Source of the DNA: Pseudomonadota bacterium
Lineage (GTDB): Bacteria; Pseudomonadota; Gammaproteobacteria; Steroidobacterales; Steroidobacteraceae
Assembly (NCBI GenBank): GCA_021816775.1
Contig: JAKAXA010000021.1
Span: 1 to 55,508, forward strand
DNA length: 55,508 nt
Reading direction: 5' to 3'
The translations under genes were made by a program, and so were the position numbers. Below, piece after piece: positions 1-55,508 of the stretch (position 1 is the first letter of the stretch; each line of letters starts with the position of its first letter). The notes under the pieces are model-generated. The model saw nothing but the letters and a program-made list of their open reading frames with translations. It made no database searches and was not told the origin of the DNA.

Positions 1-130
1 GCCGTCGCTCGCAAAACTCTCTTTGCATGTTCCTCAGCAGGAGGTCGCGCGCCGACCTTTAGGCGCTCGCCTCAGCGTGGACTGGTTTTGCCGAGCAGGG
101 TAGGACTGATTCTCGAAAGCGCCTCAGAAA

Positions 131-255
131 CACACACACAAGCAATTGATTTGCAAGGACAAGAACGGCCTGCAAAGCCGTCTACGCCGGTTCGATTCCG
201 ACCCTAGCCTCCAGAATCCTGTTCTGCGACGTCCCAACAAGGTCAACGACGTCGC
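131..255 (+). repeat. tRNA-Cys 3'-end fragment, copy A (att-like scar)
   Basis: The stretch from about 164 to 222 reads as the 3' part of a tRNA-Cys gene. It has a 5-bp anticodon stem around the loop CTGCAAA (anticodon GCA), a T-arm with loop TTCGATT, the acceptor 3' strand CCTAGCC, discriminator T (typical of tRNA-Cys) and an encoded CCA. The D-arm and 5' acceptor strand are missing, so it is not a working tRNA. The flanks on both sides are shared with copy C at 4614-4740: 44 bases match exactly across the anticodon and T-arms, and about 39 match exactly after the CCA. Genomic islands often integrate at the 3' ends of tRNA genes, which makes this a likely attachment-site remnant. Confidence 0.75.
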
Positions 256-447
256 GAACACTTGGGCTAGGGGTAGGAGCAAGGCGTCGGGGTATCCCGC
301 GGGAGGGGCGGTCAATCCGCTTTCGGTGAAACCCGGCCTGACTGCCATCAGACAGCGACTGGGTGAGCCTGGAACCCCAGGACGACGCAGCTGATCGCGG
401 CGGCCGGTGTCTTTAGGATTGGATGGACAATTAGCCTAAGCAATATT

Positions 448-467
448 AACCTAATCATAATTAGGTT
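448..467. promoter_or_regulatory. Perfect palindrome upstream of the ATPase gene
   Basis: AACCTAAT, four bases (CATA), then ATTAGGTT form a perfect 8+8 inverted repeat in an AT-rich patch that ends 13 bases before the ATPase start codon. Placed there it could be an operator or a promoter-overlapping hairpin. No -35/-10 pair with good spacing is obvious. Confidence 0.45.
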
Positions 468-480
468 CTGGACTCGATTG

Positions 481-1896
481 ATGTTCGTCGGACGCCGCAA
501 AGAGCTTGCCCTGCTGCGCGAGGAGCTTGCGAGTCCCCGCGCGTCGCTCGCGATCGTCTTCGGGCGTCGGCGCGTCGGGAAGTCCACTTTGATCCGGGAA
601 GCCGTCGAGAAGCGGCCCCACGTTTTGTACCAGGCGACCCGAGTTACATCGTCGCTCAATCTCGAGGCATTCAAGACTGAAATCGCCCGAATGCTGGGAG
701 CCGATGGGCTCCTGACCGGAATAGCCGACTGGCTGGGCGTGCTGCATTACCTGGCACGCACTGCCGAGCAGCATGCCGGTCTCGTGGTCGTGCTCGATGA
801 GTTCCCATATCTCGCGGACGCCGATCCTGCCCTGCCTTCCGTTGTCCAGAAGTTTTGGGATTCCGGAGCGGCGCGCGCCGGAAACCTGAAGCTGCTGCTG
901 TGCGGATCGATCATTTCCCAGATGCAGGATCTGCTCGCCGAGCGCAATCCGCTCTACGGTCGCAAGACCCTGGCGCTGGATCTTGCTCCGCTGCCTCTTC
1001 AAGATGCAGCGCAATTTGTTCCGCGCTACCCGGCCGAGGACAGGCTGGCGACTTTCGGAGTTTTTGGCGGAATGCCTTTCTATCTGCAATTCCTGGATCC
1101 CGGAACGCGCCTGCAGAGCAACATTATCCGGCTGCTGCTGACCGCTACGGGAAGCCTCGTCGATGAGCCAGCGGTTCTGCTTCAATCGGAGTTGCGGGAG
1201 ATCTCCCGGTACGCCAGCGTACTGGCGGCGATTGCCGCCGGGTGCACCAAGCACGGCGAAATCATCGGGAGGGTGAGGGAAATCAGCGATTCCAAGGCAT
1301 TGGGGCCCTACCTCGAGAAGCTCGACCGCATGCGGTTGATTCGCATTGAAAGATCGATGGACGCCAACCCGAGAGAGCGCGACCGCCGCTATTTCATTGC
1401 CGATCCGCTGATCGCGTTCTGGTACCGATTCGTGCAGCCGAACATGTCCAGCATCATCGAGGGTTTCGGCGGGGATGTCTGGCGTCATCGAATCGCGCCT
1501 CACCTCGATGAGTATATGGGAAAGATGTTCGAGGACATTTGCCGGGAGCATGCTCGGCAACATTCGCAGGACAGATTCCCCGTGCCGGCGCAGGAAATCG
1601 GCCGCATCTGGCAGCCCGATTACGACATTGACATCGCAGGCACGCTTCTCGACGGATCGATCCTCTATGGTGAATGCAAGTGGTGGAACACGCCCGTCGG
1701 CGAGAACGTCCTCGATGAGCTCATCCAACGCGCCTCCCAGACCAAATACGGTCGCGGAGTGGGCGAACGGCAATTCGTCCTGTACGCCAGAAAGGGTTTC
1801 ACGACAGCACTGCGAAAGCGCGCTGCCGCCCAACCGGGGATCGCATTGCACACACCGCAGACGATGCTGCGGTCAGCACGGCTACGCGCATCGTAG
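481..1896 (+). CDS. Archaeal-type AAA ATPase with DUF234-like C-terminal domain
   Basis: A 471-residue protein. The N-terminal P-loop has the Walker A motif GRRRVGKST at about residues 28-36 and a Walker B-like hydrophobic strand ending LDEF at about 105. The middle region resembles the winged-helix part of archaeal ATPases. The C-terminal region has an acidic residue followed by ECK (near DIDIAG...GECKW, about 380-400), which looks like the PD-(D/E)XK-type fold of DUF234 proteins. A TTG codon lies directly before the chosen ATG. These ATPases are patchily distributed and often found in mobile regions; their function is not well known. The gene lies between two tRNA-Cys fragments, so it is probably island cargo. 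Confidence 0.8.
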   Translation: MFVGRRKELALLREELASPRASLAIVFGRRRVGKSTLIREAVEKRPHVLYQATRVTSSLNLEAFKTEIARMLGADGLLTGIADWLGVLHYLARTAEQHAGLVVVLDEFPYLADADPALPSVVQKFWDSGAARAGNLKLLLCGSIISQMQDLLAERNPLYGRKTLALDLAPLPLQDAAQFVPRYPAEDRLATFGVFGGMPFYLQFLDPGTRLQSNIIRLLLTATGSLVDEPAVLLQSELREISRYASVLAAIAAGCTKHGEIIGRVREISDSKALGPYLEKLDRMRLIRIERSMDANPRERDRRYFIADPLIAFWYRFVQPNMSSIIEGFGGDVWRHRIAPHLDEYMGKMFEDICREHARQHSQDRFPVPAQEIGRIWQPDYDIDIAGTLLDGSILYGECKWWNTPVGENVLDELIQRASQTKYGRGVGERQFVLYARKGFTTALRKRAAAQPGIALHTPQTMLRSARLRAS

Positions 1897-1902
1897 GCAA
1901 CG

Positions 1903-1929
1903 GAATTGGCACGGCGAGCGGAAGTACCC
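1903..1929 (+). repeat. 27-bp dispersed repeat, copy 1
   Basis: This 27-bp stretch begins GAATTGGCAC and ends GCGGAAGTACCC. It is repeated at 5592-5618 with 25 of 27 bases identical. The first copy begins 6 bases after the ATPase stop codon. It may be the end of a lost mobile element; the family is not recognised. Confidence 0.5.
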
Positions 1930-2097
1930 ATGATAGGCCTCTCATACAGGCTGGTCGTGGTAGGCGCTCGCTCGTGTTGACGCACGGGCGGGCGCCGCCT
2001 TGGACAGCCAGAGGCGCGAAGGGCAGGGGTAGCACGGCGGGGTAGCCGGGGAGGCGTCTGGTCAGTCAGCCTTTATCTTCAATAGCTTAGGCTGACG

Positions 2098-2120
2098 TTG
2101 GATTCCGACCCTAACCTCCA
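2098..2120 (+). repeat. tRNA-Cys 3'-end fragment, copy B (short)
   Basis: The 23 bases ending CCTAACCTCCA match the T-loop to CCA segment of copy A with 21 of 23 identities, including discriminator T and CCA. The antisense strand of this fragment supplies the last codons and the stop of hipA, consistent with recombination having joined the hipA gene to the tRNA end. Confidence 0.6.
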
Positions 2121-3376
2121 CGAGTTCTTCCAGGAACCGGACTTGCTGCGTCTACTTGAGTCAAAGCTGCGACTCGGCGCGTCACGTCGGCGCAGATCGC
2201 ATCCAGCGCCGCCCCTGGCCGGACACCGAGGTCGATCGCGGTCTTGCGGAACGCGGATACAGCCTCCACCGCTTGGTCTATGGTTTCCCCGGCGTGTGTG
2301 ACCTGCCATTCCTGAGCGAGATCCAGCAGAATCCGCCGTGTAGGTGGAGAGAAGCCGTGCTGGAATGCGAGGGTATGGTCACCGCGTCCACTGGTATCAG
2401 GCACGAGATCGAATGCCGGCGCAAGACGATAGCCGGCAGGTGTTCTCAGCATCCAGAAGTTCTTCAGATGGTCGTCGACGTTTCCGATGGCGGCATTGAA
2501 TACCATGTGGCGAAAGAGCGCGGAAATATCCTCTGCCGGGGACATGGAGTGTTTGCTCAATAAAAGGGCGATGTCCGTATAGCTGGTCACGTAGAGACCC
2601 GGACGCTCACGACACAACGTGCGCATGCTCACCATATGCAACCGTCCGCCGTGCGGTGTGACGTCGAAGCGCCGGACGAGCAGAACGCGCCTTCGACCCA
2701 CTCTTTGCAGTTGCGAGTCCGGTACGGTCAGCCCAGCAAGCCTTGCGAGCCTGAGACAGGTCGCCTCAAGGCCGACGACGTCGTGGTGACCGTCGCGAGT
2801 GCGGCTCGGGAACTTGGCGATCCACTCGCCATGTGCATCATGGACAAGCGCCTTGGGCCGTGCTCCCCCGGCGCGGCTGCTGCCCTCGAGCAGTTCGCGG
2901 AACATGGGATCTGCAGGAAGAACTCCGGCTTCGAACTGGGCGGCCGCAGTGAGCAGCGTTGTGAGCGATCGTGTTTGGAGGGTGCTCGAGAGTACGGGCA
3001 CCTGAGGCGTTCCCGTGAACAAAAGAGCGCCAGTTCCCTCGCCACGCCGTGCCGGCAGCATCTCAGGCGGGGACGTGGAGCGGCCCTCAATGGTGAGGGC
3101 CCTGGCAAGAAGACGTCGTCCCCAATCGTCCGGTAGTGCATCGTCGATCACTGCGAGCGGCGGGTAGAGCTGTTCGGCCCGAAAACGTCGTCCCTCGGGC
3201 CGCAGAGGCAGGGAAACCGGATCGAGAGGGAAAGCCGCAGGATCACGAACCCATTGCGCCGAGTACTCGAACTCCGACTCGAATCGACCGCCGCTTACAG
3301 GATCGGTCGTTGCGAGTTCTCCGGCGCGCGAGAGGCTGCCGTCCATGGTCCGCACCCAGACGTACAGACGCTTCAT
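2111..3376 (-). CDS. hipA: HipA-type serine/threonine kinase toxin
   Basis: A 421-residue protein of normal HipA length. HipA toxins phosphorylate cellular targets such as GltX and induce growth arrest or persistence unless bound by HipB. The N-terminal beta-rich domain is followed by a glycine/lysine segment (SSRAGGARPKAL, about 166-177), the catalytic loop NVDDHLKNF (about 306) and the metal-binding AFDLVP motif (about 325). The start overlaps the hipB stop by four bases (ATGA), so translation is probably coupled. The stop codon lies within tRNA-Cys fragment B, so the extreme C-terminus may be a recombination product. The kinase residues look intact. Confidence 0.88.
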   Translation of the reverse strand: MKRLYVWVRTMDGSLSRAGELATTDPVSGGRFESEFEYSAQWVRDPAAFPLDPVSLPLRPEGRRFRAEQLYPPLAVIDDALPDDWGRRLLARALTIEGRSTSPPEMLPARRGEGTGALLFTGTPQVPVLSSTLQTRSLTTLLTAAAQFEAGVLPADPMFRELLEGSSRAGGARPKALVHDAHGEWIAKFPSRTRDGHHDVVGLEATCLRLARLAGLTVPDSQLQRVGRRRVLLVRRFDVTPHGGRLHMVSMRTLCRERPGLYVTSYTDIALLLSKHSMSPAEDISALFRHMVFNAAIGNVDDHLKNFWMLRTPAGYRLAPAFDLVPDTSGRGDHTLAFQHGFSPPTRRILLDLAQEWQVTHAGETIDQAVEAVSAFRKTAIDLGVRPGAALDAICADVTRRVAALTQVDAASPVPGRTRGG

Positions 3377-3681
3377 CCGCGACGCCTCGACGCCCGTTGG
3401 CGTGGCGTGGACGTGCGCTCGCGGCGTGCCAACTCGATCAAGCTCTCGCGAGACTCGAGGAGCTTCTCCACGGCCTGCAGATCGTCAAGCACCCACAGCG
3501 CATCGAGCCAGATACCCACCTGAACAGTGGGCTGTCCGCGCTCCATCGCTCGCACCGTCTGTTCGGATACGCCGAGACGCTGGGCGAAAATCGCCATGGT
3601 GTCGTTGCGCGCGAGACGTGAGCGGCGCAACCGTTCGCCGAGCGACCGAAGGGCGGCTCTGGATTCTGGTATCTCTTTCAT
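3373..3681 (-). CDS. hipB: HipB-like XRE-family antitoxin
   Basis: A 102-residue DNA-binding protein with a helix-turn-helix around residues 26-55 (MAIFAQRLGVSEQTVRAMER). It precedes hipA on the same strand and overlaps it by four bases, the usual order of a hipBA operon. By analogy it binds HipA and represses the operon. An in-frame upstream extension exists, but the ATG before KEIPES is preferred because the XRE domain then has normal spacing. The region upstream (3682-3735) is AT-rich and probably holds the promoter. Confidence 0.82.
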   Translation of the reverse strand: MKEIPESRAALRSLGERLRRSRLARNDTMAIFAQRLGVSEQTVRAMERGQPTVQVGIWLDALWVLDDLQAVEKLLESRESLIELARRERTSTPRQRASRRRG

Positions 3682-3883
3682 ATCATACGTTAAGCTGATA
3701 AGTCTGGAATAAGTAACAATATAGCATAGGTTATGTGCACGTCTCTGCACCGTCGCGCACAGGTGCGGTCGCTCGCGGAGGACAGTTCTCCGCCGACCTG
3801 AGGCTACAATGGCCGCGGCGGCTAAGCCGCGATGCCCGCGTCACGACGCATCCTCAGGCACCACATTGAAAGAGATGGGCTCA

Positions 3884-4525
3884 ATGTCCAGGGTCAAGGT
3901 GGCCAGTTTCGGGATGTCCATCGATGGCTTCAGTGCCGGTCCACGGCAGAGCCTCGAGGACCCCTTGGGCGTCGGCGGCACGTCGTTGATGGCGTGGTTC
4001 TTTCCGACCCGGACGTTCCAGCGGATGCATGGCGGTGGCGGAGGCGAGACAGGCATCGACGACGACTTCGCGGCGCGAGGCTTTGCCAAAGTTGGTGCGT
4101 GGATCCTGGGGCGCAACATGTTCGGCCCTGTCCGCGGGCGTTGGCCTGATGATTCGTGGAAAGGTTGGTGGGGCGACGAACCGCCGTATCACGTGCCCGT
4201 GTTCGTACTCACGCACCACGCACGCGAATCCCTCGTGATGCAGGGCGGCACGACATTTCACTTCGTCACCGATGGCATCCATGCCGCCTTGGACGCGGCG
4301 AAGAAGGCTGCTGCCAATCGCGATGTGCGCATCGGCGGCGGTGTGGACACTGTCCGCCAGTACTTGCTGGGGGGGCTGGTGGACGAGGTGCACCTGGCGC
4401 TGTCGCCCACTTTGCTCGGTCAGGGCGAGGCCTTGCTCGCAGGCATAGACCTGACGGCGCTCGGCTTCAAGTGCACCGAGCACGTCACCTCGCGTCACGC
4501 GATGCACGTTTTGCTGTCGAAATAG
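3884..4525 (+). CDS. Dihydrofolate reductase-like (RibD C-terminal domain) protein
   Basis: A 213-residue single-domain protein of the RibD_C/DHFR-like family. It begins SRVKVASFGMSIDGFSAGP, and DGF is the usual start of these reductases. Glycine-rich VRIGGGVDTVRQYL (about 148) is the nucleotide-binding loop, and LVDEVHLALSPTLLGQGE (about 165-182) is the characteristic second half. The reaction is presumably NADPH-dependent reduction of a pterin or similar substrate, but such stand-alone copies are rarely characterised. Another ATG lies nine bases upstream. It is the last intact gene before tRNA fragment C and may be island cargo. Confidence 0.82.
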   Translation: MSRVKVASFGMSIDGFSAGPRQSLEDPLGVGGTSLMAWFFPTRTFQRMHGGGGGETGIDDDFAARGFAKVGAWILGRNMFGPVRGRWPDDSWKGWWGDEPPYHVPVFVLTHHARESLVMQGGTTFHFVTDGIHAALDAAKKAAANRDVRIGGGVDTVRQYLLGGLVDEVHLALSPTLLGQGEALLAGIDLTALGFKCTEHVTSRHAMHVLLSK

Positions 4526-4613
4526 AACGTTGCGGGCGATCGATCCATTCGGCCGTGCAGGCTTCGAGACCTGCCGCTGACCACCTCAGCCCTTAGGGTG
4601 TCGAAGCGTGTCA

Positions 4614-4740
4614 AAACACACGCAAGTAATTGATTCAGCAAAACAAGAACGGCCTGCAAAGCCGTCTACGCCGGTTCGATTCCGACGCTGGCCTCCAGAC
4701 TCCTGTTCTGCGACGTCCCAACAAGGTCAACGACGTCGCA
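4614..4740 (+). repeat. tRNA-Cys 3'-end fragment, copy C (att-like scar)
   Basis: This is nearly the same unit as copy A. It has the anticodon arm with CTGCAAA, the T-arm, acceptor GCTGGCC, discriminator T and CCA, then the same 3' flank (TCCTGTTCTGCGACGTCCC and on through CGACGTCGC). Upstream, the bases around AATTGATT are also shared. With copies A and B it frames the ATPase and hipBA/RibD modules like attachment sites of successive insertions. Confidence 0.75.
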
Positions 4741-5132
4741 AAAACCCCGAAAAAACCCGTAAATACCAGCCTTGCGTGTGTCGAGCTGTCCGTTGACAGG
4801 ATGGCGCAGATTGGGGTACGTGACACGGGTATCTCGGCAATCAACAAACAGATACCCCTATGCCGGCGCTTTCGGAGGCGAAAATCCGTGCATCCAGGCC
4901 GAAGGAGCGGGCCTATATGCCTTTTGATCTTCGCACTGTGGAGTACAACGGCGTCATGCGGCCACCAACGCATCTTGAATCGCTGTTGGGCCGGGCAAGC
5001 GCGACTGATGTATTCGTCCTTTCTGAAGATGCAGCAGGACAGCACAAATACTGGGTACTCGGGGTTGATTTGTGCCAGCCCATGATCGCCGCTTTCGTCT
5101 GCAAAGGCGATGAAATTACTCGTTTGTCCCAT
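4635..5132 (-). pseudogene. Truncated DUF3800-family gene
   Basis: Residues 1 to about 110 of this frame show DUF3800 features: an early FADESGDHG motif, YPVFVL, a tryptophan-rich WWPHDAVVLHS segment and an LLIAEIP region. DUF3800 proteins are RNase H-fold proteins of uncertain role that occur in mobile and defence regions, typically 220-270 residues long. Here the frame runs into the antisense strand of tRNA fragment C, and its last 30 or so residues are only tRNA-derived sequence, so the gene is cut short by recombination. The start used is the ATG before GQTSNFIAF; no strong ribosome-binding site is seen. Confidence 0.6.
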
Positions 5133-5323
5133 TCGCTTTCGCGGGCAGAGGGTGGATCGAGTTTGAGTGAAATGCGCGCGGAATGCCACAGCAAGAAAGT
5201 TGACAACGTCCGAGCGATACGTCCGCGTTAGACGTCATCGTAGACGTCGATATACAACGTGTGACAAACCGTGGCCCACGCCGCCGACGTCTCACATGAG
5301 TGTTCAACCTAGTACGCTGCTGT

Positions 5324-5500
5324 TCAGCGCTGTCCCTGCTTGTGGAGCGCGATGGACGCCATGTCGATCTCGGTGTAGACGTCATCCGAGGCGGCAAGCC
5401 CTTTGCGCAAGAAGGGTTCTTCCTCGTAAGCGACCTCCAGGTGGTGAAGGGATCGCTGGCTGACGCGGAGGAGGGCGATGGCGTCTGCAAGGTGACACAT
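5324..5500 (-). CDS. Possible small protein, unrecognised
   Basis: A 58-residue frame beginning MCHLADAIALL with an amphipathic, acidic composition (VAYEEEPFLRKG) that looks more protein-like than the arginine-rich shadows around it. It could be the end of a longer decayed gene, since the open frame continues upstream to 5653. No family is recognised and no clear ribosome-binding site is seen. Confidence 0.25.
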   Translation of the reverse strand: MCHLADAIALLRVSQRSLHHLEVAYEEEPFLRKGLAASDDVYTEIDMASIALHKQGQR

Positions 5501-5591
5501 GATCTTGTGGAGGTCCGGGGCCTTGGATCCGGCGGGACGTCGCCGGACAGCACAGGACACTTTGGTCGGTCGGGGACGGAATCTCCGAGTA

Positions 5592-5618
5592 GAATTGGCA
5601 CCGGGAGCGGAAGTACCC
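5592..5618 (+). repeat. 27-bp dispersed repeat, copy 2
   Basis: Matches 1903-1929 at 25 of 27 positions. The rest of 5240-5744 holds no gene that can be supported beyond the weak small frame at 5324-5500. The two copies bracket the hipBA/RibD/DUF3800 stretch. Confidence 0.5.
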
Positions 5619-5744
5619 GAAGCGCACTGGAAGCGTAACGAGTCTGCCGTCATGTACAGTTGAGCGCCGGCACGGAGTCATCTATATTCGGCGATGTTCG
5701 GCTGTTTATCCCGGGGTTGGCGAGCGTGAGAAGCGGAGGCTCGG

Positions 5745-6185
5745 ATGAAGTGCCCGAAATGCGGCGTCGATCTGCTCCCGACCGAGCGGCACAAGCTCAA
5801 GGTCAACTACTGTCAATCGTGCAAAGGAATGTGGTTCGAGCAGGTCGAGCTCGGAGAGCTCGAGGATGAGGTATTCGACTTCGGCGATCGCTGGAAGGGA
5901 AGCCTGTTCCTGAACTCGAGCCCTACGACCGATCAGTGCCCTGAATGCGCCGAGCGATTGCAGCGGTTCCAGTACAGATTCTATGACCTCGAGATGGAGG
6001 TCTGCCCGAACCAGCACGGCTACTGGCTCGAGGCCGACGAGGACACGAGGGTCCTCGAGCTCATGAAGCGAGAGGAAGGGGACTTGCAGCGGAAATTGCT
6101 TGCCGAGGATAAGTGGGCGGCGACGCTGCACCGTATGCGCTCGGGCTCGTTTTTCAGCAGGTTGCGCGATCGATTTCAGCGATAG
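5745..6185 (+). CDS. TFIIB-type zinc-ribbon protein
   Basis: A 146-residue protein that begins with a four-cysteine zinc ribbon (CPKCGVDL...CQSCKGMWF, residues 3-30) typical of the zf-TFIIB family. A second CPEC...C group lies near residues 65-90. The rest is charged and helical, ending in a basic tail. A GGAGG ribosome-binding site sits seven bases before the ATG. Proteins of this family are common small zinc-binding proteins of unknown function. It is monocistronic, with no clear link to its neighbours. Confidence 0.8.
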   Translation: MKCPKCGVDLLPTERHKLKVNYCQSCKGMWFEQVELGELEDEVFDFGDRWKGSLFLNSSPTTDQCPECAERLQRFQYRFYDLEMEVCPNQHGYWLEADEDTRVLELMKREEGDLQRKLLAEDKWAATLHRMRSGSFFSRLRDRFQR

Positions 6186-6345
6186 CCGTTGCGGCGCTTC
6201 GCTTCGCGGTAACGCGTATCCGCGGCCTGCGTTGAGCCTTTCGGGCCGGCTGATCGTGGGGAAATGCCACTCACGAGGATGCCGGAGAGCGAAAAGGACG
6301 ACTCGCAACACCGGGCATGTGGTGGCGGCGGAGCCGACGCGGTGC

Positions 6346-7197
6346 TCATCCGGCCCGAACGGCGCTCGCAGCTGACCGGAGCCGCTCAGCAGGCTCTGGG
6401 TTGTCACGCTCCGTGCCGCTATCCACTGCCTTGTCGGTAGCTGCCGCGACGATCCGCGCTTGCGTACTGAACCCGTAGGCGGCCTCGAAGCGGTGAACAT
6501 GATAGACGGGGCGGGTCTGCATGTGAGGCGGATAATTGCCCTTGCGCAGAGAGGTCGCGGTGCAGGGCGCTACCAGAACCGGAATCTGCCCGATGCGGCC
6601 TGCGGTCGAGCGGTGCACATGACCGCAGAAGACGGCAATCACCCGCGCGGACTGCTGCACGACTTGCTGCAGCCTCGTCATGTCCTCGGCTAGTGCGAAA
6701 TTCAGTGGATCCGGTCCAACCGTGACCACGTACGGCGGATGATGCATGAACACCGCAATCGGCTTGGTCTTCTCCGCGTCGATCAGCCCCGTCAAGTGCC
6801 GGGCGTGCTCTGGAGCGAACTCGCCCTTGTTGCTGCGCGGGGTCACGGTATCTACCGCGATCAGCCTGACGGGAAAATCCTCAACGGCATAATCGAGGAA
6901 CTCCGATCCCGAGGCCAGGCATGCCCAGCCGGAGAAAGCCTGGCGCAGATTTTCTCTGTCATCCCGGTTTCCGGGGGCGACATAAACGGGTGCCCGGGCC
7001 AATCTAAGAAGCGACACCACATGCTCATAATCCACAGGGCGCCCGCCATGGGCGATGTCGCCGGTGTAAACGATCACATCCGCTGCAGGATCGAGAGCAT
7101 TGATATCGGCTATCGTGCGGGCAAGGTCCGATGCTCTGCGATCGGCGTCGGGTGCGCTGTGGTCAATATGGGTGTCAGAAATCTGCGCGATGATCAT
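6346..7197 (-). CDS. CpdA-like metallophosphoesterase
   Basis: A 283-residue calcineurin-like phosphoesterase. The metal-binding motifs are in order: ISDTHID (about 5-10), TGDIAHGG (about 47), GNRDD (about 78), MHHPPY (about 150) and CGHVHRS (about 195). This matches class III cyclic nucleotide phosphodiesterases of the CpdA/Icc type, so it may hydrolyse cyclic nucleotides or related phosphodiesters in the cytoplasm; the substrate is not shown. The start at MIIAQIS is chosen because the fold begins there; upstream codons are not conserved-looking. Confidence 0.82.
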   Translation of the reverse strand: MIIAQISDTHIDHSAPDADRRASDLARTIADINALDPAADVIVYTGDIAHGGRPVDYEHVVSLLRLARAPVYVAPGNRDDRENLRQAFSGWACLASGSEFLDYAVEDFPVRLIAVDTVTPRSNKGEFAPEHARHLTGLIDAEKTKPIAVFMHHPPYVVTVGPDPLNFALAEDMTRLQQVVQQSARVIAVFCGHVHRSTAGRIGQIPVLVAPCTATSLRKGNYPPHMQTRPVYHVHRFEAAYGFSTQARIVAAATDKAVDSGTERDNPEPAERLRSAASAVRAG

Positions 7198-7560
7198 TTC
7201 GGGGCTCAATCCTGATCCAGCGTCACGCCAGATCCAGTGCAGCAAGGTCGACGGTCGGTCCGCGCTTCGCCGTGGGTGCTCTGCGGCGCCTTACGGATCT
7301 TGCAGCGCATCGCACTGCCGGCGGGTTGATCGCGTCACGCGCCTCCCAGCGCGTCCTTTCGGCAGCGGGGCGCCTCAGTGCTCGGCGCTAGTATCACTAG
7401 GTTGGCGAGCCCGCGCAACAGTTCGCCGGATGAGCGTCTATCGCGGGGTCCACCGCATTCTGGTGCCGCCCAGCGCTACGGGGGGCGTGTCGCCGCGCAC
7501 GTGGTGGCGCGAGCCGGCGGTGCTGCCATCATCCCTGCATCACTTCGAGGCGGATGCGCT
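7198..7560. other. Gap between phosphoesterase start and sat end
   Basis: No gene can be supported here. A short plus-strand frame ending at 7585 overlaps sat antisense and lacks a ribosome-binding site. The stretch should contain the phosphoesterase promoter and the end of the apr-sat transcript, but no clear terminator was identified. Confidence 0.4.
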
Positions 7561-8739
7561 TTACCTCTCGCGTATGCTCGCGTAATACTCCCTGAGGATC
7601 GCCACCACTTCGGGGCGGCTGAATTCAGGCGGTATGTCGACTCCGGTCGAGAGCATTTCGCGCTGCCGCGTGCCGGAGATCGCGATGTGATCTTGCGGAT
7701 CGTGAGGGCAGGTGCGCGCTGTCGCCATGCCGGCGCATTTGCGGCAGTAGAACGTGACGTCGAGCTTCAGCGCCTGCGTCACAAGGGCGCCGTCCCACAA
7801 TTGATCGAAGATGCGGTGCGCGTCAAAGGGTCCGTAGTAGCTGCCCACGCCCGCATGATCACGTCCGACGATCAGGTGCGAGCACCCGAAGTTCTGCCGG
7901 ATGAGGGCATGAAGCAGCGCCTCGCGCGGACCGGCGTAGCGCATCTCGATCGGGTAGCCCGCCTGGATCACCGTTCCCGGCCGGAAGTAATGCTCGACCA
8001 TGGCCTCGACCGCCCGGGTGCGCACCTCGGCGGGAATGTCGCCAGGCTTCAGCTTCCCGAGCACCTGGTGGATGAAGACACCGTCGAGGACCTCTACTGC
8101 GATCTTGACCAGATACTCGTGGCTGCGGTGCATCGGATTTCGCGTCTGAAACGCGGCGACGCGCGACCAGCCCCTCTCGAGGAACAGGGCCCGCGACTCG
8201 GCAGGACGAACGTACAGCCCGGGGTATCGCTTCGGGTACTCGCCCTCGTTGAGTACCATCACGCGGCCGGCGAGATTGACCTCGCCCTGCTGCAGCACTT
8301 TGGCAACGCCCGGGTGTTTCGCATCGGTGGTGCGGTAGACGTGCTCGGCCTCGATCGTCTTGTCGATCCGGTACTTTTCGCGTACCTCCATGATGGCAAG
8401 GATCTCGCCGCTCTCGGCCTCGACGAGCGCCACTTCATCCTGATCGTGGATGCCATCGGCAAGCTCGCGGTGAACGGACAGCGTGATCGGGATCGGCCAA
8501 AACAGGCCGTTGGTCAACTTCATCTCCACGCACGCTCCGCGCCAATCGTCGTAGCCCATGAAGCCATCGAGAGGCGTATACGCCCCCATGGCGAGCATGA
8601 GCACGTCCGAGACTGCGCGGGAGTCCAGAGGAATCCTTCTGAGGTGCTCAGCCCGCTTGAGCTCCTCAGTCCGCTCCATCTGCGGCAGCAGAAGTGGCTT
8701 GACCGATGCCGAACCGTGCGGCGGTACGAGTTGTGGCAT
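7561..8739 (-). CDS. sat: Sulfate adenylyltransferase (dissimilatory ATP sulfurylase)
   Basis: A 392-residue homo-oligomeric ATP sulfurylase. In sulfur oxidisers it converts APS and pyrophosphate to sulfate and ATP, the last step of sulfite oxidation. Hallmarks are [11 protein letters not shown] (the HxxH nucleotide-binding motif, about 190-200), [12 protein letters not shown] (about 287-298) and a C-terminal [15 protein letters not shown] cysteine cluster like that of dissimilatory Sat enzymes, which often bind zinc. There is no fused APS kinase domain. It lies 26 bases after aprA on the same strand and closes the aprM-aprB-aprA-sat operon. The start is the ATG before PQLVPPHG. Confidence 0.95.
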
Positions 8740-8765
8740 GCGACGCCTCGCGCGAAGCCGCGCGA

Positions 8766-10598
8766 TCAGTCGATGATGTGATACACGGGGGCCTTCTCCA
8801 TTTCCCACTGCCCGGATTGCCGGTCATAGCGGGACAGGGTGAAGCAGTGCCAATCCTTGTCATCGAGCTTCGGATGGTCCGCCCGGTAGTAATAGCCCGG
8901 CCAGCGCGTTTCCTGCCGGAACAGGGTGTGCTGCGTGACGCACTCGGAGGCCAGGAAGCGGTGTTGCAGCTCCCACGCGCGCTGCAGCTGGTGCAGATCT
9001 GGCGCCCCGAGGTGATCGAGGTCCTCCTTGAGCATGGCAAGGAGCTCGAGTCCCCGGGTCAGCAGCGGCTCGTTGGTCGTGTAGTGAGCGCTGATGCCCC
9101 CGACATACTCGTCCATGATCTTCTCCAGGCGCTGCAGGCCACTCAGCGGCAGCAGATAGCTCGGGGAGACGGTGCCGGCGACGATCTCGTTACGGCCGAC
9201 GCGGTAATTCTCGAGCGGCTGGTAAACCACTTTGCGCAGCTCGGTGTATTCCCTCTCGTTGACTTCGGGCCCATCGTTACCGAGGTCGTTGATGTATCGG
9301 ACGGCCGCCTTCGCGGCAATCCGACCCTCGGTGAAGGAGCCGGAGGAGAACTTGTGGGCCGTGCCGCCGATAGTGTCCCCGGCGCCGAACAGCCCCTCGA
9401 CCGTCATCATCCGGTTGTAGCCCCATTGATATTCCGGCGGAGCATAGTCTTCCGGGCCGCTCGCCCATGCGCCCGAGCAGGTGGCGTGAGACCCCATGAC
9501 GTACGGTTCGGATGTCGTGAGCTCGGGATTGATTTCCTTGGGGTCGATGTTCTGCGACGCCCACACGACTGCCTGGCCGATGGTCATGCCGAGGAAGTTT
9601 TCCCAGCCGACGGTCTCTTTGTGTGGGTCCTTGAACGCTTCCTTGGTCACCATGCGGATGGGGCCGCGGCCGGCTTTGACTTCCTCGAGCAGTGCATGAT
9701 TGCGCAGGCAGGTCGGCACCGGGTGGTGATTGACGTAATCGCCGACCATCTTTTCGATCGAGTCACGCCAAAACGCCTCGTAATCCTGTCCGTAAGCGTT
9801 CTGCGTATAGGTCTTCAGATGCAGGAAGTATGCCCCCACGGGACCATAACCGTCCTTGAAGCGCGTCAGGACGATGCGGTTTTCCATCTGCGTCATCTTC
9901 GCGCCCGCCAGGAGCGGCAGGGCATAGGCGGAGGCGCTGCTCCACGGCGCGTACCAAGTCCGGCCCATCCCTTCGCCGACGGCGCGCGGCTTGAAGATAT
10001 GCGATGCGCCGCCGGCGGCGACGATGACTGCCTTGGCGCGAAAGACGTAGAAATCACCCGTGCGCACGTTGAAGCCCACGGCGCCGGCGACCCGATTCGG
10101 GCGCTTGCTGTCCATGAGCAGGTGGGTCACCATGATGCGGTTGTAAACCTCAGTGGCGGCCTTGCGAGCGGCTTCGGCGACGATGGGCTTGTAGCTCTCG
10201 CCGTGGATCATGATCTGCCATTTGCCCTCGCGCTGGTATCTGCCGCTCTTGGGGTCTTTCATGATCGGCAGACCCCACTCCTCGAACTTGTGCACGGTGG
10301 CATCGACGTGGCGGGCGATGTCGTAGCCGAGATCCTCGCGCACCAGTCCCATGAGGTCGTTGCGCGCATAGCGCACGTGGTCCTCGGGCTGATTCTCGTT
10401 CCAGTGCATGCCCATGTAGCAGTTGATCGCGTACAGGCCCTGTGCGACCGCGCCGCTGCGCTCGATGTTCGCCTTCTCGACGCACACGATCTTCAGGTCC
10501 CGTCCCCAATACCTGGATTCGTAAGTCGCGCCGCATCCGGCCATTCCGCCGCCAATGACGAGAATGTCCGAATCGACAAATATGGTCTTTCGGCTCAT
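8766..10598 (-). CDS. aprA: Adenylylsulfate reductase, alpha subunit
   Basis: A 610-residue FAD subunit of APS reductase. In lithotrophs it works in reverse, oxidising sulfite with AMP to APS in the cytoplasm. The N-terminal dinucleotide-binding motif is [11 protein letters not shown] (about 14-24); [16 protein letters not shown] and [12 protein letters not shown] are highly conserved AprA segments. Length and ends are normal for the family. The ATG overlaps the aprB stop by one base (TAATG), so translation is coupled. It pairs with AprB, and electrons would pass to AprM or the quinone pool. Confidence 0.96.
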
Positions 10599-11059
10599 TA
10601 CACCAACCCCTTCTTGAAGCGACTGCGCGCCAGTGTCGGCAGAGCCTCGACTTTGAGCGTCTCCGGTTCGTGGGCGAGCTCTTGCGAGCGCATCGCCGCC
10701 GAAGTGGGCTGCGCGTAGTCGGACGGACCCTTGATCGATCCCCACGGCGTGGTTCTAATCGGTGAAACGAAATTCTTCTCGCGTCCGTCTCGGAATTTTA
10801 TCCGCCAGGAGACGGTGGCCTTCTCTTCCTCGCGCAGTACCCGCACGCTGTGGCCGAGCGGCGCGAAATCCGCATAGCCGCGGCAGTCGATGGCCTGCTG
10901 CGGGCATGCCTTAACGCACGAGTAGCATTCCCAGCACATGTTCGGCTCGACGTTGAATGCGCGCCGGTACGTGGTATCGATGTGCATGATGTCGGACGGG
11001 CAGATGTCGACGCAGTACCCGCAGCCGTCGCAGTTCGTCATGTAGACAAACGTGGGCAT
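10598..11059 (-). CDS. aprB: Adenylylsulfate reductase, beta subunit
   Basis: A 153-residue ferredoxin-like subunit with two [4Fe-4S] binding groups, CDGCGYCVDICP (about 10-21) and CWECYSCVKACP (about 42-53), followed by the beta-rich C-terminal tail that wraps AprA. It relays electrons from the AprA flavin to the membrane partner. It starts with ATG 12 bases after aprM and ends by overlapping aprA. Confidence 0.96.
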   Translation of the reverse strand: MPTFVYMTNCDGCGYCVDICPSDIMHIDTTYRRAFNVEPNMCWECYSCVKACPQQAIDCRGYADFAPLGHSVRVLREEEKATVSWRIKFRDGREKNFVSPIRTTPWGSIKGPSDYAQPTSAAMRSQELAHEPETLKVEALPTLARSRFKKGLV

Positions 11060-11071
11060 GGACGATGCTCC

Positions 11072-11860
11072 TCAGTAATGATGCGGCGCGCGGCGGGCAC
11101 TGCCGAACGTCGCGGGACGGTCGGCGGGCGCGGGCAGGTTGCGGCGATAGCCGTTGGCCTGCTCGATGCGCCTCTGAAACGCCGCGGCGGGCTTGTAGAA
11201 CATGTGGGCGAACTTGGACCACGGTACCGAGCCGAACAGAACCGTGCTGGCGAGGATATAAAGGGCGAAGAAGACACCCGCCCAGAGAGCATTTCCCGCT
11301 GTCTGGAAGCCCGACCACACGAGGGCGGAAGTCGCGCTCGCCAGCAACGAGACGATGAACATGTCCGCCCGGACCAGTGCGAAGCGCGAGTGGCCTTCCG
11401 CGGCGACGTCGACCCGCAGCAGGAGCCAGAACCAGTAGCCGCCCAGGCAGACCAACAGCGCCCCCAAGTGCCAAAGCTCGGGCACGATGGCCGGCGCCGG
11501 CGATGCGGCCGTCGGATAGGCGAACACCAGCACGGCGGTGGTGAGGACGTAGAGCAGAAAGCCGTACATCAGCAGCAGATGGCTGATCCTGCGCCACGGG
11601 TTGCAGAACTCGCCGGCAGCCAGACCCGTGACGACGATGGTTTCAGCGGCGGCCGCAACGAGTTCCCCGCCACCGACGCGGCGCGTCGCTCGGGATCTGA
11701 CGACCTGCCGATGTTGAAAGAAGTACTTGGCGCTTCGTTTGTGGATCACGTCGATGAGCGTGCCGAACAAGACCAACACGACCATCGCTATCACAAAGAC
11801 CTGCATCGCAATAGGCGGTATGGATGCGGGAAGCGCAGCGAATGGATTGAGCTTGAACAC
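11072..11860 (-). CDS. aprM: AprM-type membrane anchor of APS reductase
   Basis: About 262 residues with roughly five hydrophobic segments: one near the N-terminus (VFVIAMVVLVLFGTLIDVI), others around HLLLMYGFLLYVLTTAVLVF, LGALLVCLGGYWFWLLL and the WAGVFFALYILAS region. In organisms that use Apr oxidatively and lack QmoABC, AprM is thought to link AprBA to the quinone pool; the position just before aprBA fits. The GTG before FKLNPF is chosen as start; longer in-frame starts would add a non-membrane, low-complexity leader. It is the first gene of the operon and is divergent from the LysR gene. Confidence 0.85.
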   Translation of the reverse strand: MFKLNPFAALPASIPPIAMQVFVIAMVVLVLFGTLIDVIHKRSAKYFFQHRQVVRSRATRRVGGGELVAAAAETIVVTGLAAGEFCNPWRRISHLLLMYGFLLYVLTTAVLVFAYPTAASPAPAIVPELWHLGALLVCLGGYWFWLLLRVDVAAEGHSRFALVRADMFIVSLLASATSALVWSGFQTAGNALWAGVFFALYILASTVLFGSVPWSKFAHMFYKPAAAFQRRIEQANGYRRNLPAPADRPATFGSARRAPHHY

Positions 11861-11970
11861 TGGCGGACCCCCAAAAGAGCGTCGGTTTTCAGCGCCTTGC
11901 GGGTTCGCAATCCGCGTCCGGAATGGCCCAGCCCCCAAAGCGGGCAAAACTCTATCCCTGGGCGTCGCGG

Positions 11971-12006
11971 TTAGCAATAATCGTTTTAATCGATATAATG
12001 CATTAT
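11971..12006 (+). promoter_or_regulatory. LysR-gene promoter and palindrome between aprM and lysR
   Basis: TTAGCA, a 17-base spacer and TATAAT (11994-11999) make a good sigma-70-like promoter reading toward the LysR gene. It overlaps a perfect 12-bp palindrome ATAATGCATTAT at 11995-12006. Location between divergent lysR and aprM genes is where a LysR-type protein would bind. Autoregulation and control of the apr operon are inferred. Confidence 0.55.
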
Positions 12007-12030
12007 TCTCATATTTTTAAGCGATTGATC

Positions 12031-12924
12031 GTGACCTTAGACCAGCTGTGCGTGTTCGTAGAAGTTGCCGAGCGAGGGCATGTCACGCGCGCTGCCGAGG
12101 CGCTGCGCATGAGCCAGTCGGCCGCGTCGGCCGCGATCGCGGCACTGGAGGAGTCCTATCAAATCAAGCTGTTCGACCGGGTGGGCCGGGGGATCCAGCT
12201 GACCGAAGCGGGACGAACATTTCTGCGCGAGGCACGCGCGGTGCTGGACCGGGCATCGATGGCGCGCACGGTGCTGCAGGACCTGGCGGGCTGCCCGTCC
12301 GGCCCGATCGCGCTTGCCGCCAGTCAGACCATCGCGACCTACTGGCTGCCGCGCAGGCTCGCTGCGTTTCATACGGCGAATCCGCGGGTCCGGCTCAATG
12401 TGGTGATCCGCAATACCCGCGAGGTCGAGAGTGCAGTCGCCGATGGCGAGGTGAGCATCGGGCTCGTCGAAGGCCCCACGCAGCACCCCGCGCTGGTCCG
12501 CACGCGGCTCGACCATGATCAGATGGTCCTGGTCGTAGCTGCCGATCGCGCGCCGCTGCCTGTGAAGCCCTCGGGAGGCGTCGATCTGGGCGCGCTCAAC
12601 TGGGTGATCCGCGAGCCCGGATCGGGTACGCGGCGGGGCCTTGAGGATCTGGCGACCCGGGAGGGCCTGTCGCTGGATGACCTCAACATTTTTCTCGAGT
12701 TACCCGGCAATGAGGCCGTGCGCGAAGCGGTCGAAGCCGGCGTGGGCGCGACGATCATCTCGCGCCACGTCGTGGCGTCGGCTATTGCGGCCGGCAAGCT
12801 CACCGAGATTCCGATCGAATTGCCGCAGCGGGAATACGCACTGGTGCGCCACCGCGACCGCCACGCGACACCGGCGCAGAAAGCGCTCGTCGCGCACCTG
12901 TGCGGCGAGGCCGGTGCGAGCTGA
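12031..12924 (+). CDS. LysR-family regulator (CysL/CbbR-like)
   Basis: A 297-residue regulator. The winged helix-turn-helix covers about residues 1-60 (TRAAEALRMSQSAASAAI...LFDRVGRGIQLTEAG) and the substrate-binding domain about 90-290, with WVIREPGSGTRR typical of the CysL/CbbR subgroup. Relatives control sulfite reductase or Calvin-cycle genes. Divergent placement next to aprM suggests it senses a sulfur or redox metabolite and controls apr-sat. The GTG before TLDQLCVF is the chosen start; an ATG 33 bases upstream (11998) overlaps the -10 region. Confidence 0.88.
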   Translation: MTLDQLCVFVEVAERGHVTRAAEALRMSQSAASAAIAALEESYQIKLFDRVGRGIQLTEAGRTFLREARAVLDRASMARTVLQDLAGCPSGPIALAASQTIATYWLPRRLAAFHTANPRVRLNVVIRNTREVESAVADGEVSIGLVEGPTQHPALVRTRLDHDQMVLVVAADRAPLPVKPSGGVDLGALNWVIREPGSGTRRGLEDLATREGLSLDDLNIFLELPGNEAVREAVEAGVGATIISRHVVASAIAAGKLTEIPIELPQREYALVRHRDRHATPAQKALVAHLCGEAGAS

Positions 12925-12927
12925 GCG

Positions 12928-12991
12928 CCCTCACGCGGGCACGCCGCCGGCGTGAGGGGCACCTGGCATGCCGCGCCGAAATGCCAGGTGC
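12928..12991. terminator. Two tandem hairpins between convergent genes
   Basis: CCCTCACGC pairs with GCGTGAGGG (12928-12958), and GCACCTGGCAT pairs perfectly with ATGCCAGGTGC (12959-12991). They sit directly after the LysR gene and before the end of the convergent DUF1641 gene, so they probably end transcription from both sides. Neither has a long T-run. Confidence 0.6.
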
Positions 12992-13007
12992 CCTGCGGCG
13001 CCACACC

Positions 13008-13568
13008 TCAGGAGCGCTGGCCCTGGAGCTGTTTGCCGAACAGGCCGAAGAACTGCATAGCCTGCTGGTTGTTCGGGTCGCCGAGCAGGCGCCAGGCGCC
13101 GCTGACCCCTCCCTTCGCTGGCGGCAGCTTTTGATATTCATTGCTTGCCGCGAGCAGCGCCTCGCCCCAACTGACCAGGACGTTCTGTACTTCCGGCCGC
13201 AGCAGGAAGGTGAGAATCTGCCCGAGCGCATTGTTGCGAGTCAGCTGCTCGAGCAGTGACAGAGCATCGGTCGCAACGCCAGCCAGGCGCGCGATCATCT
13301 CCTCGGTGAGAGCATCCTCCGCGGCGCCGAACAGGCGCGCCAAGTGCACGATCCGGTCGAGATCTCCGTTCTCCACGAGCCGCGTGATTGCCGGAAGCGC
13401 CTGATCCAGGCGGCTGCGATTGACGCGGTCCAGCACATCGAGCGCCTCACCGAAAGTCCCCGCCAGCCGACCGACCATGTCATCGGTCAGCGCGTCGCTG
13501 GCGCTCGCCACGAACGATCCGATCTCCTCGGCCTGACTCGGGTTTCCCGCCGTCTGTGTCTCGCTCAT
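13008..13568 (-). CDS. DUF1641 protein of the sqr operon
   Basis: A 186-residue, largely helical protein with repeats of the type LTDDMVGRLAG / LTEEMIARLAG (about 28 and 88) and a C-terminal glutamine-rich end. DUF1641 proteins are regularly encoded beside SQR-like flavoproteins; their role is unknown, perhaps a partner or membrane attachment for the oxidoreductase. It starts 11 bases after the SQR-like gene and is the last gene of the operon. Confidence 0.8.
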   Translation of the reverse strand: MSETQTAGNPSQAEEIGSFVASASDALTDDMVGRLAGTFGEALDVLDRVNRSRLDQALPAITRLVENGDLDRIVHLARLFGAAEDALTEEMIARLAGVATDALSLLEQLTRNNALGQILTFLLRPEVQNVLVSWGEALLAASNEYQKLPPAKGGVSGAWRLLGDPNNQQAMQFFGLFGKQLQGQRS

Positions 13569-13579
13569 GATGCCTCTCC

Positions 13580-14713
13580 TCAGAGCAAGCCGCGGGCGGA
13601 GGCCCAATAAAGCCTGTTATAGGCGGTCTTGAACCAATGCATGGACTTTGTCGGGGGTTTGGGGCTGGGCGGGTGCTGATAGTCGAACATCGCATAGGTG
13701 GCCCGGTCCTTGCCCGCCTCGATGAAGCAGAACACCTTGCCGTCGTAGTCGCGCACCGGTGATCCGATCTTGACCATCGCCGCCAGATTCCCCGCCAGGG
13801 TATCGGCCTCGAAGTGCGCCGTGGATCCGGCCTTGCTGATCGGCAGGTTGGTGGTGTCGCCAAGCACGAAGACGTTGTCCCGACCTTCCATGTTGAGGTG
13901 GTAGCGGTCGGTGGGGATCCAGCCGCCCTTGCCCAAGCCGTTCTTCTCGATCACTTCCATTCCCTTGTGCGCGGGAATCGAGATCAGAAGATCGTATGGC
14001 GTCTCGGTCCCTTCCTCGCTGCGGATCACCTTGCCGCGGGCGTCGACCTCCTTGACGTTGAACAATGTCTCGTAAGTGATGCCGAGCCGCTCAAACTCGG
14101 GCGTTGCCCACTTGGCGACGTTCTCCAGGCTGTGCGTGCGGCCGATCGGGTACGTGTAGTGGATCTGGGTCTTCTCGAGGATGCCACGATCCTTGAAATA
14201 GTCGTGCAGCATGAAGGTGATCTCGAGCGGCGCCATCGGACATTTGTGCGGAACACCGACGCTGATCACCACTCGCCCGCCCTGAAATTCCTGCAGGCGC
14301 TTGAACATGTGCACGGCGGACTGCTCGGTGTAGAAGCACTCGGCGGCCTCACTCAGGCCCGGCGTCCCTTCAAGGAAGATGCGCGAGCCGGTGGCAATCA
14401 CGAGCACGTCGTAAGGGTAGGTCTTGCCGCTCTTGGTACGGACCTGATGCTGATCGAGGCTGAATTCCTCGGCGGGATCCACATGGAATTCGATTTCCGG
14501 CTCAAGCAGACGCCGCTGATCGCGGTACAGCTCGTCCGGCATCATGTGCCCGAGGGCGACGTAGAGCAGCCCAGGCTGATACATGTGCCGCTCGGATGCC
14601 GAGAGCATGGTGATGCGCGCCTTGCCCGTGTGCAGCTCCTCGTGCAGCCGGCGGGCGAGGTTGTTGGCGAGTATGGTTCCCCCCATGCCGCCGCCTACGA
14701 TCAGTATCTTCAT
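13580..14713 (-). CDS. sqr: Sulfide:quinone oxidoreductase-like flavoprotein
   Basis: A 377-residue FAD-dependent oxidoreductase. The FAD motif is ILIVGGGMGG at residues 3-12, with a second site in DVLVIATGS (about 102-110) and FVLGDTT near 282. Three cysteines, C126, C158 (in VPHKCP) and C329 (in KVFCFIEAG), fall where the redox-active cysteines of SQR lie, so sulfide or sulfane-sulfur oxidation with quinone reduction is likely. A good AGGAG site precedes the ATG. Neighbours TusA and DsrE suggest the product is handed to protein carriers. A flavocytochrome or different sulfur substrate cannot be excluded. Confidence 0.82.
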   Translation of the reverse strand: MKILIVGGGMGGTILANNLARRLHEELHTGKARITMLSASERHMYQPGLLYVALGHMMPDELYRDQRRLLEPEIEFHVDPAEEFSLDQHQVRTKSGKTYPYDVLVIATGSRIFLEGTPGLSEAAECFYTEQSAVHMFKRLQEFQGGRVVISVGVPHKCPMAPLEITFMLHDYFKDRGILEKTQIHYTYPIGRTHSLENVAKWATPEFERLGITYETLFNVKEVDARGKVIRSEEGTETPYDLLISIPAHKGMEVIEKNGLGKGGWIPTDRYHLNMEGRDNVFVLGDTTNLPISKAGSTAHFEADTLAGNLAAMVKIGSPVRDYDGKVFCFIEAGKDRATYAMFDYQHPPSPKPPTKSMHWFKTAYNRLYWASARGLL

Positions 14714-14766
14714 GACAATCTCCTGAGGCTTGTGTCGTTGTTGGAGAATCCCGTGCGTTGTGCGGA

Positions 14767-15003
14767 CTACTTCAATTTGCGTACCCGGATGTGCCAGACC
14801 CCGCCGCTCTCCTCGCTGCCGAGCATCTCGTGACCGACTTTGTTGATCCACACCGGCACGTCCTGAGCGGAGCCCTTGTCGGAGGAAAGCAGCTCGAGCA
14901 CCTCGCCGATCTCGGCCTCCTTCAGCTGCGCGATCAGCTCCATCAGCGGGCCGGGGCAGAAGCTGCCGGTGGCGTCGATGACTTTGATCTTCTCATTGAC
15001 CAT
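14767..15003 (-). CDS. tusA: TusA-family sulfur carrier
   Basis: A 78-residue protein with the CPGP motif (Cys16), where TusA proteins carry persulfide sulfur, and the usual beta-alpha-beta-alpha-beta pattern ending in IRVRKLK. In sulfur oxidisers TusA passes sulfur between carriers and oxidising complexes. It lies between dsrE and sqr, with an AAGGAG ribosome-binding site upstream. Confidence 0.92.
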   Translation of the reverse strand: MVNEKIKVIDATGSFCPGPLMELIAQLKEAEIGEVLELLSSDKGSAQDVPVWINKVGHEMLGSEESGGVWHIRVRKLK

Positions 15004-15024
15004 GGCGATCGTTCTCCTTGCGCT

Positions 15025-15414
15025 TCAAAACACGAGGATCTGGCCGCCGGAGGCGTCGCTCAGAAAGCGCGTCATGCCCATCGGGCCGTCGATGCAGGAC
15101 TCGAGCCGGCCGTCCTCGAGGCCAAGCAGGTCCATGGCCATGGAGCAGGCATACAGGCGAGCCCCGCCGAGGTCCTTGGCCTGCTCGAACAGGTGCCGGA
15201 ACGACGGAACGTTCTTCTCCGCCATCAGGCGCCCCATGTCGCCCTCGGCGGGTGCTTTGGGCGCCTCGCCGCGCACGAAATACCCGAGCGCGTTCATCGA
15301 GAGGAACACGATGACCTCGGTACCGAGGGCCGCGGCGGTAGCCGCGACCATGGCGGCCATCTGCATTTTCTCCCGCGATCCCGAGATGCACAGGAGACTG
15401 AGTCTATTTGGCAT
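15025..15414 (-). CDS. DsrE-family sulfurtransferase
   Basis: A 129-residue DsrE/DsrE2-like protein. It has the N-terminal strand with LLCISGSREKMQMAA, the FLSMNALGYF segment and the characteristic YACSMAMDLLGL motif with the probable persulfide cysteine near residue 90. Such proteins move sulfur with TusA in the cytoplasm or at the membrane. First gene of the dsrE-tusA-sqr-DUF1641 operon, about 160 bases downstream of a sigma-54-like promoter. Confidence 0.85.
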   Translation of the reverse strand: MPNRLSLLCISGSREKMQMAAMVAATAAALGTEVIVFLSMNALGYFVRGEAPKAPAEGDMGRLMAEKNVPSFRHLFEQAKDLGGARLYACSMAMDLLGLEDGRLESCIDGPMGMTRFLSDASGGQILVF

Positions 15415-15582
15415 CGTATGTTCCTCTTGACCGGTCAGCTGGTGCGCGACGCCGGCGTGTCGCGGCAGAAGGGGTGGCTGGCGGCGCCTACCGAGGAACC
15501 GGAGGGCGCACCCATCCCTGCCCGATTGCCGGCGGTGGCCGCCTCTGCGCTCAAGTACACACCTCACGGCGCGGCTTGTCAG

Positions 15583-15598
15583 TACAAAAACCATGCCA
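15583..15598 (-). promoter_or_regulatory. Sigma-54-type promoter for the dsrE-tusA-sqr operon
   Basis: On the minus strand the sequence TGGCATGGTTTTTGTA matches the -24/-12 consensus (TGGCACG, four bases, TTGCA) at all but two positions and with exact spacing. Transcription would begin near 15572, about 160 bases before the dsrE start. A sigma-54 activator gene lies divergently just upstream. Confidence 0.7.
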
Positions 15599-15726
15599 GG
15601 CATACGTTCCAGTCGGAGCCGAACCATGCCTCAGGGCTGCCGCGGAATACACGGCGGGAAATAGATGTGTTCGGTACCCGGATCCTGCGGCGTCGCCGAC
15701 GCTCTGGCTTGACGGGGCCGGTGGTG

Positions 15727-15777
15727 CATGACAGCGTGCCCGCGGTGTCATGTCAATTGGGGGGAATGTGTCATGAC
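15727..15777. promoter_or_regulatory. Probable activator-binding sites (CATGACA / TGTCATG repeats)
   Basis: CATGACA (15727-15733), 12 bases, then TGTCATG (15746-15752) make a perfect inverted repeat. A further palindrome GTCATGAC (15770-15777) overlaps the activator's own start codon. The block is about 130-190 bases upstream of the sigma-54 promoter, the usual distance for enhancer sites, and could also allow autoregulation. The rest of 15415-15772 holds no gene. Confidence 0.6.
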
Positions 15778-17161
15778 TGACAGGTCCCTGAGCAAACCGA
15801 GCTGCGAGCAGATCCTCGACACGTTTCCCGAGCCGTTCGTCGTCATCGATCAGGGCTACCGGATCGTGGCGGCGAACAGCGCCTATTGCCGCCACTACGA
15901 AATCCCGGAGGACGAGGTGGTGGGGCGACGCTGCCATGAGATATCGCATCACTCCGCACTGCCGTGCAGCCGCAACGGGGAGCACTGTCCGCTCGAGGAA
16001 GTGATGCGCACGGGCAGCGAGGTCGGTGTGCTGCATGTTCATTACCATGAGACGCATACCGAGCAGGTTCAACTGCACGCGGTGCCGATTCCGGGGCCGG
16101 AGGGTCGCATCGATTACGTCGGCGAATACATTCACCCGATCGCCCCGATGTCCTCCGTGGACGGCGGAAGCCTGTTGATCGGACGCTCGCGTGCGATGCT
16201 TCATCTGGTCAGCCTGCTGCAGCGGGTGGCGCCGACGGAAACGACGGTTCTGCTGCTCGGGGAGAGCGGCGTCGGCAAGGAGCGCGTGGCCGCCTACATT
16301 CATCATTACTCCCAGCGCGGCGACGGGCCATTTGTGGTCGTCGACTGCGCCACGCTCGGGGACCCGCTCATCGAGAACGAATTGTTCGGCCATGAGAAGG
16401 GGGCCTTCACGGGAGCCGATGCGCGCAAGAAGGGGCTGTTCGAGACGGCCGATGGCGGGACTCTCTTTGTTGACGAGATCGGGGATCTGCCGCTGCCGCT
16501 TCAAAGCAAGCTGCTGCGCGTCCTCGAGACCGGTACCGTGCGGCGCGTCGGGGGCACAGACTATCTGAAGGTACGGGTGCGAGTGATCGCGGCCAGCAAC
16601 CGGGATATCGCGGCCATGGTCGAAGAGGGCCTGTTCCGCAGGGACCTGTATTACCGGCTGACTCCATTCCCGGTGCGCGTGCCGGCGCTGCGGGAGCACA
16701 AGGACGACATCCCTGCGCTCGCCGAACATTTCCTGGCGCGCACCCCGGAGGGGGAGCGCCAACTGCCGCTCTCACCCGATGTCATCGAGGCGCTGCTCAA
16801 TCACGAGTATCCCGGCAACGTGCGCGAGCTGCGTAACGTGATCGAGCGCGCCGTAGTTCTCGCGGCGAGCGGAATGATTCAGCCGTGGCACATCGCATTT
16901 TCCGGCCCGGCCGCCTCCGACACCGATCCGCAGCCGCCGTGGGGCGGCACCGCCCAGAGCACATCGCGCCGCAGCCCCGATGAAACCAAGGTCCTCGCCG
17001 CTCTGGAGCGCTGCGCAGGAAACCGCCGCGAGGCGGCGCAGGCCCTCGGCGTCAGCGAGCGCACGCTCTATCGGTATGTTGAGCGACTGCGCGGCACGGG
17101 GCACCTGCCCGCGGCGGGTACGCGCGCAGACTCTGACGCGGAACATGCGGAGCGCGGATAG
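15773..17161 (+). CDS. Sigma-54-dependent transcriptional activator with PAS domain
   Basis: A 462-residue enhancer-binding protein. Residues 1 to about 120 form a PAS-like sensor with a cysteine/histidine group (RRCHEISHH...[11 protein letters not shown]) that could hold a redox or metal cofactor. The AAA+ domain (about 130-370) has GESGVGKE (Walker A), the GAFTGA loop that contacts sigma-54, and VDEIGDL (Walker B). A Fis-type helix-turn-helix ([17 protein letters not shown]) ends the protein. A purine-rich GGGGGGAA lies before the ATG. It most likely controls the divergent sulfur operon. Confidence 0.9.
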
Positions 17162-17394
17162 AGCCACACCGCGCTTTCGCGTCGCAGCATGTTCGGCGGG
17201 TGCCCTGGCACGGCCCGCGACCCCGATGGCTCGTTCGCGGGCCTCGCGCCGGTGCCCGGCATGTTCCCCTTGGCCCGGGAGGAGGTTCCTGCGGATGGCC
17301 GTCGCTCATTCGCTCAGCGCCCGATCGCACCGCGCAATCTGACGCGTAGCGCTCGGGCCGCGCGCGGTGTCCCGTTCAGGGGCAAGCTCGGAGC

Positions 17395-18696
17395 TTAGGT
17401 GCGCGCAGGCTGGCTGCGCTTCTGCCAGACATAGACGGGAATGCCCGCCAGTATGACCAGAGTGCCCCAATACAGGCAGTCCTTGCCGGTTCCGGCGGTG
17501 GCCCACAGCGCGAAGACGAATGCCAGCAGGGAAAGACCGATGCCCCGCGCGTTCCGCCGGGTCCCGCCGCTGGACAGTATCTGAGCCATGGAGCACAGCA
17601 TGTAGGGCACCAGAGTGAACAGCGTGGCGATCAGGATGACAATTTTGAACGTCTGCACCAGTCCGCTGTTGTAATTCATTACGATCAGCGCCGTGCCAAT
17701 GGCGCTGGAGAACACCAGCGCGGAGGCGGGCGTGCCGCGGCGGAGCTCCCCGGCGAACAGTTTCGGGAACAGATTGTCGCGCGCGACCGCCTGAGCGAAC
17801 TGGCCGGACATGAGGATCCAGCCGTTCAACGCCCCGAAGCAGGAAATCGCGCCGGTGAGGGCGATCAGGTAGCCGGCCCAGTTGCCCCACAGGAGCCTTG
17901 CGGCATCGGCGAAGGGCGCATTGGAGTGGGCGAGCGTCTGAGCGGGGATGATGCCCATCACCGCAGTGGTGCACACGACATAGAAGACGGCGGCGACGGT
18001 GGTGCCGAGCAGCGTGGCGCGAGGGATGGTTCTGTTCGGGTCTTTCACATGGTCGGCCGGAATCGTCCCGCACTCCAGACCCAGAAATGCCCACATGGTG
18101 AGCGCGGTGCACGCGTCGATGGCCTTGAACGGCGAGCCGACGGACTCGCTGGAGGCGAGCAAGTGTGGGTTGAAGTAGAAGCTTCCGAATAGCGCCAGCG
18201 CCAGGAGCGGGGAGAGCTTGAGGATTACCGTGACGAGCTGGAGCCGTCCGGCGGTGCGAATGCCCCAGATATTGACCCCAGTCAGCAGCCAGCTCGCGAG
18301 CACCGCGCCGCCCGCTGCCGCGAAACGGTGCGTGCCGATCGCCGGTATCAATGGGACGAGATAGCTCGTGAACGCGACGGAGATGGCGGCCACGGCAGCG
18401 GCGATGCTGATCCAATACATCCAGGCGATCAGAAAGCCGGCGAAATCCCCGAAGGCGTCTCGAGAATAGGCGTAGGGTCCGCCTTCCTGCGGCGAGCGCC
18501 TCGAGAGGTCGCTGAACACCCAGGCGAGCGCCAACGCGCCGACGGTGCTGAACATCCAGCCCCACAGGCTGTAGGAGCCATACATGGCCAGCACCGCGGG
18601 CAAGAGGAACACGCCGGAGCCGACCATGTTGCCGACCACCAGCGAGGTGGTCATCGCCAGACCCAGGCTGCGACGAGGTTCTATCCCGGTCTGCAT
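17395..18696 (-). CDS. APC-family amino-acid permease/antiporter
   Basis: A 433-residue polytopic protein with about 12 membrane segments. The first contains VVGNMVGSGVFLLP, the glycine-rich substrate loop of APC transporters such as AdiC (arginine/agmatine) and CadB; the FSDLSRRSPQEGGPYAYSRD region is also typical. Divergent by 80 bases from a dimethylargininase-like hydrolase, so an arginine-related substrate is plausible. The GC-rich stretch 17162-17394 downstream holds no supported gene. Confidence 0.85.
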   Translation of the reverse strand: MQTGIEPRRSLGLAMTTSLVVGNMVGSGVFLLPAVLAMYGSYSLWGWMFSTVGALALAWVFSDLSRRSPQEGGPYAYSRDAFGDFAGFLIAWMYWISIAAAVAAISVAFTSYLVPLIPAIGTHRFAAAGGAVLASWLLTGVNIWGIRTAGRLQLVTVILKLSPLLALALFGSFYFNPHLLASSESVGSPFKAIDACTALTMWAFLGLECGTIPADHVKDPNRTIPRATLLGTTVAAVFYVVCTTAVMGIIPAQTLAHSNAPFADAARLLWGNWAGYLIALTGAISCFGALNGWILMSGQFAQAVARDNLFPKLFAGELRRGTPASALVFSSAIGTALIVMNYNSGLVQTFKIVILIATLFTLVPYMLCSMAQILSSGGTRRNARGIGLSLLAFVFALWATAGTGKDCLYWGTLVILAGIPVYVWQKRSQPART

Positions 18697-18776
18697 GTCG
18701 TGAGTGCTCCGAAGGCCCCGGCGGCGCATGCAACGGCGGTCACGCTACCAGAATTTCCGGGACGAGAGTAAAGTTC

Positions 18777-19583
18777 ATGCCCAAGGTGGCCATGACTCCG
18801 ATGCCGGCGCGTGCGCGCGTAGCCCTGACCCGCGAAGTCAGCTCCGCCATGGAACGCTGCGAGCTGACGCATCTGTCGCGCAGCACAATCGATATTGCCC
18901 TTGCCCGCACGCAGCACGAAGCCTACGAGCAGGCGCTGCGCGGACTCGGCTGCCGTGTGGTGAGGCTCGCTGAGCAGCCTGAGCTTGCCGACTCGGTGTT
19001 CGTGGAGGACACGGCCGTCGTACTCGATGAGCTTGCGGTCATCACCCGCCCGGGCGCCGAGTCAAGACGCGCCGAGACGGCAACGATCGCTGATGCGCTC
19101 AGCGCGTTGCGACCGCTCGCCCGGATTGAAGCCCCTGGAACGCTCGACGGCGGCGATGTGCTGTGCGTCGAGCGAAAGCTCTACGTCGGGGTGTCGGGCC
19201 GCAGCAATCGCGCCGGCATCGAGCAGCTGCGCTTGCTGCTGTCCCCGCTCGGATATGTCGTAGAGCCGGTGCAGGTGCGCGGCTGCCTGCACCTCAAAAG
19301 CGCGGTGACGCGGGTCGGACCGACGACGCTGCTCATCAATCCACGATGGGTGGACCGCAGGGCCTTTACCGGCGTGGATTTCGTTGCAGTGGACGAGGCG
19401 GAGCCGCTGGGCGCCAACGCCGTGCTGGTTGGGCAGAGCGTCATCTATTCCGCCTCGAATGCCGTCACAGCCGCGCGATTGCGCCGTCGCGAAATCGATG
19501 TTCGCACTGTCGAGATCTCGGAGATCGAGAAGGCGGAAGGCGCTGTCAGCTGCTGCAGTGTGATCCTCTCCGTGGCGGGGTAA
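18777..19583 (+). CDS. Dimethylargininase / arginine deiminase-like hydrolase
   Basis: A 268-residue guanidino-group hydrolase (pentein fold). Signature segments are VFVEDTAVV (about 79), GTLDGGDVL (about 121), CLHLKSAVTRV with the catalytic histidine (about 169) and a C-terminal EGAVSCCSVIL carrying the probable nucleophilic cysteine (about 258). DDAH enzymes convert methylarginines to citrulline and methylamines; related members use arginine or other guanidines. Divergent from an APC permease, which may import the substrate. Substrate is not proven. Confidence 0.85.
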   Translation: MPKVAMTPMPARARVALTREVSSAMERCELTHLSRSTIDIALARTQHEAYEQALRGLGCRVVRLAEQPELADSVFVEDTAVVLDELAVITRPGAESRRAETATIADALSALRPLARIEAPGTLDGGDVLCVERKLYVGVSGRSNRAGIEQLRLLLSPLGYVVEPVQVRGCLHLKSAVTRVGPTTLLINPRWVDRRAFTGVDFVAVDEAEPLGANAVLVGQSVIYSASNAVTAARLRRREIDVRTVEISEIEKAEGAVSCCSVILSVAG

Positions 19584-19843
19584 TGCGCCACGCGACGGTG
19601 CGCGCTGGATCGGCGCGAGCATGCCGCGCCGATGTGACCTGCCGTGAGAGTCTTTCGGTGCAGATGGACCGGACCGGTCCCATACTTTGGAGAGACGAGT
19701 CGGCTGCGACCGCGCCGCTACGGGGTCCCGTTCGCTCGAGCGACAACGGGCACTTGATACGTCGGCGCGTGCCTGGCTCGGCGCTTGACCCGGCTCAATT
19801 TGCCGCTGTAGAGTGCTTCAACACCCCTCAATAGAGTGCGGCC

Positions 19844-21022
19844 GTGAGCGCATCCGCGATCGACAGCATCCCTGCCGTCGATGAGAATTCGGTCAGTCTG
19901 CCCGCGTGGATCTATCGTGATCCGGAGTTCTTCGAACTCGAGCAGGAGCGCATCTTCCGCACCAGCTGGCAGCTCGTGTGCCACCTCAGCGACGTGCCGC
20001 AGCGCGGCGATTATCACACGCTCGAGTTTCTCGGCGAGAGCGTCATCGTGGTGCGCGGCGAGGATGGACAGGTGCGCAGCTTCTACAACGTCTGCCGTCA
20101 CCGCGCCGCGCGCCTCCTGGATGGACCGAAGGGGCACTGTGGGGGGCGCATCACCTGTCCGTACCACGCCTGGACCTACGCCACGGACGGGCGCCTGATC
20201 GGCTTGCCGCAGCGCGAGGCCTTCAAAGGGCTGGATCGGACGCTGCACGGACTCGTCCCCCTCGAGCAGGAGATCTTCCTGGGATTCATCTTCGTGCGTT
20301 TCGCGCCGGGCCTGCCGGGCGTGCGCGAAATGGCTGCGCCCTATCTCGATGAGCTCAATGCCTATCGCTTCGAGGCGCTCGTGCCGCAGGGCAGAGTGAC
20401 GCTTCGCCCGCGGAGCGTGAACTGGAAGAACATCGCGGACAACTATGCCGACGGGCTGCACATCCCCGTGGCGCATCCCGGACTTACGCGCCTGTTCGGC
20501 GACACGTACGGCATCGAGGCCAGACCGTGGATCGATAGGATGTGGGGCCGGCTGAGCGAGACGCCTTCGCGTCAGTGGTCGGAGGCGCTCTATCAGCGGT
20601 TGCTGCCGCAGGTGGACCATCTGCCACAGGACCGGCAGCGTGCGTGGGTTTACTTCAAGCTCTGGCCGAACGTCGCGTTCGACATCTACCCCGACCAGGT
20701 CGACTTCATGCAGTTCCTGCCGATCTCCCCGACCGAGACCCTGATCCGCGAGATCGCTTACGTCCATCCCGACAATCGGCGCGAGATGCGCGCCGCGCGC
20801 TACCTCAATTGGCGGATCAATCGCCAGGTCAATCGGGAAGATACCGCGCTGATCGCGCGGGTGCAGGCCGGCATGGGCTCGCAAAGCTATACGGCGGGCC
20901 CCCTGGGGCAGAGCGAGGTCTGCCTGCGCAGCTTTGCGCGCCGGATGCATGCTCTCATTCCGCAGAGCCGGGAGCTGCGGGCTCCGGGCAGAGGCTGGAG
21001 CTTCGGACACCGCGATCGATGA
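19844..21022 (+). CDS. Rieske non-heme iron oxygenase, alpha subunit
   Basis: A 392-residue aromatic-ring-hydroxylating-type oxygenase. The Rieske [2Fe-2S] motif is CRHRAARLL followed by CPYHAW (about 84-106). The mononuclear iron site has the NYADGLHIPVAHP pattern with its two histidines (about 203-215). Such enzymes hydroxylate or demethylate small compounds (betaines, quaternary amines, aromatics) and need a separate reductase, none of which is nearby. The start is GTG; no strong ribosome-binding site. The substrate is unknown. Confidence 0.87.
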   Translation: MSASAIDSIPAVDENSVSLPAWIYRDPEFFELEQERIFRTSWQLVCHLSDVPQRGDYHTLEFLGESVIVVRGEDGQVRSFYNVCRHRAARLLDGPKGHCGGRITCPYHAWTYATDGRLIGLPQREAFKGLDRTLHGLVPLEQEIFLGFIFVRFAPGLPGVREMAAPYLDELNAYRFEALVPQGRVTLRPRSVNWKNIADNYADGLHIPVAHPGLTRLFGDTYGIEARPWIDRMWGRLSETPSRQWSEALYQRLLPQVDHLPQDRQRAWVYFKLWPNVAFDIYPDQVDFMQFLPISPTETLIREIAYVHPDNRREMRAARYLNWRINRQVNREDTALIARVQAGMGSQSYTAGPLGQSEVCLRSFARRMHALIPQSRELRAPGRGWSFGHRDR

Positions 21023-21553
21023 GGCCTGGGGTGTTGCCTCACGGCCCCAGCACAGCGCAGCGCGCAGCCGGGCGCGCCGATGTCGCGTCGGCTGCACGGT
21101 GAGGCGCTGACGCCCGGCTGCTCGATTCCAGCGGCCACGGCGCGTGCGCGGCATCGGGACGGCAGATTGAGCGAGGTCTGCCTTGACTCCAAATCCTGTG
21201 CCGTCGATCCGGCTCGATCAGGGGACTGCCGATCGCCCGGCGACCCATGCCTGGCGCACGCGCCGTGTTCGCCTTGGACTAAAGGACGATCGTTATGCTA
21301 ATCGTGGTCTCAGGCCAGAGTGTCGTGTCGCTTGCACGCACGATGCCCCGGTGAGCGACCGTGGGGTGCAGAACACGTCCGCAACTGCCGATGGCGATGC
21401 CTTGGATTGCTAGTCTTGGATTCATGATGGGACTCTCCTTAATGTCATGTCACGGATCGACAATGGGGGACTACTCCGACATGAGTCGGGACACACCTTC
21501 TGTCACGGTGGATGCGGGTTATCCGATGGGCAGGCTGCCGGCGTCGATGCGGG
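21023..21553. other. Spacer between Rieske and methyltransferase genes
   Basis: Convergent region of about 530 bases. Apart from the 48-codon minus-strand frame at 21279-21425, no gene is supported. Plus-strand frames here are cysteine/proline/arginine-rich and lack ribosome-binding sites. Confidence 0.4.
21279..21425 (-). CDS. Small peptide gene downstream of the methyltransferase (candidate precursor)
   Basis: A 48-residue frame not long enough for routine calling. It is preceded by a strong AAGGAG nine bases before the ATG, and an in-frame TGA upstream fixes the start. It is on the same strand as the borosin-type methyltransferase, about 130 bases downstream of its stop. The peptide begins MNPRLAIQG and ends WPETTISITIVL, a C-terminus rich in beta-branched residues like known borosin cores. 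It lacks a visible helical binding domain of the SonA type, so precursor identity is only a suggestion. Confidence 0.45.
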   Translation of the reverse strand: MNPRLAIQGIAIGSCGRVLHPTVAHRGIVRASDTTLWPETTISITIVL

Positions 21554-22462
21554 TCAGACCTGCACCGGCGATTCGTCCCGCTGTGGCGCAGAAGCAGTCA
21601 CCCACCCGGGTTTCTCAGGGTGGGTGATGCCGTAGGCCCGGCCGGGGACGCGGGATGCGCCTTTGCGCTGTGCAATGGACAGATCGTCCAGCCTGATGCC
21701 GAGATTCTCGGCCCGAGCAGGATCGGGCTCAATGTGCGTGGACGGCGGGATGTAGAGCGTGCTCAACGCGTTGATGTCCTGGCTGGGTATATCGCCGAGC
21801 GGACACTTGTGCAGAACCGGGGCGACGTTCTCGTACGCGGAGGCCTGGTACACGATCGCCTCATGATCGCTCGGGTAGGTGTGCAGCAGCGCATCCACCA
21901 GGACCTCAAGGTTCCTGCGCGACGGAGTGGCCTCAGGAGTGAGCAGTCCGACCACGCCGATCTGCCACAAGACCAGGGGAATTCGCGGATCGATGCGCGG
22001 TTTGAGCAGGACGAACCCGGTCGCTTCGTAGGTCTGCAGGCCCGGCAGCGCCGGATCGAACCCGAGGTCCGCGAACATCATGTCTTCGGCGGAGATGCCG
22101 GGCAGCATCTTGGCCTCGTGGCCTTCCTCGCGCGCCTGCACGATGGCCTCATGAGACGGAAACACGAACACGCCGGGATGGCCGTAAAACGCCGCACAGA
22201 CGCTCAGGCCCTTGCGTACGGGCTTCAGAATGGACTCGACCATGTCCTGATAGGCCCAGAGGCGGGGCTTGCCGGAGCCGGGCTCATAATGATGTCTGAG
22301 ACACTCCGACGAGGCGTTCAGCTGTTTGATGTATGCCTCGGTATGCGGGTCAGTCACGAGATAGAAGACCTTCGCCGCGGTGCCGAGGCAAAACTCGGCT
22401 TCGCGAGTGATTTGGCTGATCGCCGTGATGCCCGTGCCCACCACCGTCAATTTTCCGCTCAT
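21554..22462 (-). CDS. Borosin-type peptide backbone N-methyltransferase (SonM/OphMA-like)
   Basis: A 302-residue member of the tetrapyrrole methylase superfamily. The N-terminal strand VVGTGITAIS, the SAM-site loop AFYGHPGVFVFPSHEAI (about 91-107), LPGISAEDMMFADLG (about 120-134), YEATGF, LLWQI-like VLWQI (about 164) and STLYIPP (about 234) match split borosin methyltransferases such as SonM far better than cobalamin or siroheme enzymes. Arg67 and Tyr71 (PRLWAYQDM) fall where OphMA has catalytic Arg72 and Tyr76. These enzymes methylate backbone amides of a ribosomal peptide. A tail of about 40 residues follows the domain. CAGGAG precedes the ATG. It is divergent from the LytS gene. Confidence 0.85.
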   Translation of the reverse strand: MSGKLTVVGTGITAISQITREAEFCLGTAAKVFYLVTDPHTEAYIKQLNASSECLRHHYEPGSGKPRLWAYQDMVESILKPVRKGLSVCAAFYGHPGVFVFPSHEAIVQAREEGHEAKMLPGISAEDMMFADLGFDPALPGLQTYEATGFVLLKPRIDPRIPLVLWQIGVVGLLTPEATPSRRNLEVLVDALLHTYPSDHEAIVYQASAYENVAPVLHKCPLGDIPSQDINALSTLYIPPSTHIEPDPARAENLGIRLDDLSIAQRKGASRVPGRAYGITHPEKPGWVTASAPQRDESPVQV

Positions 22463-23109
22463 CGCAGTCTCCTGTGTGACAACGTGTCGCGTATACGATT
22501 CAGTAGGAGTCGGATAGGGTGCGCCTGCCGCGTCACGAGCGGGCGGCGGGCAGCGGCATTCCAGATCCGCCGCGCGCCGTGACGCACTACGAGCGTCGCG
22601 ACCGGGCAAATACGCGGCCCTGACCGTGAGATCGGCGCGACAGCTGAGCTCGTGTGCACCGACGGTGCGCGAGCCGATGCGAGCCGCTCGGGGCGCGAGG
22701 GGAGCGCCGAGGCGGCGCGGCAGTCTGTGCGCGGATGCGGTTGGCGATCAGCGGGTCGGGTTCTGAGCGGGGCCGGACGGAACGTCGCCTGGCAGGCGTC
22801 CGCGCGAATTTGTCCGCCACCGCAGCGGTGTCGGCGACTTCCCCGACCTTCCGTGCGTATCAATATGTGACCGCGGCGCTCCTTCACAGGTTGTATGACA
22901 TCCGGGACCATTGGGTTATGAGACACTGCGGCAAACCGGAAAGGGAAGTGGATAACAACGAGTTCGTCCCTGTTTTCGACGAGTTCGTCCCAGGCGGGTG
23001 GCTGAAAGCCCGGCGCGGGCGTATTCTGAGCCGGTGACAGAGGGGGCGCGGGTTCCTCAGGGACACCGCGGGACGCCAGCGATTCACCGTCCGGCGGAGG
23101 CCATGTGAC
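22463..23109. other. Long divergent spacer between methyltransferase and lytS
   Basis: About 650 bases with no supportable gene; the frames on both strands are arginine- or proline-rich. The end near 23000 carries the LytTR-type repeat. A TATACG element at about 22492 on the minus strand may belong to the methyltransferase promoter. Confidence 0.4.
22958..22991 (+). promoter_or_regulatory. LytTR-type operator: 13-bp direct repeat with 21-bp period
   Basis: ACGAGTTCGTCCC occurs at 22958-22970 and again, perfectly, at 22979-22991. Two directly repeated sites two helical turns apart are how LytTR response regulators bind. A possible -10 element TATTCT lies at 23022-23027. The site is 119 bases before a LytS/LytTR pair, so autoregulation is likely. 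It could also act on the divergent methyltransferase gene. Confidence 0.7.
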
Positions 23110-24255
23110 GTGAATTCCCGCTTCCACGTGCCGTTTTTCATCGTGACCGTGTTCTGGGTCTATGTGGCGGTCTGCGACGTACTCGGCGCAAACAGCACGC
23201 AGACCGCGCTCACGGCGCTGCATTTTTCGCAGGTCTTCGCACCATCGCCGGCACAGCTGCTGCAGCACCTGTTCCTCTATCCGCCGTTGCTCGGCTGCGT
23301 ATGGGGATCCACTCGTCTCGGATGGCAGCCATTCGCGCGCCGCTTCCCGCTGCAGGTGCTGCTCGGCATCGCCTTCTCCGCGCTCGCAATCCCCTGTCTG
23401 GTGTTGGGAGACATCGCGGCGGGGGATTACGCGGCCGCGCCGCAGGTGTCGGTTGCCTCGTTTGCGCAGGCGGCGGCCATCGAAGCTCCGATCTGGCTCT
23501 CGAGCGTCATGAAGTTCCTGCTCAACTATGCCTTCGCGATTGCGCTGGTCGCGGGGTTTGAGCTGTACCGCACCCTGCGGGACGAGGAAACCCATTCCGC
23601 AGCGCTCGAGCGCGCGTTCGCCACGGCCCGCCTCGCCTCGCTGCGGATGCAGCTCTCGCCGCACTCGCTGTTCAATCTGCTGCATACGATCCAGGGACAG
23701 ATCGAGTGGGATCCGGGCGCGGCGCGCGCGCTTGTGGTGCGTCTCGGGGAGTTGCTGCGCCGGCTGCTCAACGCCAGTGAGCGGGAGTTCTGGCGCCTCG
23801 GCGATGAGGTGCGCTTCGCCCGGCTCTACCTTGAGCTGCAGCAGAAGCGATTCGCCGACCGGCTTGAGGTGGTGGCGCCGGATCCGACGGGACTCACCGC
23901 CGTGTGGGTGCCGACCCTGATCCTGCAGCCTCTGGTGGAGAACGCCGTCGTGCACGGCCTCGCCGGACACCGCGCAGCGGTGACGATCACAGTGCAGGCG
24001 AGCGCCTCGGAGGATGAGCTGACGGTGCGTGTGGTGAACACGACGAGCGCTGAGGCACGCCCGCGCACGGGCGGGATTGGACTGAACAACGTGCGGGATC
24101 GGCTTGCGATCCACTTTGAGGAGCGGGCGAGCCTGCGTGCGGCCCCGGGAGGTGCGGGGCAATGGGTCGCTGAAATCCGCCTGCCATTGCTCATTGACGT
24201 GGGTGCGCAGGCGGCGCAATTGGGAGGAACCGATGCTCAACGTGATGCTTGTTGA
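23110..24255 (+). CDS. LytS/YehU-family sensor histidine kinase
   Basis: A 381-residue membrane kinase. Four hydrophobic segments lie in residues 8-150, then a His_kinase domain with the phosphoacceptor in LRMQLSPHSLFNLLHTI (His185) and the N-box LQPLVENAVVHGL (about 277). The G-box GGIGLNNVRDRL is near 323. It would autophosphorylate and pass phosphate to the overlapping LytTR regulator. The GTG start places the first membrane segment normally. Its stop lies 23 bases inside the next gene, so the two are translated together. Confidence 0.88.
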   Translation: MNSRFHVPFFIVTVFWVYVAVCDVLGANSTQTALTALHFSQVFAPSPAQLLQHLFLYPPLLGCVWGSTRLGWQPFARRFPLQVLLGIAFSALAIPCLVLGDIAAGDYAAAPQVSVASFAQAAAIEAPIWLSSVMKFLLNYAFAIALVAGFELYRTLRDEETHSAALERAFATARLASLRMQLSPHSLFNLLHTIQGQIEWDPGAARALVVRLGELLRRLLNASEREFWRLGDEVRFARLYLELQQKRFADRLEVVAPDPTGLTAVWVPTLILQPLVENAVVHGLAGHRAAVTITVQASASEDELTVRVVNTTSAEARPRTGGIGLNNVRDRLAIHFEERASLRAAPGGAGQWVAEIRLPLLIDVGAQAAQLGGTDAQRDAC

Positions 24256-25033
24256 TGATGAGGCTGCCAGCCGCCGTGCGTTGCGCGAGTGCTGCGGTCA
24301 GGAACCGGATGTGCAGATCATCGGGGAGTACGGCGGCGGCGAGGACGCATTGGAGGCAATCCGCTCGCAGCCGCCGCACGTGCTCTTTCTCGACATCAAC
24401 TTGGAGACTATGGATGGCATGACACTCGTGCGCGCGCTTGGTGAGTCGCCGTTGCCTCTGGTCGTCTTCGTGACCGCCTATGAGCAGTATGCGCTCGAGG
24501 CATTCGAAGTAAGCGCCGTCGATTACCTGCTCAAACCCTTCGACCGCAACCGGTTCCGCGGCACGATTGAGCGTGTCAGGCGGCGTATCGAGGGCCAGAG
24601 TGCAGCACAACGTCGGGACGCGCTTGACGGGATGATCGAACGCATCGAAGCGGCCGATAACGCGCGCACGGAAGAGCGACCCCATATCCTCGTGCGACTG
24701 GGCGGCCGTCTGCAGATGCTGGATCCGGAACTGATCGAATTGGTCACCGCGCACCGGAACTACGTGAAGGTCAGAGTCGGGCGGGAGACCTACACGGTGC
24801 GAAGCACGCTGCAGCACACCGAGAAGACGCTGCAAGCGCTGCCGATGGTGCGCGTCAACCGCTCCTGCCTGGTCAATCTCAACCACGTGCGGCGGATCAG
24901 CCATACGCCGCGGGGCGATATCATTCTGGTGCTCTCGGGAGGTACGACGATCACGAGCAGTCAGGGCTGCCGGGAGGCGGTCCGTCAGCAGCTCGTGCGC
25001 CTCAGTGTCGAGCCGGATTGCTATGAGACTTGA
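24233..25033 (+). CDS. LytTR-family response regulator
   Basis: A 266-residue two-domain protein. The receiver domain (1 to about 120) has VDDE, phosphoacceptor Asp54 in LFLDINL, VTAYEQ and LLKPFD. The LytTR DNA-binding domain (about 160-260) has YVKVRVGRETYTVRSTL and VRVNRSCLVNLNHV. GGGAGGAA precedes the ATG. It pairs with the kinase gene it overlaps and probably binds the 21-bp-period direct repeat at 22958-22991. Confidence 0.92.
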   Translation: MLNVMLVDDEAASRRALRECCGQEPDVQIIGEYGGGEDALEAIRSQPPHVLFLDINLETMDGMTLVRALGESPLPLVVFVTAYEQYALEAFEVSAVDYLLKPFDRNRFRGTIERVRRRIEGQSAAQRRDALDGMIERIEAADNARTEERPHILVRLGGRLQMLDPELIELVTAHRNYVKVRVGRETYTVRSTLQHTEKTLQALPMVRVNRSCLVNLNHVRRISHTPRGDIILVLSGGTTITSSQGCREAVRQQLVRLSVEPDCYET

Positions 25034-25074
25034 GCGGCACCGAGGCGATGGCGTGGGCGGGAGACCCGTTGACG

Positions 25075-25761
25075 TCAGCGCCGTGCGGCATTTGATGTTT
25101 GCGGGGACTCCCCGCGCCGCAGCCGCAGGTGCTGCCCGAACCAATCTGCGGCCAGCGCCGCGACCTGCTCCAGCGCGCCGGGCTCAACAAACAAGTGTGT
25201 GGCGTGAGGGACGATCTCGAGGTGCGCCTCGCCGCCGAGACGAGCGAGCGCCGCGCGGTTGAGGCTCAGCACTTGCGGGTCGTCGCCGCCGACGATCAGA
25301 AGCGTCGGCGCGCGCACGCGTGCGAGCGCGGGCCCGGCCAGGTCCGGACGGCCGCCGCGGGAAACAACCGCGCAGATCTCGGGCAGCTGCGCTGCGGCGG
25401 CCAAGGCTGCCGCAGCGCCGGTGCTGGCGCCGAAGTAGCCGAACGGCAGGTTCTGAAGCGGCCGCTGCCGGCGTAGCCACTGAGTCGCACCGACCAGACG
25501 AGCCGTCAGCAGCGCAATGTCGAAGCGAAATTCCGCCGTGATCGCATCGGCTTGCTCTTCCTCGGCGGTGAGCAGATCCGACAGTAGCGTTGCGAAGCCG
25601 CTGGTGGCGAGCCGTTCGGCAACGTACTGGTTTCGGGGGCTGTGCCGGCTGCTGCCGCTGCCGTGGGCGAACAGGACAGTGCCGCGAGCGGCTTCGGGGA
25701 TGCGCAAGATGCCCGCGAGTGTCGCGGCCGCCAGTGGAATGTCGATCTCACGTATCAGCAT
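25075..25761 (-). CDS. Dienelactone hydrolase-like alpha/beta hydrolase
   Basis: A 228-residue cytoplasmic hydrolase. FAHGSGSSR (about 31) forms the oxyanion region, and GASTGAAAAL (about 112) carries the nucleophile serine in an unusual GxSxG form. The acid is in VGGDDPQVL (about 157), and the histidine in PHATHLF (about 185). Similar proteins are often fused to or near phosphoribosyltransferases; here the gene stands alone. Substrate unknown. Confidence 0.82.
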   Translation of the reverse strand: MLIREIDIPLAAATLAGILRIPEAARGTVLFAHGSGSSRHSPRNQYVAERLATSGFATLLSDLLTAEEEQADAITAEFRFDIALLTARLVGATQWLRRQRPLQNLPFGYFGASTGAAAALAAAAQLPEICAVVSRGGRPDLAGPALARVRAPTLLIVGGDDPQVLSLNRAALARLGGEAHLEIVPHATHLFVEPGALEQVAALAADWFGQHLRLRRGESPQTSNAARR

Positions 25762-25828
25762 ACCAGGCGCGTGCCCGCAGGGCTCACCGCGTGCGCAGTC
25801 TGGCTGGCACCCGTGCCAGTCCCCGGTG

Positions 25829-26101
25829 CTACGGAGGCCGGCGCGCCGCGCCGGGTGCAGCGCGTTCCTGCGCTTCCTTCAGGTGCAGCGGGCGACCGTC
25901 CAAGGGCTTGCCGTTGAGCGCGCCAATCGCGCGCGACGCATCGGAATTGGCCATCTCGATGAAGGCGAAGCCGCGAGACTGCCCGGTGTCCCGGTCGGTC
26001 ACAAGCGTGACGGACTGCACCGTGCCGAATTGCCCGAAGAGCTCGTGCAGCGCCTGCTCGGTCGTGGAGAACGAGACATTGCCCACAAAAATCGTCGTCA
26101 T
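25829..26101 (-). CDS. RRM-domain RNA-binding protein
   Basis: A 90-residue single RRM protein: RNP2 IFVGNV (residues 4-9), RNP1 RGFAFIEM (about 43-50), and a short alanine/arginine/proline tail. Bacterial single-RRM proteins of this type are often cold- or stress-induced RNA-binding factors. AGGAG lies upstream of the ATG with good spacing. Confidence 0.9.
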   Translation of the reverse strand: MTTIFVGNVSFSTTEQALHELFGQFGTVQSVTLVTDRDTGQSRGFAFIEMANSDASRAIGALNGKPLDGRPLHLKEAQERAAPGAARRPP

Positions 26102-26425
26102 GATCGGCACTCCTGATCGCGGCTCGAGAACGCCAGCCGATTCCCCCGCCGCCGGATCGAGCGGGCGGCCGGCGCTGCGATCCCTCGGGCGCGGCTCGCG
26201 CGTCAACCGAGCGGCGAGGGGCGATGCCGCGCGGGAAGGAGGTGCCACTGCATAGGCGCCTCGAGGGCCGCAGGCGACCGTATCGTCACGACTTTAGCCA
26301 TCGGGTGTCATCGTTATTTGTACCGATGTCAGGCCACCGCGTAGTCCCCCGGATGCCGTCACGGACACGATTCTGCTAAAGAGTGCACGGTATGGGCGGG
26401 GATCCGAATCGTCTCAGGTAAATGC
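26102..26425. other. Spacer between RRM gene and archease gene
   Basis: Divergent intergenic region of 324 bases; no gene supported. It should hold promoters for both flanking genes, but no convincing -35/-10 pair was picked. Confidence 0.35.
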
Positions 26426-26842
26426 ATGCGCGCGCATTGGGAACACTTTCCGCACGAAGCCGATATGGGCGTGCGCGGGATCGGACCGAGCGAGGCGCAG
26501 GCGTTCGAGCAGGCGGCGCTGGCGATGACGGCGATCATAACGGACCCCTCGACGATCCAGCCGCTCGAGTTGATCCGCATAGAGTGTGAGGCGCCGGACG
26601 ACGCGCTGCTGCTCGCGGAATGGCTGAACAGCCTGCTCTACGAGATGTCGACGCGCCAGATGCTCTTTGGACGATTCGCGGTCGAGCTCGGGCAGGGCGC
26701 GTTGCGGGGCCGGGCCTGGGGGGAGCGGGTCGATCCGGAGCGCCATCACCCGGCCGTCGAGGTCAAGGGGGCCACGTACACCTCGCTCAGGGTGGCGCAG
26801 GAAGAGGGGACCTGGATTGCCCAGACGGTGGTGGACGTGTGA
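26426..26842 (+). CDS. Archease (RtcB activator)
   Basis: A 138-residue archease: it begins with the HEADMGVRG segment (DHTADIG-like in relatives) containing metal-binding acidic residues, and has the WLNSLLYEM motif (about 67) and a C-terminal acidic VVDV. Archease promotes guanylation and turnover of RtcB ligase. It ends five bases before rtcB, a two-gene unit seen in many archaea and some bacteria. Confidence 0.88.
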
Positions 26843-26846
26843 CCTC

Positions 26847-28265
26847 ATGGATTTGGCGCTCCTCACCCGCAGCTGCGAGCATGAATGGGAGATTCCCGCC
26901 CAGGGCGCGATGCGCGTGCCGGCGATCATCTTCGCCAGCGAGGCGCTGGTGCGGCAGATGGACCGCAAGGTCTATGAGCAGGCCGTCAATGTCGCGATGC
27001 TGCCCGGGATCGTCACCGCTTCCTTCGTGATGCCCGATGCCCACTGGGGCTATGGATTTCCGATCGGCGGCGTCGCCGCCTTCGATGCGGACGAAGGGGG
27101 CGTGGTGTCGGCCGGCGGCGTTGGGTTCGACGTCTCCTGCGGCGTCCGCTGCCTGCATACCGGCTTGAAGAGCGCAGCGCTGCGCGCCGATCAGGAGGAG
27201 CTCGCCGATGTGCTCTACGCCGAGATCCCCGTTGGCGTCGGCAGCACAGGCGGCATTCATCTCGGCGCCTCGGAAACCGACGCCATGCTGGCCGGCGGCG
27301 CGAGCTGGGCCGTGCAGAACGGCTGGGGCGAAGCCGAGGATCTGGAGCGCATCGAGGAGCGCGGCCAGATGAGCGGCGCCGACCCGCACAGTGTGTCGGT
27401 ACGCGCGAAGCAGCGCCAGCAGGATCAGATGGGCACCCTCGGCAGCGGCAATCACTATCTGGAGGTGCAGCATGTCACGGGCATCTTTGATGGTGCGATT
27501 GCGCGTCAGTTCGGACTCGAGATGGACGACGTCGTGGTGATGATCCACTGCGGCTCGCGGGGCCTCGGCCATCAGATCGGGACGGATTTCCTCAAGCGCA
27601 TGGCGATGGCGGCAAGCGCCTACGGGATCGCGCTTCCCGATCGCGAGCTCGCCTGTGCACCGATCCGCTCCGAGCTCGGCCAGAGCTATCTCGGTGCCAT
27701 GCGCGCCGCAATCAACTGCGCGCTCGCCAACCGGCAGATCCTGACCCATCTGGTGCGCCGGGCATTTGCCCACGTGCTGCCCGAGGCGAGGCTTTCTCTC
27801 CTCTACGACGTCTCGCACAATACCTGCAAGCTCGAACATCACGGCGGGCGCAGCCTCTATGTGCACCGCAAAGGCGCCACGCGCGCCTTCAGTCCCGGTC
27901 ACCCCGAGCTGCCTGAGGCGCTGCGCGCCGCGGGCCAGCCGGTGCTGATCGGCGGATCCATGGGAACCGGCTCTTACATTCTGGCCGGGACGCACAGCTC
28001 GCAGCGCCAGGCTTTCAGCTCGGCCTGTCACGGCGCTGGCCGTGCGATGAGCCGGCATCAGGCCTCGCGGACGTGGCGGGGCCGCGAGGTGATCGAGGCC
28101 CTCGCCGCCCGGGGAATCACCGTGCGCAGTCCGTCCATGCGGGGCGTCGCGGAAGAGGCGCCCGAGGCCTATAAAGACGTGGTTGCCGTGGTGGATTCGG
28201 CGGAAGCGTCGGGACTTGCCCGCAAGGTCGCCCGGGTCGAGCCGCTCATCTGCATCAAGGGATAG
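26847..28265 (+). CDS. rtcB: RNA-splicing ligase RtcB
   Basis: A 472-residue RtcB, which joins RNA 2',3'-cyclic phosphate (or 3'-phosphate) ends to 5'-OH ends using GTP and Mn2+. Visible landmarks: MPDAHWGYGFPIGG (about 60), the metal cysteine in GFDVSCGVRC (about 92-101), GTLGSGNHYLEVQ (about 195), IHCGSRGLGHQ (about 233), HNTCKLEHH (about 325) and a closing ICIKG-type end. The ATG four bases after the archease stop is used. Confidence 0.94.
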   Translation: MDLALLTRSCEHEWEIPAQGAMRVPAIIFASEALVRQMDRKVYEQAVNVAMLPGIVTASFVMPDAHWGYGFPIGGVAAFDADEGGVVSAGGVGFDVSCGVRCLHTGLKSAALRADQEELADVLYAEIPVGVGSTGGIHLGASETDAMLAGGASWAVQNGWGEAEDLERIEERGQMSGADPHSVSVRAKQRQQDQMGTLGSGNHYLEVQHVTGIFDGAIARQFGLEMDDVVVMIHCGSRGLGHQIGTDFLKRMAMAASAYGIALPDRELACAPIRSELGQSYLGAMRAAINCALANRQILTHLVRRAFAHVLPEARLSLLYDVSHNTCKLEHHGGRSLYVHRKGATRAFSPGHPELPEALRAAGQPVLIGGSMGTGSYILAGTHSSQRQAFSSACHGAGRAMSRHQASRTWRGREVIEALAARGITVRSPSMRGVAEEAPEAYKDVVAVVDSAEASGLARKVARVEPLICIKG

Positions 28266-28271
28266 CGCGCA

Positions 28272-28764
28272 ATGCACGGCGGTGGCGAGAGGTCCGACAG
28301 CGCTGGCACGCCGCAATCAAAGCCGCGCGCGCCGAGCGGGTCGGGCGTGCAGGATGCTGCGCACGTCACGGGGAATGATCGGGTCACACGCCTGTTCCTC
28401 TGCGGTGACCTCATGAGCGGCAGGGGCATTGACCAGATTCTCGCCGAACCGAGCGAACCGCGCCTTTTTCGAGCCGTTCGTGCGCTCCGCGGTGGAATAC
28501 GTGCGGCTGGCGGAAGCGGCCGCGGGGCCGGTGCCGCGGCATGTCGCCGATGATGACATCTGGGGGGCGGCGCTGCAGGTGCTCGAGCGGTTTCATCCGC
28601 ACGCGCGCATCGTGAACCTCGAGACCGCGGCGATGCGCAGCGCACAGCCGGATGCCGACAAGCAGATTCCCTATCGGATGCACCCGGCCAACATCGGCTG
28701 TCTGCGCGCGGCGCTGCAGCGCACCGGTGCGCAGGCAATGCGGCGCCGGCGCTTCGCGCAATAA
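28272..28764 (+). pseudogene. Broken CapA-family (PGA/capsule) gene fragment
   Basis: The first frame carries the CapA start LFLCGDLMSGRGIDQIL and the next frame continues FEPFVRSAVEYVRLAEAA to HARIVNLETA and IPYRMHPANIGCL, the usual order of CapA metallophosphatase-like proteins. The change of frame occurs at a T5 run (28465-28469), where one T fewer would restore the reading. After NIGCL the similarity stops and the frame ends at about one third of the normal length. The first lesion could be a sequencing error, but the truncation still leaves it non-functional. Confidence 0.7.
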
Positions 28765-29091
28765 CGACGAAGCATCCGTTCGCCGGGCACGGGTGCACAT
28801 CCACACTTACCGAAGTCCCGCTGCGCAGCGCGCTCTCGTGCCCCCGCCGATCCGCGCAAACGAGCGGAGCGCCTCGTGGGCGCAGCCGTCGCGGTGAGCC
28901 GATGGCAGGGCAGGCGCTCACGCTTGTGCTGGACGCCACCGGGGGAAGCCGTTAACGTGATTTTCGTCGGTCGCGCCATGCGCGCCTGGCGCCGCAGGCG
29001 AGGTGCGCTCCATCGCGTACGGGGTAGTGGCGTTTCGAGCGGTTGAGCGGCGGGCGGCTGCGCGGAACAAAACAGACGGGAGTCGTGAGCC
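28765..29091. other. Spacer between capA remnant and glgX
   Basis: No gene is supported in these 327 bases. They may include decayed remains of the capA 3' part, but none is recognisable by eye. The glgX promoter should lie here. Confidence 0.3.
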
Positions 29092-31152
29092 ATGACGGAA
29101 TGGGTCGAAGCAGAAGGCGCGGCGCTGCCGCTCGGGGCGTCGTGGTGCGAGGCGGCGCAGGCCTGGAACTTCTCTCTGTACTCCAAGCACGCCGAGGAAG
29201 TCACGCTGCTGCTCTACGGTGCCGGCGAGTTCGTTCGGCCGCTGTTGACGTATCGCATGGATTACCTGCGCAACAAGTCCGGAAGGATCTGGCACTGCCG
29301 CATCGCGGCGCACGAGGCGCGCGGCGCGCGCTATTACGCCTATTCCGTGCGCGGTCCGCGGGCCGACGGGGGATTCGAGCGGCATGCCTTCGATGCGGAC
29401 AAGATCCTCTTCGATCCGTACGCACGCTCGCTGTTCTTTCCGCCCGGCTTCGAGCGCGCCGCGGCGTGCCGGCCGGGCTCGAACGCCGGCAAGGCGCCGC
29501 TCGGCGTGCTGACCGACCCGCGTCAGAGCTTTGACTGGGGCGCCGATCGTCGCCCGGCTCACGAGTCGGACCTGGTGATCTACGAGCTGCACGTGGGCGG
29601 ATTCACGCGCAGCCCGAGCTCCGGGGTGCCGCCTGGCCGGCGCGGCACGTTCAGCGGCGTGATCGAGAAGATTCCGTATCTGCGCGAGCTCGGCATCACG
29701 GCCGTGGAGCTGATGCCGGTCTTCCAGTTCGATCCCCAGGAGGGCAATTTCTGGGGTTACATGCCGCTCAGCTTCTTCGCCGCGCATCACGGTTACGCGA
29801 GCGGCGGCGACGAGCACCGCCAGCTTGAGGAGTTTCGCGAGATGGTCAAGGCGCTGCACGCGGCGGACATCGAGGTCATTCTGGATGTGGTCTACAACCA
29901 TACCGGCGAGGGCGACGAGAACGGGCCGCTCTACAGCTACCGGGGCATCGACAACAGCACATACTACCTGCTGCGCCGCGGGGAGCCGCGGATGTACGAG
30001 AACTTCTCCGGTACCGGCAACACTCTGCATTGCGCCAACCGGTACGTGCGCAAGCTGATCGTGGACAGCCTGCGCTACTGGGTCCGCCAGATGCACGTCG
30101 ACGGCTTCAGGTTCGACCTGGCCTCGGTCTTTTCGCGCACCGGTGACGGCTCGCTCAATACCAGCGACCCGCCCATCATGGGCGACATCCTCTCGGAGCC
30201 GGAGCTTGCCGGCATCCGGCTGATCGCCGAGCCCTGGGACGCGGCCGGGGCGTACCAATTGGGGCGCAGTTTCCCGTCGCTGCGCTGGCTGCAGTGGAAC
30301 GGCCGCTTCCGCGATGACATGCGGCGGTTTGTCCGCGGCGACGCCGGTCTCATGGGAGCGCTCATGCAGCGTCTCTACGGCAGCGACGATCTGTTTCCGG
30401 ATGACCTGCCGAACGCGTTTCATGCCTATCAGAGCGTCAATTTCATCACGGCCCACGACGGCTTCACGCTCCATGATTTGCTGTCCTACGAGCGCAAGCA
30501 TAACGAGGCGAATGGCCACGCGAACGCGGACGGCGCCGATGAGAACTTCAGCTGCAATTACGGATGGGAAGGCGAGGCGGGCGCTCCGCAGGCGGTGCGC
30601 GCTCTGCGGCGCCGCCAGGCGAAGAACTTCTGCGCGCTGCTGCTGCTCGCCAACGGCACGCCCATGCTGCGCGCCGGGGACGAGTTTCTCCAGACCCAGG
30701 GCGGCAACAACAATCCGTACAACCAGGACAATGCGACCGCGTGGCTCAATTGGGACCTGCTGCGCGAGAACGCGGAGATCTTCCGCTTCTTCCGCATGAT
30801 GATCCGCTTGCGCAAGGCGCATCCCTCGCTCGGCCGCAGCCGCTTCTGGCGCGAGGATGTGATCTGGTTCGGCGCCGGCGGGCCGCTCGATCTGGGGCCG
30901 GACTCAAGAGCGCTCGCGCTCCATTTGCGCGGCGGCTCGCAGGGGGATTGCGATTTGTACCTGATGATCAACGGGTCAGCGCACGAGCAGCGCTTCGAGA
31001 TCCAGGCTCCCCCCGTGCGCTCGTGGCGGCGGATGTTCGACACGGGGCTTGCCGCGCCGTATGACTTTTCAGAGGAATCCGACGCCCCCGCGCTCAGCGG
31101 GAAGGAGTATGTGCTCGGGCCGCGCGCCATTGCGGCTCTCGCTGCCGATTGA
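29092..31152 (+). CDS. glgX: Glycogen debranching enzyme GlgX (GH13)
   Basis: A 686-residue enzyme that hydrolyses alpha-1,6 branch linkages in phosphorylase-limited glycogen. An N-terminal CBM48 domain precedes the GH13 barrel. The conserved regions are DVVYNHTGEG (about 265), DGFRFDLAS with the nucleophile aspartate (about 338), AEPWDA with the acid/base glutamate (about 380) and NFITAHDGFTL (about 450). TQGGNNNPYNQDN is typical of GlgX/isoamylase. No other glycogen genes lie beside it. Confidence 0.93.
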   Translation: MTEWVEAEGAALPLGASWCEAAQAWNFSLYSKHAEEVTLLLYGAGEFVRPLLTYRMDYLRNKSGRIWHCRIAAHEARGARYYAYSVRGPRADGGFERHAFDADKILFDPYARSLFFPPGFERAAACRPGSNAGKAPLGVLTDPRQSFDWGADRRPAHESDLVIYELHVGGFTRSPSSGVPPGRRGTFSGVIEKIPYLRELGITAVELMPVFQFDPQEGNFWGYMPLSFFAAHHGYASGGDEHRQLEEFREMVKALHAADIEVILDVVYNHTGEGDENGPLYSYRGIDNSTYYLLRRGEPRMYENFSGTGNTLHCANRYVRKLIVDSLRYWVRQMHVDGFRFDLASVFSRTGDGSLNTSDPPIMGDILSEPELAGIRLIAEPWDAAGAYQLGRSFPSLRWLQWNGRFRDDMRRFVRGDAGLMGALMQRLYGSDDLFPDDLPNAFHAYQSVNFITAHDGFTLHDLLSYERKHNEANGHANADGADENFSCNYGWEGEAGAPQAVRALRRRQAKNFCALLLLANGTPMLRAGDEFLQTQGGNNNPYNQDNATAWLNWDLLRENAEIFRFFRMMIRLRKAHPSLGRSRFWREDVIWFGAGGPLDLGPDSRALALHLRGGSQGDCDLYLMINGSAHEQRFEIQAPPVRSWRRMFDTGLAAPYDFSEESDAPALSGKEYVLGPRAIAALAAD

Positions 31153-31370
31153 GCGGTCCGGCAGGCAGCCGAGCCGCCGCAGCGGATGGCATCTGGGCGC
31201 GACTGCGCGGTGCCGGTGGTGCACAATCCGGGATCTGCGTCCGCACTGGCGGCGGTATGCGCGGGTCCCGGGGGCCCGGGCGTGCAGTCGGGGCGGGTCG
31301 GCCCGTGCGATCAGAACAGCGATGCGGCGTTGTCGCGGTGCGCCGCCTGACCTCCGACAGGAGCGGCATG

Positions 31371-33470
31371 ATGGGGCATCCGAGTGCGGGCGTGACTGAT
31401 CCATACGGGTCAGCGGCCGGTGAGCTGCTGCAGGCGCTGCAGGCCGATCTTGCGGCCATGGCGCGCGATGCCGTCGAGCAGTTCTACGCGCTGCTGCGCG
31501 ATGCCGGACGAACGCCGCGTATCGTCGCCGGATTGTCGGCTGCGGAGCTCGAGCAGCTTCAGGTGCGGGAAGCCGACCACATCGCGGCCCTGCTGTCGGC
31601 GGATCTGGACCGCGCCACTCACCTGCGCCGCGCGCAGAACGCCGGCGCGGTGCACCGCCTGACGGGCGTCGGACTCGATGCGCTCATCGAGGCTTATGCC
31701 TTCTATCAGGAGCGCATCGGCTGGCTGCTGCAGGAGCGCGTGCCGCAAGCCGAGACCCGCGAGCTGCTGCAGCGGCTGACCCTGCAGCGGCTGCTGCAGG
31801 ACCTGCAGGGGCAGGTGCAGCGCTATGCGACGATCAACTCCGCCAGCGCCGCCGCCTTCGCGGACCTCAATCGGCATGTCATGGCGGCGGAGAATCTCGC
31901 CGACCTGGTGCGCGGGGCGCTCGAGATCATCGGCGCCCTGCCGGGCAGCATCTGCGCGTTCTTCGCACGGGTGGATGAGGCCGGTGAGCTGCAGGTGGAG
32001 CAGTCATATGGTGCGGCGGCCGAAGCGTACCACCACGCGATGGAAGCCGGTGAGGTGCCGAGGCTCAGTATCGATCCGACGCTGCTCGCCGGCCAGGGAC
32101 CGGGCGGGCGCGCGTGGCGCAGCGGTGAGATCGTCGTCTCGGACGCGTGGATGCTCGAGTCCGACAAGGCGCCGTGGCGCGAGGTGGGCGCGCGCCTCGG
32201 GTTCCGCTCGAGCGCCGCCGTGCCGCTGATCGATGAGCACGGGCGCTCGATCGCGCTGCTCAGTCTCTACAGCGCATGGCCGGGTCTGTTCTCCGCCGGG
32301 GCGATGCCGGGGCTGCTGAGTCACGCCCAGTTGCTCCTGAGCGGCGCCGTCGAGCGGCGCATGTCGGCGGTCGTGGTGCCGTTGCGCCAGCAGCGCGCGT
32401 ATCGGCGGCTCGTCGGCGAGCGCCGCGTGGTGTTCGACTACCAACCGATCATCGATCTGCGCGACGGAACGCTGGTGAAGCTCGAGGCGCTCGCGCGCCT
32501 GCGCGCCGGGGACGGCGAGGTCGTTCCGCCGCAGCAGTTTCTTGCAGCGCTCGGCGCCGATGAGCTGCTCACGCTCTTCGCGAGCGCTCTTGAGCAGATC
32601 TGCGAGGACGCGCGGCGGCTGCAGGGGCAGGGAATCGATGCGACCATGGCCGTCAATTTTCCGGCCGCAGGATTCACCGACCCGCGCTACGAGAAGAGCA
32701 TCTTCGCCATCCTGCAGCGCTTCGATCTGCCCGCGCGCCGGGTGCAGCTCGAGCTGCTGGAGACCCAGGACGGTGGGGAGTGGACGCCGGCCCGACAGGA
32801 GGTGATTCAGCGCCTGCGCAACGCGGGCGTGCAGATCGCCCAGGACGATCTCGGCTCGGGACACAGCTCGCTGCTGCGCATGGATCAGTATCCGTTCGAC
32901 GAGGTGAAGATCGACGCGGGTCTGGTGCGCGGCGCGCTGCACAACCCCAAGCGCGCCGTGGAGTTCATGCTCTACCTGACGCGCCTCGCGCACGCGTTCA
33001 ACATTCCGGTGACGGTCGAGGGCCTTGAGCACCCGGGCATCATCGAAGCGGCGGCGATTCTGGGCGCGGACCGGGGCCAGGGGTTCGGGATAGCCCGCCC
33101 CATGCCCGTGGCGCAGCTTGGCGAGTGGCGCGAGAGGTATCGCTACGAGATCAATGCCCGCCGGCCGCGGACCGCCATCGGCGCCATGGCCGCCTACCTG
33201 CTGTGGGACCTGCAGATCGCGGCGATCGCCGATCGGCCGGAGCTGATCGCCCAGTTCGTCGGCGCCCGCGCGATCGTCGATGAGTTCATCCGGGTAAACC
33301 ACCTCGAGGGCAGCGCCCTCGCGCGTCTGCTGGCGCGCAATCACGAGCTGGCCGCGCTGTTCGACAGCGCCTCGCGCGAGACCGCGGCGGTTCGCACGCA
33401 GCTGCTCGATGAACTCACCCGGCACTGGCTCGAGGAAGTGCGCAGCTCGCGCACCCTGTCGCCGGGATGA
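31371..33470 (+). CDS. Globin-like sensor / GAF / EAL cyclic-di-GMP phosphodiesterase
   Basis: About 699 residues. Residues 1-160 resemble a globin-coupled sensor: AVEQFYALL, then a GAVHRLTGV segment placing a histidine like the proximal heme ligand. A GAF-like domain follows (about 170-330). The EAL domain (about 345-590) has EALARLR, VNFPAAGF, LELLET, DDLGSGHSS, KIDAGL, VEGLEH and GQGFGIARP, so all main catalytic positions are kept. It should hydrolyse c-di-GMP in response to O2, NO or redox. A helical tail follows. The second of two adjacent ATGs is used, after AGGAG. Confidence 0.85.
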   Translation: MGHPSAGVTDPYGSAAGELLQALQADLAAMARDAVEQFYALLRDAGRTPRIVAGLSAAELEQLQVREADHIAALLSADLDRATHLRRAQNAGAVHRLTGVGLDALIEAYAFYQERIGWLLQERVPQAETRELLQRLTLQRLLQDLQGQVQRYATINSASAAAFADLNRHVMAAENLADLVRGALEIIGALPGSICAFFARVDEAGELQVEQSYGAAAEAYHHAMEAGEVPRLSIDPTLLAGQGPGGRAWRSGEIVVSDAWMLESDKAPWREVGARLGFRSSAAVPLIDEHGRSIALLSLYSAWPGLFSAGAMPGLLSHAQLLLSGAVERRMSAVVVPLRQQRAYRRLVGERRVVFDYQPIIDLRDGTLVKLEALARLRAGDGEVVPPQQFLAALGADELLTLFASALEQICEDARRLQGQGIDATMAVNFPAAGFTDPRYEKSIFAILQRFDLPARRVQLELLETQDGGEWTPARQEVIQRLRNAGVQIAQDDLGSGHSSLLRMDQYPFDEVKIDAGLVRGALHNPKRAVEFMLYLTRLAHAFNIPVTVEGLEHPGIIEAAAILGADRGQGFGIARPMPVAQLGEWRERYRYEINARRPRTAIGAMAAYLLWDLQIAAIADRPELIAQFVGARAIVDEFIRVNHLEGSALARLLARNHELAALFDSASRETAAVRTQLLDELTRHWLEEVRSSRTLSPG

Positions 33471-33498
33471 GCGGTGCCCGGGGCTGCGGCCCGAGAGG

Positions 33499-34737
33499 CT
33501 AATCGGGCAGCGAGGGCTCGACCTGCGGTGGCGGGGCGGGGCCGAACAGCCAGCGGCGCAGACCGATTGCGAGCACCAAACAGGCCGCGAGCCTGATGCC
33601 GGCGTCCATGACGAAACTGCCAACGAGACCGCCCCGATCATACGCCCAGCCGTCGAGCATGCCGTTATAGATGACCGGCAGGTTGATCGCGGCGATGAGT
33701 ACGGTGAAGAGCGTCGCCGCGAGCGGATTGCCGGGGCCGATGATCTGGAATGAGATGGCGAAGGCGGCCGTGAAGGCGAGCGCCTGGAAGATGATTTCAC
33801 CGGTGAACACCACCCCGAAGGTCCACGGCGCGCGCGGCAGCAGGAGCGTGGCCAGCGTGAACATCGCGCCCACGACGCCGATGAGCAGATACAGCGGACG
33901 CAGCGCGATTCTGCGCGCCAGGCGCGGCACGAGGAAGCTGCCGCCGATGCCGGCGATGATCGAGCCGGTGCCGGCGAACAGGCTCACGGTCGTGGCGCTG
34001 GCGTGATAGTCCTTGCCGAGGCCGCCGAGCACATTGGTGAGGGAAAACGAGGCCGACGGCAGGATGAACAGGGCGAGCCCGATGAGCACATCGCGTCGGC
34101 GCAGCAGCGCGAGGATCGCGCGACCGAAGCGCCCGAAGCTTTCGCTCGCGAGCAGCTTGTCGGGCGCCGGGGCGGGGGTGAACAGGAACAACACCGTCGG
34201 CACGAGCATGCCGATCAATATGATCAGCGCGGCCACGTGCGGCGGTGAGTGCAGAATGAGCGGTCCGCCGGCCACGATGATGACGCCGCTCGATCCGATA
34301 TTGGCAATGTTGAACCAGGTACCGAGCCGGCTGTCTTCATCGGGATTGATGAGGCTGCCCATCCAGCCGCCGACGGCGCCCTGATAGAAGGCGGCCGACA
34401 GGTAGCCGATGAGCATGATCGGCACCACCAAATCCAGATTGTGATGATGCAGCACGGTGAAGGCAGCGGCGCACGCCGCAATGACAGCGAAGATCAGCGC
34501 ATAGGTGCGGCGGCGCAGGCGCACATCGAGCATGGGCGAGAAGATGAACGCCCAGAAGCCCGGTGAGATGATGATCGCGGTGATCGTCGCGATGTGCCCG
34601 CCGGGGACGCCTTCGGCGGCGAGCAGCTGCGGCAGGGTCACGACGCAGAATCCGCCCATCATGCCGAAGATGGCATTGGAGAGCCCCATCACCCAGATCG
34701 GCGGATGCGCTCGCGCGCCGGCGTACGATTCAGTCAT
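33499..34737 (-). CDS. MFS transporter, AmpG-like
   Basis: A 412-residue protein with about 12 membrane segments: N-terminal FGMMGGFCVVTLPQLLAAEGV, a cytoplasmic loop RRRTYALIFAVI, and DVLIGLALFILPSASFSLTN in the second half. The overall form is that of AmpG/PAT-type permeases (peptidoglycan fragments, acetyl-CoA) rather than sugar transporters. No cargo gene lies beside it, so the substrate is open. Confidence 0.75.
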   Translation of the reverse strand: MTESYAGARAHPPIWVMGLSNAIFGMMGGFCVVTLPQLLAAEGVPGGHIATITAIIISPGFWAFIFSPMLDVRLRRRTYALIFAVIAACAAAFTVLHHHNLDLVVPIMLIGYLSAAFYQGAVGGWMGSLINPDEDSRLGTWFNIANIGSSGVIIVAGGPLILHSPPHVAALIILIGMLVPTVLFLFTPAPAPDKLLASESFGRFGRAILALLRRRDVLIGLALFILPSASFSLTNVLGGLGKDYHASATTVSLFAGTGSIIAGIGGSFLVPRLARRIALRPLYLLIGVVGAMFTLATLLLPRAPWTFGVVFTGEIIFQALAFTAAFAISFQIIGPGNPLAATLFTVLIAAINLPVIYNGMLDGWAYDRGGLVGSFVMDAGIRLAACLVLAIGLRRWLFGPAPPPQVEPSLPD

Positions 34738-35093
34738 GGTGCCCTCCGCAGTGGCCGGCCGGCGCGCAACGGCTGCGCGCTGATGCCGCCGAGCCCGATC
34801 GGTTGCCAAACGCCGCGCCCCAGGCGGCGTTCGGGGAATCGGATTCAGTCAACAGTTGGACTCATGTGCGGCGCGTGGGGCGAAGATTGATCTAATTGTA
34901 GTTGCCATGGCCTCGGTCGCGGCATTCTAGGCGCCTCGATGCGTAGACCGCAACCGCGCCTTGCGCACTGAGCGCCAACCCACCGCTGCACTAGATGACC
35001 TGCAGGTGTCCGATTGCGGCCGGCCCGAAGGGTTTGAAACCGCGCCGGTGCCGTCGGAACGGAGGCAAGGTGCGAGGCCGTTACGCGGCCGGA
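34738..35093. other. Spacer between MFS gene and soeC end
   Basis: No gene supported in 356 bases. The part nearest the MFS gene should contain its promoter; the other end is the end of the soe transcript. No clean terminator hairpin with a T-run was found. Confidence 0.35.
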
Positions 35094-36029
35094 TCAGACC
35101 GCGCGGCCGTAGTAGAGCGCCGAGACGTGCGTCGCCTGGGCGAAGAAGAGCCAACGCTCGGTGAGCAGGCCGAGCGCGGCGCAGGCCACGGCGAGCGCGC
35201 TGCTCGCCAGTGGGAAGGTGCCGAGCCGGGCGAGGAGGCTGAAGATGAGCGGCAGCGCGAATGCCACGACGAGTGCGATGCGGCGCAGCTTCGCGGCGTG
35301 GCGGCGGGCGACCTGGAAGCCCATCTCCCGCAGAATGAAATTCTCGGTGAAATGCGGCGCATCGAGCGGCCGTGCGGCGGTGCCCTTGGGCAGCCCGATC
35401 GCGCTGGCGAGACTCGCAATCGGACTCTGCGCATCCACGTGGCGCCAATAGGCGAGCTTGGCGATGAGCGCGCAGAGCGCCCCGAGCGCGGCCAGGGTGG
35501 CCGCCAGCGCGGCGGTGCCGAAGGCGAGGGTATGCAGCAGCGCGAAGAGCGTCGCGCCGGAGTAGAGCGCGTAGATCAGATAATCCGGGGCGGTATGCCG
35601 GTTGTGCCATTGTCGGATGGGCTTCAGGCTCGCGTAGATCATCGCGGTGCAGTAGACCGTGCCGAGCGAGGCAAGCGCCGTGACCACCCCGAGTGAGCGC
35701 GCCGCCGGCGACCCGGGGGCGCGGTACTGCGCCCAGGCGAACGCCAGGGCGATCGGGTACGTGAGCACCGCGGCGAGCCCCTCGCGCGAGAGCCAGGAGG
35801 AGCGCCACTGGCTGAACGCCCGCCAGGCCCGCTCCTTGCGCCCGAGGTGCAGCGTCGAGGCGATCAGTCCGAGGGTGGCGAGAATCAAACCGACGCCGAC
35901 GCCGGCGAGCACGAGCAGCCGGGCCGCAGGTGGCGCGCCTGCCGCTACGTACAGCCCGAGCCAGGTGAGCAGCCCGTAGGCGAAGCCGGTCAGCGTCGTC
36001 AGCAGCAGAACCGAGGCGGCGGGCTTCAC
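35094..36029 (-). CDS. soeC: SoeC-type membrane anchor of sulfite dehydrogenase
   Basis: A 311-residue polytopic protein of the DmsC/NrfD-like anchor group, with about eight hydrophobic segments and a conserved-looking YASLKPIRQWHN loop (about 170). It begins with GTG overlapping the soeB stop (GTGA). It would anchor the SoeAB dimer to the cytoplasmic face and pass electrons to quinone. A DMSO- or polysulfide-reductase-type anchor is the alternative; context favours SoeC. Confidence 0.82.
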   Translation of the reverse strand: MKPAASVLLLTTLTGFAYGLLTWLGLYVAAGAPPAARLLVLAGVGVGLILATLGLIASTLHLGRKERAWRAFSQWRSSWLSREGLAAVLTYPIALAFAWAQYRAPGSPAARSLGVVTALASLGTVYCTAMIYASLKPIRQWHNRHTAPDYLIYALYSGATLFALLHTLAFGTAALAATLAALGALCALIAKLAYWRHVDAQSPIASLASAIGLPKGTAARPLDAPHFTENFILREMGFQVARRHAAKLRRIALVVAFALPLIFSLLARLGTFPLASSALAVACAALGLLTERWLFFAQATHVSALYYGRAV

Positions 36030-36766
36030 CGGCTGAGCGCCTTGTCGAGCAGTTTCAACAGCGCCCCGCCGATGCCCTGGCTGGCCGCGCCGCTCGTCTC
36101 GCGCGGCGTGGTCTGGATCTGCGCCCGTCGCGGCGGCAGGTACTTGTTGGTCGGCCGATAGCCGAGCTCCTCGAGCAGATCGGTGCCGCCGCGCTGGGCG
36201 ACGAGCTGCGAGACCTTGCTGTGCGGATCGGCGAGATCGCCGAAATGACGCGCCTTGGCCGGACAGGTCGCGACACACGCCGGCTCGCGCTCCGCCTCGG
36301 GCAGGCTCTCGTCGTAGATGCGGTCGATGCACAGGGTGCACTTGCGCATCACTCCGCTGTCCTCGTCGAACTCGCGCGCGCCGTAGGGACAGGCCCAGGA
36401 ACACAGCTTGCAGCCGATGCACAGGTCGGTGTCGATGAGGACGATGCCGTCCTCGGCGCGCTTGAAGGAGGCCCCCGTGGGGCAGACCGTCACGCACAGC
36501 GGGTTCTCGCAGTGCAGACACGAGCGGGGGAAGTTCACCGTGCGGGAGCAGCCGTCCGATCCGGTCTCGTACGAGTGGATGCGGTTGAACCAGACCCCGT
36601 CGGGCTTCTCGCCATACTTGTCGTAATCCGGGAGGATCCCCGCCTCGCCGCCGGTGTTCCACTCCTTGCAGTTGACCGCGCACGCATGGCAGCCGACACA
36701 CGTATCGAGGTCGATTACCAGGCCCATCTTGCGGGCCTCGGGCCCGCGCTGCGGCAACATCGTCAT
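36026..36766 (-). CDS. soeB: SoeB-type iron-sulfur subunit
   Basis: A 246-residue DmsB/NrfC-like protein with four [4Fe-4S] cysteine groups: CVGCHACAVNC (about 23-33), CLHCENPLCVTVCP (about 83-96), CIGCKLCSWACP (about 116-127) and CTLCIDRI...CVATCP (about 143-167). It relays electrons from the molybdenum subunit to the anchor. The start overlaps the soeA stop by four bases (ATGA), and the stop overlaps soeC, so all three are translationally coupled. No signal peptide, consistent with a cytoplasmic complex. Confidence 0.9.
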   Translation of the reverse strand: MTMLPQRGPEARKMGLVIDLDTCVGCHACAVNCKEWNTGGEAGILPDYDKYGEKPDGVWFNRIHSYETGSDGCSRTVNFPRSCLHCENPLCVTVCPTGASFKRAEDGIVLIDTDLCIGCKLCSWACPYGAREFDEDSGVMRKCTLCIDRIYDESLPEAEREPACVATCPAKARHFGDLADPHSKVSQLVAQRGGTDLLEELGYRPTNKYLPPRRAQIQTTPRETSGAASQGIGGALLKLLDKALSR

Positions 36767-39639
36767 GCGGCGCTCTCGGCGGGTCGTTTGATCCTGAGCG
36801 GATTGGCCCCGAGGCGCGGGGCGGTCTCATCGGGCGTGTCGGGCGCGCAGCGCTCGAGGCGCACGGTCAGATCGAACCAGGCGGCCTGGCCGGTCACCGG
36901 ATCGGAGTTCGAGTGCGCGGCCTCGCCGGGCTCACCCGGCAGAAACTCCGAGATCACGTGATTCAGCAGGAAGCCGCGGCGGAATTCCGGGGCGTCGCGC
37001 TCGAGGCCCCAGGCGCCGGCGCGCTTGCCGATCGCGTTCCAGGTCCACACGGTGTTGCGGTTGACGCCGCTCATGGTGCGCGCGCGCGCCTTGAGGCGCC
37101 CGCTGCGCGAGTCGACCCACACCCAATCCTCATCCTCGATGCCGAGCTCGGCGGCGAGCTCGCGGTGCAGGTAAATGCGGTTCTCGGGCAGGATCTGGCG
37201 CAGCCACGCATTGTGCGAGCCCCAGGAGTGATACATCGCCATGGGGCGCTGCGTGATGGCGTGCAGCGGATAGCGCCCGTCGCGGCTCGCGGCCTGCTCG
37301 AGCGGAGCGTACCAGATGGGCAGCGGATCGAAGTACCGGCGCACCCTCGCGCGCAGCCTCGGCGGCGGAACGTGCGCTCCGTGGCCCTCGGCGGCCAGGC
37401 GAAAGCGCTGCAGCGGCTCGCTGTAGAGCTGCAGCACGATGGGCGCGCTCGAGCCGATGAAGTCCATCTCGCGCGCGCCGTTGAGGTAGGCCTGGTTGGC
37501 GTACTTGTAATAGAGCTGTTCCGGGGGCAGATGGTGGACCCAGAACCCGCCGTTCTCGATGTAACGGCGCAGCTGCTCGGGATTCGGCTCGCCTCGGCCC
37601 ATCGCGCGGCCATCCGCGCCCCGAAAGCCCGCCAGCGGACCGATGCCCGCGGCGCGCTGGTGACGCACGATGTAATCGGCGTACGAGTGGTAGAGCGGTT
37701 GGCCCTGCGCATCGGCGAAGTCCTTCAGGCCGAGCCGGCCGGCGATCTCGATGAGCACGTCCTGGAAGGCGCGCACGTCGCGCTCGGGCTTGAGCACCGG
37801 CACGCGGATGGCATCGCCCGGGCCGTGCGCCGAGCCGATCGGCCGGTCGAGCAGCGAGATGCAGTCGTAGCGCTCGAGGTAGGTCGTGTCCGGCAGCACC
37901 AGATCGGCGTAAGCGACCGTCTCGGAGGCGAAGGCGTCGGCGACGACGACGAAGGGGATGCGGTACTCGCCCTGCTCGTCGGTCGCGCTCAGCATGCGAA
38001 TCGACTCGCCGGGGTTCATGGCGGAGTTCCATGCCATGTTCGACATGAAGAAGAAGAGCGTGTCGATCTTCTGCGGCCCGGCCTCGAAGGCGCGGGCAAT
38101 CACCATGTGCATCAGCCCGTGAATCGCAAGGGGCGCCTCCCAGGAGAAGGCGCGGTCGAGGCGCAGCGCCTCGCCCTGAGCATCGACCAGCAGATCCTCC
38201 GGCCGCATCGGACATCCGAGCGGCGCGGCGTTGAGCGGCGCGCCGGGAGCACCGGCCGGGCGCCCCGGCGGGATGCCGCCGGGAATCGGCTTCGGGTACG
38301 GTGATTTGTAGCGCCAGGAGCCCGGGGTGTCGACCGCCCCGAGCAGCATCTGCAGCACATGGATCGCCCGGCACGTATGAAATCCATTCGAGTGCGCGGA
38401 GATCCCGCGCATGGCGTGGATCGCCACCGGCCGGCCCACCATGTGCGTGTGGCGGCGTCCGGCGGCGTCCGTCCAGGGCTGCTCGAGCACCACGGGTTGA
38501 TTGAAGGCCACCTCGATGATTTCATCGGCAAGGCGGCGGATGGTCGCGGCGGCAACGCCGCAGCGCTCAGCCACCGCCTCTGGCGCGTACTCGGCGGCGA
38601 GATAGCGCTCGGCGAGCAGCGCGAAGGCGGGGCGGGCGCGCCGTCCGTCGGGCAGGACGAACGTGCCGCTCAGCGCCGGATCGATGCCGGTCGCGCTCGC
38701 GCTCGCGAGCGACCCGGTGGCGCGGTCGAAGGCGAGCTCGCTCCCCTGCGCATTGCGCGCGATGAGCCCGTGCTCGGCGCCGCCGGCATCGTCGATCACC
38801 AGATGATGCGCGTTGGTGTAGCGCACGAGGAACTCGGTGTCGATCCGGCCCGCCTCGAGCAGGCAGTGAATGAGCGCGAAGACCAGGAGCCCGTCGGTGC
38901 CCGGGGTCACCGCGACGAACTCATCGGCGATCGCTGAATAACCGGTGCGCACCGGATTGAAGGAGACGATCTTCGCGCCGCGCGCCTTGAGGCGCGAGAG
39001 GCCGAGCTTGATCGGATTGGAATCGTGGTCTTCCGCCACACCGAACAGCAGAAACAGCCGCGCGTACTCCCAGTCCGGCTCGCCGAACTCCCAGAACGCC
39101 CCGCCGACCGAATAGAGCCCGGCGGCGGCCATGTTGACCGAGCAGAACCCGCCGTGGGCGGCGTAATTGATCGTGCCGAACATGCGCGCGAAGTGGCCCG
39201 TGAGCGACTGCGACTGGTCGCGGCCGGTGAACAGCGCGAGGCGGCTGGGGTCGCTCGCCCGGATTGCCGCGAGCCGCTCAGTTATGATGCGCATCGCCTC
39301 GTCCCAGGAGATGGCCTCGAAGGAGCCCGACCCGCGCGGCCCGACGCGCTTCAGCGGCGTTGTCAGGCGCGCCGGGGAAACCGCCGTCATGATTCCCGCC
39401 GATCCCTTGGCGCAGAGCACCCCACGATTGATCGGGTGATTGCGGTTGCCTTCGATATAGCGCAGGCGGCCGTTCTCGAGATGCACCTTGATGCCGCAGC
39501 GGCAGGCGCACATGTAACAGGTCGTGTAGGCGACCGACTTGGCGCTGGCCGGAACACTCGACTCGCTGTCCGTGCCGGCGGCGGCGCCGGATCGCGGCGG
39601 CTCTACGCCCTCAATGACCGATGGTGGCATGCCTGTCAC
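36763..39639 (-). CDS. soeA: SoeA-type molybdopterin sulfite dehydrogenase, catalytic subunit
   Basis: A 958-residue CISM-family molybdoenzyme. An N-terminal [4Fe-4S] motif uses Cys41, Cys44, Cys48 and Cys76 (CYMCACRC, then GVLCAKG), followed by the molybdopterin domains and a C-terminal molydop-binding domain (LHAITQRPMAMYHSWGSHN, about 800). There is no twin-arginine signal, so it is cytoplasmic, as in SoeABC, which oxidises sulfite directly to sulfate. Length, subunit order and the Apr/Sat neighbours support SoeA over polysulfide or thiosulfate reductase (which carry TAT signals). Confidence 0.87.
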   Translation of the reverse strand: MTGMPPSVIEGVEPPRSGAAAGTDSESSVPASAKSVAYTTCYMCACRCGIKVHLENGRLRYIEGNRNHPINRGVLCAKGSAGIMTAVSPARLTTPLKRVGPRGSGSFEAISWDEAMRIITERLAAIRASDPSRLALFTGRDQSQSLTGHFARMFGTINYAAHGGFCSVNMAAAGLYSVGGAFWEFGEPDWEYARLFLLFGVAEDHDSNPIKLGLSRLKARGAKIVSFNPVRTGYSAIADEFVAVTPGTDGLLVFALIHCLLEAGRIDTEFLVRYTNAHHLVIDDAGGAEHGLIARNAQGSELAFDRATGSLASASATGIDPALSGTFVLPDGRRARPAFALLAERYLAAEYAPEAVAERCGVAAATIRRLADEIIEVAFNQPVVLEQPWTDAAGRRHTHMVGRPVAIHAMRGISAHSNGFHTCRAIHVLQMLLGAVDTPGSWRYKSPYPKPIPGGIPPGRPAGAPGAPLNAAPLGCPMRPEDLLVDAQGEALRLDRAFSWEAPLAIHGLMHMVIARAFEAGPQKIDTLFFFMSNMAWNSAMNPGESIRMLSATDEQGEYRIPFVVVADAFASETVAYADLVLPDTTYLERYDCISLLDRPIGSAHGPGDAIRVPVLKPERDVRAFQDVLIEIAGRLGLKDFADAQGQPLYHSYADYIVRHQRAAGIGPLAGFRGADGRAMGRGEPNPEQLRRYIENGGFWVHHLPPEQLYYKYANQAYLNGAREMDFIGSSAPIVLQLYSEPLQRFRLAAEGHGAHVPPPRLRARVRRYFDPLPIWYAPLEQAASRDGRYPLHAITQRPMAMYHSWGSHNAWLRQILPENRIYLHRELAAELGIEDEDWVWVDSRSGRLKARARTMSGVNRNTVWTWNAIGKRAGAWGLERDAPEFRRGFLLNHVISEFLPGEPGEAAHSNSDPVTGQAAWFDLTVRLERCAPDTPDETAPRLGANPLRIKRPAESAA

Positions 39640-39734
39640 GTGCGGAACTCTCCACGACGCGCCGGCTCGCCGTCTTGAGGGTGCGGGCCGTTGCGCGAAG
39701 GCGGGGATGATGCAGGCGGCCTAGCTATGCCACA

Positions 39735-39774
39735 AATGCAAATAGATGTTAATATATATATATAAAATGCATTT
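39735..39774. promoter_or_regulatory. AT-rich promoter region upstream of soeABC
   Basis: A (TA)n-rich stretch (39749-39768) stands out in otherwise GC-rich DNA, flanked by inverted AAATGCA (39735-39741) and TGCATTT (39768-39774). It lies about 100-135 bases before the soeA start and most likely includes its promoter; the flanking inverted repeat may be an operator. Confidence 0.5.
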
Positions 39775-39864
39775 ATTGGACCCGCGGGGCCGGCGCGAGA
39801 TCCCCGGCCCGTGCCGGCTATCGGGGCGCCTCAGGGCAGGCGAGTCGGGCGTTCCTGCGGCAGA

Positions 39865-42800
39865 TCAGTTCGCATAGGGCGCTGAGATCGCCACCGGGAA
39901 CGGCGCGATCGGGACCGACGCCAGCACCTTGCCCGAGGCAGCGTCGATCACCGCGCAGCGCCCGGTCTGGCTGTCGAGCGCGTAGGCGCTGTGGCCGTTG
40001 CGGCTGAAGACGATCGCGAGAGGTCCGCCGCCGACCTCGATGGGCGTGCCGCTTGAGCCGGAGGCGGTATGTATCACGCTCAGCGTATCGACGGCCGCAT
40101 TGGCCACGTAGAGCTGCCCGCCGTCCGGCGAGAGAGCGATCTGCCGGGGTGAGAGACCCGTCGCGATGGGTGTTGCGGCCCGGCCGGAGACGGCATTGAT
40201 GGGCAGCACCTCGTGCGCGAGGGTATCCGCGACGTAGAGCGTTTGTCCGCCGGGGGTGACCGCGATCCCGATCGGCCCGGCTCCCGCGGGGAATGTGCTG
40301 CGCACCCGCGCGCTGCTCGTGTCGATGGCGCTGAGGCTGTCGGCGCCCTGGTTGGTCACATACAGCGTGCGGCCGTTCGGGGCGAACGCAAAGCCGGCGG
40401 GATTTGTGCCGACGGTGACGGGCTTGCCGGGCTTGAGGGTCGCGGTGTTGACGGGCTCGACGGTATCGGCGCCGCCATTGGCGACCCACAGCGTGTGCCC
40501 GCCGGGGCTGAGCGCAAGCGCATCGGGTCCGGCCCCCACCGGCACGGTGGCCACGACACGCCCGGTGCGGGCATCAACGACCGACACAGTGTTCGAGCCC
40601 TGGTTTGCGACGTACACCCGCGAGCCGTGGGCGCTGGTGACGATCGCCGCAGGATTCTCGCCGACCGCGATGGACGGGCCTGTGGCGCGTGTCGCGGCAT
40701 CGAAGGGGGTAATCGTATTGTCGGCGGTGCTTGCGACGTACAGCAGCGGCAGCACCCTCGTCGCCGGCGCGGTGCGCACGATCAGTGTCGTGGCCGGCAG
40801 GCGCGCGCCGTTGGCAGCGCGGGCGCGCAGGGCGATGTCGTAGTAACCGGCGGCCACCGCAGCGCCCGCCGTGATCCTCAGGTGCACCGTGTGTCGCTCG
40901 CCAGGGCGGATCTCGAGCCCTCCGGAGGCCGGATGCAGCCGCAATCCGGCCGGCGCAACGGCATGCCATCGAACAGCGACGGGAGCGCCGCTCGAGGCGT
41001 TGCTGACGGTGAAGGACGCCGTCCCGCGGCCGCCCGGGAGCACGATGCTCTGCCGCCCGAGGGGGACCAGGGTCGCGGCGACTGCGGCCGGGAAGTGCGG
41101 CGCGCCGGCCGAGAACGATGGCGGCGCATCGTGCGCGCCCGTGCCCCAGAGCACGTCCGGCGTGCGGCCGAGCGTGAATGCGAGCTGCACGGTCCCGCGC
41201 TCGGGCAGGTCGATCCACGTGTGTTGCGTGGCTCGCCCGTCGATGCTCAGCGCGTGAACGTAGGGCCGGTCGCTCGCGGCGCGGGGCGCCTCGATCTCGA
41301 GCGTCAGACCGCCCGGGGAGCTCAAGGTGATTCGGGGGAAGAGCGGACTGCCGACCGCGAGCCCGCGGACCGCCGGGATCTGCGGGTACAGCCCGATCGC
41401 CGACCAGACGTACCAGGCGCTCATCGTGCCGAGATCGTCGTTGCCCGGAATGCCGGCCGGCGTATCGTTGTAGAGCGTGTTGATCGCGGCGCGCACCACC
41501 TCTTCGGCGCGCCAGGGCGCCCCGGCGCTCAGGTAGACCCAGGGCGAGCCGAGGCTCGGCTCGTTGCCGAGCCAGGCGTACGGGGCGCTCTGTCCGGCGT
41601 TCAACTGGCTGAAGAAGGTGTCCAGGCGCCGCCGCACGGCCGCCCGTCCGCCCATCGCCGCGATCAGGTCGTGCAGGTCCTGCGGCACCATCCAGGTGTA
41701 CTGCGCGGCATTGCCTTCCTGAAAGCCACGCTGTCCGTTCGAGTTGATCGGCGTCGCGACGAACGCCCCGATGGCGTCACGCGCGGAGATCATGCCGGTC
41801 GCGGTGTCGAACACGTTCTGCCAGTTCATCGAGCGGCGCAGGAAGCGCCGCGCGAGCTGCAGCGCGCCCGCCTCCCCGGCGAGCTGCGCGATGGAAAAAT
41901 CATCCTCCGCATACTCGAGCGTCTCGGAGGAGCCGTTCGGCACGGGGGCCGAGGAGCTCGTGAGGTCATCGTCGAGGTAGCCCTTGGCCAGGTACTGCGA
42001 GAGGCCGGGCCGTTCGACGTACCAGCCCTGGCCGGGCGGGCCGCGCGTATCGGTCGCTCCTTTGACCATCTCCTGCAGGGCCTCGTGGACGTCGAACGCG
42101 CGAGCCCCGAAGGCCCAGCCGCCCGCGAGGATGATGTCGGCGGCATCGCCGCCCATGACGCCGGTGTAGCCGTTCTCGAGCGGCCACTTCGCCAGCCAGC
42201 CGCCCTGGCGCCCCTCATCGAGCAGGGACTGCATCATGTCGCTCACCCGATGCGGCGCGAGCAGCGCAATCAGCGGCACCTCGGTGCGATAGATGTCCCA
42301 GCCCGAGTAGTTGGCGTACTCATCGTGACCCTCGGCGAGGTGGTGCACCTTGCCGTCGAAGCCGCGGTACTCGCCGTTGACGTCGCTGTAGAGCGTGGGC
42401 GAGAGCAGCGTGTGGTACAGAGCGGTATAGAACGTCGCCTGCTCGGCACGCGTCCCGCCGCTGACCGTGATGCGGCGCAGCATGCCGTTCCAGATCGCGG
42501 CGGCCCGCCGGCGCGTGGCGCGGATGTGCCAGCGGTCGGGCGCCGCACGCAGGTTCTCCAGAGCATCGGCGCGGCTGACGTAGGAGATCGCGACCTCAAC
42601 CTCGACACTGCGCTGTCGCGTGGTGGCGAAACTCACCCAGCCGCCGCTGCGCACGCCGCGCACGCTGCTTGCCCCGGGCATCAGGTGCCGCTCGCTCCAC
42701 GCCCCGTGCGCGCTCATCGGCCGGTTGAATCGCGCGACGAAGTGAATCGTGTAGCTGTCCGGCGCGCCGCAGAACGCCCCTCCGGTGGCCGAGCCACTCA

Positions 42801-43422
42801 CCTCGGTCGGGCTGTCGATGCGAAAGTGCGCCGCCGTGACGCCGGCTTGATTGGAGGAGACGTCGATGAGCAGATTGGCGCTCTTGCCGGCTGGGAAGGT
42901 GAATCGGCCGAGTCCGGTGCGGCGCGTCACGGTGAGCTCGGCGTCAATGCCCTCGTGCGGGAAACGCACCGCGTACCAGCCGGGGGAGGCATGCTCATCG
43001 CGGCGCGACAATGGCTGCGATGCGCTCGCGGGCGAGCGGACCGTTCCGCTCGTCGGCAGGATGCGGATGTCTCCGGCCACCGAGCAGCCGGGGCCGCTCA
43101 GGTGCGTCAGGCTGAAGCCGGTGATGCTGCGGTCGGTGTAGTTGTAACCGCCGCCCGCGGGGGCGCTCGGGGTGTCCGGGCTCCACTGGATCATGCCGAA
43201 CGGCAGGCTCGCGCCGGGGAAGGTGTCGATCGGGCCGCCGACCGCCGTGCCCGAAGTGCCGACGAAGACGTTCACCCGCGCCGCCGGGTTGGTCACAGGC
43301 TGCATCGCCGCGCCGGCCGGCTGCGCCGTGCGCGCGCTGGCGGCGCCCGCCGCGATCGCCAGTAGGACGGTGACCAGCGCCGGTGGGAGCGGGCGTCGTG
43401 CGGTCGGGCGTGCGGGTCTCAT
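39865..43422 (-). CDS. Secreted GH92 alpha-mannosidase fused to NEW3 and beta-propeller domains
   Basis: A 1185-residue exported protein. An N-terminal signal peptide (about 1-32, PPALVTVLLAIAAGAASA) is followed by the GH92 domain (about 45-770), with EGNAAQYTW, GNDDLGTMSAWYVWSAIG and the GGDAADIILAGG segment typical of Ca2+-dependent alpha-1,2-mannosidases. A NEW3-like beta-sandwich follows (about 800-895). Six or so YVTN/NHL-type beta-propeller repeats (about 900-1185: LYVASTADNTI, VYVANQGSNTV, LWVANGGADTV, LYVTNQGADSL and so on) close it. It probably trims mannose glycans outside the cytoplasm. An unusual neighbour for sulfur-oxidation genes. Confidence 0.85.
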   Translation of the reverse strand: MRPARPTARRPLPPALVTVLLAIAAGAASARTAQPAGAAMQPVTNPAARVNVFVGTSGTAVGGPIDTFPGASLPFGMIQWSPDTPSAPAGGGYNYTDRSITGFSLTHLSGPGCSVAGDIRILPTSGTVRSPASASQPLSRRDEHASPGWYAVRFPHEGIDAELTVTRRTGLGRFTFPAGKSANLLIDVSSNQAGVTAAHFRIDSPTEVSGSATGGAFCGAPDSYTIHFVARFNRPMSAHGAWSERHLMPGASSVRGVRSGGWVSFATTRQRSVEVEVAISYVSRADALENLRAAPDRWHIRATRRRAAAIWNGMLRRITVSGGTRAEQATFYTALYHTLLSPTLYSDVNGEYRGFDGKVHHLAEGHDEYANYSGWDIYRTEVPLIALLAPHRVSDMMQSLLDEGRQGGWLAKWPLENGYTGVMGGDAADIILAGGWAFGARAFDVHEALQEMVKGATDTRGPPGQGWYVERPGLSQYLAKGYLDDDLTSSSAPVPNGSSETLEYAEDDFSIAQLAGEAGALQLARRFLRRSMNWQNVFDTATGMISARDAIGAFVATPINSNGQRGFQEGNAAQYTWMVPQDLHDLIAAMGGRAAVRRRLDTFFSQLNAGQSAPYAWLGNEPSLGSPWVYLSAGAPWRAEEVVRAAINTLYNDTPAGIPGNDDLGTMSAWYVWSAIGLYPQIPAVRGLAVGSPLFPRITLSSPGGLTLEIEAPRAASDRPYVHALSIDGRATQHTWIDLPERGTVQLAFTLGRTPDVLWGTGAHDAPPSFSAGAPHFPAAVAATLVPLGRQSIVLPGGRGTASFTVSNASSGAPVAVRWHAVAPAGLRLHPASGGLEIRPGERHTVHLRITAGAAVAAGYYDIALRARAANGARLPATTLIVRTAPATRVLPLLYVASTADNTITPFDAATRATGPSIAVGENPAAIVTSAHGSRVYVANQGSNTVSVVDARTGRVVATVPVGAGPDALALSPGGHTLWVANGGADTVEPVNTATLKPGKPVTVGTNPAGFAFAPNGRTLYVTNQGADSLSAIDTSSARVRSTFPAGAGPIGIAVTPGGQTLYVADTLAHEVLPINAVSGRAATPIATGLSPRQIALSPDGGQLYVANAAVDTLSVIHTASGSSGTPIEVGGGPLAIVFSRNGHSAYALDSQTGRCAVIDAASGKVLASVPIAPFPVAISAPYAN

Positions 43423-43724
43423 CAGGGGCTCCTCGAGTGCACTGGAGCCGCTAGGGTACCGCTATCGCCCGTGGACGCAAGGCTCCGCGGCATGCGATCA
43501 CCCGCACGCAAGCAGGTGTACCCCTGAGGCGCGCCGGTCCGTGACGGGCTCGCGGTGCGACGGCAGCCGGTTTCCCGGCGCTGCCGATCATATTGCACGG
43601 GCGCACGCTCAGGCGTTGCGCGGACGGCGCGCCGTCATTACATTAGACAACTCTGATATAATGACTCCGGCCGCGGCGTACGCCGGCGGCGCTTCCCGAG
43701 TCACACGCAGTCTGGATCCTACAC
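43423..43724. other. Spacer upstream of GH92 and rhodanese genes
   Basis: Divergent region of 302 bases with no gene. Near its right end is the inverted repeat at 43634-43665, and TATAAT occurs within it. Confidence 0.4.
43634..43665 (+). promoter_or_regulatory. Inverted repeat and TATAAT upstream of rhodanese gene
   Basis: GTCATTA (43634-43640) and TAATGAC (43659-43665) form perfect 7-bp arms around an 18-base AT-rich centre that includes most of TATAAT (43657-43662). Located 60-90 bases before the rhodanese ATG, it looks like an operator over the -10 region. Confidence 0.45.
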
Positions 43725-44114
43725 ATGACGCAACATTCTCAGACCCATTCGCATGCGCACGGCACGCTGCACGAGCTCGATGCCACCGAGGTTCACGAGC
43801 TGCTGCGGTCGCGGCGCGCCGTGCTCATCGACGTGCGCGAGCCTGGGGAGTTCGAGGCCGAGCGCATCCCCGGGGCGTTGCTCTTTCCGCTGTCGGGTTT
43901 CGATCCGCACTGCCTGCCGCTGACAGGCGGCAAGCGCCTGGTCTTTCAATGCGGCACAGGGCGACGCTCGTCGCAGGCGGCGCGGCTCGTGCTCGCAAGC
44001 GGCCTGGCGGAGGCGACGCATCTGGCCGGCGGCATCAGCGCCTGGAAGCGAGCGGGGCTCACCGTGACCCGCGTCGACCCCGCGACCGGACAGTTGCGCA
44101 TGGGGCGCCTGTGA
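43725..44114 (+). CDS. Rhodanese-domain sulfurtransferase
   Basis: A 129-residue single rhodanese domain. A histidine-rich start (HSQTHSHAHG) may bind metal. The fold includes LIDVREPGEFEAERIPGA (about 34-51) and the active-site loop CGTGRRS with the catalytic cysteine near residue 76. It could move sulfane sulfur to TusA/DsrE-type carriers or cyanide. It stands alone, so its partner is not shown. Confidence 0.88.
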   Translation: MTQHSQTHSHAHGTLHELDATEVHELLRSRRAVLIDVREPGEFEAERIPGALLFPLSGFDPHCLPLTGGKRLVFQCGTGRRSSQAARLVLASGLAEATHLAGGISAWKRAGLTVTRVDPATGQLRMGRL

Positions 44115-44161
44115 GGGCGCCTCGCGCATGAAGCGCGGCGCACGGATGCGGCGCCGGGCGC

Positions 44162-44869
44162 TCACCAGCGGCACGGGAGCCCGTCGTAATTGAGAAACGC
44201 GCCGCTGTCGCCGGGGCCGAGACCGGCGATGACGCGCCGCATCGAGGCGACGCTCTGCTCGGCGGACAGCGGCGCCTGCGCTCCGCCCATGTCGGTGCGC
44301 ACCCAACCCGGGTGCATGACGAGGCAGGTGATGTGCCGGGCGGCGAGCTCGATGGCCGCGCACCTGACGGCCATGTTCAAGGCGGCCTTGGAGGTGCGAT
44401 AGGCGACCCAGCCTCCCGAGGTGTTCTCGGCGATCGAGCCCATGCCGCTGGTGAGGGCCACTGCGAGGCGGCCCGCGCCGCGCTCAAGATGCGCGGTAAA
44501 CGCCTCGATCACGCGCACGGCGCCCAGCGTGTTGACCTCGAGCAGAGCGGCCCAGTCGACGTAGTCGATGTGGCCCAGGCTCTGTCCCGGCCCGCCCATG
44601 ACCCCGGCGCAGTTGAGCAGCACATCGACCGGCTGTTCCTGCAGCACTCGCGCCGCGCTCGCGACGCTCGCGGTGTCGGTGACATCGAGCGCAACGATCT
44701 GCAGGCGCGCCGCCGCATCCTCGGCCAGCCGATTCAGCGCCTGCGCGCGCTCGGGCGCGCGGCAGGCCGCGATCACCCGCCGACCCTCGAGCAGGTACTG
44801 GCGGACGAACTCCAAGCCGATGCCGCGATTGGCGCCGGTGACGAGCACGGTGGAGACGATGGTCGGCAT
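44162..44869 (-). CDS. Short-chain dehydrogenase/reductase
   Basis: A 235-residue SDR with TGANRGIG (cofactor loop, about 11-18), NCAGV (about 87) and the YxxxK pair in YRTSKAA (about 157-161). The form resembles the CsgA/sniffer-like carbonyl reductase subgroup. Substrate unknown. It is 20 bases from the end of the minus-strand lipoprotein gene, so the two may be cotranscribed. Confidence 0.85.
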   Translation of the reverse strand: MPTIVSTVLVTGANRGIGLEFVRQYLLEGRRVIAACRAPERAQALNRLAEDAAARLQIVALDVTDTASVASAARVLQEQPVDVLLNCAGVMGGPGQSLGHIDYVDWAALLEVNTLGAVRVIEAFTAHLERGAGRLAVALTSGMGSIAENTSGGWVAYRTSKAALNMAVRCAAIELAARHITCLVMHPGWVRTDMGGAQAPLSAEQSVASMRRVIAGLGPGDSGAFLNYDGLPCRW

Positions 44870-44888
44870 GCGGATCCCGGCGAGGCGC

Positions 44889-45524
44889 TCAGCTGCCGGC
44901 GAGCGCTGCCGGCACCTGGAATGGCGGCACGCTGCCGACGGCGGTGATCTCGTACACTTCGCTGGCGTAGCGGTCGCCGAGTCCCACGCCGCGAGCGGCG
45001 ACCACGAGCTTCAGCAGCGCTCCGCTCCCATTGGCCACACATGCGGTGAAGGTCTCTCCGAACGTCGCGCCGCTCGCGGCGCTGACGGTCCACGTGCGAC
45101 CGGCAAGACCGGCCTGGCGGCACGGACCGCCGCGGCGCACGATCGCACCGCTGAGGCGGGTCATCGCGTAGAGCTGCCGCGCGAAAGAGGGCAGATTGCT
45201 CTGCGCGTAGGCGTTCGGTTGCTGCGGGTGGCGGAACCAGCGGTTGCCGAAATGCACGTAGCTGACGAGCCCGATGTGCAGCACCGTGAAGCCGCTCTCG
45301 GCGGCCCAGTTGTCCGGGCTGTGTACCTGTGTGCGGATCGTCATGTGGTGTCTGCCCAAGCCGCTCGTCAGCCGGGCGCGATAATTCGTGAGTGACGATA
45401 ACGCACGACGCGACAGAGTGGTCACGGCGGCGGGGTCGGCGTGGTCCCAGGGGCCGCAGCCGCTCAGCGCGAGCGCGCAGGCAAGCGCGACCGGGACGGC
45501 GAATAAGGGAACGCGGCGGCTCAT
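44889..45524 (-). CDS. Putative lipoprotein, unrecognised
   Basis: A 211-residue protein with a lipoprotein signal peptide: positive MSRR, hydrophobic VALACALA, then lipobox LSGC with Cys23. The mature part has an HMTIRTQVHSPDNW region, two further cysteines and a short beta-rich tail. It may be membrane-anchored in the periplasm. No family is recognised. Confidence 0.65.
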   Translation of the reverse strand: MSRRVPLFAVPVALACALALSGCGPWDHADPAAVTTLSRRALSSLTNYRARLTSGLGRHHMTIRTQVHSPDNWAAESGFTVLHIGLVSYVHFGNRWFRHPQQPNAYAQSNLPSFARQLYAMTRLSGAIVRRGGPCRQAGLAGRTWTVSAASGATFGETFTACVANGSGALLKLVVAARGVGLGDRYASEVYEITAVGSVPPFQVPAALAGS

Positions 45525-45680
45525 GAATCTCCTTGCGACACGCAGCGGTGCCTGCGGGCACGGATGCAGTGAGCGCTTCTACCATCACGCGCGGCGCGGC
45601 TCAAGCCGGGACCGGTCGCGCGGCAGTGTGGAGGTAGAATGATCCCGGCTCGAGATGGGGCCGATGGATGGAGGCGCAGA

Positions 45681-46427
45681 ATGAACCCGGAGCGCATTGA
45701 TCTCGGCGGACGGGTGGCGTTGGTGACCGGAGCCTCGCGCGGCATCGGACGCGCGATCGCGCTTGCTCTCGGGCGGGCCGGGGCGGATGTGGCCGTCAAT
45801 TGCCACTCGCATGCCGGCCGGGCGGAGGAGGTGGTGACGGCGCTGCGCGCCATGGGCCGCCGTGCCATGGTCGTGGCCGCGGACGTGTCGGTGCGCGCGG
45901 CGGTCGAGGAGATGGTGGTGCGCATCGGGCGCGAGCTCGGCCCCATCGAGATCCTGATCAACAATGCCGGCATCGCCAACCTGCGCGGACTCGACGAGCT
46001 CGATGAGGCCGAATTCGACCGCACCATCGCGGTGAATCTCAAGTCGGCGTTTCTGTGCACGCAGGCGGTCCTGCCGGCGATGCGCGCATCGCGCCACGGA
46101 CGCATCGTTAACCTCTCCTCGGCGGCGGCGCGCGGCCCCGGGGTCGTCGGGGTGCACTACAACGCCTCCAAGGCGGGACTGGAAGGGCTGACGCGAGGCT
46201 ACGCGGCGCGCCTGGCGGCAGAGGGCATCACGGTCAATGCCATCGCCCCGGGACCGATCGAGACGGACATGGCCGGCCCCCTGAGGCAGACCGACGCGTT
46301 CCGGCGCGTACCGGTCGGGCGACTCGGCACCCCGGAGGAGGTGGCGCAGTCGGTGCTGATGGTGATCGACAACCCCTTCATCACCGGGCAGACCATTGGC
46401 GTCAACGGCGGGGTGGTGCTCGGCTGA
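45681..46427 (+). CDS. SDR-family oxidoreductase (FabG-like)
   Basis: A 248-residue classical SDR: TGASRGIG (about 17-24), NNAGIAN (about 93), catalytic Ser in LSSAAARG (about 145), YNASKAG (about 160) and a C-terminal GVNGGVVLG. It resembles 3-ketoacyl-ACP reductases, but such proteins act on many substrates. GGAGG precedes the ATG; an upstream in-frame start would add a non-conserved leader. Confidence 0.87.
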   Translation: MNPERIDLGGRVALVTGASRGIGRAIALALGRAGADVAVNCHSHAGRAEEVVTALRAMGRRAMVVAADVSVRAAVEEMVVRIGRELGPIEILINNAGIANLRGLDELDEAEFDRTIAVNLKSAFLCTQAVLPAMRASRHGRIVNLSSAAARGPGVVGVHYNASKAGLEGLTRGYAARLAAEGITVNAIAPGPIETDMAGPLRQTDAFRRVPVGRLGTPEEVAQSVLMVIDNPFITGQTIGVNGGVVLG

Positions 46428-46455
46428 GCCGCTGCGGCGCCTGGACGGCGGCAAC

Positions 46456-46470
46456 TGATACATTGTATCA
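46456..46470. promoter_or_regulatory. Zur/Mur-like palindrome at the metal-transport operon
   Basis: TGATACATTGTATCA is a perfect 7-1-7 palindrome ending eight bases before the start of the substrate-binding protein gene. Size and AT-rich, symmetric form resemble Fur-family (Zur or Mur) operators, and a Fur-family regulator is the fifth gene downstream. Binding by that protein is inferred. Confidence 0.65.
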
Positions 46471-46477
46471 TTTGTTG

Positions 46478-47419
46478 ATGGAGGACTTCCTCTGCTCGCT
46501 GCGGCGCCGTCTGCGCATTGTCCTGCTCGCGGGGCTGGCCGTGCTCGCCGCCGGCTGCGGCGCTGCGCCCCCCGGCGGGCCGCCGCTTGCGATCGGCGCC
46601 GAGAGCCAGTACGCCGATGTGCTCAGCCAGATCGGCGGCCCCTACGTCAGGGTGCGCGCCATCCTGAACAACCCCAACACCGATCCGCACTCGTTCGAGG
46701 CGAGCCCGGCGGTCGCCCGCGAAGTCTCGCAAGCCTCGCTCGTGGTGATGAACGGGCTCGGCTATGACGCGTGGATCGAGCGGATCCTCGCGGCCGCCCC
46801 CAACCCGCGCCGCCGGGTGATCGACGTGCGCCGTCTGCTGCGGCTGCCCTCCGATACGGTCAATCCACACCTGTGGTACGACCCGCGCACCATGGCGGCG
46901 GTGGCCGAAGCGGCTGCTCGGGCGCTCACCGCTCTGGATCCGGCCCATGCGCAGTACTTTCAGGCCAATGCGCGCCGCTTCACGGCGTCGCTCGCGCCGT
47001 GGACGGCGGCGATCACCGCGTTCCGCAGGGACTACGGGTCAACTCCGGTGGCGGTCACCGAGCCGGTGGCGAACGCGTTGCTCGAGGCCGCCGGCTGCCG
47101 CATTCTGACGCCTCTCGCCCTGCAGGTTGCCCTCATGAACGGCACCGACCCGGCGCCGCAGGACGTGGCGGCCGAGCGCTCGCTGCTTCGCGGCCGCAAG
47201 GTCAAGGTGCTGCTTTACAACCGGCAGGTGACCGGTCCGCTGACGAGCTCGTTTCTCGAGTTGGCGCGCGAGCAGCACATCCCGGTCGTTGGCGTCTACG
47301 AGACCATGCCGAGCGGCTATCACTATCAGTCCTGGATGCTCGCCGAAATCAACGCGCTGCGGGCCGCCGTGGCGCACGGTGCCTCGACCCGCACGCTCGG
47401 CGGGGAGGCGGCCCGATGA
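46478..47419 (+). CDS. Zinc/manganese ABC transporter substrate-binding lipoprotein
   Basis: A 313-residue cluster A-I solute-binding protein (ZnuA/TroA/MntC type). A lipoprotein signal with lipobox LAAGC ends at about residue 27. Metal-ligand histidines are in DPHSFEASP (about 70) and NPHLWYDP (about 132), with further acidic ligands downstream. There is no long histidine-rich loop as in many ZnuA proteins, so zinc versus manganese is open. It ends with ATGA overlap to the ATPase gene. Confidence 0.88.
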   Translation: MEDFLCSLRRRLRIVLLAGLAVLAAGCGAAPPGGPPLAIGAESQYADVLSQIGGPYVRVRAILNNPNTDPHSFEASPAVAREVSQASLVVMNGLGYDAWIERILAAAPNPRRRVIDVRRLLRLPSDTVNPHLWYDPRTMAAVAEAAARALTALDPAHAQYFQANARRFTASLAPWTAAITAFRRDYGSTPVAVTEPVANALLEAAGCRILTPLALQVALMNGTDPAPQDVAAERSLLRGRKVKVLLYNRQVTGPLTSSFLELAREQHIPVVGVYETMPSGYHYQSWMLAEINALRAAVAHGASTRTLGGEAAR

Positions 47420-48240
47420 CTGACTCCTCGATGGCCCTTGCGGTCGAGCAGGTGTGCGTCGCCCTCGGCGGCCGGCGGGTGCTGCGCGATGTGAGCTTCT
47501 GCCTCGAGGCCGGGGAGTTCTGCGGACTGATCGGCTCGAACGGTTCGGGCAAGACGACGCTGCTGCGGGCCATCCTTGGCTTCGTGCGTCTCGAGGCGGG
47601 CCGGATCCGCCTCGCGGAGCAGTCCACCGGTACGGGGCTCATCGGCTACGTGCCGCAGAAGATCGCGCTCGATCCGGGGCTGCCGCTGCGCGCCCGTGAT
47701 GTCGTGGCGCTCGGACTCGATGGGGCGCGTCTGGGGCCGGCGCTGCCCTCGAGAGCGCGCACGGCTCGGGTCGACGAGATGCTCCAGGCGGTCGGGGCGC
47801 TCGAGTTCGCCGAGCAGCGCGTGGGGCTGCTCTCCGGGGGACAGCAGCAGCGGGTGCTGGTGGCGCACGCGTTGGTGCGCCGCCCGCGGCTGCTGCTGCT
47901 CGATGAGCCGCTGGCCAACCTCGATGTGCGCAGCACCGCGGAGATCGTCGCGCTGCTGCGCCGCCTCTCGCGCGAATATGGTGCGGCCGTGCTGCTCTCG
48001 GCGCATGACATGAATCCGCTGCTGCCGGCGATGGACCGGGTCGTGTATCTGGCGAACGGCTCGGCCGTGGCGGGCAGGGCCGACGAAGTGGTGCGCACGG
48101 AGGTCTTGAGCAGCCTCTACGGCTACCACGTCGATGTGGTGCGGGTGCACGGGCGCGTGGTGGTGGTCGCCGCCGAGGCGAGCGAGCAGATCCATGCGGC
48201 CGTCGCGCACAATCCCGAACACACCACTGCCGTTCCCTAG
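47416..48240 (+). CDS. ABC transporter ATP-binding protein (metal importer)
   Basis: A 274-residue ATPase. Walker A GSNGSGKTT (about 40-48), Q-loop PQKIALDP, signature LSGGQQQR (about 139), Walker B LLLLDEPLANLD (about 158-169) and switch histidine SAHDM (about 195). It energises import of the metal delivered by the preceding lipoprotein; start overlaps that gene by four bases. Confidence 0.92.
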   Translation: MTDSSMALAVEQVCVALGGRRVLRDVSFCLEAGEFCGLIGSNGSGKTTLLRAILGFVRLEAGRIRLAEQSTGTGLIGYVPQKIALDPGLPLRARDVVALGLDGARLGPALPSRARTARVDEMLQAVGALEFAEQRVGLLSGGQQQRVLVAHALVRRPRLLLLDEPLANLDVRSTAEIVALLRRLSREYGAAVLLSAHDMNPLLPAMDRVVYLANGSAVAGRADEVVRTEVLSSLYGYHVDVVRVHGRVVVVAAEASEQIHAAVAHNPEHTTAVP

Positions 48241-48242
48241 GT

Positions 48243-49145
48243 GTGAGCGGCGCCGTGTCTCTCGTGCTCTCAGTCCCCGGGTTCCTGGCGAGCGAGCCGG
48301 TTCGCATCGCGCTCGCCGTCGGCGGCGGCGCGGCGCTCGTGTGCGCGGTGGTGGGCTGCGCGACGGTGATGCGCCGCCAGTCCTTCGCCGGGCACGCACT
48401 GGCCGATGTGAGCAGCGCCGGCGGCTCGGCGGCGTATCTGCTCGCAGTGAATCCGCTGTTCGGCTTTCTGGGCATGGCCGCCGCGGCTGCCGGGGTGATG
48501 GAGTGGGCCGACATCCGTGAGGCGCGCGAGCGCGATCTGCTTACCGGGGTGGTGCTCGGCGCGGGGCTGGGGCTCGCCGCGCTGCTGCTCTACTTCGATG
48601 CGACGGTGCGCAGCGTCAGCGGTGCGGCGGTGACGGTGCTCTTCGGCTCGATGTTCACGATTCCTGCCTCGATCGTGCCGCTGGCGCTCGCCGTGGCCGC
48701 GGTCGCGCTTGCGGCGAGCGCCATCATCCACCGACCGCTGCTCGTCAGTTCCCTTTCGGCAGATCTGGCGCGCGCGCAGGGCGTTCGCGTGCGGGCCGTG
48801 GCGCTCACCCATGCGCTGGCACTGGCGCTGGCGGTGTCGCTGTCGGCCATGACGGTCGGGGCCATCCTCGCCACGGCGCTGCTGATCGGGCCGGCCGCCG
48901 CGGCGCTGCGCCTGGCGAAGCGTCCCGTATCGGCCGCCGTGCTCGCCGCGCTGATCGGGCTCGGCGCGACCTGGGGCGGCATCGTGCTCGCGTATGAGAG
49001 CTTCTACTGGACGCCGGGGCATGGATGGCCGGTGAGCTTCTTCATCGTCACGCTGATCTTCTGCGCTTACCTCATCGCCGGGTGGATGGCCGGACGCCCC
49101 GGCACGCGGCCTGCCGCACACCCCTCGGGCTGCGAGGGTCCCTGA
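48243..49145 (+). CDS. Metal ABC transporter permease (ZnuB/TroC-like), first copy
   Basis: A 300-residue permease with about eight membrane segments, the FAGHALADVSSAGGSAAYLL region (about 44-63) typical of the ABC-3 family, and TVGAILATALLIGPAAAALRL (about 203-223). It starts two bases after the ATPase stop. A second, different permease follows, so the membrane part may be a heterodimer as in TroCD. Confidence 0.88.
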   Translation: MSGAVSLVLSVPGFLASEPVRIALAVGGGAALVCAVVGCATVMRRQSFAGHALADVSSAGGSAAYLLAVNPLFGFLGMAAAAAGVMEWADIREARERDLLTGVVLGAGLGLAALLLYFDATVRSVSGAAVTVLFGSMFTIPASIVPLALAVAAVALAASAIIHRPLLVSSLSADLARAQGVRVRAVALTHALALALAVSLSAMTVGAILATALLIGPAAAALRLAKRPVSAAVLAALIGLGATWGGIVLAYESFYWTPGHGWPVSFFIVTLIFCAYLIAGWMAGRPGTRPAAHPSGCEGP

Positions 49146-49146
49146 G

Positions 49147-49944
49147 ATGTTCGCAGCCTTCATGGCCCACGCGTGGATCGTTGCGACGATGGTGGCGATC
49201 GTCGCCGGGGCGGTGGGTTTCTTCGTGGTCGCGCGGCGCGCGGCCTTCGCAGCCCATGCGCTGCCGCTCGGCGCGTTCCCCGGGGCGGCGGCGGCCAGCC
49301 TGCTCGGTGTGAGTCAGCTGCTCGGGCTCGCCGTGTTCAGCGTACTCGGCGTGGTCGCCATCGCCCGGCTGCAGCGCGGCGAGCGGCGCGAGGTCGCGAG
49401 CGCGTTGTGGCTTGCGCTGTCACTCGCGCTGGGCACGCTGCTGCTGGGTTTCTCGGGCCAGTATGTGCAGAGCATCTACGGGCTGCTGTTCGGCGAGGTG
49501 CTCGGCATCAGCCGCGGGCAGCTCGAGGGGGTGGCGGCGCTCGGCGTGGTGGCGCTCTCGCTGCTCGTGCTCTTTGCGCGGCCCTTGCTGCTCGAGTCGC
49601 TGTCGGGGGACCTTGCGGCCGCGGCCGTCGGACGCTCGCCGCGGCTTGAGTGGGTCTTTCTCGGCATTCTGGCGCTCTCGACCGCGATCGCGGTGCCCGT
49701 GGTGGGCGCGCTGCTCGTGTTCAGCCTGATGGTGGGGCCGGCGAGCGCGGCGCGCGCGTTCACGGACCGGCCGTGGCGCTCGCTCGCGGTATCCGTCGCG
49801 CTGGCGGTCGGCACGGCCTGGGCTGCCATCGCGCTCTCCTACCTCAGCAACTGGCCGGTCGGCTTCTTCGTCGGCGTCCTCAGCGCGGCCTGTTATGTCG
49901 CGGGGCGGCTGTGCGGCCGGGGCATTGTGGCGCAGGCGGCCTGA
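49147..49944 (+). CDS. Metal ABC transporter permease, second copy
   Basis: A 265-residue ABC-3 permease: FAAHALPLGAFPGAAAASLL (about 36-55), FGEVLGISRGQLEGVA (about 115-130) and VVGALLVFSLMVGPASAARAF (about 190-210). It begins one base after the previous gene's stop and is shorter than the first permease. Confidence 0.87.
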   Translation: MFAAFMAHAWIVATMVAIVAGAVGFFVVARRAAFAAHALPLGAFPGAAAASLLGVSQLLGLAVFSVLGVVAIARLQRGERREVASALWLALSLALGTLLLGFSGQYVQSIYGLLFGEVLGISRGQLEGVAALGVVALSLLVLFARPLLLESLSGDLAAAAVGRSPRLEWVFLGILALSTAIAVPVVGALLVFSLMVGPASAARAFTDRPWRSLAVSVALAVGTAWAAIALSYLSNWPVGFFVGVLSAACYVAGRLCGRGIVAQAA

Positions 49945-49954
49945 GAGCAGGCGC

Positions 49955-50446
49955 ATGCCGATGCCAAAGGCGCTCAAGACCCACCCGACCCGAGCGGCGC
50001 AGCAGGCGCTCGAGCGGCTCGAGGCGCTGTGCCTCGAGCGGGGCCAGCGCCTGACGCGGCAGCGGCGCGCGGTGCTGTGCCAGCTTCTGGCCGAGGGGCG
50101 TGCGCTGTCCGCTTATGAGCTGCTCGAGCGGCTGCGGCCCGAAGACGGGCGTTCAACGCCCGCAGGCGTGTACCGCGCGCTCGAGTCCCTGATGCAGGCC
50201 GGCGTCGTGCACCGCCTCGAATCCACCCGCGCGTTCATTCTCTGTGAGCATCCCGAGGCGCCGCACACCGGGCAGCTGCTCATCTGTCGCGGGTGTGGTC
50301 AGGTGGTCGAGGCAGAGGACGCGCGGGTGTCGGCCGCCACCGGCCGGCTCGGGGAGCGGCTCGGCTTCTCGCTCGATCAGCGCGTCGTTGAGCTCACCGG
50401 GTTGTGCGGCCGGTGCCGCGCCCCGCACGCGGCACATGCGCAATGA
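49955..50446 (+). CDS. Fur-family metalloregulator (Zur-like)
   Basis: A 163-residue Fur-type repressor. Winged helix with QRLTRQRRAVLCQLLAEG and PAGVYRALESL (about 28-80), then a dimerisation domain with ICRGCGQVVE (about 110-119) and CGRCRAPHAAH (about 152), two CxxC pairs that should hold structural zinc, as in Zur. The gene is last in the metal-importer operon, so with the palindrome at 46456-46470 it likely forms a feedback circuit. Mur or Fur specificity is possible. Confidence 0.85.
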   Translation: MPMPKALKTHPTRAAQQALERLEALCLERGQRLTRQRRAVLCQLLAEGRALSAYELLERLRPEDGRSTPAGVYRALESLMQAGVVHRLESTRAFILCEHPEAPHTGQLLICRGCGQVVEAEDARVSAATGRLGERLGFSLDQRVVELTGLCGRCRAPHAAHAQ

Positions 50447-50472
50447 GATGATGAGACACGGAGCAGCGCACC

Positions 50473-51375
50473 ATGACTGAAATACCCCCCCTCAGCAAAC
50501 GGCAGGCCGCGGGCGCACTCGCCGTCGCGTTGCTGTCGGTCGCACTCGCCACCCCGGCCATGGCGGCCCCGCGCGGCGCTTCGTTCACCGCGATGAGCGG
50601 CAACCCCTGCGCCGGCGCGCCGGCCGGCAACCCCGGTGCGGCATTCATGCACATGATCCTGCATCCCGGCGCACGCTTTCATCTGCCGCCGCAGTCGGCC
50701 CGGCAGCGCTCGCAGGCACAGCGGGCGGCGGAGCGCGCGCGTGCGCGCGACTGGGCGGACCTGTGCCGTTACCGTGCGGCGAACAAGGCGCTGAAACATC
50801 ATCCGCGCGTCGTGTTCATGGGCGATTCGATCACGGACTTCTGGCAGTACGGGGATCCCTCGATGTTCACCCATGGCGTGGTCGACCGCGGCATCAGCGG
50901 CCAGACAAGCGCGCAGATGCTGGCGCGGTTCTGGCCGGATGTGATCGCGCTGCACCCCAAGGTGGTGCAGATCATCGCCGGCACCAACGATATTGCCGGC
51001 AACACGGGGCCCACCACCGAGCGCAGCTACGAGGACAATATCGAGGCGATGGTGACGCTCGCCGAAGCGCACCACATTCACGTGATCCTGGGCTCTATGC
51101 CGCCCGCGGTGCGTTTCTGGTGGGCGCCGCAGTATCGGCCGGCGCAGGAGATTCGTCGCCTGAATGCCTGGCTGCGCCACTACGCGCGCGAGCAGCACCT
51201 GCGTTTTGTCGATTACTACGCTCACCTGGTGAGCCCGCAGGGGACGTTCCGGCACAGCCTCTCGAACGACGGCGTGCACCCGAACCGCAATGGCTACAGG
51301 GTGATGAGCGCGCTCGCGCGCAAGGCCATCGAGGCTCCCTGGCCTCATTCGCCGCTACAGAACGCGCGACGCTAG
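50473..51375 (+). CDS. Secreted SGNH/GDSL hydrolase
   Basis: A 300-residue protein with a signal peptide ending near ATPAMA (about 33), a proline/glycine-rich region, and the SGNH blocks FMGDSITDF (block I with serine, about 115), RGISGQTS (block II glycine), AGTNDIAG (block III asparagine) and DGVHPN (block V Asp/His). It is probably an exported esterase or acetyl-hydrolase. Substrate unknown. Confidence 0.85.
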   Translation: MTEIPPLSKRQAAGALAVALLSVALATPAMAAPRGASFTAMSGNPCAGAPAGNPGAAFMHMILHPGARFHLPPQSARQRSQAQRAAERARARDWADLCRYRAANKALKHHPRVVFMGDSITDFWQYGDPSMFTHGVVDRGISGQTSAQMLARFWPDVIALHPKVVQIIAGTNDIAGNTGPTTERSYEDNIEAMVTLAEAHHIHVILGSMPPAVRFWWAPQYRPAQEIRRLNAWLRHYAREQHLRFVDYYAHLVSPQGTFRHSLSNDGVHPNRNGYRVMSALARKAIEAPWPHSPLQNARR

Positions 51376-51503
51376 CGAAGCAACGGGTGGTTAATCCGTA
51401 TGGACCCTCCTGCCGGGGCGCTCGACAGTAGTGGCCGGAGCGCTGGAGCGTGCGCCGCGGGGCGCATCGGATCTGCAGATTGGGGTTTGGCCGGAGGCGG
51501 TGC

Positions 51504-52520
51504 GTGCGGAGACCCACATTCCCCAACGGGCGGCTGCGCCGCAGAGTCGCGCTGGTCGGCGCGGCGCTTCTTTTATGGAACGCGGCAGCGTGGCTGTGCG
51601 CCGCGCTCGCCTTCAAGCATCAGCCGCTGCTCATCGGCACGGCGCTGCTCGCCTACGGCTTTGGTCTGCGTCATGCGGTCGATGCCGATCACATTGCTGC
51701 GATCGACAATGTCACGCGCAAGCTGATGCAGCAGGGGCGCCGGCCGGTGACGGCCGGCCTGTACTTCTCGCTCGGACACTCGACGGTGGTGGCCGCGCTG
51801 ACCGTGGTTGTGGCGGTCGCGGCCGGGAGCCTGCGCCATCAATTCGCTCATCTGCGCCTGATCGGCGGGGTGATCGGCACGGCCGTCTCGGCGCTGTTGC
51901 TGTTCCTGATCGCCGCGGCCAATCTCGCCATCCTGGCGCAGACGTGGCGCAGCTTCCGCGCCGCGCGCATCGGCGCGCCGGATGCGGCACCCCTGGCCGC
52001 GCCGGGTGGTGTGATGAGCCGCCTCTGGCGGGGAGCGTTTCGGCTCATCGAGCACAGCTGGCAGATGTATCCGGTGGGCCTGCTGTTCGGGCTGGGCTTT
52101 GATACCGCCACCGAAATCGGGCTGCTCGGCGTGTCGGCGGCGAGCGCCGCGAAGGGTCTGTCGCTCGGGGCCATCCTGGTCCTGCCGGCGCTGTTTTCAG
52201 CCGGCATGGCGCTGATCGACACCGCCGACAGCATGGTGATGGCGGGTGCCTACGGCTGGGCGTTCGTCAAGCCGCTCCGCAAGCTCTATTACAATCTGAC
52301 CATCACGACGCTGTCGGTGCTGGTGGCGCTCGTTGTCGCGGCCATCGAGACGCTCGGCCTGCTAGGCGCCTCGCTGCGCGAGCGCGGCATCTTCTGGCGC
52401 TCCGTCGATTCGATCAACGGACACTTCGATTGGCTCGGCTACGGCATTGTCGGGCTGTTCGTGCTCGGCTGGCTGGTGTCGCTCGCGATTTACAAGCTCG
52501 CGCGCTACGAGGCGGCCTGA
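51504..52520 (+). CDS. HoxN/NixA-type nickel/cobalt permease
   Basis: A 338-residue NiCoT-family transporter. The signature RHAVDADHIAAIDN lies in the second membrane segment (about 54-67), LGHSTVV (about 92) and LGFDTATEIGLLG (about 200) complete the motif set. It imports Ni2+ or Co2+ for enzymes such as hydrogenase or urease, none of which is in this window. GTG start after GGAGG with seven bases spacing is preferred. Confidence 0.88.
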   Translation: MRRPTFPNGRLRRRVALVGAALLLWNAAAWLCAALAFKHQPLLIGTALLAYGFGLRHAVDADHIAAIDNVTRKLMQQGRRPVTAGLYFSLGHSTVVAALTVVVAVAAGSLRHQFAHLRLIGGVIGTAVSALLLFLIAAANLAILAQTWRSFRAARIGAPDAAPLAAPGGVMSRLWRGAFRLIEHSWQMYPVGLLFGLGFDTATEIGLLGVSAASAAKGLSLGAILVLPALFSAGMALIDTADSMVMAGAYGWAFVKPLRKLYYNLTITTLSVLVALVVAAIETLGLLGASLRERGIFWRSVDSINGHFDWLGYGIVGLFVLGWLVSLAIYKLARYEAA

Positions 52521-52621
52521 GACCGGGCCTTCGCGCAGTCAGAGAGGTCAGTCAGGCAATGGCCGGATTGAGCATCCCCCGGGCCGGGGGACGTCGCGGG
52601 CGGAAAGGCGGGGCGGGCTTT

Positions 52622-52658
52622 GCGGGCCCGCCGCGGCAAGGCGCCACGGCGGGCCCGC
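52622..52658. terminator. Strong hairpin between convergent permease and HiPIP genes
   Basis: GCGGGCCCGCCG and CGGCGGGCCCGC form a perfect 12-bp stem with a 13-base loop. Lying between two convergent genes, it probably stops transcription from both directions, though no T-run follows. Confidence 0.55.
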
Positions 52659-52673
52659 AAGCGGGAGTGAAGA

Positions 52674-53030
52674 TCAGCTGCGTGCGTTGAACGAGGCGCA
52701 CCAGCCGTTGGCATCGACCGAGTAGCCGGCGTAGATCTGGCATCCGGCGTAGCCGCTTTTCTGGTCGGGGGTACCGAGGAAGAAACGGCAGGTGCTGCAG
52801 CGATCGCCCGGCTTGTACGTCGGGAACTTCTTGCGATCGACCTTGCTGGCATTCATCACGTAGCCGAGTGACTTGGCGAGCGGGTCGCTCTCGGACAGGT
52901 GCGGCAGATTCTCGCCGGCAGCCGAGGCGGTGCGCGGGCGCAGGCCAACCACAGCGACGGATGCGGCGACGGCGGCCGTCGCGAGAAACGCTCTGCGGGA
53001 TTGATCGGTACGGTTCTTCGACTCAGACAC
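52674..53030 (-). CDS. hip: High-potential iron-sulfur protein with TAT signal
   Basis: A 118-residue precursor. A twin-arginine signal (SRRAFLATAAVAA) ends near ASA (about 36). The mature domain has four cysteines in the HiPIP spacing (DRCSTC, YAGC, NGWC) that hold one [4Fe-4S] cluster. HiPIPs carry electrons in the periplasm between the cytochrome complex and terminal oxidase or reaction centre in sulfur oxidisers and phototrophs. The GTG start is chosen for its GGAGG site; the longer ATG frame gives no sensible leader. Confidence 0.9.
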   Translation of the reverse strand: MSESKNRTDQSRRAFLATAAVAASVAVVGLRPRTASAAGENLPHLSESDPLAKSLGYVMNASKVDRKKFPTYKPGDRCSTCRFFLGTPDQKSGYAGCQIYAGYSVDANGWCASFNARS

Positions 53031-53161
53031 AGCACACCTCCATATCGGCCAGTGAGGCAAGTATCGGTCAATGGGCACACCCGTGGCAACCGCCCCGGTG
53101 CGCGAGATGTACCTATGCATGCGTCGGGGAGCGGTGCCCGCCTCGGGCGGCAGGCTTCCGT

Positions 53162-53827
53162 TCAGTTGCCATTTAGATTGAGCGGTCCGGCGCGCCGCAG
53201 CGTGAGGTTGATGCGCTGACGACCGAGCTTTGGGTGTCGCCCGTCAGCCACAGGCGCTACACCGTGGTACGCCAGGCGTGCGGGGCCACCCCACACCACG
53301 ACGTCGCCGTGCGCCAGCGGGAGGCGCTGCGGCCGCTCGCGCCGCGTCAGACCGCCGAACAGGAAGGTCGCCGGCAAACCCAGGGAGACGGACACGATCG
53401 GTGCACTGAAGTCGCGCTCGTCACGGTCCTGGTGCAGCGACATGCGCGCTCCGGGCGCGTAGCAGTTGATGAGGCAGGCATCGGGCTCGAAGCTCGGGTA
53501 GCCGGCCGCAAGGCTCGCCGCGGCTGCGAGTTCCCGGATCACCTCGGGCAGTGCAGGCCAGGGTCGGCCACTGTCCGGATCGAGCGCGGCGTAGCGGTAT
53601 CCGTGCCGATCCGTGATCCAGCCGAGCGATCCGCAATTGGTCATGGCGACGGACATTCGCTGGCCGCCTGGCGTCAACATGTGCCGCAGCGGCGCTGCCT
53701 TGATGATCTGCGCAAGCGCGCCGATCAGCGCATCTTCCCAGTCAAGCGCGAAGCCTTCGAGCCAGGTGACCCCGGGCGGGAGGGGAAGAAGTGCCGATGC
53801 GCTGGGGAACAGCTCGGGTTCAAACAC
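53162..53827 (-). CDS. alkB: AlkB-type DNA repair dioxygenase
   Basis: A 221-residue Fe(II)/2-oxoglutarate oxygenase that removes N1-methyladenine and N3-methylcytosine lesions. The iron ligands are in LHQDRDE (about 131) and YHGV (about 188), with RINLTLR (about 206) for 2-oxoglutarate; NCYAPGARMS and FLFGG segments are typical of the AlkB group. A dense GC-rich downstream end; no partner gene. Confidence 0.92.
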   Translation of the reverse strand: MFEPELFPSASALLPLPPGVTWLEGFALDWEDALIGALAQIIKAAPLRHMLTPGGQRMSVAMTNCGSLGWITDRHGYRYAALDPDSGRPWPALPEVIRELAAAASLAAGYPSFEPDACLINCYAPGARMSLHQDRDERDFSAPIVSVSLGLPATFLFGGLTRRERPQRLPLAHGDVVVWGGPARLAYHGVAPVADGRHPKLGRQRINLTLRRAGPLNLNGN

Positions 53828-54164
53828 GGGATCCGCGCCACTGCATGAGAGACATCACGTTGATTTGAGCAGGCATCTGCCTGGGCACCGATTCGAGGAG
53901 CACAGACGGCCAATGTGGTTGCCGCACCCGGCTGTGCGCTCGGCTCATGATTCTAGCATGCCAACGTGGCTCCGCCTGCGACCGACAAGTTGTAGGGGTA
54001 TTCATGGGGTCGCGTGTCGCTCAAGCGTGGCCGCCTATTTCGTCGGCCTGAGGCGGCGCCTCGTTAGTTATAGGAGAGAGGCAGCAGGCGAACGCGGATG
54101 CACAGGCTTATCGATCGCCTGGCGCACCAAACGACTTGAATAGTCCATCCGAGTTAGCAAACCT
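53828..54164. other. Spacer upstream of alkB and antitoxin fragment
   Basis: Divergent region of 337 bases with no supported gene. It contains a short AT-rich stretch around 54060-54080 (GTTAGTTATAGGAGAG) of unknown meaning. Confidence 0.3.
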
Positions 54165-54335
54165 ATGCGTATGAGCGAGAAGACCGTCAAGGTCCACGAC
54201 GCGAAAACCCAGCGTTCGCGCCTCATAGCCCGGGTAGAGCGAGGAGAGCGAATCGTGATCGCCCGGGCCGGTGTTCCCGTGGCGCAGCTGCGGCCTGTGC
54301 GCAAGGCGAAGAAGCCCGCCAGACCGCTAGTGTAG
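54165..54335 (+). pseudogene. Phd/YefM-type antitoxin, apparently cut by an IS insertion
   Basis: A 56-residue frame reading MRMSEKTVKVHDAKTQ..., then RIVIARAGVPVAQLRP, the pattern of Phd/YefM antitoxins (DNA binding and toxin neutralising). Full-length relatives have about 75-85 residues; this one stops exactly where the IS630 element begins (near 54333). The expected toxin (often VapC/PIN type) should lie beyond the IS, outside the window. It is too short for the usual gene-length cutoff. Confidence 0.55.
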
Positions 54336-55508
54336 TGTCCCGTAAATAGGGTTACAGTATTTCCGGGTATTGCTATGATGTCGCTCATGTCGAACGAAGG
54401 TTTGGCGATCAAGCTGGCGCCGGTTGAACGGAGTCAGCTGGAGCAGTGGGCGACTGCGCAAGGCACCCCACAACAGGTGGCACTGCGCTGCCGGATTGTG
54501 CTGGCGGCGATCGCCGGCGAGGACAATGTCGCGATCGCCCAAGAGCAGGGAGTGAGCCGACCAACGGTGCAGCTGTGGCGCAAGCGAGTGCACGAGGGCG
54601 GCATTGGGGAGGTGTGGCAGATTGCCCCCGGCCGAGGACGCAAGCCGCATTACCGTCAAGCCAAGCTCGATGAGATTATTCAAGCGACCTTGCAGAGCAA
54701 GCCCGCAGGCATGACGCATTGGAGCTGCCGGCTCATGGCCGAGGCGCAGGGGGTGAGCAAGAACACGGTGAACCGGCTGTGGCAGCTGCACAATCTGAAG
54801 CCGCATCTGAGTCGCACCTTCAAGTTGTCGCGGGATGCGAAGTTTCTGGAGAAGTTGACCGATGTAGTGGGACTGTATTTGAACCCACCTGAGAAGGCGC
54901 TGGTGCTGTGCCTGGATGAAAAGAGCCAGATTCAGGCCTTGGATCGCACGCAGCCGGGGCTGCCGCTGAAGAAAGGTCGCTGCGGCACGTGGACGCACGA
55001 TTACAAGCGCAATGGCACTACGACGTTGTTTGCGGCGCTGAACATGCTGGACGGCAAAGTGATCGGTGAATGTCACGCCCGGCATCGTCATCAGGAGTGG
55101 TTGCGATTTCTGCGCCGCCTGGATCGGGAATTTCCCTCGAACCTCAAGCTCCACTTGGTCATGGACAACTATGGCACGCACAAGGAGCCGCACGTGCAGA
55201 GCTGGCTGAAGAGGCACCCGCGTTTCATCTGTCACTTCGTACCGACCAGCTCGAGTTGGTTGAACCTGGTGGAGCGCTGGTTCAGGGAATTGACTGACAA
55301 GGCGATTCGACGTGGCAGCTTCGTGAGCGTACCGGACTTGAAGCACGCGATTGACGCATTCATCAACAGCTGGAATGACACGCCGAAGCCCTTTATCTGG
55401 ACAGCCACGGTCGAGGAGATCGTCGAGAAGATCGCGCGAGCGCGAGCCAAAATGGAGCAGATTAAACCCGGTTCCAGCCTGTCCAGAGGCAAAAAGAGTG
55501 TGCTGTAA
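54331..55508 (+). mobile_element. IS630-family insertion sequence (partial, runs off window)
   Basis: The left end is placed at about 54331 (TGTAGTGTCCCGTAAATAGG), just upstream of the transposase gene, next to the TA-rich target that this family prefers. The right end is beyond the window. Exact boundaries cannot be fixed without the other terminal repeat. Confidence 0.6.
54375..55508 (+). CDS. IS630-family transposase
   Basis: A 377-residue DDE transposase. The N-terminal helix-turn-helix region (NVAIAQEQGVSRPTVQLWR, about 54-72) precedes a DDE domain with VLCLDEKSQ (about 180), LVMDNYGTH (about 258) and LVERWFREL (about 296), the aspartate, aspartate and glutamate of the active site. The final codon coincides with the window end and the frame is intact. 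Confidence 0.9.
   Translation: MMSLMSNEGLAIKLAPVERSQLEQWATAQGTPQQVALRCRIVLAAIAGEDNVAIAQEQGVSRPTVQLWRKRVHEGGIGEVWQIAPGRGRKPHYRQAKLDEIIQATLQSKPAGMTHWSCRLMAEAQGVSKNTVNRLWQLHNLKPHLSRTFKLSRDAKFLEKLTDVVGLYLNPPEKALVLCLDEKSQIQALDRTQPGLPLKKGRCGTWTHDYKRNGTTTLFAALNMLDGKVIGECHARHRHQEWLRFLRRLDREFPSNLKLHLVMDNYGTHKEPHVQSWLKRHPRFICHFVPTSSSWLNLVERWFRELTDKAIRRGSFVSVPDLKHAIDAFINSWNDTPKPFIWTATVEEIVEKIARARAKMEQIKPGSSLSRGKKSVL

Follow-up and report, generated by a model that had tools for sequence, protein, structure and literature searches.

A probable split borosin cassette without a detected borosin-binding domain carries a two-component system that may also control lasso peptide genes

In the window analysed here (the whole stretch of 55,508 nucleotides, part of the genome that we call G000), we found a borosin-type methyltransferase (MT) gene, a conserved 48-codon peptide gene directly downstream of it and a divergently transcribed pair of two-component genes. 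We consider it likely, with a probability of about three in four, that these genes form a split borosin cassette lacking a borosin-binding domain (BBD), and that the cassette's own two-component system also controls the genes of an unlinked lasso peptide cluster. This reading builds on the computed enzyme family, the peptide gene and its conservation, the strict co-occurrence of the two, the paralogy of the kinase and the positions of a direct repeat. The features of the cassette are as follows.

21554-22462, minus strand: borosin-type peptide backbone α-N-methyltransferase, 302 aa (sequence, alignment and fold comparison)
21557-21670, minus strand: C-terminal extension of the MT, residues 265-302, past the SonM-like domain (alignment; a low-confidence part of the model)
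21435-21440, minus strand: ribosome-binding site AAGGAG ahead of the ATG of the peptide gene
21279-21425, minus strand: gene of 48 codons for the candidate borosin precursor peptide, 128 nt past the MT stop (conservation and co-occurrence)
21282-21305, minus strand: predicted core, the final 8 residues of the peptide, here TISITIVL (V/I/L-rich over 18 aligned rows)
22958-22991, minus strand: direct repeat GGGACGAACTCGT-N8-GGGACGAACTCGT, period 21, between kinase and MT (position, period and conservation)
23110-24255, plus strand: sensor histidine kinase (PF06580), paralogous to a kinase found genus-wide, divergent from the MT and conserved beside it
24233-25033, plus strand: response regulator with receiver and LytTR DNA-binding domains, overlapping the end of the kinase gene

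The MT gene, whose minus-strand placement was missing from the preliminary description of this DNA, starts with an ATG at 22462, preceded by AGGAG, and stops at 21554-21556. That description had proposed a 302-residue borosin-type enzyme with its own ribosome-binding site, and both the reading frame and that site were confirmed, together with all the motifs that it cited: YGHPGVF (93-99), PGISAE (121-126), ADLG (131-134), WQI (166-168) and IPP (238-240), plus Arg67 and Tyr71. In an alignment of 114 MT rows, R67, Y71, Y93, G94, H95, W166 and Q167 were invariant. In SonM numbering the active site comprises Arg67, Tyr71 and Tyr93 (PMC8429565), and all three are kept in the window MT. Through phmmer searches of PDB sequences, we found that the MT matched dbOphM/OphMA at E 6.5e-54 to about 1e-53 and SonM at E 1.6e-48; borosin enzymes made up 25 of the 27 distinct PDB sequences matched, with E 1e-47 or better, and the remaining two were HicA (E 0.22 and 0.24). 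The solved folds nearest to the predicted structure were again the borosin enzymes OphMA and SonM, the AlphaFold model having a pLDDT of 86 with 114 alignment rows and of 44 with 15 near relatives. The MT is the sole match of its kind in G000. These sequence and model comparisons strongly support the assignment of the window MT as a borosin-type peptide backbone N-methyltransferase, which would be expected to methylate backbone amides. Within its C-terminal extension, the segment 271-288 (R..G.AYGITHPE.PGWV) is conserved across the 15 aligned closest homologs; the extension also occurs in P0026, an MT with 57% identity. It is possible that the extension serves as a clade-specific substrate-recognition element; the low model confidence for this tail weighs against our reading.

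Fourteen proteins of 444-528 aa (P0016-P0025, P0027, P0050, P0059 and P0104) each contain two borosin-type MT halves. Arg67, Tyr71 and Trp166 are all kept in the first half of all 14; in the second half, the Tyr71 and Trp166 positions are altered in every one of the 14 proteins and the Arg67 position in 13 of them. Judged by these residues, the proteins are apparently fused pairs of an active and an inactive MT, belonging to a family whose members act as dimers.

The preliminary description had left the precursor unidentified and had seen no other biosynthetic gene joined to the MT. That part has to be revised, since the MT gene is followed directly by that of a conserved 48-aa candidate and has a two-component pair on its upstream side. 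We took the window ORFs of at least 25 aa lying up to 4 kb from the MT and compared them with those of nine loci of the same clade (L004-L012), taken from the 80 loci kept out of 129 in a scan of genome contigs; their records are named only as 'Proteobacteria' or 'Pseudomonadota' bacterium MAGs. The ORFs common to at least eight of the nine clade loci were the kinase, the regulator, the MT, their antisense or overlapping frames, and the 48-codon ORF. The peptide gene has exactly 48 codons in all nine loci with downstream DNA (the window, L004-L010 and L012), L011 being left out of this count because its contig ends inside the MT. Pairwise comparisons gave dN<dS in 31 of 36 pairs, and we count against our reading the four pairs with dN>dS and the one with undefined dS. 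Identity by codon position was 0.70 at position 2, 0.61 at position 1 and 0.52 at position 3.

Two profile searches of the protein database returned 18 clusters in total, all of 48 aa (under a length filter of about 26-84 aa). In 18 aligned rows (the window peptide and 17 others), M1, R4, G13, G16, R17, R30, A31 and P38 are invariant, and all 18 rows have I/V at position 42, I/V at 44, I/L/V at 46 and V/I at 47. V, I and L account for 74% of positions 41-48, compared with 22% before them. A BBD leader was not detected in the 48-aa peptides, and a profile of seven SonA-like small genes (judged by eye) had no match among the 18. Pfam searches with three of the peptides found nothing up to E 10, the peptide profile had no match among PDB chains, and a second copy was not found in G000, where other matches had E 0.09 or worse. 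The genes that follow the peptide gene are not common to the clade as a whole. Between 21000 and 23300, promoter prediction gave one promoter-like match, overlapping the peptide start (shuffles, mean 0.4), and terminator prediction gave one terminator-like match, on the opposite strand; RNA folding of the stretch after the peptide gene gave z = -0.02. Position, co-occurrence and composition together suggest that the 48-aa peptide is probably the substrate of the MT. A LigA/SonA-type precursor on contig C36, the one LigA-type match above cut-off in G000, was considered and rejected: there a LigA-like gene is followed by a LigB-like dioxygenase gene, and the sole MT of the genome lies elsewhere.

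Of 58 same-genus genomes, ten encode the peptide (G000, G006, G008, G013, G020, G023, G024, G026, G041 and G048), and these are exactly the ones whose MT reaches at least 69% identity; the MT of G024 is divided between two contigs. The preliminary description had proposed co-occurrence with small genes as a check; the 48-aa gene tracks this MT clade in 10 of 10 genomes and was not found in the other 48. Three further genomes of the genus (G010, G039 and G050) have an MT at 40-42% identity and no 48-aa peptide. In a 296-genome sample of the order, 22 of them same-genus, the peptide occurred in at least five, and the matches scored were all from the same genus. Among 71 more distant borosin loci there was no peptide match (best E 0.25); SonA-like small genes, judged by eye, adjoin the MT in ten of the 71, and seven of these genes made up the SonA-like profile mentioned above. 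The loci of G039, G010 and G050 (L147, L148 and L149) are of another borosin type, with adjoining small genes that carry a CCL motif and, in most cases as judged by eye, long acidic runs or tails.

The divergent pair consists of a histidine kinase and a receiver-LytTR regulator, as in a two-component system, and among NCBIfam models the regulator scored best against BtsR, under its cut-off. BtsSR/YehUT and AgrCA-type systems also combine a sensor kinase with a LytTR regulator; here this layout is encoded together with a borosin pair. The kinase adjoins the MT in all ten clade loci (the window and nine others), and the regulator is present at eight of the nine others, the ninth contig (L004) ending first. 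At a threshold of 1e-10, neither gene was found in the 71 distant borosin loci. A related kinase occurs in 48 of the 58 genomes of the genus. There are two kinase matches in nine of the MT genomes and one in the tenth, G006, and among the 48 genomes without this MT clade four (G021, G029, G042 and G053) have two. A tree of 38 kinases places the ten MT-linked sequences in one group (100/100), separate from eight resident copies taken from MT genomes and from 20 further kinases; three of the MT-linked branches were flagged as long. The neighbours of resident kinases (three loci, one of them too short upstream) included no obvious peptide gene.

A period of about 21 bp is typical of LytTR sites, and the direct repeat lying between the divergent transcription units is likely the operator to which the LytTR regulator would bind. 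The repeat scored 22-26 of 26 at the ten MT loci, and the best score in 71 unrelated loci (983 kb) was 20. The consensus was derived from the same MT loci that it scores, and L005 and L009 reach only 22 of 26; both points are counted against our reading. Over the 58 genomes we found 27 repeat matches in 17. All 14 matches with 0 or 1 mismatch fall within eight of the MT genomes, and nine matches, each with 3 mismatches, are spread over seven genomes that lack this MT clade, among them G010 with its distant MT. A strong copy with 1 mismatch lies near 6322 of contig C29 in G006 (L180), between genes without assigned function; we also set this extra copy, at neither a lasso nor a borosin locus, against our reading. 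In the whole of G000 there are two repeat places at up to 3 mismatches, the window site and C25:27795-27849.

The second of these places adjoins a lasso peptide cluster. Its B2 protein matched NF033537 with 68 bits (cut-off 33), its C protein is of the Asn-synthase type (above the Pfam cut-off and below those of the NCBIfam cyclases), and an Atxe2-like isopeptidase (below cut-off), an ABC transporter and a short precursor are also encoded. Lasso precursors as a rule have Thr at -2, Gly1 and Glu8. The precursors picked by eye at nine lasso loci contain G.V...TKG and have Glu as the eighth core residue, and the C25 cluster combines a B2 leader peptidase, a cyclase C and such a precursor with Thr -2, Gly1 and Glu8. 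Proteobacterial lasso clusters with an Atxe2-type isopeptidase likewise have B2, C, an isopeptidase-like protein and a short precursor; the C25 cluster differs from them in carrying the repeat of the borosin cassette.

Orthologous lasso clusters with the repeat (23-26 of 26) were found in G023, G006, G026 and G020. In G048 the repeat stands at a contig end beside the same transporter and the lasso genes open another contig, so that repeat and lasso genes would be adjacent across the break. A lasso C protein at 43% identity or more occurs in 7 of the 10 MT genomes versus 3 of the 48 others; when more distant C proteins were counted too, 26 of the 58 genomes had a match. Looser tests included, no repeat was found at the lasso clusters of G036 and G049, which have lasso C without this MT clade, and in G055, the third such genome, the cluster is cut by a contig end. 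We base the link between repeat and lasso genes on its recurrence at orthologous clusters and on the rarity of the site, the contrast between genomes with and without the MT being small in number. Three observations tell against our reading: no repeat was found at the lasso cluster of the MT genome G041, looser tests included; no such lasso cluster was found in three MT genomes (70, 75 and 87% complete); and the orientation of the repeat and its distance to the lasso genes vary among genomes.

The lasso region itself is double, with a second, divergent lasso B on its far side (L153, which is C25 of G000, and L179, L182, L183 and L217) and a second lasso C there too in L179, L182, L183 and L217. 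In L153, L179, L182 and L183 the two lasso sides are separated by a conserved DnaA-C-like protein of 385 aa and an ABC transporter.

In the mechanism that we propose, the MT would methylate backbone amides in the hydrophobic C-terminus of the peptide, at about residues 42-48, and the product would then be processed and exported. As no BBD was detected in the peptide, recognition would go through another element, perhaps the conserved N-terminal part of the peptide together with the C-terminal extension of the MT. The divergent LytTR two-component system would control expression of the cassette, its regulator binding the repeat between both transcription units. The same regulator would bind the repeat beside the unlinked lasso cluster, and one sensor would thereby switch on two ribosomal peptide products. 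Such a second regulator target suggests a role in competition or signalling.

Among the other explanations, the one that survives best, though we regard it as unlikely, is that the cleaved N-methylated C-terminal peptide is itself an autoinducer, which as the ligand of the sensor kinase would amplify its own cassette and switch on the lasso cluster. The divergent kinase beside the MT at all ten clade loci would fit this idea, as would the repeat both between kinase and MT and at lasso clusters. The linked kinases are also more diverged than the resident ones, most of all in the sensor half: mean identity is 62% for ten linked rows versus 86% for eight resident rows there, and 69% versus 88% in the kinase half. 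This extra divergence of the sensor half is as expected if the kinases track a changing peptide, but the peptide C-termini themselves are fairly conserved and the ligand role is putative. No exporter or protease gene is present in the cassette, which speaks against an autoinducer and is counted against our preferred reading as well.

Rather more doubtful is the proposal that the repeat only autoregulates the two-component genes, its lasso copies being a coincidence or the sites of another regulator. Seven of the nine 3-mismatch versions in genomes without this MT clade do precede the resident, genus-wide kinase gene by no more than about 300 bp. Autoregulation alone is harder to reconcile with just two places in the 3.9 Mb of G000, where the reversed pattern had no match at up to 3 mismatches, with the repeat at orthologous lasso clusters of four other genomes, whose lasso C identity goes down to about 42-43%, and with its absence from the lasso clusters of the two testable genomes without this MT clade.

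We consider it improbable that the 48-aa peptide is a small regulator or immunity peptide and that the MT methylates something else. The undetected BBD would be consistent with such a peptide, and the case for a substrate is read from position, co-occurrence and composition; yet the gene is adjacent to the MT, co-occurs with it strictly and encodes a V/I/L-rich C-terminus, no other non-overlapping small ORF of at least 25 aa within 4 kb is common to at least eight of the nine clade loci, and no LigA-type gene adjoins an MT in G000. That the MT is a tetrapyrrole or other small-molecule methylase is very hard to believe: it does fall in PF00590, the general tetrapyrrole methylase family, and its three NCBIfam matches are to YabN and cobalamin models, all far under cut-off, but OphMA and SonM are far closer by sequence and fold and the Arg67/Tyr71 pair is retained, the reverse of the best matches to cobalamin, siroheme or diphthine enzymes and the lost Arg/Tyr pair that the preliminary description had named as contrary findings.

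The host had also been described as a chemolithotrophic sulfur oxidiser, and this was not established. A sulfide:quinone-reductase-like protein (13583-14716) and a PhsA-like molybdopterin oxidoreductase with its Fe-S subunit (36026-39639) are encoded in the window, all below NCBIfam cut-offs, and SoxB was not found in G000. A sulfur-oxidising host is thus weakly supported.

The split borosin preferred here resembles SonM/SonA, the type IV split borosin of Shewanella oneidensis (PMC8429565), in the MT family, in the active-site residues and in having a small peptide gene separate from and beside a free MT; the conserved peptide gene adjacent to the MT would encode its substrate. It differs in its candidate precursor, which has 48 aa and no detected SonA-like BBD leader, in the roughly 40-residue C-terminal extension of the MT, and in the linked two-component system and the repeat common to a lasso cluster. 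The fused borosin OphMA has a similar MT domain, and its core peptide is in the same chain, whereas the candidate core here is encoded by a separate gene. In PMC11395268, borosins are divided into 11 types (0-X), with a type XI added, and 'Class 4' comprises split borosins without an identified BBD (types V-X, following Imani 2022 and Cho 2022). By that description they are like the present cassette in that the enzyme and core-peptide genes are separate and a BBD was not found, and the 48-aa precursor family may already be catalogued among these types. The literature excerpts retrieved contained nothing on point that joins borosins with a two-component system, a histidine kinase, quorum sensing or acid mine drainage; in those from PMC9505594, the co-mentioned terms concern different pathways.

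A candidate precursor as small as this, with no BBD detected, would be useful for asking how borosin MTs recognise their substrates. To our knowledge, no bacterial borosin has a settled biological role, and a likely operator common to the cassette and a lasso cluster would make bacterial borosin function approachable by ordinary tests. If the peptide were in fact an autoinducer, one ribosomal peptide would signal for another.
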